NCBI GenBank assembly: GCA_007693955.1
Contig: RECR01000039.1
Coordinates: 1-34,790, forward strand
Length of the DNA stretch: 34,790 nucleotides
Direction of reading: 5' to 3'
Origin: Gloeocapsa sp. DLM2.Bin57
GTDB lineage: Bacteria; Cyanobacteriota; Cyanobacteriia; Cyanobacteriales; Gloeocapsaceae
The position numbers and the translations under genes were made by a program. The notes beneath the pieces are model-generated. The model was not told the DNA's origin, did no database searches, and worked only from the letters and a program-made list of their open reading frames with translations. This document shows, piece after piece, positions 1 to 34,790 of the stretch (within the stretch, counting starts at the first letter, position 1; every line of letters starts with the position of its first letter).

Positions 1-16
1 TATGTTTGTAATTAAT

Positions 17-87
17 TATAGTTATCAAGGTTGACTGACCTAACTTCTTCCCTCTTGCCTGCGCGTAGCGCTATAGTTATCAAGGTT
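17..87. repeat. 16-bp direct repeats flanking a short GC-rich element
   Basis: The 16-mer TATAGTTATCAAGGTT occurs at 17-32 and again at 72-87, both followed within a few bases by TTGACT. Between them lies a 39-base segment with CTCTTGCC and GCGCGTAGCGC, which is found again inverted near 10,414. This resembles a small element lying between duplicated flanking sequence. Bases 1-130 otherwise hold no gene that I can see. Confidence 0.7.
50..75 (+). repeat. Short dispersed repeat with GCGCGTAGCGC core, copy 1
   Basis: Contains CTCTTGCC, then TGCGCGTAGCGCTATAG. The same block, with one extra T, occurs on the opposite strand at 10414-10438. The GCGC-GTA-GCGC core is self-complementary and could fold as a small hairpin. 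Likely a small dispersed cyanobacterial repeat; its function is unknown. Confidence 0.75.
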
Positions 88-130
88 TGTTGACTTAAAA
101 CCGTTCCACCTAAAACCTTTTAAACATTAG

Positions 131-808
131 TTACTCTCGTATTATATAACTATAGATAATTTTTAACCATAATAAATAACCTTTACCTGTTAAATGAATA
201 CCATCTAAGGTATATTGCTCATTTAATTGATTATTTGCATCAACAAAATAACTAAATAAATTAATATAGTGATAATTAAACTCTTGAGCTAATTTTGCTA
301 ATTCTTGATTGATAAATATTATTTGTTGATTAACTTGTTGAAAAGGTTTAACTCCTAATTGATTAACAGGTAAAATACTTTGAATATAAACTTTAATTTG
401 ATAATAAGTAGATAAATATTCAAGAATTGCTCGATAATTGGCGAGAATTTCCTCTGAACTTTTTTTCTCTAAACAAATATCATTGATACCAATCATCAAA
501 AAGATTTGACTAGGATTATTTTTAGTTATAACATCGAGACGCTTGAGTAAACCTGTAGTTGTATCTCCTCCAATACCGCGATTTTGGATAAGAAGATTAG
601 GAAAAAATTCTGACCATTCCCCCATCTGAGTAAGACTATCTCCTAAAAAAACAATACCTTGTTCTGGAGAAGGTAAACAAGCCAATTGTTCTAAACGCAT
701 TTGATAATAACTATCAGCTAAAAACTTTTGACGTTTTCGCCTTTGATAAACTAAAATAAGGTTAATAATGATAATAATGATGATGAAAGAAATATTTAGT
801 TGTATCAT
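131..808 (-). CDS. Membrane-anchored SGNH/GDSL-family hydrolase
   Basis: Predicted lipase/esterase-type hydrolase of the SGNH superfamily; substrate unknown. All family blocks are visible in order: FLGDSLTQ (block I with the Ser nucleophile), NRGIGGDTT (block II Gly), MIGINDI (block III Asn) and DGIHLTGKGY (block V Asp-x-x-His). The chosen start, at 808, gives about 225 residues and begins with an Ile-rich hydrophobic segment that probably anchors the protein with its catalytic domain outside the cytoplasm. The frame stays open upstream to 871, but that longer start would run further into mobA and adds a non-hydrophobic leader. The 5' end overlaps divergent mobA by about 41 bases, and the Ile run is written by the same trinucleotide tract as the Met run of mobA. 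Family call is strong; start is uncertain. Confidence 0.85.
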   Translation of the reverse strand: MIQLNISFIIIIIIINLILVYQRRKRQKFLADSYYQMRLEQLACLPSPEQGIVFLGDSLTQMGEWSEFFPNLLIQNRGIGGDTTTGLLKRLDVITKNNPSQIFLMIGINDICLEKKSSEEILANYRAILEYLSTYYQIKVYIQSILPVNQLGVKPFQQVNQQIIFINQELAKLAQEFNYHYINLFSYFVDANNQLNEQYTLDGIHLTGKGYLLWLKIIYSYIIRE

Positions 809-1394
809 TTTAGCTGGGGGTAAAAGTTCTCGTATGGGAACAGATAAAGCTTTATTAAAACTTGATAACAAACCTTTACTAAGGATTATCTGTGAGAGAA
901 TTCAAGATTTAGCCACAGAGATATATATAGTAACCCCTTGGCTAGAAAAATATCAGTCAATTGTACCAACAAATTGTCAAATAATTAAAGAATTATTCCC
1001 CCATAATGGACCAATGGTAGCTTTCAGTCAAGGATTAAGAGAAGTTAACACAGAATGGGTGTTATTATTAGCTTGTGATTTAGTTTGTTTAGAAACAGAA
1101 GCGATCGCCAATTGGAGTAGTTTATTATCCCAGACTCCCCAAAGTGCGATCGCCCTTCTTCCCAGACATCCTAGCAAAGGATGGGAAGTTTTATGTGGTT
1201 TTTATCGTTGTACTAGTTTACCCCTGATGGAACAATATATTAATCAAGGAGGTAAATCATTACAAAAATGGTTACTCACCCAAGAAGTAGTAGAACTTCC
1301 TGTTACTAACCCTAAGATACTCTTTAATTGTAACCATAAACAAGATTGGGAGGCACTCTTAGAAGAGAGGGGGAGAAGGGGCTCACAGGTGTAG
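768..1394 (+). CDS. mobA: Molybdenum cofactor guanylyltransferase (MobA)
   Basis: MobA joins GTP and molybdopterin to make the guanine dinucleotide cofactor in the cytoplasm. The 208-residue length is normal. The N-terminal nucleotide-binding signature is clear at residues 12-30 (LAGGKSSRMGTDKALL), followed by NGPMVAFSQGL and a LLLACDL segment that supplies the metal-binding Asp. The start is ambiguous: ATG occurs at 768, 777, 780 and 783. The first is preferred because AAGG lies 6 bases upstream. The last residues (GRRGSQV) and the stop codon fall inside a dispersed repeat, so the native C-terminus may have been replaced. No molybdoenzyme or other moa/moe gene is in the window. Related NTP-transferases such as MocA are a possible alternative. 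Confidence 0.85.
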   Translation: MIIMMMKEIFSCIILAGGKSSRMGTDKALLKLDNKPLLRIICERIQDLATEIYIVTPWLEKYQSIVPTNCQIIKELFPHNGPMVAFSQGLREVNTEWVLLLACDLVCLETEAIANWSSLLSQTPQSAIALLPRHPSKGWEVLCGFYRCTSLPLMEQYINQGGKSLQKWLLTQEVVELPVTNPKILFNCNHKQDWEALLEERGRRGSQV

Positions 1395-1430
1395 GTTTTT
1401 AACATTTCGGTGAAGACGAGACAAGGAAGG
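1367..1430 (+). repeat. Dispersed repeat A, copy 1 (overlaps mobA 3' end)
   Basis: A G-rich run, then CTCACAGGTGTAGGTTTTTA, a variable spacer, and GAGACAAGGAAGG. The order matches copy 3 at 34722-34790: G-rich run, CTCACAAGTGTAGG, a T run, then AGACAAGG. The mobA stop codon is the TAG of GTGTAGG. Copy 2 lies inverted 95 bases downstream. Likely a non-autonomous dispersed repeat. Confidence 0.7.
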
Positions 1431-1524
1431 AACGAAGAATGGGGGACAAGGTAGATACTACAATTCAAAAAGTGTGTTTTTGATTCAAGGTAATATTTAA
1501 ATACATATACTTCGAGAGTCTACT

Positions 1525-1588
1525 TTCCTTCCTTGTCTTCCTTGTCTCACCTTCGCCAGAATCTCATTGTAAAAAACCTACCCTTGTC
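1525..1588 (-). repeat. Dispersed repeat A, copy 2 (inverted)
   Basis: Read on the minus strand it gives GACAAGGGTAGGTTTTTTAC, a spacer, then GGTGAGACAAGGAAG, the same block order as copies 1 and 3. With copy 1 it forms an inverted pair that could fold back on itself. Bases 1395-1692 hold this pair plus repeat B and no credible gene. Confidence 0.7.
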
Positions 1589-1614
1589 AGAGAAGGGGGA
1601 GACGGGGAGACTTT

Positions 1615-1660
1615 GGAGTATGATATATAGGAATATTAACACCATTCAACCGTTCTACCG
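1615..1660 (-). repeat. 46-bp repeat B, copy 1 (inverted relative to copy 2)
   Basis: On the minus strand this reads CGGTAGAACGGTTGAATGG and continues to TATATATCATACTCC. It matches 5809-5854 on the plus strand at 43 of 46 positions by hand alignment. The two copies are inverted about 4.1 kb apart and bracket the mnmC-like, REC-HD, tilS and ccsA genes. Confidence 0.85.
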
Positions 1661-1692
1661 TTCCTCCGAACTCTTAACTCTGAACCCTTTAT

Positions 1693-2562
1693 ATGCTTAG
1701 AAAAGAATTAACCGCAGATGGTAGCTTTACCTTCTTCTCTCCAGAATACCAGGAATTATTTCACTCACACCAGGGAGCAAAAAAAGAAGCAGAACAAAAA
1801 TTTATCCAACCTTGTCAAATAAGAGAAAAAGTACAAAAACATAACCATATACGCATTTTAGATATCTGTTATGGTTTAGGTTATAATAGCGCTTCAGCCT
1901 TAGAAACTATTTGGTTAGTTAATCCTACTTGTCAAATAGAATTAATCGCGTTAGAAATCAATCCCGAAGTACCACAACAAGCAATCAAAGATAATTTATT
2001 GTCTTTATGGAATCCCCAAGTTAGATCTTCTCTCAGTCAATTAGCCGAAAACTATCATAATCAGACAGAAACTTTAACCGCAAAATTACTAAGAGGAGAT
2101 GCTAGACAGACGATAAAATCATTAAAAAATCAGGGTTTTCTCGCTGATGCTATCTTTTTAGATCCCTTCTCTCCCCCTAAATGTCCCCAACTTTGGACAG
2201 TAGAATTTCTAGACTTAGTAGCTAAGAATTTATCACCCCAAGGAAGATTAGCCACCTATTCTTGTGCAGCAGCGGTAAGAACAGCGCTACAATTAGCAGG
2301 GTTATCTATAGGTCCTACTCCTGGTGTAGGAAGAAGATCCCCTGGAACAGTTGCTGGTTTTGACTCTCAGGTAATTCCACCTTTATCTCTACAAGAAGAA
2401 GAACATCTCCAAACTCGCGCAGCTATACCCTATCGAGATCCCCTCTTACAAGATTTGGCTATAGATATAAAAAAACGTCGCCTTATTGAACAAAATTGTA
2501 GTAAACTTGAACCTACTAGTCATTGGAAAAAACGCTGGTTATGGCATAATTCCGTAAAATAA
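1693..2562 (+). CDS. MnmC/MnmD-type tRNA wobble-uridine methyltransferase
   Basis: Predicted SAM-dependent methyltransferase of the MnmC N-terminal (DUF752) family, which methylates the aminomethyl group on U34 of tRNAs. The 289-residue protein opens with LTADGSFTFFSPEYQE, a family hallmark for substrate contact. The SAM-binding loop is near residues 55-65 (ILDICYGLGYNS), and LDPFSPPKCPQLW near 155-165 matches the family's LDGFSPxxNPxxW catalytic-side motif. The end of the domain reads TYSCAAAVRTAL and PGVGRRSPGT. The FAD oxidoreductase half of the fused E. coli MnmC is absent, as in standalone MnmD-type enzymes. No good ribosome binding site precedes the ATG. It stands alone on this strand, behind a repeat-filled spacer. 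Confidence 0.85.
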   Translation: MLRKELTADGSFTFFSPEYQELFHSHQGAKKEAEQKFIQPCQIREKVQKHNHIRILDICYGLGYNSASALETIWLVNPTCQIELIALEINPEVPQQAIKDNLLSLWNPQVRSSLSQLAENYHNQTETLTAKLLRGDARQTIKSLKNQGFLADAIFLDPFSPPKCPQLWTVEFLDLVAKNLSPQGRLATYSCAAAVRTALQLAGLSIGPTPGVGRRSPGTVAGFDSQVIPPLSLQEEEHLQTRAAIPYRDPLLQDLAIDIKKRRLIEQNCSKLEPTSHWKKRWLWHNSVK

Positions 2563-2729
2563 CTGATTGCAAACCGAGAAAAAGTAGCGATACTAGACTC
2601 AATAACTCAAACCATTATCTAGGTTATTGAAATATAAACATATAATAAATAGCTTAAAATTTCGTCAAAACAATTTATTTACTCCCAAAAAACCTCAATA
2701 TTTCCCCCATAAGGAGTATCAGCGAGATA

Positions 2730-3794
2730 ATGAACACTTTAACTCAAGAAAACACGATTTCTCTTAAAAAAGGTTATTCCATGACAAGACATTTAAACGA
2801 TAATAAAGGAAAAATCCTCGTCATCGACGATAACGCTTTTAGCCGTCTGAATTTAGTAGATATACTGAATTTTGAAGGCTACGAAGTAATAGAAGGTGAC
2901 CAACATACCGAAGTTATCAGTTTTGTCGGAGAACATAACCCGGATTTAATTCTGTTAGAATTAACCTTAGCTAAACAAAATCCCCTAGAAATTTGCCAAA
3001 AGTTAAAAAATTCAGAGATGACAACCTTGATACCTGTAATCTTTATGACAGTGCGTCGAGATAGAGAATGTCGGGTACAATCTTTAGAAGCAGGTGCGGA
3101 TGACTTGTTAATTAAACCCATAGATCGTTTAGAATTAATCAGTAGAGTTAAGCCTCTGATTCAACAAAAACGCCTTAATCAAAACCTAGATGAAACCGAA
3201 GAAGTACTCTTCCGTCTAGCAGGAATCGTCGAAAATCCTCGACAAGATACTCCCTCCTCAGTAGGAAAATTAGCAGTATTAGCCCAAGAATTTGGTAAGT
3301 ATCTACAACTAAACTCTAAACAAATCCAAAGTCTGATTTACGCTGCTTATCTACACGATATTGGTACTGTAGTTGTACCAGAATCAATTATGCTCAAAAA
3401 AGGAGAATTAACCGAGTCAGAGAGAGAAATAGTCAATCAACACGTTTTAGTTGGCGGAAAAATCTGTCAACCCCTACAAAATCGTTTAGATATACTCCCG
3501 ATTATTCGTCATCACCACGAACGTTGGGATGGTAGCGGTTACCCCGATGGTTTAGCAGGAAGTGATATACCCTGGTTAGCACAAGTTTTTCAGATAGCAG
3601 ATATTTATCATGCTTTAACGACTGAAAGACCATACAAACAAGCTTTCAGCTCAAAACAAGCCTTAGAAATACTCGTTGAAGAAACAATCAAGGGGTGGCG
3701 TAACGCTAAATTAGTGGATCAGTTTATCACTTTTATCTGTCAAACCGAAGATCTAGTTTTTCCTGAAATCTCACCACAATTAACTCATGGTTGA
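2730..3794 (+). CDS. Response regulator with REC and HD-GYP-type domains (degenerate key residues)
   Basis: REC domain at residues 27-145 followed by an HD-GYP-like phosphohydrolase domain at about 160-345; intact HD-GYP proteins degrade cyclic di-GMP. REC keeps the acidic pair (D33 D34), the switch Thr (FMTV) and the Lys of LIKPID, but the phosphoacceptor position is Glu77 (DLILLEL) where Asp is expected. The HD part keeps HDIG, NQH, HHHERWDGSGYPDG and IADIYHAL. However, the usual upstream HxxRV reads TPSSV, and HDIGK reads HDIGT. It may therefore be a signalling-locked or non-catalytic version. Start: ATG 2730 has AAGGAG 13 bases upstream, while ATG 2781 has AAAAAAGG at a better 7-base spacing. 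Its 3' end overlaps convergent tilS by 62 bases. Confidence 0.85.
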   Translation: MNTLTQENTISLKKGYSMTRHLNDNKGKILVIDDNAFSRLNLVDILNFEGYEVIEGDQHTEVISFVGEHNPDLILLELTLAKQNPLEICQKLKNSEMTTLIPVIFMTVRRDRECRVQSLEAGADDLLIKPIDRLELISRVKPLIQQKRLNQNLDETEEVLFRLAGIVENPRQDTPSSVGKLAVLAQEFGKYLQLNSKQIQSLIYAAYLHDIGTVVVPESIMLKKGELTESEREIVNQHVLVGGKICQPLQNRLDILPIIRHHHERWDGSGYPDGLAGSDIPWLAQVFQIADIYHALTTERPYKQAFSSKQALEILVEETIKGWRNAKLVDQFITFICQTEDLVFPEISPQLTHG

Positions 3795-4740
3795 CCTCTA
3801 AGTAATTACCCCCAGGAAAAGAAGAAGTTCTACTGCGATTGGGCGCATCAATTAAACTGACCACCGCTGCTATTTGAGCAAAATTAGGTGATTTGGGGAG
3901 AACTTGTCGGAGAAACTCTTGGATAACCCGACGTTGTATCGCTAAATGATTCCTTCTTAAGAGTAAACGGTTTAAAGCCCGCTGATTAGGAACAAAAACT
4001 TCTTGGAGAACTTGCTCAGTAATTTTACCGAGATATTCAGTCTCCGTTTTCAACAATTCCGCGGTTTGGGCTAAATGGGTTTCTACTTGAGGATTAAAAT
4101 CATTTTGCAGGTAGGGTATTAATTGTTGACGAATGCGATTACGCGTAAATTTTAAATCTTGATTAACCGTATCCTCCCAAATAGGAAGTTGAAATTCTAC
4201 GCAAAACTGGTAAGTTTCTTGTCTCCCTACATTTAAAAGAGGACGCACCAAATTAACATTACCAGTCAGAAGACGAGACCAACTCAGAGAAGCAAGTCCC
4301 GTTGTTCCCGCACCCCTGATTAAATTATAGAGAATCGTTTCGGCGCGATCGCTTTGAGTGTGACCTGTAACTACATGAGTATAACCCTCATTAACTGCGA
4401 TTTCAGCCAAAGCTTGATAACGCCAAGCCCTAGCGGGGGCTTCCTTTTCGGGTAAATCTACAACAGCAGTTTTTAAATAAAAAGGTAAAGCAAAAGTAGT
4501 AGCGAGTTGTTCCACGTGATCCGACATACCCAGATCCGAAGACCAACGGTGATCACAATGGGCGATCGCTACTAACCAATGCCAATGAGATTGTAAATCA
4601 ACCAACAGTTTAAGTAAACAAACCGAATCCTGTCCTCCCGATACCGCCACTAAAATCTTCGCACCTCGGGGTAATAATTGACCTTGACGTAAATTTTGGT
4701 GAACTTTAGCGTGTAGGGGAGTCCAGGGAACAGAATTCAT
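3733..4740 (-). CDS. tilS: tRNA(Ile)-lysidine synthase TilS
   Basis: TilS converts C34 of the tRNA-Ile CAU anticodon to lysidine using ATP and lysine, so that AUA is read as Ile; it is essential. The PP-loop ATPase motif SGGQDS is at residues 34-39. The family motif VVTGHTQSDRAETILYNLIRGAG follows, then an RNRIRQQLIPYL segment typical of TilS. The length of about 335 residues fits the short cyanobacterial form. The ATG at 4740 is chosen because it overlaps the ccsA stop by one base (TGATG), which suggests translational coupling; a TTG at 4752 is also in frame. The 3' end runs 62 bases into the opposing REC-HD gene. Confidence 0.93.
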   Translation of the reverse strand: MNSVPWTPLHAKVHQNLRQGQLLPRGAKILVAVSGGQDSVCLLKLLVDLQSHWHWLVAIAHCDHRWSSDLGMSDHVEQLATTFALPFYLKTAVVDLPEKEAPARAWRYQALAEIAVNEGYTHVVTGHTQSDRAETILYNLIRGAGTTGLASLSWSRLLTGNVNLVRPLLNVGRQETYQFCVEFQLPIWEDTVNQDLKFTRNRIRQQLIPYLQNDFNPQVETHLAQTAELLKTETEYLGKITEQVLQEVFVPNQRALNRLLLRRNHLAIQRRVIQEFLRQVLPKSPNFAQIAAVVSLIDAPNRSRTSSFPGGNYLEVNHELIVVRFQEKLDLRFDR

Positions 4741-5735
4741 CAGAAAAACCAACCATAGGAATGTAATCCCTTACCCAAAAGATTAACACCTAGATAGCAA
4801 ACCCAAACCACCACAAAGCCAGCAGCAGCTAACAGAGCGGGTTTGCGCCCTTGCCAACCTTTTGTAATTCTCGCGTGGAGATAAGCAGCAAATACCAGCC
4901 AAGTGATTAAAGCCCAAGTTTCTTTAGGATCCCAACTCCAATAAGATCCCCAAGCTTCATTAGCCCAGACACCACCAGAGATAATCCCAATGGTTAATAA
5001 CGGGAAACCCAAACCAATGACTCGATAACTAATATTATCCAAAGTATCAGCTAAACTGAGTTTTTCAGGAGAAAGTAATAAAGTAGTGGTTGTAGTAGGA
5101 GTAGCCAGAGTTTGTACACCAGCAGAATTATTATTGCTATTAGCAAGAGCAAAAGTAGGGGTTTCTCTCACAGTAACTTGACGACGATAACTACCTGTAC
5201 CCACTGAACTTCCTCGCAATTCTATAGCTTGTCCACGCGTAACGATTAGAAAAGCGATCGCCACTACCGAACCAACCATCAAAGTTGCATAACTCAGCAT
5301 CATCACGCTGACGTGCATCATTAACCAATTAGACTTCAAAGCTGGTACAAGAGGACTAGACTGCTGCATTTCAGGAGGTAAAGACAAAGCAGCAAAAGCC
5401 GTTATACCCATAGCTACTGGAGTGGTAAACACTCCCACCAAACGTAATTTAGCCCATTGTTCCGTTAATAGATGTATTAAAGTTACACCCCAAGCCAAAA
5501 AGAAGAGAGACTCATAGAGATTGCTTAAGGGGAAATAACCCCCATCTAACCAACGGGCGCCCAGTAAAGCTGCTATACAGAGATTAGCGATCGCCACTAA
5601 CACCGTACCCAGGTTATTTAGCCAACTCACACCAGGTAAACTTGCGCCAACCCAATAAACCAACATTGACACAAGTAGAACGAGAAAAGAGGTATTGTCC
5701 AGAAAGCTCTGAAGTGCTACCAAATCTAGGGACAT
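4740..5735 (-). CDS. ccsA: Cytochrome c biogenesis protein CcsA (system II)
   Basis: Polytopic thylakoid protein of about eight segments that, with Ccs1, delivers haem to apocytochromes c on the lumen side. The haem-handling tryptophan-rich WWD domain is at residues 258-275 ([18 protein letters not shown]). Conserved-type histidines are visible at 88, 141, 287 and 325. The 331-residue length is near normal. A low-complexity insert at about 168-225, rich in Ser, Asn and Thr with a run of five Thr, separates the N- and C-terminal membrane halves. First gene of a coupled ccsA-tilS unit. The partner ccs1 is not in the window. Confidence 0.93.
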
Positions 5736-5808
5736 AGTTATTTTCTGTACGAAGGATTGAGTATTTTCATTTATCCTAACATTAACGCGGGTTCGGGGTT
5801 ATAGTTTA

Positions 5809-5854
5809 GGTAGAACGGTTGAATGGTGTTATTATTCCTATATATCACACTCCC
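5809..5854 (+). repeat. 46-bp repeat B, copy 2
   Basis: AGGTAGAACGGTTGAATGG continuing to TATATATCACACTCC. It matches the minus strand of 1615-1660 with three mismatches. It lies just upstream of the efflux operon promoter, followed by C-rich tracts and CTCCGAACTC, which also occurs beside copy 1 at 1664-1673. Confidence 0.85.
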
Positions 5855-5896
5855 CACACTCCCCCATCTCCCCTAACTCCGAACTCATTCCCCTCT

Positions 5897-5905
5897 TGCT
5901 ATAAT
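5897..5905 (+). promoter_or_regulatory. Extended -10 promoter element for the RND efflux operon
   Basis: TGCTATAAT is a perfect extended -10 (TGnTATAAT), 33 bases before the GTG start of the adaptor gene. No convincing -35 is seen at the right distance, which is tolerable for extended -10 promoters. Inferred from sequence only. Confidence 0.5.
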
Positions 5906-5937
5906 AGTTACAAAACTTAATAAAAAAGAGAGAGACT

Positions 5938-7308
5938 GTGGTGCAACCAGCAAAAGAAGAACAACCAGAGCTTTATAATTCCCCCTCAAAGACTAGCAAT
6001 AATAATTCAGTTAAACAAGGATGGCTATTATTAGGTATCGGTTTAGGCGTAATTATCTCCTGGGGAGCAACAACCTTATTATCCTCAGAAACCCAAATTA
6101 GCGCTGAAACTCCCCTAGAATTAACCCAACCCTTTCAAACCGTAACCACAACTCAAGTAGAAACAACAGAAATTTTACGGACTCTACAAGCCACAGGAAC
6201 AGTAACAGCTACTGAACTGATTCCCGTATCTAGTCAAACAACAGGGTTACAAATCACCGAAATTCTCGTTGATGAAGGAGAATGGGTAGAATCAGGACAA
6301 ATCTTAGCGCGTCTAGATAGTAGTTTACTGCAAGCACAACTATTAGAAAAACAAGCCTCAGTTAGTCAAGCAAAAGCGCGATTGGCTGAGCTTGTAGCAG
6401 GAACACGTCAAGAAGAGTTAACCAGAGCCCAACAAAACGTCAATAGCGCCCAAGCAGCTTTAGCTAAAGCAGAATCAGATTTAATACTAGCTGATACAAG
6501 AGTACAACGTAATCGCCAATTAGCCGCAGAAGGAGCAATTTCTCAAGATCAACTCGAAGAAATCCTCAACGAAGCTAATAGTAAACGTTCCAGTTTAGAA
6601 CAAGCCCAAGCTACCCTGAAAGAAAACCAAGCTAGACTAGCAGAATTAGAACAAGGAGCACGTCGGGAAGTTATTTTACAGGCTCAAGCACAATTACAAC
6701 AAGCAGAAGCACAATTAAACCTCGTCCAAACCCAATTAAACCAAACAGAAGTTTTAGCACCAGTTAGAGGCAAAATAGCCCAAAGAAACGCCAGAATCGG
6801 GGACTTAAGTACTACTAATGTACAGTTATTTCAAATCATCCAAGATGGAAGTCTGCAAGTTCAACTTAAAGTACCCGAAACCCTGATTAGAGAAATAAAA
6901 CCAGGACAAACCGTTAAACTTGACGGACTACTAGGTAGTAATGAAAATATCCTCGGTAGGGTGAGACAAATTAACCCCCTCATCGATGAAAATACCCGTT
7001 TAGCCATAGTAGAAGTAGATCTACCCCCAGAAACCCCTCTAAAACCAGGAATGTTTGTTAGAGGAGGAATTATTACCGATACAGTCAGTGTCTTAACTAT
7101 TCCCCTTGGAGCAGTTTTACCCCAAAACGATGGCACAGGTATTGTCTATATTCTCGACAATGAAAGAGTTACCCCTAAACAGGTAGAAATCGGCGAGATT
7201 CTCCCCCAAGCCAAAATAGAAATCAGAAATGGTTTAAGTACAAAAGATATAGTTGTACTTGAAGGAGCAGCGTACATCAGAGAAGGCGATCGCGTCAGAG
7301 TCTTATAA
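5938..7308 (+). CDS. RND efflux periplasmic adaptor (HlyD/AcrA-type membrane fusion protein)
   Basis: Membrane fusion protein linking an inner-membrane RND pump to an outer-membrane channel. One membrane segment lies at about residues 27-48 (GWLLLGIGLGVIISWGATTL), followed by the split lipoyl domain (ILVDEGEWVESGQILARLD and the later VLAPVRGKIAQRNARIGD). Between these halves is a long Gln/Ala-rich coiled-coil hairpin (about 135-265), then the beta-barrel and membrane-proximal domains. Start is GTG 5938 or the adjacent GTG 5941, behind an AAAAAAGAGAGAG tract. It is followed after 4 bases by the pump gene, so the two form an operon. No TolC-type channel gene is nearby. Substrate not predictable. 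Confidence 0.9.
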   Translation: MVQPAKEEQPELYNSPSKTSNNNSVKQGWLLLGIGLGVIISWGATTLLSSETQISAETPLELTQPFQTVTTTQVETTEILRTLQATGTVTATELIPVSSQTTGLQITEILVDEGEWVESGQILARLDSSLLQAQLLEKQASVSQAKARLAELVAGTRQEELTRAQQNVNSAQAALAKAESDLILADTRVQRNRQLAAEGAISQDQLEEILNEANSKRSSLEQAQATLKENQARLAELEQGARREVILQAQAQLQQAEAQLNLVQTQLNQTEVLAPVRGKIAQRNARIGDLSTTNVQLFQIIQDGSLQVQLKVPETLIREIKPGQTVKLDGLLGSNENILGRVRQINPLIDENTRLAIVEVDLPPETPLKPGMFVRGGIITDTVSVLTIPLGAVLPQNDGTGIVYILDNERVTPKQVEIGEILPQAKIEIRNGLSTKDIVVLEGAAYIREGDRVRVL

Positions 7309-7312
7309 AATT

Positions 7313-10300
7313 ATGTCTTTCCACCTCTCCACTTGGTCAATTAAAAACCCCATACCCACAATCTTACTGTTTATAATCCTTTCGATTGTGGGCATCTCTT
7401 CTTTTTTGGGTTTAGGTATCGATAGTAGTCCTAATATTGATATACCCATAGTAACAGTCACCGTCAGCCAAAGAGGTGCTAGCCCCTCAGAATTAGAAAC
7501 CCAAGTCACCAAAAAAATTGAAGACGCGGTAGCCGGATTAGGTAATATCGACCAGATTATCTCTACCGTTAACGATGGTAGCTCTACTACCGTGATTAAT
7601 TTTCTTCTAGGTACAGATACTAATCAAGCTACTAACGACGTTAGAAACTCCATCGCCCAAATTCGTCAAGAATTACCCCTAGATATTAATGAACCCATTG
7701 TCAGACGTTTAGAGTTTAGTGGAGGAGCAATTTTAACCTATGCGGTAGCCTCAGACAAACTCTCCGTAGAAGAATTAAGCGATTTTGTCGATAATAGAAT
7801 TATTCGCGAATTACTCAATGTCGAAGGAGTAGCAGCTATTGATCGTATTGGTGGAGTCGATCGCGAAATTAGAGTAGATTTAGCACCAGATCGTCTTCAA
7901 GCTTATCAAATTACCGCTACAGAAGTTAACGATCAAATCCGCAACGTTAACATTAATCTAGCAGGTGGACGCACTCAAATAGGTACAGGAGAACAAAACG
8001 TCCGCACCCTCGGTAGTGCAGAAACAGTAGAAGAATTAGGTAATTATCCCATTATCCTACCCAATGGTGATACCGTAGCCCTAGGTAATCTTGGTAACGT
8101 TACCGATGGTTTCGCCGAAATCCGTCAATCAGCCTTTTTAAATAATCAACCAGTTATTGGCTTTTCTGTTAGACGTAGTACAGGAACTAATTTAGTTACC
8201 GTCGAACAAGGAGTTAAAAAAGCGATCGCCGAGTTAGAAACAACCCTACCAGAAGATCTTAACTTTAAACTGATTTTTACCCTAGGTAACTCCATTCGAG
8301 CATCTTATCAAAGTACCATTGGTTCATTAATTATCGGTTGTATCTTAACAGTTATCACCGTAGGAATATTTCTCAGAGATTGGCGCATCACCTTAATTAC
8401 CGCTTTAGCATTACCCCTCTCGATTGTTCCTACTTTTCTGGTCATGCAAGCACTTAATTATACACTCAATGGTATGACTTTACTAGCCTTAGCTTTAGCA
8501 GTAGGAAACCTCGTCGATGACGCCATTTGTATGATTGAAAATATCGAACAACATCTGCAAATGGGAAAAACTCCCTATCAAGCAGCTTTAGATGGTGCTA
8601 GAGAAATTGGTTTAGCCGTAGTCGCTACAACCGCTACCATTGTCGCCGTTTTTCTCCCCGTAGCTTTTATGGGAGGTATTCCCGGTCAATTCTTTAAACC
8701 CTTTGGAGTCACCGTCGCTGTCTCAACCATGTTTTCTACCCTAGTAGCCACAACTATGACACCGATGTTGAGCGCATACCTCTTAAAAAATAAACCTTAT
8801 TCTTCAGCAACTAATCAAACTTTCCGACCATATCGTAATATACTTTCCTGGGCATTACGTCACCGTTTAACTACCCTAATCATAGCGATCGCCTTTTTTA
8901 TCGCTAGTCTGCAACTCGTTCCCTACATCCCCAAAGGTTTAATCGACAGTAGCGACAACTCCTTGAGTATCCTTAGCCTAGAATTACCCCCTGGTGCACA
9001 ACTTAGTCAAACCGAAGCCCTTACAGCCCAAGTTAGCAACTTATTACAAGAACAACCAGAAGTTGTTAGTACTCTTAGCACAATTGGCAGCGAAAGTCAA
9101 GGAAATTCTAGCACAATTTATGTCAATCTAGTCCCTAAAAGAGAGCGCAACATCTCTCAACTAGAATTTCAACAGAGACTGAGAGGAGAATTGAGCTTGA
9201 TACCAGGAGCAAGAAGCAGCTTTCGCGCCCTAGGAGGAGCAGGCAACAGTAAAGACCTCTCCATCATCCTCAAAAGCGAAAACCCCACCCTTTTAACCGC
9301 AACAGCAGCCCAACTCGAACAAGAAATAAGCCAAATACCAGGGATAGTAGAACTAGTTTCAAGCGCTAGTTTAGTCAAACCAGAAATAATCATTCAACCT
9401 AACTTTCAACGCGCAGCTGATTTAGGAGTGTCAGTACAAGCGATCGCCCGAACCGCTTCTTTAGCCCTCTTAGGAGATAATGAAGCTAACCTCGCTAAAT
9501 TTAATCTCAGCGATCGCCAAATTCCCATACGCGTTAAAATAGACCCAGATTATCACGATGACCTAGAAACCATTAGAAATCTGAGTCTCCCTAGTAGTCG
9601 CGGTACTCTAGTACCCCTTAACGCAGTAGCAGATATTCGTCTTGGCAGTGGACCTGCTACTATCAACCGTTTTAATCGTTATCGTCAAGTTACCCTAGAA
9701 GCTAACCTCCAAGACCTCTCCCTCGGAGAAGCTATGGCTAAAATTCGCAATCTCCCTGCTTTTAATCCCCTCCCCCCAGGAGTTACAGAAGAACCAGCAG
9801 GAGACGCTAAAATCATGCAGGATATCTTTACAGGTTTTGCTAGCGCCCTGGGTTTAGCTGTTTTATCTATCTACGCCATTCTCGTTTTACTCTATAACAA
9901 CTTCCTCTATCCCCTGGCTATTCTCACTGCTTTACCCCTTTCCGTAGGTGGATCTTTACTAGCTTTATTGGTTATGCAAAAAGAATTAGGACTCTTCGCC
10001 TTAATTGGGATAGTCTTATTAATGGGTTTAGTCACTAAAAACGCCATTCTGCTAGTAGATTTTATCCTCGCTGCACTTTCTGAAGGAAAACCCCTCTCTC
10101 AAGCAATTATCAACGCAGGAGTATCCCGTTTACGACCAATTCTGATGACCTCTATCTCTACCATCGCCGGCATGATTCCTATTGCTTTAGAATTAGGCGC
10201 AGATGGTGCTGTACGTAGCCCCATGGCGATCGCTGTTATCGGTGGTTTTACCACCTCTACCCTCCTTACCCTAGTTGTCGTCCCTGTCTTTTTTACTTAT

Positions 10301-10345
10301 ATTTATAACCTAGGCAAAAAAGCTCAAAAACTTTTCCAGCATTGA
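7313..10345 (+). CDS. RND multidrug/solute efflux pump (AcrB/HAE1-like)
   Basis: Inner-membrane proton-driven trimeric pump of about 1,010 residues. The N-terminus SxWSIKNPIPTILLF and the porter-domain opening PNIDIPIVTVTV..GASPSELE are classic for the family. Proton-relay acids D402 and D403 sit in TM4 (GNLVDDAI), and the partner Lys is K909 in GLVTKNAILLVDF, equivalent to AcrB D407, D408 and K940, so the pump looks active. Chosen start is ATG 7313, four bases after the adaptor stop; the frame stays open upstream inside the adaptor gene, but homology begins here. Likely co-transcribed from the 5897 promoter. Substrate unknown; no regulator is adjacent. Confidence 0.93.
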   Translation: MSFHLSTWSIKNPIPTILLFIILSIVGISSFLGLGIDSSPNIDIPIVTVTVSQRGASPSELETQVTKKIEDAVAGLGNIDQIISTVNDGSSTTVINFLLGTDTNQATNDVRNSIAQIRQELPLDINEPIVRRLEFSGGAILTYAVASDKLSVEELSDFVDNRIIRELLNVEGVAAIDRIGGVDREIRVDLAPDRLQAYQITATEVNDQIRNVNINLAGGRTQIGTGEQNVRTLGSAETVEELGNYPIILPNGDTVALGNLGNVTDGFAEIRQSAFLNNQPVIGFSVRRSTGTNLVTVEQGVKKAIAELETTLPEDLNFKLIFTLGNSIRASYQSTIGSLIIGCILTVITVGIFLRDWRITLITALALPLSIVPTFLVMQALNYTLNGMTLLALALAVGNLVDDAICMIENIEQHLQMGKTPYQAALDGAREIGLAVVATTATIVAVFLPVAFMGGIPGQFFKPFGVTVAVSTMFSTLVATTMTPMLSAYLLKNKPYSSATNQTFRPYRNILSWALRHRLTTLIIAIAFFIASLQLVPYIPKGLIDSSDNSLSILSLELPPGAQLSQTEALTAQVSNLLQEQPEVVSTLSTIGSESQGNSSTIYVNLVPKRERNISQLEFQQRLRGELSLIPGARSSFRALGGAGNSKDLSIILKSENPTLLTATAAQLEQEISQIPGIVELVSSASLVKPEIIIQPNFQRAADLGVSVQAIARTASLALLGDNEANLAKFNLSDRQIPIRVKIDPDYHDDLETIRNLSLPSSRGTLVPLNAVADIRLGSGPATINRFNRYRQVTLEANLQDLSLGEAMAKIRNLPAFNPLPPGVTEEPAGDAKIMQDIFTGFASALGLAVLSIYAILVLLYNNFLYPLAILTALPLSVGGSLLALLVMQKELGLFALIGIVLLMGLVTKNAILLVDFILAALSEGKPLSQAIINAGVSRLRPILMTSISTIAGMIPIALELGADGAVRSPMAIAVIGGFTTSTLLTLVVVPVFFTYIYNLGKKAQKLFQH

Positions 10346-10413
10346 CACTCTCGGGCTAAATGAAGCGCTCATGATAACGGGAGTTCTCTGGCGCGATTAA
10401 GATAGATTTTTCC

Positions 10414-10438
10414 TATAGCGCTACGCGCAAGGCAAGAG
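10414..10438 (-). repeat. Short dispersed repeat with GCGCGTAGCGC core, copy 2
   Basis: On the minus strand it reads CTCTTGCCTTGCGCGTAGCG then CTATAGG, matching 50-75 apart from one extra T. It lies in the 233-base space between the RND pump and the pentapeptide gene. The only other thing visible there is a weak stem, ACTCTCG with CGGGAGT around 10,347-10,384, that lacks a U tract. Confidence 0.7.
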
Positions 10439-10578
10439 TACCTCTGTTATATTTTTAGCTTTCTCTCAATCCATTTGAGATAACCACTAAAGCTTTACAA
10501 AACTTTATATCTATCTAGTTAGCTTTACTTAAAATTAGGGAACTCTAAAAGATAGATAGTGGATTTTAAAATATATTG

Positions 10579-11409
10579 ATGTTAAAAGACAGTGCCGAAC
10601 TAGAAATACGAAAACGTTACAGTCTCGGAGATAGACAATTTCCTAACATCAGATTAAGACGTGCTCAATTAAAAGGAATCAAGCTAGCTCAAGCTAATCT
10701 CAAGGGAGCAGACTTGAGCTACGCTAATCTCAGAGACGCTGACTTGAGTTATGCAGATTTGAGCAACGCTTATCTCAATGAAACCAATTTAATTGGTGCT
10801 AACCTAACTGGTGCTATTTTACATAGTGCTTCTCTGATTAAAGCCTTATTAGCTAATGCAGATTTAAAAAACGCTAATTTAACCGAAGCTTTTTTAACTA
10901 AAGCAGTTTTAAGTAATGTTAGCTTAATTAAAGCTAATTTAAGTGGAGCGTATTTAAATGAAGCAGATTTAACAGGAATACAATTACAGGGAGCAATTTT
11001 TACCCCTAAAACCCAATTTCCTGGCTATTTTAACCCGTTGACAGCGGGAATGGTGCAGAAATCATCTGTGGATAGTTTAATTCAGCAAAAAGTCACCATA
11101 ACTCAACTCTTAACTAGTTTTAATCAAGTCGCAGATTGTAGCAATCATTACCTAGGAAATATCTTAACCGCTAAGTATTTAAACTCTTCTCGACCTCCTA
11201 GAGAATGGTTAAATAATTTTCAGATAGATTCTCAAGGAAAAATAACCTTTACAGACAATATTAATGCCCCTGTAACCACTTTACAGCTACAATATTTTCA
11301 AGAATGGGTAGGAGCATTTATTAAATCCTGTTCTCTGATTATTCAAGATTTTGCTAAAGTCATTAAAAGCAAAAATATTGAATTAGTAAATACTATACTC
11401 AAGTCTTAA
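10579..11409 (+). CDS. Pentapeptide-repeat protein with unrecognised C-terminal domain
   Basis: Residues of about 25-135 are around twenty consecutive five-residue A(D/N)LxX units, predicted to form a right-handed quadrilateral beta helix. The remaining 140 residues (YFNPLTAGMVQ onwards) are non-repetitive and not recognised; they are rich in helix-favouring stretches. Start is ATG 10579; an in-frame TTG directly precedes it. No signal peptide or membrane segment, so probably cytoplasmic. It lies on the same strand 156 bases before the PAP-type cluster, but the gap has its own palindrome and possible promoter, so co-transcription is doubtful. Many cyanobacterial pentapeptide proteins have no known role, and none is assigned here. 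Confidence 0.8.
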   Translation: MLKDSAELEIRKRYSLGDRQFPNIRLRRAQLKGIKLAQANLKGADLSYANLRDADLSYADLSNAYLNETNLIGANLTGAILHSASLIKALLANADLKNANLTEAFLTKAVLSNVSLIKANLSGAYLNEADLTGIQLQGAIFTPKTQFPGYFNPLTAGMVQKSSVDSLIQQKVTITQLLTSFNQVADCSNHYLGNILTAKYLNSSRPPREWLNNFQIDSQGKITFTDNINAPVTTLQLQYFQEWVGAFIKSCSLIIQDFAKVIKSKNIELVNTILKS

Positions 11410-11437
11410 CAAGTCTTTACGTAAATGTAAAAAAATG

Positions 11438-11451
11438 TCAATTTAAATTGA
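11438..11451. promoter_or_regulatory. 14-bp perfect palindrome upstream of PAP-type cluster
   Basis: TCAATTTAAATTGA is a perfect AT-rich palindrome 115 bases before the first V4R gene. It could be a regulator site or chance in AT-rich DNA. A TATACT at 11516-11521 could be a -10 box for the cluster, but no good -35 is seen. Confidence 0.3.
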
Positions 11452-11565
11452 AATTTTCTAGTTAAGTAAGTCAGAATAAGAAAAGAAGATAAACAGATAT
11501 TTAAGCATAGTAATCTATACTTAAATAACCAACGTCGATAACTACTTTAGATGAGATAGTCACAA

Positions 11566-12270
11566 ATGGTTTTTATTCAAAATTCCCCCAAAATCAATAA
11601 AGAATCCGAGCATTTTTGGCGTCAAAAACATCCCCAAAGACATGCTCACTATAGTTTTGAAGATTTTTTTCATTTTGATACTAATAATGGGAGTATCACA
11701 GATTGGAACAAAGAAAGAAACATACTAGTCAGTGAAGATTTTATCATTGGCTTGATTGAAGGATTAGAAGAAGAAGTAGGAGCAGCAGCATCAGTAGTGA
11801 TGTACAATATTGGTAAAGAATGGGGAACAAGAGACGCCCTATTTTTCCAAAATTGGTTTAGTAAAGAATATAACTATAACCTAGACCACATGAATTTACT
11901 CTACGTTTTAGAGGGTTGGTGGTGGCCATTTACAACCCAAGGTTGGGGTAATTGGGAAGTAGATTTAAGCGAACAAAAAAACGGGTTTATGTTCGTAAAT
12001 ATCTTTGATTCAGCAGTAGCGAGAACCCTAGGAGACGTAGGTAAGCCAGTATGTCATATTTATGCAGGTTTATTAGCAGGGTTCTTTAGTAACTTGGTGA
12101 AAAAAGACCTAAATTGTATCGAGATTCAATGTTATGCCATGGGAGAAACCTACTGTAAATTCTTATTAGGAAAACAAGACCGTATCGATGCGGCTACATT
12201 TTGGCAAAACGAAGGCGCAACCACTAAAGATATCGAAAAAAGACTATTAGACGGAGAAATATTGCAATGA
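11566..12270 (+). CDS. V4R-domain protein, PSII assembly (Slr0144-like)
   Basis: First gene of a seven-gene cluster that matches, in order and content, the photosystem II assembly proficiency operon slr0144-slr0152 of Synechocystis 6803. The 234-residue protein carries a V4R (4-vinyl reductase) domain, a small-molecule-binding fold known from bacteriochlorophyll-related proteins and proposed to bind tetrapyrroles. Its C-terminal part shows KPVCHIYAGLLAGFF, then NCIEIQCYAMGETYCKF; three of these Cys are shared with the V4R protein at 13132. The WWWPFTTQGWGNW segment is strikingly aromatic. No signal or membrane segment. Its stop overlaps the next start by four bases (ATGA). The exact ligand is unknown. 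Confidence 0.85.
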   Translation: MVFIQNSPKINKESEHFWRQKHPQRHAHYSFEDFFHFDTNNGSITDWNKERNILVSEDFIIGLIEGLEEEVGAAASVVMYNIGKEWGTRDALFFQNWFSKEYNYNLDHMNLLYVLEGWWWPFTTQGWGNWEVDLSEQKNGFMFVNIFDSAVARTLGDVGKPVCHIYAGLLAGFFSNLVKKDLNCIEIQCYAMGETYCKFLLGKQDRIDAATFWQNEGATTKDIEKRLLDGEILQ

Positions 12271-12626
12271 GTCTAGCAACTTTATTGCAGTGCAAAAGTG
12301 TTGAAGCATTTTTTAATGATTGTAATTGGGAAGGAAGAAAACTAGTTGCCAAACAACCAGAAATAGTTAAACAACCTCTCCCTCTCTGCTTAAAAGTAGG
12401 CGAGTTTTTCCAACAACATAACTGGGAAGGAAAACCAGCAGAGTTGATACCAACCATAACAACAGTAAAAGAAGAAACATTGATTACGCAAACCGTCAAG
12501 GATTTCTTTGCTTACCTGAGTTGGGAAGGAAAACCCCAAGTAGCAAAAATGCCTACACCAACAACACCAAGCCTGGAAACTAAGCATTCACAATTAAATC
12601 TTGATGACCTATCAGACCTATTTTAG
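12267..12626 (+). CDS. Small protein with three VxxFFx4WEG motifs (Slr0145 position)
   Basis: The 119-residue protein, in the slr0145 position of the PAP operon, has no recognised catalytic domain. It contains three copies of V-x2-F-F-x4-W-E-G-(R/K), with Trp at 21, 53 and 86, so the units are 32-33 residues apart. Pro/Thr-rich linkers join them, and the tail is acidic-hydrophobic (LDDLSDLF). This layout suggests a flexible, multivalent binding protein, which is inference. Start ATG 12267 overlaps the upstream stop (ATGA); it ends 11 bases before the next start. Probably cytoplasmic. Confidence 0.8.
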   Translation: MSLATLLQCKSVEAFFNDCNWEGRKLVAKQPEIVKQPLPLCLKVGEFFQQHNWEGKPAELIPTITTVKEETLITQTVKDFFAYLSWEGKPQVAKMPTPTTPSLETKHSQLNLDDLSDLF

Positions 12627-12637
12627 AGGATTTGACT

Positions 12638-13117
12638 ATGTACGCAGAATTAAGAGAACTACTCTACGACGCAGAAGAACATTATTTAAAGTCAGAGGAA
12701 ATAGACAAACTCCGTCAGAATGTTGAATCACTCAAAGAAAGACTAGCAATATATAAAGAATTGCGCAATCGCGAAATAGACATTTTTCAAGCGATCGCCA
12801 ATCAGTTAGAAAAAGAACTCGATCCCACAGAAGTACAACAACTACCAGAATTAATTGTACATTGGGCAAAGATTGTCCGCTACGTAGCCATGGGAATGTT
12901 ACTCAACAGTAATGAATTTATCCAACGCAGAATCTTGGAATGGATTACACCAGTCAGACAAGCGCATAATCGCGTTTCTTTAGATGAACAAGTGTATAAA
13001 TTGCTTTATTCGGAGTTAAAAAACCTTTTACCAGAGCAACAATGGCAAATCTGGCAACCTTTTATAGTGCAAGTAGAGCAAACAATGTTACGCGCAAATG
13101 AAACAGAAGTAGCATGA
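12638..13117 (+). CDS. Phycobilisome-fold (globin-like) protein without chromophore Cys (Slr0146-like)
   Basis: An all-helical protein of 159 residues, a paralogue of the product at 14306: both share AxGMLLN/AGAMLLN followed by a long helix with a conserved Trp (EWITPVRQAH versus IWYRTIVRAY). That family aligns with allophycocyanin subunits. Here the position of the bilin-binding Cys is Leu and the pyrrole-contacting Asp is His (ELIVHWAKIVRY), so covalent bilin binding at this site is unlikely. Start ATG 12638 has AGAGGA 7 bases upstream; a TTG at 12632 is rejected. Role inferred from the PAP operon: photosystem II assembly. Confidence 0.75.
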   Translation: MYAELRELLYDAEEHYLKSEEIDKLRQNVESLKERLAIYKELRNREIDIFQAIANQLEKELDPTEVQQLPELIVHWAKIVRYVAMGMLLNSNEFIQRRILEWITPVRQAHNRVSLDEQVYKLLYSELKNLLPEQQWQIWQPFIVQVEQTMLRANETEVA

Positions 13118-13131
13118 GGTAACCAAAAACC

Positions 13132-13803
13132 ATGATTGACGTTAGCAACCTATTACAAGCTCAAAAACCCCTACCTGGTAACTACTTTGCTTATGATGCT
13201 TATGTATCAGGAGATTATGAAATCGGGTTAATCGAAAACCGAGCAGGAGCAAGACTAATCGCCTTTCCTAAGCTCTTACTAGAAGCAATGTACATAGCTT
13301 TAGAGCAAGAAACAGGTCAAGCATCAGGGGTAGTATTATATAACTGTGGTCGTTGGTGGGGTAAAAACTTCTATCGACGCTTCGCTGAAGAAATTAAACA
13401 ATACTATGGTAAATCTATCGCTGAGATGGAAATGGTAGAGTTTAGCGAGTGTATCAAACAATGTTGGAAAACCTACGGTTGGGGAGTGATGGATATCGAC
13501 TTGAGTTATTACCAACAGGGATATCTAGTTATTACAACTACCCATTCTCCCTTTGCTCAAGCTGCTACCCCTAGTAATAAACCCATGTGTTTTGCTGAAG
13601 CAGGATTATTAAGCGCCTTTTTTACTCAGGTAAGTGGGAAAGAATTAGGTTGTGTACAAACCGCTTGTGAGTCTATGGGAGAAGAATCTAATTACTTTGT
13701 CTTGGGAATACCAGATCGAGTAGAAAAAGCTCAAGCGTGGTTAACCGAAGGACAAGATCATCAGACGATTATGGAACGTCTCTGTGTCAATCAAGCTACC
13801 TAA
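13132..13803 (+). CDS. V4R-domain protein, PSII assembly (Slr0147-like)
   Basis: Second V4R protein of the cluster, 223 residues. It shares with the first V4R protein ASGVVLYNCGRWWG versus ASVVMYNIGKEWG, the GWG segment, and KPMCFAEAGLLSAFF...LGCVQTACESMGEES. Three Cys are common to both; the fourth of the first protein (YCKF) is Asn-Tyr here. The two probably form a complementary pair or heteromer (inference). GAGGT lies about 14 bases before the ATG. Followed 16 bases later by the ferredoxin gene. Confidence 0.85.
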   Translation: MIDVSNLLQAQKPLPGNYFAYDAYVSGDYEIGLIENRAGARLIAFPKLLLEAMYIALEQETGQASGVVLYNCGRWWGKNFYRRFAEEIKQYYGKSIAEMEMVEFSECIKQCWKTYGWGVMDIDLSYYQQGYLVITTTHSPFAQAATPSNKPMCFAEAGLLSAFFTQVSGKELGCVQTACESMGEESNYFVLGIPDRVEKAQAWLTEGQDHQTIMERLCVNQAT

Positions 13804-13819
13804 ATAAATTGAGAAAATC

Positions 13820-14302
13820 ATGGGCAAAATAGTTAAAGTCGAACCCCTTAACGAAGAAGTCATTATCAATACTAACGAAAATCTGCTCTCAGTACTCTTA
13901 AAAAAAGATCTCAATGTCTTACAAGAATGCGGTGCAAGGGGAATGTGTTCCACTTGCCATGTTTATGTAACAGAGGGGGAAGAGAGTCTAACACCCTTGA
14001 ATAAAAGAGAAAAACGCACCCTAGAAGTGATTACTACCTGTCGGACTAATTCTCGTCTAGCTTGTCAAGCGCGAGTAATCGGTGAGGGAGTAGTGGTAGA
14101 AATTCCCGCAGGGATGTATCTGAGTGAGATCGACGATATCGAGTCTTTAATTGGTCGTCGCGCTCAAGAAGATATTTTACACCCTATTTCTGGTGCGGTT
14201 TTAGTAGAAGCAGGAAAATTAATTACTCGTTCCATGATTACTCAACTCAAAGAAACCAAAGGAAAAGTAGAAGAATATCTAGTTAAAAGCGAAGAGGTAT
14301 AA
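13820..14302 (+). CDS. 2Fe-2S ferredoxin with extra C-terminal domain (Slr0148-like)
   Basis: Electron-transfer protein with a [2Fe-2S] beta-grasp domain in residues 1-100. Cluster ligands are Cys37-x5-Cys43-x2-Cys46 and Cys82 (RLACQARV); a further Cys74 is present. The x5 spacing is the adrenodoxin-like pattern, not the CX4CX2C of photosynthetic PetF. Residues of about 105-160 form an additional small domain (HPISGAVLVEAGKLITRSMI) of unknown role. Matches the slr0148 position of the PAP operon. The second ferredoxin of Synechocystis (slr0150) is absent here. Next gene begins 3 bases after its stop. Confidence 0.88.
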   Translation: MGKIVKVEPLNEEVIINTNENLLSVLLKKDLNVLQECGARGMCSTCHVYVTEGEESLTPLNKREKRTLEVITTCRTNSRLACQARVIGEGVVVEIPAGMYLSEIDDIESLIGRRAQEDILHPISGAVLVEAGKLITRSMITQLKETKGKVEEYLVKSEEV

Positions 14303-14305
14303 TCA

Positions 14306-14773
14306 ATGTATAAGTCATTAGCTCGTTTGAGTGTAGAAACAGATGGACGTTACGCTACAGACTCAGAATTACAGTTTATCGAAGATTATTTAGCATCTGT
14401 AGAAAAACGGATTAGCACTTATGAGAAAGTCCGTGATGCTGAACCCAAAATTATCGATAAAGTCGAAAAACAAAAACAGGAAATAAACCCCGAGTTGTTT
14501 AAACTCAACGGGAGAGATATCACAGGAATCTGTCGCCGTGACATGATTGATATCTTACGTTGTTCAGCAGGAGCAATGTTACTCAATGAGATGGATTATC
14601 TACGGGATAATATGTTGATTTGGTATCGTACTATCGTACGGGCTTATCAATACGATCGCCACGACGACACCATCTATAAACTCCTGGAAAACAACACCAA
14701 AGCTCATCTCACCCCAGATGAAGCTAAATTCATGATTCCTGTTTTACAACTTGACCATACTTTACTTAGTTAG
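14306..14773 (+). CDS. Phycobilisome-fold protein retaining chromophore-site Cys (Slr0149-like)
   Basis: A 155-residue protein that aligns with allophycocyanin alpha from the N-terminus: GRYATDSELQFIEDYLASVEKR matches the EARYLSPGELDRIKSF region. ICRRDMIDILR aligns with the bilin attachment segment TCLRDLDYYLR. Cys76 therefore sits at the chromophore thioether position and Asp79 at the tetrapyrrole-binding Asp. A bound bilin is possible but unproven. A GAGGT site precedes the ATG. Paralogue of the gene at 12638. Role inferred from the PAP operon. Confidence 0.8.
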   Translation: MYKSLARLSVETDGRYATDSELQFIEDYLASVEKRISTYEKVRDAEPKIIDKVEKQKQEINPELFKLNGRDITGICRRDMIDILRCSAGAMLLNEMDYLRDNMLIWYRTIVRAYQYDRHDDTIYKLLENNTKAHLTPDEAKFMIPVLQLDHTLLS

Positions 14774-14782
14774 GATAAGATT

Positions 14783-15571
14783 ATGTCAGAACAAAAACAT
14801 TGGCTAGATTTTGCTGAGATTGGTAGTGCTGCAGTTTCCATCGGAGGAGCGATCGCTACTATAGTAGGACAACCTATATTTTATGCTACCGTTCCCCTTT
14901 CTGTTTCGGTAACCCTAAATCTCTTAAATCGTAAACGTCTGTTAAATGAGATGTTAAGCAGTCACCAGCAAGACGTCGCTACTCTCCAACATTCCTTGAC
15001 AACTACTGAAGCAACTCTTAACGGCAATTTAGAGAACCTTAATGCTAACATTGGCTTGCAAATAAAAGACCTTGAGCGTATTTCTGGTGATAACCGTCAA
15101 CAACTCCAAGCAGATTTAACCCTTAAAGAGCAAAATTTACGAGAATCACTGCAAAACTTAGAACATGAACACAATCAAGTCGCTAAAATAGTCGCAGAGT
15201 TACAACAGATTGAAAATCTCTCTCAAGGAATTCGCAATAATCCTGATCACGCAGATTTCTACTATCGTCGTGGTTTAAGTCATCAACATCTCGGAGACAA
15301 ACAAGGAGCGATCGCCGATTATAGCAAAGCTATAGAAATAAATCGAGATCATGCGGGTGCTCATCATCAACGTGGTATCCTCAGCGCTGAATTAGGAGAT
15401 AGAAGACAAGGTGTAGATGATTTACGACGCGCCGCTAAACTCTATTTTGAGCAAGGAGATATCGATAGTTATCAACAAGCTAGAGATTTAAGTAAGGAAT
15501 TTTACGAAATTCATAACCCAGTTACAGAGCAAGCTTTTGAGAAAATTAACCTAGCTAATTTCTTGTCTTAA
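14783..15571 (+). CDS. Membrane-anchored TPR protein (Slr0151-like)
   Basis: 262 residues: a hydrophobic N-terminal region (about 12-48, FAEIGSAAVSIGGAIATIVG onward), a long helical coiled coil (about 55-145), then two TPR repeats (about 155-225; DFYYRRGLSHQHLGDKQGAI and AGAHHQRGILSAELGDRRQG). In Synechocystis the TPR protein Slr0151 ends the PAP operon before a Ser/Thr kinase gene (slr0152, spkG) and functions in photosystem II assembly or repair at the thylakoid. Here no kinase follows: the next gene is convergent. AGGAT precedes the ATG. Last gene of the cluster. Confidence 0.82.
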   Translation: MSEQKHWLDFAEIGSAAVSIGGAIATIVGQPIFYATVPLSVSVTLNLLNRKRLLNEMLSSHQQDVATLQHSLTTTEATLNGNLENLNANIGLQIKDLERISGDNRQQLQADLTLKEQNLRESLQNLEHEHNQVAKIVAELQQIENLSQGIRNNPDHADFYYRRGLSHQHLGDKQGAIADYSKAIEINRDHAGAHHQRGILSAELGDRRQGVDDLRRAAKLYFEQGDIDSYQQARDLSKEFYEIHNPVTEQAFEKINLANFLS

Positions 15572-15586
15572 AAATAGGGGAAGTAT

Positions 15587-16198
15587 TTATTCAACTTGAT
15601 CGATTTGACTATCTAAAGCTTGTTTAGCGATACGGGTAATGTATATAGTCACCGCAACCGTAGCAATAAAGCCAATTATACGTAGAATCCAGACTAAATT
15701 GTCAGTTTCAGCGGTTGTTGTGCCTAAACTAGCTAAATCTTTGGCTAGAGAACCTATATAAACATACATTACCGTTCCTGGTAACATGCCTAACCAAGAG
15801 GCTAACACATAATCTCTCAAAGAAACTTTAGTAATGCTAAAGGCATAATTTAAGAAAACAAAGGGAAAAAGAGGAGAAAGTCGCGTTAAACCGACTATTT
15901 TCCACCCCTGTTGGGCTACAGCGCTATCAATAGCTTTAAATTTGGGTTTTTGATCGATTTGTTTACTTACCCATCCCCTCGCTAAATAACGTCCAATTAA
16001 GAAAGCGATCGCTGCTCCTAATGTAGAAGCTAGAGAAACATAGATTAAACCTTCAAGTAATCCAAAAATCGCCCCAGCCCCTAGGGTTAAAATTGCCCCA
16101 GAAATTAGGAAAACTGTAGCAATAATATAAATCAAGATAAAAATAATTGGCGCCCAAAAACCAAGATTTTGTAACCATTCTAAAGTTTGTTGCAGCAT
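15587..16198 (-). CDS. TVP38/TMEM64 (VTT/DedA-like) membrane protein
   Basis: 203-residue integral membrane protein of the VTT superfamily, related to DedA proteins and implicated in lipid scrambling or membrane homeostasis. Visible family blocks are FGLLEGLIYVSLASTLGAAIAFLIGRYLAR and GLTRLSPLFPFVFLNYAFSITKVSLRDYVLASWLGMLPGT in order, with about five to six hydrophobic segments. The Gly/Pro-rich re-entrant motif and the Arg in LTRLSP are as expected. Convergent with the PAP cluster (15-base gap). It lies 179 bases downstream of the ATPase operon on the same strand, and could be read through from it. Confidence 0.85.
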   Translation of the reverse strand: MLQQTLEWLQNLGFWAPIIFILIYIIATVFLISGAILTLGAGAIFGLLEGLIYVSLASTLGAAIAFLIGRYLARGWVSKQIDQKPKFKAIDSAVAQQGWKIVGLTRLSPLFPFVFLNYAFSITKVSLRDYVLASWLGMLPGTVMYVYIGSLAKDLASLGTTTAETDNLVWILRIIGFIATVAVTIYITRIAKQALDSQIDQVE

Positions 16199-16322
16199 AA
16201 ATTTAAGATTTTATTACTATATACTATACCAATTCTTGCCTATTTCCTATTCCTTTATATTCAGATCTTGCACCAGTATTTTAGGCTAACTTTGGTTGAG
16301 GAAAAGTTCTTTTTTTGTACAA

Positions 16323-16339
16323 GCGAGCAAGATGCTCGC
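16323..16339. repeat. Palindromic hairpin repeat
   Basis: GCGAGCAAGATGCTCGC is a perfect 7-bp stem with a 3-base loop in the 179-base gap between the TVP38-type gene and the operon upstream of it. It could be a short interspersed palindrome or stabilise the operon 3' end. No U tract follows on the minus strand. Confidence 0.6.
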
Positions 16340-16377
16340 ACTCTAAGTATAAATACTGAAAAAATCATTCGCCCATT

Positions 16378-17691
16378 CTAAATTCTCTCTTCTATTTCTC
16401 CTTTAGTAAGTAAACACCATGTTTTCTGATTAATACTTGTAACAATTGCAGGTTTAATTAAGCGAAAATAATTACTATTACTTTTTTGATAGCCATTAAA
16501 TAAAGCAATAATTGCATCACTTTTAGCCTCACTGATTTCTAATTCTTTGGGAAATAAATATAACTCGTCTAGTTGGGGAAATTTAATTAACCAAAAAATA
16601 CCTGCTCCAGTTAAAGGTTGTTCTAAAATAATTTCTTTTTTACTAGTTTTTAAACGTAAATTTTCGCTTTCTTGGGCTTCTCTTACCTCATAAAAAGTTA
16701 ACTCTGGACATTGCCATAATAGGTGAGGATTTTGATTATATATAGCTAAATATTGAGCTAAATAAATATCTTCATTTAACTCTATTTCTTCGTTAATTAA
16801 AGGATTTAAATGATTATTTCTAGTTGCTGACAATTCTGAAATTAATGTTTCTAGCCTAGTTATTTCTTCTTGATAAGCTTCTTTATTTAAATATTTGTCT
16901 TCTATATTTTGGTCAAATTTATCTAGATAATTATTAGCTTCTGTGACAAAATCTTTAATATCTTGAAGAACTTTTTTTAAGGTTAATTCGTGAGTTTCTA
17001 GTTGTTGATTAAGATATCTAATTGAATCAATTGTTTTATTAACTTTTCTTTCTAATCTAATTAATCTACTTTCTTTAGTTTTATTAAAAACATTACTAAT
17101 CACAAAAATCATCAACATAATTGAGATGACTAATAATAAAATCGCCAAGAGATTTAAAAAATCTGACATGGAATCAATTTGCTTTTCTTGATTAATTATA
17201 GTTTCGGTATTTAAGGGTAAACCATCGAGACGATGAACTAAAACATCTAAATGACTAGATAACTTAGAGATTTCTTGGGTTAATAAAAACTTTTGAGTAG
17301 CATTTCTTAGAGGTGCTAGATTAAAGTTATCTAAATCAGCATCATAACCTCTAGCTTGTAAATTTGTTTCTATTAGTTCAATTTTAGTTTGATTGCGAGA
17401 GTTAATCTCCTGGAGAATTTCTAGTATTTTAGTAAAAGTTAGGTTAATTTCTGTATTGATGTCTTGGAATTGATGAGAGAATTCACCTTGGATAGCTTGA
17501 TATTCTTGACTAAGAGCATAAATCTGGTGATAAGCTTCTTGATATGATTGATAGTTATTGAGTAAATCAGTTTCAAAGTTATTGACTTCTTGTTTTATTT
17601 CCTGGATACTTAAACTAGGAATAGTTTCCGCGTTTAATTTGGTTACTCCCAAAATAGAGATTATAATAATTACTAGAGTTGATTTAAACAT
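16378..17691 (-). CDS. Membrane coiled-coil protein, third gene of the ATPase operon
   Basis: Not recognised as a named family. The 437 residues read as: signal-like hydrophobic segment 4-20 ending LNA, a helical exported region 22-178, a transmembrane segment 179-203, a coiled coil about 205-292, and a C-terminal globular domain about 305-437. The coiled coil end and C-terminal domain are paralogous to the protein encoded just upstream: YLNKEAYQEE with YLDKSTYQQT, IYNQNP with IYNQKP, YLFP, ALFNGY, PAIVTSIN with PALVTPIN, and LLTKG with LLKKG. Start ATG overlaps the upstream stop by 8 bases, so translation is coupled. Probably a membrane partner of the large ATPase (inference). Confidence 0.8.
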   Translation of the reverse strand: MFKSTLVIIIISILGVTKLNAETIPSLSIQEIKQEVNNFETDLLNNYQSYQEAYHQIYALSQEYQAIQGEFSHQFQDINTEINLTFTKILEILQEINSRNQTKIELIETNLQARGYDADLDNFNLAPLRNATQKFLLTQEISKLSSHLDVLVHRLDGLPLNTETIINQEKQIDSMSDFLNLLAILLLVISIMLMIFVISNVFNKTKESRLIRLERKVNKTIDSIRYLNQQLETHELTLKKVLQDIKDFVTEANNYLDKFDQNIEDKYLNKEAYQEEITRLETLISELSATRNNHLNPLINEEIELNEDIYLAQYLAIYNQNPHLLWQCPELTFYEVREAQESENLRLKTSKKEIILEQPLTGAGIFWLIKFPQLDELYLFPKELEISEAKSDAIIALFNGYQKSNSNYFRLIKPAIVTSINQKTWCLLTKGEIEERI

Positions 17692-18427
17692 GATTAACTA
17701 GTTGTAAATCACCTTTTTTAAGCAGTTGCCATTGTTTATCGTTAATTGGTGTAACTAAAGCGGGATTAATCACAGTAAAAGTACTTTTATCATCTTCTAA
17801 ATAACCGTTAAACAGGGCTTTAGCTGTAAAAGCTTGAGAAAAGTTAATTTGATGATTGTTGGGGAAAAGATAATAGTTATTACTCTCATCTATTTGGACA
17901 ACCCAAAAATGACCACCATAACAAATATCTAGAATAATAGTAGTAGAATCAATAGCCCTTCTTCTACTAGCTTGTCTCTCATCAAGTTCCACTACTTCAG
18001 CATAATTAATAACACATTCTAACAGTTGTGTTGGTTTTTGGTTATAAATCTGGATACATTCTCTGAGGGAATAATTTTGAGAAGGTTGTTGAGGATAAGA
18101 TGGAGGTTGAGGAGTAGGTATAGTTGGTAATTGTGTAAATTCTCGACGTGGGGAGGTTTGTAACTCTTCTCGAAGTTGTTGAAGTTGACGAGAGAGTTTT
18201 TCTTGTGTTTGTTGATAAGTAGATTTGTCAAGGTAATTTTGGGGTATTCGAGAGAGAAGGTGTTTAATTTCGGCTAGGGTAGCGAGATATTCGTAGTCTT
18301 GGGGAGTCTCAGCGGTTTTTTTCTGAGTTTTTGGCTTATTTTGTTGCAGATAGAGTAAGAGGAAAACTCCTAAACCACCGAGGAGAATTCCGCATAATAT
18401 ACCTAAGAGAAAAGCTGTTAACCACAT
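17684..18427 (-). CDS. Membrane-anchored partner protein, second gene of the ATPase operon
   Basis: Not recognised as a named family. 247 residues: an N-terminal membrane anchor with Gly-rich packing (3-27), a short helical stretch (about 45-90), a Pro/Gln linker (about 95-118), and a C-terminal domain (121-247) shared with the downstream protein. Shared landmarks in order are IYNQKP, EVVELDE, a GHFW segment, YYLFPN, ALFNGY, INPALVTPIN and WQLLKKG. The C-terminal domain should face the cytoplasm given one anchor with basic residues after it. It begins 9 bases after the ATPase gene and overlaps the next gene by 8, so the three are one unit. Confidence 0.8.
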   Translation of the reverse strand: MWLTAFLLGILCGILLGGLGVFLLLYLQQNKPKTQKKTAETPQDYEYLATLAEIKHLLSRIPQNYLDKSTYQQTQEKLSRQLQQLREELQTSPRREFTQLPTIPTPQPPSYPQQPSQNYSLRECIQIYNQKPTQLLECVINYAEVVELDERQASRRRAIDSTTIILDICYGGHFWVVQIDESNNYYLFPNNHQINFSQAFTAKALFNGYLEDDKSTFTVINPALVTPINDKQWQLLKKGDLQLVNHV

Positions 18428-18436
18428 ATTAACCTT

Positions 18437-21400
18437 TTAATCTTCGTCATCAGGAGTTTGATTATCTCCAGTATTAAGTGTTTTGAGTAATTCTTTTAAT
18501 CCTAAGATAAAAGTAGGTTGGGGGCGAATTTTTTGACTTTTACCAGTCATTTGAATTAAAGCGTTATCAACTCTTCTTTTAACTTGACGCCAAATTTGTG
18601 CTTGTTTGCTGTGATAATCGGGGATAGGTTTGATACCTTTGAGGTTTAAATCTACTAAAGCTTGATGATATTTGTCAACAAAGTCTTTCAGGTTGCTAAT
18701 ATCGTCGATAACAAAACTATCTATTGTCGGAGGTAGGATAAGTCGAGAAGAGTCTGATAGTTGTTCTCCATTGATTGTACAAGCTTCTGCGGCAAAAACT
18801 TGATCTGTTTCTGGTTCGCTTAAACCTCTTAAACGGGTAGTTTTGGTATAGACTAGACCACAGGCTACCTCATCTTTGGGCTTTTGACTGAGAATAGTAC
18901 TTTCTTGGCGATCGCTAAATTGAGATCCTCCTTGCAGCATTCTACTAAATAAATGATGGGCTTCACAAAAAGAGTTAAACTCTCCTGATGGTGATAACCA
19001 ATTTAAGATTCTTGATCCATTTCCCCCGATATAAACTGGTGTATTTTCTTGTCTAAGATATTTTCCCTCCTGATACAAACCCGCGATAATTTTACCGATA
19101 TAGTAATATAAACCAGAAATTCCTAGAGTAGTTAATTGGATAACGTAGTCTAAATCCCGACTATTAATCAGATTAGGGCGATGATTTTTTAACCATTCTT
19201 CACCACGGGTGAGTAATACTGCTTCTAGGGTGACATAAAATGGTTCAGGTTGAATCTGACTAGCCACTTCAGTAAGGTTAACGTCAAATTGTTCCTCAAT
19301 AAAAGAAATTTTTTGTCGCATAAATTGGGCGAATAAATCCCTACCCGCTAATTGAATAGAACATTGGTGGATAAGATGATTACTTTGCCAAATAGAAATA
19401 TCTGACGTTCCACCACCCATATCAATGCAAGTAGTATATAATAAGTCGTGGTCTTCATAATCAGCGAAATATTGAGCTAAAGCTAAAGCTTCTGTGCGAA
19501 AATGTTGATTAAGGTTACCCCGCCATTTATGTTCCATTCCCGTAGTAATATTTAATTCTTGAACAATTTTTGTCCAGGTGGTATAGTAAGTATTCTTATC
19601 ATCTAAAGAAAAAGCAGAGGGATAAGAAACAGCCCATTCTATTTTTTTTACTTGTTGACTCGCAGCTTCGGCGGTAATTAGTAAAGCAAGATGTTTGAGA
19701 AAAAGTTTATTATAAGCTAAATTAGGTAGAGACCATTTTAAGTCAGTTTTGAGATAATTTTCTGTAGGGTTAAACTGGTTGAGGTTTTGGGGAATATAAA
19801 CACGTCCATCAAAAATGGTCTTGTCTATTCCCGTAGCCCCAAGAGTGGTTAATACTGTAGAAAGGGGGAACTTTTCTAAAGCCCCTGACATAAAGTATTT
19901 ATATAGTATAGCTAAACGTCCACTAGGAATGGCGGTAACCTGGAGATGTATTGGGGAAAAAGAGAGTTTCTCGGGAGTTTGACTAGGATTATAGTAAACG
20001 TTAGTAAAAGACGTCCCAAAATCTATACCAATTTGCCAAGTTTCGTTAGGATTGAGGTTACCAACCCGAGGGGGTGTTTGTAAGAAGATTAACCCTAGGG
20101 TAGTGGTGGAGTTACTGTCTTGACAGAGTATATAACTAGGAAACTGGTTAAGACGGGTAATTTGAAAGTTTTGTCCTTCGGGAGCGTGAATTTGACTGAT
20201 ATGATTAAAGTTAACTGTGAAAATGGGTTCTTGTTGTTTTTGGGCTTCGGTGCGATCGTCAAAGTAAAAAGCGTAATACTCTTGCCATCCTTCGGCGCGA
20301 AAATTGGGCCAAATTTCTAAAAAGGGGATACTAGTGATAGCTTGTGAGGGTTTAATTTCATAGTCTTTGCTAATACTATACTCTCCTCCTGTGAGTTTAA
20401 GTTTGAGAGTAATTACTATCCCATAGCGATTATCTTGACGATTTTGTGGTCTGATTTCGATAATTTCCTTAAGAGTTTCAGGAGTAAAGTAGTCTAGGAT
20501 TTTGGGATTTAGGGGTAATAGAGGGGTAATGGCAATATCTCTATTTTTATCTCGATAGGTAATAGTAGTAGCCCCTTGTGGTAAGATTGCTCCAGGTAAG
20601 AAACTATCAGAACCTTTCAGGAAGTAAAATTCTGGTAAGAAGATATCATCATAGGTGAGATAATCACCGCCATAGTTATTTTTAAATTCTGTTAGATTAA
20701 AAGCAGCTAGACTGCTATCATATACCCAGATATCCCTTTTATTTTGACGCCAAACTCTACATAAATCTTCCCAGTCTTTAGGGATAAACAATATTTGTCC
20801 TGAATTAGTTTGAGTTAACAATAGACTAGATTCTTCTAAAACAGCAGGTTTAGCCCCAATGGGGTTGTTGAGAGTGGCGATATCACCTAGTAGCAAAGGT
20901 ATTTGAAAGTATTGTTGATTATTACAGTGACGTCGCTGAGGGTTGGTAATATTGCTAGTCAGATTTTGAGTTAATTCTTGTTGAAATTCGAGGATTAGTT
21001 CCCTTAATCTAGCACTATAGACGTTATTAAGGGTTAATTCTGCGTATAAGTGCCCCAACCACAGTTTAAGTTGGATTTTATCATCATTAGTCAATTCATC
21101 ACAGGTTAGGGGAGAAATACTCCCATCTTCTAGATACCAGGGTAGGGGTGATTTGAGTTGTTGGTCTTGATACCAAGGTAATCCTTGCCAATCTCCCTCT
21201 TCACTCGGACAAACTAAGGTAAGGGGGGAAGTCATGCCCACGGGGTTGCTTTCCCAAGTAAAGACATAAATTTCTGTCCAAGGATTACTAGGAGTTTGAT
21301 ACACAGTTTTCTGGCGATCAGGAATCAGCGATCGCAACGCCCCTAAAAAACGATCCTCTGGTGTGTTTAAATCTACTTTAACCGCGGCTAATTTCAACCG

Positions 21401-21694
21401 ATATACTTCCCCTAGGGCGATCGCGCTTAACATACCCCGCCATTGGGCTTTTATTTTCTGGTGTAGGGGATGTTCTGTATTACTTAACACCATTTCTACT
21501 AACAAAGGGCGCGCCCACATATCGGGAATATGACTAACTATCTCGTCTCTAGTTTCTATCCCTATATCTAATTCCAAGCTATCGGCTAATTCTGCGTAAA
21601 AAGCAGGGTTTTCTCGATAATTCCATTCTCCCTTAGCCCCAGGATTAATCGGCGCGTTAGCTTTGAGTCTTGGTTGTAGTGGTGATGGTTGCAT
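18437..21694 (-). CDS. Large actin/Hsp70-type (ASKHA) ATPase with novel N-terminal half
   Basis: About 1,085 residues from the chosen ATG at 21694; the frame stays open to 21829, but that extension is hydrophobic, Cys-containing and unlike the rest. The C-terminal half carries Hsp70/actin ATPase motifs: phosphate-1 IGIDFGTSFTNV (Asp about 558), phosphate-2 IDMGGGTSDISIW (Asp about 758) and adenosine motif YIGGNGSRI (about 885). The N-terminal 540 residues are not recognised and include a conserved-looking Trp/Pro-rich region. No substrate-binding domain of DnaK is seen. Size and order recall the SrfB-type 'virulence factor' ATPases, but I cannot confirm orthology. First gene of an operon with two paralogous membrane proteins. 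Confidence 0.82.
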   Translation of the reverse strand: MQPSPLQPRLKANAPINPGAKGEWNYRENPAFYAELADSLELDIGIETRDEIVSHIPDMWARPLLVEMVLSNTEHPLHQKIKAQWRGMLSAIALGEVYRLKLAAVKVDLNTPEDRFLGALRSLIPDRQKTVYQTPSNPWTEIYVFTWESNPVGMTSPLTLVCPSEEGDWQGLPWYQDQQLKSPLPWYLEDGSISPLTCDELTNDDKIQLKLWLGHLYAELTLNNVYSARLRELILEFQQELTQNLTSNITNPQRRHCNNQQYFQIPLLLGDIATLNNPIGAKPAVLEESSLLLTQTNSGQILFIPKDWEDLCRVWRQNKRDIWVYDSSLAAFNLTEFKNNYGGDYLTYDDIFLPEFYFLKGSDSFLPGAILPQGATTITYRDKNRDIAITPLLPLNPKILDYFTPETLKEIIEIRPQNRQDNRYGIVITLKLKLTGGEYSISKDYEIKPSQAITSIPFLEIWPNFRAEGWQEYYAFYFDDRTEAQKQQEPIFTVNFNHISQIHAPEGQNFQITRLNQFPSYILCQDSNSTTTLGLIFLQTPPRVGNLNPNETWQIGIDFGTSFTNVYYNPSQTPEKLSFSPIHLQVTAIPSGRLAILYKYFMSGALEKFPLSTVLTTLGATGIDKTIFDGRVYIPQNLNQFNPTENYLKTDLKWSLPNLAYNKLFLKHLALLITAEAASQQVKKIEWAVSYPSAFSLDDKNTYYTTWTKIVQELNITTGMEHKWRGNLNQHFRTEALALAQYFADYEDHDLLYTTCIDMGGGTSDISIWQSNHLIHQCSIQLAGRDLFAQFMRQKISFIEEQFDVNLTEVASQIQPEPFYVTLEAVLLTRGEEWLKNHRPNLINSRDLDYVIQLTTLGISGLYYYIGKIIAGLYQEGKYLRQENTPVYIGGNGSRILNWLSPSGEFNSFCEAHHLFSRMLQGGSQFSDRQESTILSQKPKDEVACGLVYTKTTRLRGLSEPETDQVFAAEACTINGEQLSDSSRLILPPTIDSFVIDDISNLKDFVDKYHQALVDLNLKGIKPIPDYHSKQAQIWRQVKRRVDNALIQMTGKSQKIRPQPTFILGLKELLKTLNTGDNQTPDDED

Positions 21695-21840
21695 AATTGA
21701 TGATATATTTTCCCCGTTTTCTTTAACTGTTGTAATCTTGCATCTTGAAGCAACAGTTACTAGTTGAGACACTGAGATTAGTATAATATATTGAAAAGTT
21801 ATCGCGTCACAATAAGAGTAATTAAACAAGCGATCGCTTT

Positions 21841-22830
21841 TTATTGAGACTTATTTTTGACAAACCAACCCACCCCAATTAATCCAAGGGCGATCGATCC
21901 AGCTATGGTATTTGCTTCAGGAATTACTAAGCTTTCCAAAGCTTGATTGGCGATCAATTCATGTACTCTAGTGGTAGGATGAGTACTATCCCAAAATAAA
22001 TATTGCTCAGGATTATCACAAGGAATAAAATTTAGGTCTAAACATCCCTCTGTCACATTAGTTAACCCAAATTGTGCAGGGTTAGTAATAATATTATTAA
22101 GTAAAGTATTGACATCAACTTGAATAATATTAACATCAACAGGTAAAGACGAAAACAAACTAGATAACCCCTGATTATGAGACCTAGTTAAATTATTTAA
22201 ACAATCCGCATCAAATTGATTATTAACTGGACAATTACCATCTAAAGAAGCATTAGTTAAGGGAACTTCTCCTAAATTTGGTAAATTAAGAATCATGATT
22301 TCCTTAGCACCAAGTCCCACTAAAGTATTAACAGCATTTTCTATATTCCTTAAGGGAATAGTATCTGTACTATAGGGAGAAAAGCCAATACTATTTGTTG
22401 GTAAATAATCATTGGCACCCATCCAAATCGTATAAAGTGCTGTAGGATCAGCAGTAGGATTATTAAGGGCAAAATTAGCAATTTGTTGTTGTAAACCTAA
22501 TAACGGTAGTCCTGGTAATGTTGTATCAAGGGTATTTTCTGATCCCGTAGTAGCACCTCCAAACGCCAAATCAATTAGCGGAATATTTAAACGTTGTGCT
22601 AATAATTCTCCCCAAATCGGTCCATTAGAAAATCGTCCTTCAGCGTAGGGAGGAGAGGGAGGAAAAGTCTGATTCCCTCCTGTTGCTTCTGATACTAATT
22701 GGTTAATATTACCTCTGTCTGATAAACTATCCCCAAATCCATAAATACTTGAAAAAGTAGCCGCTATTGCAGAGGAAGGTAAGAAAATACCTAAACTGAG
22801 AAGAGAAGGGATTAAATAGTTTTTTTTCAT
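21841..22830 (-). CDS. Secreted GDSL esterase/lipase with PEP-CTERM-like tail
   Basis: 329 residues. Signal peptide 1-23 (ending AIAA), then the GDSL block I YGFGDSLSDRGN, block II FGGATTG, block III WMGANDY and block V WDSTHPTT, so the catalytic Ser, Gly, Asn and Asp/His set is complete. This is the plant-type/phospholipase-hemolysin subgroup (COG3240-like). The C-terminus has a PEA triplet (VIPEANT), a hydrophobic stretch of about 15 residues and a basic end (KNKSQ), resembling a PEP-CTERM sorting signal. Substrate unknown. It precedes the ATPase operon by 146 bases on the same strand, with no visible terminator. Confidence 0.85.
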   Translation of the reverse strand: MKKNYLIPSLLSLGIFLPSSAIAATFSSIYGFGDSLSDRGNINQLVSEATGGNQTFPPSPPYAEGRFSNGPIWGELLAQRLNIPLIDLAFGGATTGSENTLDTTLPGLPLLGLQQQIANFALNNPTADPTALYTIWMGANDYLPTNSIGFSPYSTDTIPLRNIENAVNTLVGLGAKEIMILNLPNLGEVPLTNASLDGNCPVNNQFDADCLNNLTRSHNQGLSSLFSSLPVDVNIIQVDVNTLLNNIITNPAQFGLTNVTEGCLDLNFIPCDNPEQYLFWDSTHPTTRVHELIANQALESLVIPEANTIAGSIALGLIGVGWFVKNKSQ

Positions 22831-22915
22831 TTTTAATAGTTATTCTCAACTGAATATATCACATTGCCCATAAAATGGTAGGTAACAATAGCAAAATGAA
22901 CTTTAAATAATTAAA

Positions 22916-22937
22916 CACGGGAAAAGTCTTCCCCGTG
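22916..22937 (-). terminator. Rho-independent terminator of psaF-psaJ
   Basis: On the minus strand CACGGGGAA pairs with TTTTCCCGTG (nine pairs including one G-T) around a GACT loop, followed by TTTAATTATTT. It starts 25 bases after the psaJ stop, the expected place for the psaFJ terminator. Confidence 0.8.
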
Positions 22938-22962
22938 CTGTACAAATATCCTTTAAATCATC

Positions 22963-23091
22963 CTATTGGAGAGGATGAAATAGTAAATCAGGAAAAAAAC
23001 GATTGAACTCAATCAAAAGACCTGCGGTAAAAACTAAGAGTGCAGTAATCAAAACCGGTGCAGTTGAAAAAAAAGCGGTTAAATCTTTCAT
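22963..23091 (-). CDS. psaJ: Photosystem I subunit IX, PsaJ
   Basis: A 42-residue single-span membrane protein, short enough to be missed by length-filtered gene calling. The translation starts [14 protein letters not shown] and ends [17 protein letters not shown], the hallmark PsaJ C-terminus. It sits in the photosystem I periphery beside PsaF, helping to hold the PsaF docking subunit and chlorophylls. It lies 41 bases downstream of psaF on the same strand, the canonical psaF-psaJ pairing, and ends just before a strong terminator. The stop is TAG at 22963-22965. Confidence 0.96.
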
Positions 23092-23132
23092 AGAAACGAT
23101 CTCTCAATCCTTATTAACAGTTGATCCAAAAC

Positions 23133-23633
23133 TTAGCGAGGAGAAATGGGTATTTCATTATCAGGAGCAGTTAGTTCACCTGATGTTAACTCTTTTAGTG
23201 CAGCCAAGGGCCAAGCAAAACCTGTGAGCATTTTACCGATAGCTAAAGGTACATCAATGATGATTTCTTTTTCTTCGGAATTTTTATCAGCTCGAACTGT
23301 GATTAAATAAGCACGACCTACCCAACCGATCCAACCTGCGATATACAGGAAGAGAACGCTAGGAATGAGAAAGTCTCCTGCGTGGTTAAAACGACCATCA
23401 ACGATAAGATGGGGTAATCCTTCAGGACCACAAAGAGCTTGAGCGTAGCGTTCGGCGCGTTTACGTCCAGACTCAGGATCAGCGGTCGTGTTACGGAAGG
23501 ATTGAGCGCGCTGTTGATAAGCGGGGGACTCACTACAGGGAACTAATCCTGCTACTGAATCATCAGCAGAAGCTGAGGGAGCAAAATTAAAGCAAAGCAA
23601 TAAAGCTAGAACTAAAGCGAAAAATCGTCTCAT
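23133..23633 (-). CDS. psaF: Photosystem I subunit III, PsaF
   Basis: 166 residues. Signal peptide 1-23 (ending ASA), directing the N-terminal domain to the thylakoid lumen. The lumenal domain has two Cys (VPCSES and ALCGPEG), and the membrane part includes [22 protein letters not shown]. The tail reads [17 protein letters not shown], as in other cyanobacterial PsaF. In plants the N-terminal domain docks plastocyanin or cytochrome c6. AAGGAAAC precedes the ATG. Divergent from tsaD across 184 bases; operon with psaJ. Confidence 0.97.
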
Positions 23634-23720
23634 AGATTTTGTTTCCTTTTGTTACAATTGGTTAAGGGTTTTTTACAAAAGAAACGAGCAAGTTAACACA
23701 AACATCATTGACTAAATGCG

Positions 23721-23745
23721 CCTGAGTTGGTTATCCTGACTCAGG
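23721..23745. other. Hairpin in the psaF-tsaD divergent spacer
   Basis: CCTGAGT pairs perfectly with ACTCAGG (7 bp) around an 11-base loop. It lies 88 bases upstream of psaF and 73 bases upstream of tsaD, so it may sit in either 5' leader or act as an operator. TATACT on the minus strand at 23756-23761 may be a psaF -10 box. The rest of the 184-base spacer shows nothing else. Confidence 0.4.
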
Positions 23746-23817
23746 TTTCCCAATCAGTATAGGAGTGTTAAAGTAGTAAACACACACTTAACCTCATGGA
23801 GATTAAATTATCACGCA

Positions 23818-24864
23818 ATGGCAACGATTTTAGCAGTAGAAACGAGTTGTGATGAAACTGCGGTAGCAATTGTAAAAAATCGTTATATTTGCAGTAACGT
23901 AGTAGCGTCACAAATTTCTTTACACGGGAGTTATGGAGGGGTAGTCCCAGAAATAGCCTCTCGTCAACATTTAGTCACGATTAATGCTCTCTTGGCTAAA
24001 GCTTTAGCCGATGCTGAGTTAAATTGGCATGACATAGACGCGATCGCCGCTACCTGTGCTCCAGGTTTAGTAGGTGCTTTACTCGTAGGCTTAAGTACAG
24101 CTAAAACCTTAGCGATCGTCCGAGATAAACCCTTTTTAGGCGTACACCATCTCGAAGGTCATATTTACGCAAGCTATCTCAGTGAACCAGAATTACAGCC
24201 CCCCTTTTTGTGTCTATTAGTTTCAGGGGGACATACTAGCTTAATTTTGGTTAAAGATTGTGGAGAATATGAAAGTTTAGGAACAACCAGAGACGACGCA
24301 GCGGGAGAAGCTTTTGATAAAGTAGCCAGATTATTAGCCCTAGGCTACCCAGGAGGACCAGTAATCGATCGCTTAGCTAAAACAGGTAACCCAGCCGCTT
24401 TTTCTCTCCCTGAAGGGAAAATCTCTCTACCTGGTGGGGGATATCATCCCTATGACTGCAGTTTTAGTGGTTTAAAAACCGCTGTCATGCGACTAGTCAA
24501 TCAATTACGTCAAGATCATCCCGACAATCTCCCTGTGGCTGATTTAGCCGCTAGTTTTCAAGCCACAGTAGCCCGTAGCCTCACTCACAAGGCGATCGCC
24601 TGTGCTTTAGACTATGGGATTAAAAATATCGCTATTGGAGGTGGAGTCGCCGCTAACAGCGGTTTGAGAGCACATTTAACAGAAGCTGCAAGCAAACACG
24701 ACTTAAGGGTATATTTTCCCCCACTGCAATTCTGTACAGACAACGCAGCGATGATCGCTTGTGCAGCGGCTGACCATTTTGACAGGGGACATCGTTCTTC
24801 TTTGAATTTAGGGGTACAATCTCGTTTAGCGGTTACTGAGGTCATGAAATTGTATAATAGTTAA
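23818..24864 (+). CDS. tsaD: tRNA N6-threonylcarbamoyladenosine synthase subunit TsaD
   Basis: TsaD transfers the threonylcarbamoyl group from TC-AMP to A37 of ANN-decoding tRNAs with TsaB and TsaE. The ASKHA-fold 348-residue protein begins [16 protein letters not shown], and has the metal-binding H-x3-H in [12 protein letters not shown], the SGGHTSL loop, [19 protein letters not shown]-like sequence and the [12 protein letters not shown] motif. Length is standard. The cytoplasmic enzyme is essential in most bacteria. It is followed after 16-28 bases by cpcT on the same strand, probably co-transcribed. Confidence 0.97.
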
Positions 24865-24892
24865 ACTAAAAAAATAGTTAATGTTATCTAAT

Positions 24893-25489
24893 ATGACAGA
24901 TATAGAAAAACTAGCCCGTTTAATGGCAGCAGATTTTAGTAATCAGCAACAAGCTTACGACAATCCTCCCTTTTTTGCTCATATTAGAGTCTGTATGCGT
25001 CCTTTACCCACTGAAACTTGGGGAGAAACTAGCTTATTTTTAGAACAAGCTTATGATTTTCTCCTCAACTCCCCCTATCGTTTGCGAGTACTTAAATTCA
25101 AACAAGTAGATAACGGGATCGAATTAGAAAATTACAAAGTTAAAGCAGAAGAGCAGTTTTTTGGAGCATCTCGTAACCTAGAATTATTAAAAACCCTTAC
25201 ACCAGAACACCTAGAAAAACTGCCTGGTTGCGATATGGATGTAGAGTGGACAGGTAGTGGTTTCCAAGGTAAAATTAAACCAGGAAAAGCCTGTATAGTA
25301 GAACGTAAAGGGAAAAAAACCTATCTAGATAACAGCTTTGAAATTGACGAACACAAACTGATTAGCTTCGATCGCGGTTTTGATCCTGACACAGATGAAA
25401 TGGTCTGGGGTTCGATCGCCGGACCATTCCATTTCACTAGAATTACTAGTTTTGCTGATGAAGTTCAAGTTAATTCCCTGCAGGGATAA
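24893..25489 (+). CDS. cpcT: CpcT/CpeT-family phycobilin lyase
   Basis: CpcT attaches phycocyanobilin to Cys-153 of phycocyanin beta (and phycoerythrocyanin beta); CpeT relatives act on phycoerythrin. The protein starts TDIEKLARLMAADFSNQQQA and contains PPFFAHIRVCMRPLP, FLEQAYDFLLNSPYRLRVLK, and GCDMDVEWTGSGFQGKIKPGKAC, matching the CpcT family throughout. The start is taken at ATG 24893 by comparison with family N-termini; ATG 24881 would add four residues. No good ribosome binding site is seen. No phycobiliprotein genes are in the window, so CpcT versus CpeT cannot be settled from context. I lean to CpcT. Confidence 0.88.
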   Translation: MTDIEKLARLMAADFSNQQQAYDNPPFFAHIRVCMRPLPTETWGETSLFLEQAYDFLLNSPYRLRVLKFKQVDNGIELENYKVKAEEQFFGASRNLELLKTLTPEHLEKLPGCDMDVEWTGSGFQGKIKPGKACIVERKGKKTYLDNSFEIDEHKLISFDRGFDPDTDEMVWGSIAGPFHFTRITSFADEVQVNSLQG

Positions 25490-25510
25490 TTTTTTTTGGG
25501 CTAGCAATCC

Positions 25511-25535
25511 CACGCTGACCTAATGGTATAGCGTG
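25511..25535 (+). terminator. Weak hairpin after cpcT
   Basis: CACGCT pairs with AGCGTG across a 13-base loop 22 bases after the cpcT stop; an A-rich run follows, not a U tract, so it is only a possible terminator or 3' end stem. The 173-base spacer holds nothing else. Confidence 0.35.
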
Positions 25536-25662
25536 TGGTAGTTTACTGATCTTGGTTAAAAAAAACCCTTATTGGGTGCGGATTTTAGAATTTAGATGAG
25601 CTTACCCTGGCTGTAATATGGTAAACACCACCGTTTTTTAGAGAATATTGACCATGCTATTC

Positions 25663-25971
25663 TTAATCCTCTATTTCTTCTTCAGGACTTTCAGGAACAT
25701 TCTGGTCTAAATCCAATTCTTCCCCTGGGCCAGGCGCTTCTCGCCATTCCGGTTGATTTGAGCGCTCAATGTTTAACTCTCCCTCTAATTTTTCTTCTTC
25801 AATTTGCCTTTCTTGTTCCAACTGTTCTGTTTCTTGAGGAGTTAACTCGGGTGGTTGTTGTTGATTGTTACTATCAACTTGAGATAATACATAATTACTA
25901 CTTAAATTAATAATATTAAGAAAAGTAGTCATCAGAATCACACTAGTAATTTGGTTTATTTTATTGATCAT
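25663..25971 (-). CDS. Small acidic exported protein, unrecognised
   Basis: 102 residues. A hydrophobic leader (7-30; ending VLSQ) suggests export; the rest is extremely acidic, with Glu/Gln-rich stretches (LEQERQIEEEKLEGEL) and an Asp/Glu tail with no aromatic core, so it is probably disordered or an extended helix. No family recognised. It lies 73 bases after the amidase gene on the same strand; a hairpin between them may separate transcripts. Function unknown; the acidic composition might bind cations. Confidence 0.6.
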   Translation of the reverse strand: MINKINQITSVILMTTFLNIINLSSNYVLSQVDSNNQQQPPELTPQETEQLEQERQIEEEKLEGELNIERSNQPEWREAPGPGEELDLDQNVPESPEEEIED

Positions 25972-25998
25972 AATTTATGAAGAATTAAATTTACATAA

Positions 25999-26024
25999 GG
26001 GCAAATCCTTCAGGAGAAAAGCCC
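25999..26024 (-). terminator. Possible terminator after the Ntn amidase gene
   Basis: On the minus strand GGGC pairs with GCCC with a nested TCCT/AGGA stem, followed by TTATGTAAATTT. It is imperfect, with internal loops and no pure U tract, but lies 21 bases after the amidase stop and before the acidic gene. Confidence 0.4.
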
Positions 26025-26044
26025 AAAGGCATTCGGAAGCCATT

Positions 26045-27118
26045 CTAACCATTTTTTGTACTGCTATAAGGGGTAGCTGCTAAAAACTGGAAAGGCTCAG
26101 CTACCTCAAATTTGGCGGCGGTGTTACCTGCAAATAATTCACCATTAGTTAAAGTTAGCTTTTTCACAGGGTTTCCCGCTGTAAAGTCTAAATCATCTAA
26201 ATTTACCCAAAATACATTAGGACTGCGGGTTGATTCAAAATAATAACGTCTATTTTTGTGATCAGCTACTGTGCGCCAAATAGTCGAGGAAATATTAGGC
26301 TGTCCTGGAGTAGAAATCCCTCGGGGTACAGAAGCATTGCGAATCACCGAAAAAGCCGCGGCGATCGCTTCTTGGTTATCACTGGTTTGGGTTACTGCAT
26401 TAATATAGAAAGAAGCACGTACAAAGCGATCAGCTGCTCGATTAGTCCCCGGTAACATGGTAGTACCACCAATACTCTGCCAATAGGTATTAAGTGCTAG
26501 TTGATGCTCATAGATTGGTGAATTGGTCATTACTTGATATTCACGGCTATGATGAATATTTAGCTTACCTTCCACATACTCAAGAATTGCTGAGTCTCCT
26601 GTAGCATCAGAAAGAGATAAGTGTACTGTACCAGGTTTCCCTTCTGGACTCGTGGTTGGAATTACGTAAAAAGGCTCTGTTTTTAATTCGGTTACTGCTT
26701 CTGCTACAGTAGCAAAATTATCCAGAAAATATTGTACCCATACAGAAATTGACATAGGTTTACGGGTATCATTAGGCAGTGGAGTAGGATATACTGATTC
26801 AGTTAAATAAAGCATATTTACTACTAAACCTTTTTCATTGATTCCATCTACTGTTCCGTTTTCAAAAACCGAGGAAATAACACTACCATATCTAGAGGTC
26901 CACTCTAAAGAATTAACTCCTGCTGCACCATTACGCTTCATCCCTCTAGGAAAAGCCCAGAGGTTGGTTTCCATCTCAGTTAACCAGTCCATGCTGCGTA
27001 CTGTAATTATAGTATCTTCTGATCCTAAATAAACAGCCCTGGTACAAGCATTAGCTGGTTTCCCCAAAAATATAACAACTATACAGCATAGTATGACACT
27101 AATGATTATTGTCGCCAT
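26045..27118 (-). CDS. Exported Ntn-type linear amide C-N hydrolase (choloylglycine-hydrolase family)
   Basis: 357 residues. The signal peptide 1-24 ends ANA before Cys25, so signal cleavage should expose the N-terminal nucleophile Cys needed by this family of penicillin V acylase/bile-salt hydrolase-like amidases. Supporting motifs are CTRAVYL with RSMDW, DGINEKGLVVNMLYL and the later TNSPIYEHQL (conserved Asn) and RAADRFVRASF (Arg). Cyanobacterial members have been linked to acyl-homoserine-lactone or amide cleavage, but the substrate cannot be told here. Located in periplasm or outside the cell (inference). Confidence 0.85.
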   Translation of the reverse strand: MATIIISVILCCIVVIFLGKPANACTRAVYLGSEDTIITVRSMDWLTEMETNLWAFPRGMKRNGAAGVNSLEWTSRYGSVISSVFENGTVDGINEKGLVVNMLYLTESVYPTPLPNDTRKPMSISVWVQYFLDNFATVAEAVTELKTEPFYVIPTTSPEGKPGTVHLSLSDATGDSAILEYVEGKLNIHHSREYQVMTNSPIYEHQLALNTYWQSIGGTTMLPGTNRAADRFVRASFYINAVTQTSDNQEAIAAAFSVIRNASVPRGISTPGQPNISSTIWRTVADHKNRRYYFESTRSPNVFWVNLDDLDFTAGNPVKKLTLTNGELFAGNTAAKFEVAEPFQFLAATPYSSTKNG

Positions 27119-27179
27119 TGTCTCTACTCATTCTCCTAATTACTCATAGCAATAATACCACCATCTAGAACCCGATTCT

Positions 27180-29174
27180 TTAAGTCGATCTCCTGAGACT
27201 ATATTGAAAACAAAGTAATCTAAACCATAAAGCAGGGAAACGCTTTTCTAACCAGACACGAGATTGTTTTAACCAAGGAGTAAAGCTACCGCCTAGTAGC
27301 CAATTTTTGCCTGCGTCTAGGGTAAATAACAGATAAGATAATAACCAACGCCATAAATCCCGAAAACCCGCCATCTCAACAATCCACCACAATAAGATCG
27401 GGTTCTGTTGTGCAGCTTTTAAGGCTAAACGAGTAAATGTCCACCAATCGGTTCTATCTTTAATAAAGGTATCAGCGACTTGAGGGGGTTCATCAGCGAG
27501 TAAACCAAAGAAAGTATTTAACATCGCGTTAATTCTTGCAGGTGGTAAGCTTTTACCCGTAGGAACCATCATACCTTTAGAGAATAGCCAGGTTACCGCA
27601 ACGTTACTCTGATAAGCTCTAATTAAGTCTAAATCCTTAGCACTGAGAAAGTCATGATTTAAGGCGGTATCTAGTAAAACCGTTAAACGACCCAAATTAC
27701 GTACCAATGAACCAAAACCAGTAAAAATTAACGGCGATTGTAGAGAAGCAGAATCACCAATCAATACCAGTCTATCAAAAGCAACCCGACGCTCTTGACT
27801 ACTGACGCTAAAATGTCCAGGTATATAACCAAAAGTCGGCTTTTTCCAGACCAACTTATCTAAATCACAACGTTTATACTCTGGTAAAATATTAAAGAAA
27901 TCCTCGTACATCTCTAATAAAGAACCAGGATTATCTTTATGTACTTGGTGGTAATGGAATAAATAAATAGTTAAATCCTTACCTTCACCAGGGAATAACT
28001 CCCAAATCAATTGACGTCCTCGGGAAATATCCCCATGGGAATTAAGTACATCACCATAATTACTATCCCAGACTTGGGGTTCAAAACCACTCTCAATTAC
28101 TGCACCTACCGTAGGACAAACACTATCAAAAGTGCGATCGCCGTTTAATTGCCAAGCGATCGGCGAAGCACTTCCCATCGCATCAACTAAAACTCTTCCT
28201 GTGGCTTTTTTAGTTTCTTTTGTGCCTAAATTTACTAATTCTACCAAAACCTGTTCTGAACTAGTATAAGCTTTAACAAACTCGGTTTCATCCCAAATTG
28301 TCCCTCCTGCAGCTATTAACTTTTCTCCACAAAGTTTCAGTAATTTTTCTGCATCTAGGGCTAAATTTAAAACCGTTGGTGTATGTAAAACTTTCGCTTT
28401 TAAATGGGGGGGATTATTAGCATCAAAAAACTTATTAAAACCATCTTTATATTCTCTAGCGATGAGACTTTCTACCTCTTCACTAGTCAATAAATTCAAG
28501 TCAATTAAACATTTAATTTCATCTCGGGAGATATTCCATTCTCGATTCATTTTACCAAAGGGCAACCTTTCTACCAACAGTACTCGATAACCCTTGCGCG
28601 CCATGACTGCAGCATGAATCGAACCTAGCGCACCTCCTAGGTAAATTAAATCATATTCAGGATTAGAATTAGTCTCAGCAGCATTAGCAAAAATTACCTG
28701 TTTTGGTTGAGTAGGGTTTTCTACTTGTTCTCTCCAGCGTTTCTCCCACCAATATACCCGATTCAGATAAAATTCTCCCCTAGGCATTTTTTGGAAATAT
28801 TTAACCGTTTCGGGATAATAAGGTGCTAAAGCGTCAAAAATTGACTTTTGGGCTAAATCAATTACAGGTAATTGGGGACTTTGATAGGGGAATTTTGCTC
28901 TAATTTCTTGTGTTAATTGTTTAATAACTGAACCTTCATTAGGTAATTTTTGTTGAGCATACCTAAACACCTTAAGATAGGTAGTCCGTTGCAATGACCA
29001 AACAAAGATAGATAGAACAGAGTTACTCTCTACACTAGCTGCGGATAATTCTACCAGAACTCCTGCACTGGTAGCTTTTTTTAAACCCTTAAGGGGTTGC
29101 CAAGTTTTTTGTAACCAGTTAATTACTTTTTCAGGATCTGGTGTGGGAATTTCTATATATAGTAGTTGTTTCAT
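27180..29174 (-). CDS. FAD-dependent lycopene cyclase-family protein (CruA/CruP type)
   Basis: 664 residues. The first 170 are a family-specific N-terminal region; a Rossmann FAD-binding motif follows at 175-204 (DLIYLGGALGSIHAAVMARKGYRVLLVER) in which the usual GxGxxG reads GGALGS. Later flavoprotein blocks are GRVLVDAMGSASPIAWQL and RLVLIGDSASLQSPLIFTGFGSLVRNL, which match the GDxA and GFG signatures of this cyclase family. The C-terminus has hydrophobic or amphipathic segments near 600-650. CruA makes beta- or gamma-carotene from lycopene; CruP is a paralogue connected to oxidative stress. The length favours CruA, but I cannot separate them by eye. Confidence 0.75.
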   Translation of the reverse strand: MKQLLYIEIPTPDPEKVINWLQKTWQPLKGLKKATSAGVLVELSAASVESNSVLSIFVWSLQRTTYLKVFRYAQQKLPNEGSVIKQLTQEIRAKFPYQSPQLPVIDLAQKSIFDALAPYYPETVKYFQKMPRGEFYLNRVYWWEKRWREQVENPTQPKQVIFANAAETNSNPEYDLIYLGGALGSIHAAVMARKGYRVLLVERLPFGKMNREWNISRDEIKCLIDLNLLTSEEVESLIAREYKDGFNKFFDANNPPHLKAKVLHTPTVLNLALDAEKLLKLCGEKLIAAGGTIWDETEFVKAYTSSEQVLVELVNLGTKETKKATGRVLVDAMGSASPIAWQLNGDRTFDSVCPTVGAVIESGFEPQVWDSNYGDVLNSHGDISRGRQLIWELFPGEGKDLTIYLFHYHQVHKDNPGSLLEMYEDFFNILPEYKRCDLDKLVWKKPTFGYIPGHFSVSSQERRVAFDRLVLIGDSASLQSPLIFTGFGSLVRNLGRLTVLLDTALNHDFLSAKDLDLIRAYQSNVAVTWLFSKGMMVPTGKSLPPARINAMLNTFFGLLADEPPQVADTFIKDRTDWWTFTRLALKAAQQNPILLWWIVEMAGFRDLWRWLLSYLLFTLDAGKNWLLGGSFTPWLKQSRVWLEKRFPALWFRLLCFQYSLRRST

Positions 29175-29185
29175 CTTAATTCAGT

Positions 29186-29854
29186 TTATAACTGTGGATT
29201 GCCAAAACTAACATTATCTGTGGTCATAGGTAAATAAGTTCGAGGTTTTGTGGGCAACTCTACACCTACTCTTAAACCACCAAAAGAGGTCAGTCTTTGG
29301 GGTAGAATCACTCCAGGACGATAATTACTATAGACTTGAACTGGTAATTCTACTGTGGGTTTTTGTGGTAAATTGACAGCAAACCGTACCCCTCCAAAAT
29401 TATCTATTTCCTCAGATAACAAATCTGGTACTAACTCTTGATGGTGATAATTGACTACAGGATCTAACCCCCTATTGCTCATAATCCTGTCAATGTCTAT
29501 TAACACTACTGAAGAATCTATGGGGGTAGCAGGAGAGAATCCATCAAATCGTAATCTTTGTAGAGATTGCCAAATACTCCCCCAGATATTTTGACTGTGA
29601 TTAACCACATTAGCTTGTCGAGAGATTATGGTTAAACTATCATCCTCAGTTGTCTTTAAATGCAAGACAGACTCGTCTTCTGGATTATTACCGTTGAACA
29701 AGTTTAATTCAGGTAATCCCAGAGATTGATCCTCTTGCTGGGTTACTGAACTATCTGATTCTACTATAGTAGCTGCATTGAGAGTAGATTTGCTCAATAA
29801 AGCTAAAGATAAATAAAATAATCCTACTAGGGTGATTTTAGCTGTTAACTGCAT
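29186..29854 (-). CDS. Secreted protein with repeated FGGxRxxVxLPxKP motif, unrecognised
   Basis: 222 residues with signal peptide 1-27. The C-terminal 80 residues repeat a unit: FGGVRFAVNLPQKPTVELPV and FGGLRVGVELPTKPRTYLPM, separated by about 32 residues containing GVILPQRL. The pattern FGG(V/L)R-x-x-V-x-L-P-x-K-P suggests extended beta strands. No family recognised. It starts 178 bases from the divergent pilM gene and stops 11 bases before the CruA/CruP-like gene, with which it is likely co-transcribed. Confidence 0.65.
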   Translation of the reverse strand: MQLTAKITLVGLFYLSLALLSKSTLNAATIVESDSSVTQQEDQSLGLPELNLFNGNNPEDESVLHLKTTEDDSLTIISRQANVVNHSQNIWGSIWQSLQRLRFDGFSPATPIDSSVVLIDIDRIMSNRGLDPVVNYHHQELVPDLLSEEIDNFGGVRFAVNLPQKPTVELPVQVYSNYRPGVILPQRLTSFGGLRVGVELPTKPRTYLPMTTDNVSFGNPQL

Positions 29855-29900
29855 AATCTCGGTAAATACTGATGTTTAAAATTTTAATAGTACCTATTAT

Positions 29901-29939
29901 AGAGCAATGCTCTGTTTTCTAGAGTCAAATCCTCTCTAG
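29901..29939. other. Two adjacent small hairpins in the pilM upstream region
   Basis: AGAGCAATGCTCT (29901-29913) is a 13-base palindrome, and CTAGAG pairs with CTCTAG (29919-29924 and 29934-29939) across 9 bases. They lie in the divergent spacer between the secreted repeat protein and pilM, and could be operators or leader structure. Confidence 0.35.
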
Positions 29940-29968
29940 CTAATCTAGTTAATTTTCTTTAAAACCTA

Positions 29969-29998
29969 TTGGAATATCTTAGCAAAACTAAGTAAAAT
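29969..29998 (+). promoter_or_regulatory. Possible promoter of pilMNOQ
   Basis: TTGGAA, an 18-base spacer, then TAAAAT, about 33 bases before the pilM ATG, which has AGGATG 6 bases upstream. The match is moderate and unproven. Confidence 0.35.
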
Positions 29999-30031
29999 AA
30001 ATCGCATATTTACCTTAATCTAGGATGTTAT

Positions 30032-31147
30032 ATGGTTAGCTTATTAAATAATCTGTTTAGTAAAAAAAGCCAAGGAATAGGCATAGAAATTGCTGCAGAC
30101 AAGGTCAACGTTGTCCAAATTGTCAAAAAAGGGAATCAAAATAAAGTCGGAAAATATATTAGTAAAGAAATTCCCGAAGGCTTATTTCAAGAAGGAAAGA
30201 TTACTGATTCTCCCGGACTAGCAGAATTAATCGAAGATCTACTCAGAGAGGCGAAAATTAAAGCCAAAAAAGTAGCCTGTGCCGTACCAATGCGAGAAGC
30301 GATTATCAGAATTATCCCCATACCGGCTGAATTAAGCCTCGAAGAAACTAGAGATTTAATTCTTAACCACGAAGCTGCACTATATTTACCCTATCCCCGA
30401 GAAGAGGTTGATTTAGATTATATACCTCTGATGAAATTTGTGGATGATGATGGAATCGAAAAAATTAGGGTGTTATTGGTAGCAACCAGAACAGAAGTAA
30501 CTGATGTCTATCGAGATACATTTAAACAAGCAGGTTTACAGTTAGAAGTCTTAGAAATTAACAGTTTTTCCTTAATTCGGACGATTAGAGAGCAATTAAG
30601 GCAATTTGTCGAACAAGAAGCCGCGGTATTAGTAGATATCGAATTTGACAATACGGAAATAGCGATTATTGTCGAAGGAGTACCCCAATTTTCCCGAACT
30701 GTTCCCATAGGGATATATCAACTACATACAGCTTTAGCTCAAGCGATGAATCTACCGGTAACTAGAGACATATCATTGTTACAGGATATAACGATACCCA
30801 ATACGCCTGCAGATACCCAGGGAACAGGAGCAACCCATATTAACCCAGGGATGGCGTCTTTATTAAGGGTATTAGGAGAACTCACCGAAGAATTAAGACG
30901 TTCGATTAGTTTCTATACCAATCAAGCTAACGATGTAGAAATAGCGCAAATTTTATTAACCGGACCAGGAAGCGCGATCGGTCAAATCGACGAATTTTTT
31001 ACCACTAAACTGAGTTTACCCACAACCCCCATTGACCCCATTGTAGCATTATCATTACAAATGGATCAAGAGGTAAACTCTATAGAAAAAGCAGGATTAG
31101 CAACAGTCCTCGGTTTAGGATTAAGGATGAGTGAAAAAAATGTATAA
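30032..31147 (+). CDS. pilM: Type IV pilus assembly ATPase-like protein PilM
   Basis: Cytoplasmic actin-like (FtsA-type fold) protein that binds the PilN N-terminus and links the pilus alignment complex. 371 residues; the N-terminal GIGIEIAADKVNVVQI and later AAVLVDIEFDNTEIAI, FSRTVPIG and LTGPGSAIGQIDEFF are PilM signatures. Ribosome binding site AGGAT is upstream of ATG 30032. First gene of pilMNOQ, which cyanobacteria keep without pilP. Synechocystis slr1274-slr1277 has the same order. Confidence 0.93.
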   Translation: MVSLLNNLFSKKSQGIGIEIAADKVNVVQIVKKGNQNKVGKYISKEIPEGLFQEGKITDSPGLAELIEDLLREAKIKAKKVACAVPMREAIIRIIPIPAELSLEETRDLILNHEAALYLPYPREEVDLDYIPLMKFVDDDGIEKIRVLLVATRTEVTDVYRDTFKQAGLQLEVLEINSFSLIRTIREQLRQFVEQEAAVLVDIEFDNTEIAIIVEGVPQFSRTVPIGIYQLHTALAQAMNLPVTRDISLLQDITIPNTPADTQGTGATHINPGMASLLRVLGELTEELRRSISFYTNQANDVEIAQILLTGPGSAIGQIDEFFTTKLSLPTTPIDPIVALSLQMDQEVNSIEKAGLATVLGLGLRMSEKNV

Positions 31148-31904
31148 TCTAGATATCAATTTCCTCAAAGATCGCGCTCTCCAAGCAGAAATAGCCAAGG
31201 GTACTCTCAGTAAAAAAACCCAAGGAGAAGAACAAAGTAAAGTACCCCTATACGCAGGGGGAGCTGTTTTACTAGCACTACCTTTACTCGCATTAGGTTT
31301 TCTATTTGTAACTAACCAACAAAAAGAGGAGATAGCCACAGAGATCAGAAGAATAGACGGTGAAATAGAGAAGTTAGAAGCGCAAAATAGCCAACTAGCT
31401 AGTTTAGAAACCCAATTAACACAAGCTAGAGAGAATAGACAAGCTCTAGTCAGTGTATTTAACCAAATCAAGCCCATATCGGTAATTTTACAAGATATCA
31501 GCGATCAAGCTCCCGAAGGAATTCAAATTAACACAATCCAAACTAGCCCAGGAGAAACTACAACAGGAATACCACCAGTAGTAATCAGAATAACAGGGAT
31601 TGCTAGTTCTTTTAACAAAGTGAATGATTTTCTGTTAACCTTACAACGTTCAGACTTTCTCCATAGAAACGAGACAAATATTATCGCAACCCAAGAGATA
31701 GACAATCCCAATCCCTTAGAAACCCTAGAGGGGGAAAATCAGAATAATCTCAATGTAGAATTACCACCAGTGGTGCAATTTACCATTGAGACTCAAATCA
31801 ATGATGTACCAGCTTCAGAATTACTAACTCAATTGGATAGAAAAGGAGCAAGAGGTTTAGTCACCCGCATCAACACTCTTAAAGAAAAAGGAGCGATCGA
31901 CTGA
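31140..31904 (+). CDS. pilN: Type IV pilus assembly protein PilN
   Basis: Inner-membrane pilus alignment protein. The N-terminus MYNLDINFLKDR contains the short LDINFL motif that fits into the PilM groove. A membrane segment lies at about 35-57, then a coiled coil and a periplasmic ferredoxin-like domain (IQINTIQTS, VIRITGIASSFNKVNDFLLTLQ). Start is taken at ATG 31140, overlapping the pilM stop; GTG 31131 is the alternative. Its stop overlaps pilO by one base (TGATG). Confidence 0.92.
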   Translation: MYNLDINFLKDRALQAEIAKGTLSKKTQGEEQSKVPLYAGGAVLLALPLLALGFLFVTNQQKEEIATEIRRIDGEIEKLEAQNSQLASLETQLTQARENRQALVSVFNQIKPISVILQDISDQAPEGIQINTIQTSPGETTTGIPPVVIRITGIASSFNKVNDFLLTLQRSDFLHRNETNIIATQEIDNPNPLETLEGENQNNLNVELPPVVQFTIETQINDVPASELLTQLDRKGARGLVTRINTLKEKGAID

Positions 31905-32650
31905 TGAATAGTACTGGTGAATTTAAAACAGTTGAAGGTACAGAAGGTCAAGAGAGTACCAAGAAACCCCAGATGTTTGGCATTACGATGACACCTTTAG
32001 TAGGAGGTATTTTACTAGGTTTAGTAGGCTTAGGAGCATTTTGGTATGTTTGGAGTAGCATGGTGAGTCCCGCTATGGAAAATAAACAAGAATTAGAAAC
32101 AGATAAACGACAAAAAGAAGGTCAACTTAGACAGTTAAAATCAGGAGAAGTAGAGAGAAGAATCGGAGAAACTCAAGCAGAATTAGACAGAGAATTGCAA
32201 TTAGAACCTCAAGTTTTTGCCATGTTTAGTGATGAAAACTCTCTAGATACAATGTTAATAGATTTAAACAGTTCTATTGAAGCAAATCAAGCTAAACTGG
32301 TTACCTTTCAACCCGAGGGAGAAGGATCTGTCTTGATTACAGATGGTTCTCTAGGAGAGTTAGTCAATAACCGTCTCAAACGTCAAACTAATAATGTAAC
32401 CATAGTGGGAACTTTTGAGCAAACTCAAGCAGTAATTCAAGACATCGAAAGGTTGCAACCATTACTGTTAATCAAAGACTTCCAAACTCAAGTCAGCGAA
32501 AGTCCTACCTATGTTTATAGACAAGGACAAATTTCTGTCCAAGGAGAGACTATCTTGACGACAACGTTTAAAATAGACGCTATCTTACCAGAAGATCCAG
32601 CTAATTTAGCTCAACCAGAGACAGAAGCAGAAGCAGAAGCAGCAAACTAA
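31904..32650 (+). CDS. pilO: Type IV pilus assembly protein PilO
   Basis: 248 residues: short cytoplasmic tail, one membrane span near 30-52, a coiled coil (NKQELETDKRQKEGQLRQLK), and a periplasmic domain with VTIVGTFEQTQAVIQDIERLQPLLLIKDF, the PilO fold. It pairs with PilN. It begins on the last base of pilN (TGATG). The tail is Glu/Ala rich. No pilP follows, in line with cyanobacteria. Confidence 0.9.
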   Translation: MNSTGEFKTVEGTEGQESTKKPQMFGITMTPLVGGILLGLVGLGAFWYVWSSMVSPAMENKQELETDKRQKEGQLRQLKSGEVERRIGETQAELDRELQLEPQVFAMFSDENSLDTMLIDLNSSIEANQAKLVTFQPEGEGSVLITDGSLGELVNNRLKRQTNNVTIVGTFEQTQAVIQDIERLQPLLLIKDFQTQVSESPTYVYRQGQISVQGETILTTTFKIDAILPEDPANLAQPETEAEAEAAN

Positions 32651-32685
32651 CAAAGATAACTTAAACAATTTTTGAGGAGTGAACA

Positions 32686-34698
32686 ATGGTAACAAGATCT
32701 AGTAACCTAGCCATATTAACAGGAACAGTAGCAATGTTGGTGAACACTCTACCCATCAATGCTGCTCATTTTCACCAGGAAATAGAAGAATCTCAGCCTA
32801 ATGAGATGATTATTGCCCAAGATGTGTTAGTCCCTAATCCTACGATTATCATCGAGCAAAATCAGTCTCATCATGAGAATATGGGCTCACAACAACCACC
32901 CTTACCTCAATCCATTCCCCTGACACCACCAGCTCCACCACCTTTAGCACCTAGAGCGGTAGCACCTCCTGTAGGAGATATCGCAGTCTCCAATATGGAC
33001 GCTTCCTTAGATAGAATTGATTTGGGTACTAATATTACCGTACCTCGTTTAGTGCTGCGAGATGCTCCCGTAGAAGAGGTACTTAAGTTATTAGCCCGCA
33101 ATGCAGGATTAAACGTAATTTTTACCGATAGTCCTGCTACCGAAGGAACACAAATTAATCCCACTATTTCTTTAGATCTAGAAAATCAGTCTATCGAAGA
33201 TGTATTTAACTCGGTGTTAATGATTTCAGGATTGCAAGCTAATCGCCGTGGTAATACTATTTTTATCGGTGCAGCTTTACCCGATGGTGCGCGCAATTTA
33301 ATCAGCCGAACTCTACGACTCAATCAGGTTGATGTCCAGAGTGCCTCACTCTATTTAGCTAGTCAGGGTGCAGAAGTACAACGGGTAGTTGTTCCTCTTG
33401 AAAGGGTATCAGGTCAAAATGGCTTAATTACTGAAACAGAAGGAGCCTCAACCTTGCAAACCTTGACAGCACAAAAAGCGGAAGGATCAACAGCAGCTTT
33501 ACTATTGACAGGTTTAAAAGTAACAGGAGACGATCGCCTTAACTCCATTAACTTGATTGGTGAGCCTCGTCAGGTAGAAATGGCGACAGCTTTTCTGATG
33601 CAGCTGGATGCACGTCGTCGTCAAGTCTCAGTTAACGTCAAAATAGTAGATATTAACCTCAATAATATCCAAGATTTTAATAGTAGTTTCTCTTTTGGTT
33701 TCGATGATGGTTTCTTTGTCCAAGATGGAGGAACAGCGATTCTCAACTTTGGGGGGACAAACCCTCCTAGCGCTGGGCAAACTCGAGATAGTACCTTTTA
33801 TCCTACCATTGTTCCCTTTGCTGATACAGCACCAGGAGCAACACAAGCTGGTATATTCTTTGATAGACAAAACGCCACATTTGGTGATGTATCCCCAGGT
33901 TTTAATGATTTCACGGGAGGTCGTGTTCCCTACGCCCGTCCAGGTTTTGGCACGCGGAATAATCCTTTTCAACCTGGTCTTTCTGATATAGAGATTGATG
34001 ATGATGGCAAAATAGAATACACTTATGAGTTACCTGGTTTATATCAATTCCCCAATCGCTTTCTGTTGACTCTAGAAGCTCAGGTACAAAGTGGTAATGC
34101 GAAAATACTCACAGACCCTACCCTGGTTGTACAAGAAGCTCAAGATGCTCGTGTTGAGTTAACTCAAGGAGTTGTTACAGGCATTGAAACAGAAGTAGAT
34201 CCTCTTAGTGGTGTCAGAACTACAACACCAACTATTCAAGATGCAGGGTTAACCTTAGGGATACGGGTAGAAAGGATAGACGATAACGGTTTTATTAGCT
34301 TAGTGGTTAATCCTGAAATAAGTTCACCAGGAGGAACACAAAGCTTTAATAGTGGAGCAGGAGCAGTTAACCAGATTACTCTGTTAAATACAAGAAAACT
34401 TTCTTCTGGTTCGATACGTCTGCGGGATGGTCAGACCTTAATTCTTTCAGGTATTATTGAAGATGCAGAAAGAAGTACAGTCAGTAAAGTACCCATTCTC
34501 GGTGATCTACCTGTTTTAGGAGCTTTATTCAGAAGAACTAACTCTACCAACGATCGTCGGGAAGTGATCATCATGTTAACACCAAAAATCATGGATGAAG
34601 ACGCGGGTTATGGTTTTAACTATCGACCTGGTAATGATGCACGACAAATGCTACAAGACCGCGGTTTTTCTATCCCTGGTGCACAACCACTACCGTAA
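32686..34698 (+). CDS. pilQ: Type IV pilus secretin PilQ
   Basis: Outer-membrane channel for the pilus. 670 residues: signal-like segment 6-26, a Pro-rich linker (about 70-95; PLTPPAPPPLAPRAV), a secretin/TonB N-terminal (STN) domain about 118-195, a type II/III secretin N-domain (about 200-315), and the secretin barrel to about 650. The family signature is VPILGDLPVLGALFRRT near 602-616, followed by REVIIMLTPKI. Many PilQ proteins carry an N-terminal AMIN domain; none is apparent in the short region before STN. GAGGAGTG precedes the ATG. Last gene of pilMNOQ in the window. Confidence 0.93.
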   Translation: MVTRSSNLAILTGTVAMLVNTLPINAAHFHQEIEESQPNEMIIAQDVLVPNPTIIIEQNQSHHENMGSQQPPLPQSIPLTPPAPPPLAPRAVAPPVGDIAVSNMDASLDRIDLGTNITVPRLVLRDAPVEEVLKLLARNAGLNVIFTDSPATEGTQINPTISLDLENQSIEDVFNSVLMISGLQANRRGNTIFIGAALPDGARNLISRTLRLNQVDVQSASLYLASQGAEVQRVVVPLERVSGQNGLITETEGASTLQTLTAQKAEGSTAALLLTGLKVTGDDRLNSINLIGEPRQVEMATAFLMQLDARRRQVSVNVKIVDINLNNIQDFNSSFSFGFDDGFFVQDGGTAILNFGGTNPPSAGQTRDSTFYPTIVPFADTAPGATQAGIFFDRQNATFGDVSPGFNDFTGGRVPYARPGFGTRNNPFQPGLSDIEIDDDGKIEYTYELPGLYQFPNRFLLTLEAQVQSGNAKILTDPTLVVQEAQDARVELTQGVVTGIETEVDPLSGVRTTTPTIQDAGLTLGIRVERIDDNGFISLVVNPEISSPGGTQSFNSGAGAVNQITLLNTRKLSSGSIRLRDGQTLILSGIIEDAERSTVSKVPILGDLPVLGALFRRTNSTNDRREVIIMLTPKIMDEDAGYGFNYRPGNDARQMLQDRGFSIPGAQPLP

Positions 34699-34721
34699 TA
34701 GGGAATAGTTTGTAGGGTGTG

Positions 34722-34790
34722 GGGAGATGGGGAGACTCACAAGTGTAGGTTTTTTACAGAAAAGTTATCATGAGGTAAGACAAGGGAGAC
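34722..34790 (+). repeat. Dispersed repeat A, copy 3 (runs off window end)
   Basis: A G-rich run, then CTCACAAGTGTAGGTTTTTT, spacer, and GTAAGACAAGGGAGAC, the same block order as copy 1 beside mobA. It lies just after the pilQ stop and continues past the window, so its far end is unknown. Confidence 0.65.

Follow-up and report, generated by a model that had tools for sequence, protein, structure and literature searches.

The window analysed here, a 34,790-nucleotide stretch of Gloeocapsa sp. DLM2.Bin57 DNA, contains a gene cluster ordered like the Synechocystis slr0144-slr0151 (pap) operon, with a small open reading frame (ORF) in the slr0145 slot (Table 1). By Pfam content, the cluster combines two V4R proteins, a 2Fe-2S protein and a phycobiliprotein-like globin, as in clusters of the pre-PcyA type. 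Elsewhere in the window we noted PsaF (PSI subunit III) at 23133-23633 and a CpeT/CpcT-family gene at 24881-25489. Four frames (16378-17691, 17684-18427, 18437-21829 and 27180-29174), encoding proteins of 247-1130 residues, had no Pfam match at 1e-5, and the first three of these are neighbours on the minus strand.

Table 1. Positions of the slr0144-slr0151-type genes in the window and of the features of the motif protein.
Feature	Position	Strand	Basis
V4R-A (Slr0144 position)	11566..12270	+	Pfam V4R 1e-22; A3 profile
ATGA overlap, V4R-A stop / motif-protein start	12267..12270	+	
Motif protein, 119 aa (Slr0145 position)	12267..12626	+	ORF list, ATG start
Motif 1, N-type, VEAFFNDCNWEG, residues 12-23	12300..12335	+	
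Motif 2, N-type, VGEFFQQHNWEG, residues 44-55	12396..12431	+	
Motif 3, last (C-type), VKDFFAYLSWEG, residues 77-88	12495..12530	+	
C-terminal tail LNLDDLSDLF, residues 110-119, conserved	12594..12623	+	
GLB1, phycobilisome-like globin (Slr0146 position)	12632..13117	+	Pfam PF00502 3.6e-6
V4R-B (Slr0147 position), predicted last-motif partner	13132..13803	+	Pfam V4R 6.7e-15; AF2
2Fe-2S protein (Slr0148 position)	13820..14302	+	Pfam Fer2 1.4e-9
GLB2, phycobilisome-like globin (Slr0149 position)	14306..14773	+	Pfam PF00502 3.1e-14
TPR protein (Slr0151 position)	14783..15571	+	Pfam TPR families

The ORF in the slr0145 slot encodes a protein in which V..FF....WEG begins at residues 12, 44 and 77. 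As the first-pass annotation had described, the copies are evenly spaced (Trp21, Trp53 and Trp86, spacings of 32 and 33), and these are the only Trp residues of the protein. Among 200,000 shuffled versions of the protein, none contained a V..FF....WEG. Across the 138 contigs of the assembly (3.45 Mb), the DNA pattern encoding FFx4WxG has 14 matches, four of which end in TGGGARGG (WEG). Three of the four lie within this ORF and the fourth, at C94:10043, has an in-frame TAA, so that the ORF is the only one in the assembly to code for a stop-free FFx4WEG. The residue before Trp is Asn in motifs 1 and 2 and Ser in motif 3. The linkers, which had been called Pro/Thr-rich, are so only in part, the first being rich in Lys, Gln and Pro, and the claim that the protein holds no other domain had overlooked the conserved C-terminal tail. 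A conserved EDFFxF...DWN near the N-terminus of V4R-A resembles the motif, and mimicry is possible judging from the consensus.

The motif protein had no Pfam or NCBIfam match over the cut-off and no PDB relative. Its sole Pfam match up to E 1 was FANCL_d1 (E 0.078, below the cut-off), and its best PDB matches were eukaryotic, with E 0.024 for profile A1 and 0.35 for the single sequence. An identity as a phycobilisome linker, or as a relative of any Pfam, NCBIfam or PDB entry, was rejected because nothing scored above the cut-off.

The name pap given to the slr0144-slr0151 operon stands for PSII assembly proteins (PMC4853703; PMC9145668), and passages of PMC4853703 cite a link to photosystem II assembly dating from 2008. 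The role in PSII is disputed: earlier work summarised there ties the operon or Slr0151 to PSI, and the photosystem effects may stem from slr0150-slr0152, according to PMC10151467. Co-fractionation and affinity purification with GFP-Slr0149 followed by mass spectrometry indicated interactions among Slr0144-Slr0149, in text that, as far as available, does not name Slr0145 itself (PMC9880817). In the available portions of the literature we found no description of a function or motif for Slr0145, whose name appears in a list of predicted photosynthesis genes. We found no paper about the motif protein by title or abstract, and no description of a mechanism for the slr0144-slr0149 products.

Distribution, motif classes and C-terminal tail

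With the window protein as single query, 61 of the 116 genomes sampled from the class gave a match (E <= 0.1). A 24-residue motif-module profile (A2) matched in 81 of the 116 at the same threshold; it was built from 54 fragments, many of them from the same sampled genomes, which hence match by construction. Seven genomes with weak best matches (E 0.0185-0.0857; G011, G050, G057, G078, G090, G100 and G110) were set aside, leaving 74 with best E of 6.6e-4 or lower. The V4R-A profile matched in 76 of the 116 genomes, and here the weak matches in G037 (2e-34) and G056 (2.7e-11) were set aside, leaving 74 at 2.6e-75 or lower. With these nine weak hits removed, by cut-offs picked after the lists were seen, the motif protein and V4R-A occur in identical sets of 74 genomes among the 116 sampled, an agreement that is inflated by kinship among the genomes.

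A pattern search across cyanobacterial proteomes had been proposed for the motif. Run here as the module profile over the 116 genomes, it placed every one of the 150 matches listed on the strand of a V4R-A match and 12-452 bases downstream of it. We therefore rejected the idea of a widespread cyanobacterial motif, as all of the 150 matches listed fall in an slr0145-type slot. In every full cluster read, this slot lies between V4R-A and the phycobilisome-like globin. We named 45 loci, 43 of them cyanobacterial as judged from title or context and two (L118 and L119) not; the order V4R-A, GLB1, V4R-B, Fe-S, GLB2, TPR is kept in 30, several others being cut by contig ends or rearranged. The motif ORF adjoins V4R-A in 42 of the 45, and in 33 of the 41 loci with both ends placed the two genes overlap by four bases. 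The three loci with no motif gene (L093, L107 and L108) also show no V4R-B or GLB1 in the stretches of DNA covered, which indicates that the motif protein goes with the V4R-A/GLB1/V4R-B set. G037 (L174) keeps V4R-B (9.5e-106) without V4R-A or a motif protein, the sole such case read. In Synechocystis, Slr0145 shares its slot and gene order with the window protein, and the Synechocystis salina locus (L116) likewise encodes three motifs and a tail in the slr0145 slot, with 32% tblastn identity to the window sequence over most of the ORF. None of the loci read fuses the motif to another domain; a 535-aa frame region in G050 (L045), considered as a natural fusion, was discarded as it has no strict motif in any frame.

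A listed A2 module is lacking from 17 of the 94 listed V4R-A loci (E <= 2.6e-75). Seven of the 17 are second V4R-A copies within one family, and the two of these that were read (L176 and L177) hold V4R-A and two GLB2-type globins, with no V4R-B or GLB1. L107 and L108 share this arrangement, V4R-A then two GLB2-type globins, and at all four loci the motif protein, V4R-B and Fe-S protein were not found; they are a reduced form of the cluster. Six more are second clusters of another family (L168-L173), whose slot ORF bears degenerate motifs, for example LTVEKLFATVKWQS or LTTKELIEQIEWNA, with a tail-like end in four of the six. One further locus (G111:C152, L175) does contain a module, at 30.8 bits, and the remaining three (G091:C58, G108:C31 and G079:C1:540757) lie outside the reading. 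Motifs are also borne by the slot ORFs of two further divergent clusters (L179 and L180). The divergent slot ORFs of L168 and L171-L173 have basic Trp/Leu-rich N-termini, for which the sequence makes membrane binding conceivable.

We next considered how many motifs each protein carries. Among 104 distinct cyanobacterial proteins, with motifs counted by regular expression and duplicates (identical last 60 residues) removed, 63 have two motifs, 31 have three, two have four (both from genome G383), seven have five and one has a single motif. The set leaves out L118, L119, a truncated entry (L052), one protein missed by the pattern (L062), L120, further or partial ORFs including L155, L157, L167, L175 and L184, and the divergent slot ORFs. 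Orthologues with only one irregular motif, which would have spoken against the proposed scaffold, are thus not what we see: two to five regular motifs are present, with one protein in 104 scored as having one. Motif spacing ranges from 26 to 118 (median 35) and is 26-47 in 152 of 159 cases.

The motifs fall into two classes. Asn precedes Trp in 142 of 159 non-last motifs vs 22 of 103 last motifs; Trp at -5 occurs in 107 of 159 vs none of 103, and Leu or Phe at -6 in 15 of 159 vs 64 of 103. As a rule, the sequences suggest that the extra motifs are N-type and that a single C-type motif comes last; exceptions include L096, with no Asn in any motif, and L121, with Asn in the last one. These counts bear on a reading in which the protein is a stoichiometric clamp, one chain per V4R-A/V4R-B pair, with extra N-type motifs being redundant or serving only to raise affinity. 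The prevalence of two-motif proteins, the presence of two V4R genes in full clusters and the four-base overlap with V4R-A would all suit such a clamp, but three to five motifs occur in 40 of the 104 orthologues, the additional ones being mostly N-type, and we regard this reading as unlikely.

An L..[FLM]-type tail ends 89 of the 104 orthologues. Within a subset of 93 orthologues, this pattern was found in 79, with 8.9% of shuffles matching as well, and a tighter one was found in 89, with 2.6% of shuffles matching. A relaxed pattern covers 103 of the 104 orthologues but also 22% of shuffles, and it was not relied on.

Predicted docking of the last motif on V4R-B

In the L079 locus, the motif protein, GLB1 and V4R-B share one frame, and DNA read through the stops gives one chain; in L121, the motif protein and V4R-B share a frame while GLB1 is out of frame and becomes nonsense in the chain. 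Both chains were folded with AF2, and we read pLDDT and DSSP strings from the best of five models, bearing in mind that pLDDT is no binding measurement and that single chains keep the products covalently close. The L079 chain (alignment A7, 91 rows; a near-twin, A6, was checked column by column) had a mean pLDDT of 77.2 and pTM of 0.72, and the L121 chain (62 rows) 66.1 and 0.53. In blocks of ten residues, the L079 motif protein scored 45, 54, 42, 35, 43, 36, 37, 58, 93, 72, 58 and 38. The helix of its last motif (within residues 85-97) lies in the 93 block and the Trp end in the 72 block, while motif 1 (8-20) scored 45-54 and motif 2 (43-56) 36-43; row cover of motif 2 equals that of the last motif, with motif 1 shallower than both. 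GLB1 scored 87-98 apart from its first part (43-75), and V4R-B 89-98 except over the N-terminal fifty residues (52-78) and at the end (67).

The L121 motif protein scored 62, 69, 58, 46, 67, 60, 45, 79, 90 and 46 in the same kind of blocks, with the helix of the last motif (81-94) in the 90 block, its Trp in the 46 block and the N-type motifs at 58-69. The contrast between the last and the other motifs is smaller in L121 (90 vs 58-69) than in L079 (93 vs 36-54). Outside this one motif, both folded orthologues have low confidence and no globular domain, and the possibility that the region folds as one such domain finds no support in them. These models of two orthologues suggest that the window protein is probably mostly disordered. 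Prediction of complexes with the other products of the operon had also been proposed; done here for V4R-B and GLB1 by way of single chains, it favoured the last motif (90-93) and left the other motifs at 36-69.

An isolated bridge residue precedes the last-motif helix in both models (85 in L079, 81 in L121). Since GLB1 has no strand residue in the L079 model, the bridge partner is probably in V4R-B, where the candidates include one in the weak N-terminal part (blocks 52-78). Other isolated bridge residues in the motif protein are 16 and 22 in L079, and 47, before motif 2, and 116, in the tail, in L121. Because of the weak Trp end of the last motif in L121 and the weak N-terminal part of V4R-B in L079, we trimmed our confidence in a tether slightly.

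Given that the last-motif helix reaches pLDDT 90 in L121 with GLB1 as nonsense, the prediction for this motif does not depend on GLB1. This weighs against a role as a globin linker, in which the motifs would bind GLB1 or GLB2 in the way that linkers hold phycobiliproteins in the phycobilisome, with V4R-B contact being secondary. GLB1 does adjoin the motif gene in the full clusters read, and its model is similar to proteins of the phycobilisome core (Z 15.3, rmsd 3.4, 149 aligned); however, Pfam matches include no linker family, and taken together we judge a globin linker to be quite improbable.

We found that the L121 model of V4R-B resembles the sensor domains of MopR/PoxR (Z 15.3, rmsd 3.8, 178 aligned), Bet3 (Z 12.5, rmsd 3.4, 151 aligned) and BcsD in the BcsH-BcsD filament (7zzq; Z 11.0, rmsd 2.9, 134 aligned). 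Z for BcsD ranged from 9.4 to 11.0 and was about 7 for H-NOX, and Foldseek returned the same groups for the L079 model. As modelled, V4R-B, the predicted partner of the motif, has the BcsD/V4R/Bet3 fold. In an uncultured cyanobacterium (L095:6562-9042), V4R-B has an acidic C-terminal extension of about 600 residues with many near-identical repeats (ALNMLTDLPDLDTLES...), in which protein Pfam detects V4R alone, and in G060 an 825-residue open frame surrounds V4R-B.

A proposed tether for same-operon products, and occurrence of the motif protein beyond Cyanobacteriia

The first-pass annotation had proposed a multivalent linear-motif scaffold that tethers several copies of one partner from the same operon. 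Our data support the multivalent tether in outline, with binding predicted for the last motif alone. The wording "several copies of one partner" does not stand, as there are two motif classes and only the last motif is placed at high confidence beside V4R-B; this makes at least two kinds of binding site likely, and the phrase can apply to the N-type motifs at most. On balance we favour a disordered tether for the V4R/globin/Fe-S proteins, an account that we consider somewhat better than even. The last motif would form a short helix docked on V4R-B, a different subunit would be bound by the N-type motifs (one to four of them), and the tail may be a third, separate docking motif. A single chain would thereby join V4R-B to one or more further subunits in a multivalent assembly. 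The most likely partner of the N-type motifs would be V4R-A, which we infer because it is the V4R-B paralogue, its gene overlaps the motif gene and the two proteins co-occur.

We also weighed whether the FFx4W segments could be amphipathic anchors that bring a soluble complex to the membrane. The motifs are aromatic and hydrophobic, some divergent slot ORFs have the basic N-termini described above, and Slr0144-Slr0149 were placed on thylakoids, according to parts of PMC9880817. Two classes with polar signature residues (Asn, Gly) would nevertheless be unexpected of plain anchors, and docking on V4R-B is predicted in both L079 and L121; we hold this explanation to be very unlikely.

We asked whether the arrangement is restricted to the class. 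Within the phylum of the window, V4R-A matches were found in 55 of 386 genomes, one of them (G122) outside the class. At locus L181 of this sister-class genome, Fe-S and V4R-A are followed by an ORF of 249 residues that carries three FFx4W motifs, then by GLB1 and V4R-B. In Sumerlaeota, two loci (L118 and L119, of one phylum) have Fe-S, V4R-A, an ORF of about 110 residues, globin, V4R-B and a kinase. The slot ORF of L118 bears LGMFFRQFPWDG and VGQYFARFDWEA, that of L119 bears the weaker ARLYLRRVPWSG and VGQYFAQFNFSG, and the tail is absent from both. V4R-A is present in three of 40 genomes of this phylum, and in the third (L188) the start of an ORF with one motif lies at the contig end. The kinase, directly after V4R-B, is a Ser/Thr protein kinase at L118:7149-7979 (Pkinase 1e-32) and, by eye from the sequence, at L119:7109-7912. 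Searches for Photo_RC and PsaA/PsaB gave no match in G122 (completeness 91%) or in G460, G461 and G482 (no completeness figure), and two of each in the genome of the window. The slot with its motifs thus occurs in Sumerlaeota and in the sister class, in genomes with no detected reaction-centre genes, which suggests that the basic job of the cluster is tied to tetrapyrrole or bilin handling and not to photosystems. The role of the tether may lie in tetrapyrrole or bilin handling that cyanobacteria use in photosystem assembly or repair.

Section 7 of PMC10151467 describes non-cyanobacterial clusters made up of an Fe-S protein, two V4R proteins, a globin or two and, in the typical case, heme oxygenase; it derives the cyanobacterial clusters from these and states that PcyA of cyanobacteria has lost its linkage to the cluster. 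Our L118, L119 and L181 loci are alike to these pre-PcyA clusters in their order of Fe-S, V4R-A, motif ORF, globin and V4R-B, and the text of section 7 of that paper makes no mention of the small ORF.

The arrangement resembles known systems in part. EPYC1 and CsoS2 are disordered and carry, in several copies, a short motif that binds their partner, Rubisco; the motif protein is like them in its multi-copy motif and probable disorder, whereas partner, motif and context differ. The proline-rich proteins of the BcsH/BcsP type are disordered. BcsH and BcsP organise BcsD (PDB 7zzq) into cytoskeletal scaffolds, according to excerpts of PMC11470070, and by analogy the motif protein may here organise a protein of related fold. 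That system belongs to a cellulose operon and forms a filament, whereas the present one is in a different operon. Pfam matches of the window ORFs scanned (from 10576 on) include no cellulose genes; with the cellulose context absent, we draw an analogy of working principle only and claim no BcsH/BcsP membership.

A broader view, possible but doubtful, is that the motif protein was an ancestral, pre-photosynthesis organiser of a V4R/globin/Fe-S supercomplex. The C-type motif would cap V4R-B and the N-type motifs would string V4R subunits in an assembly of tunable size, which cyanobacteria later attached to photosystem assembly via the added tail. Such an organiser would thread tetrapyrrole-binding V4R proteins, which are fold-related to BcsD and TRAPP, like "beads on a string". 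The favoured tether, which co-occurs with V4R-A in all genomes counted, offers a physical hypothesis for how the products of this operon assemble and names residues to mutate. If this is correct, proteins of the V4R/BcsD/TRAPP fold would have another motif-bearing organiser in addition to BcsH/BcsP.
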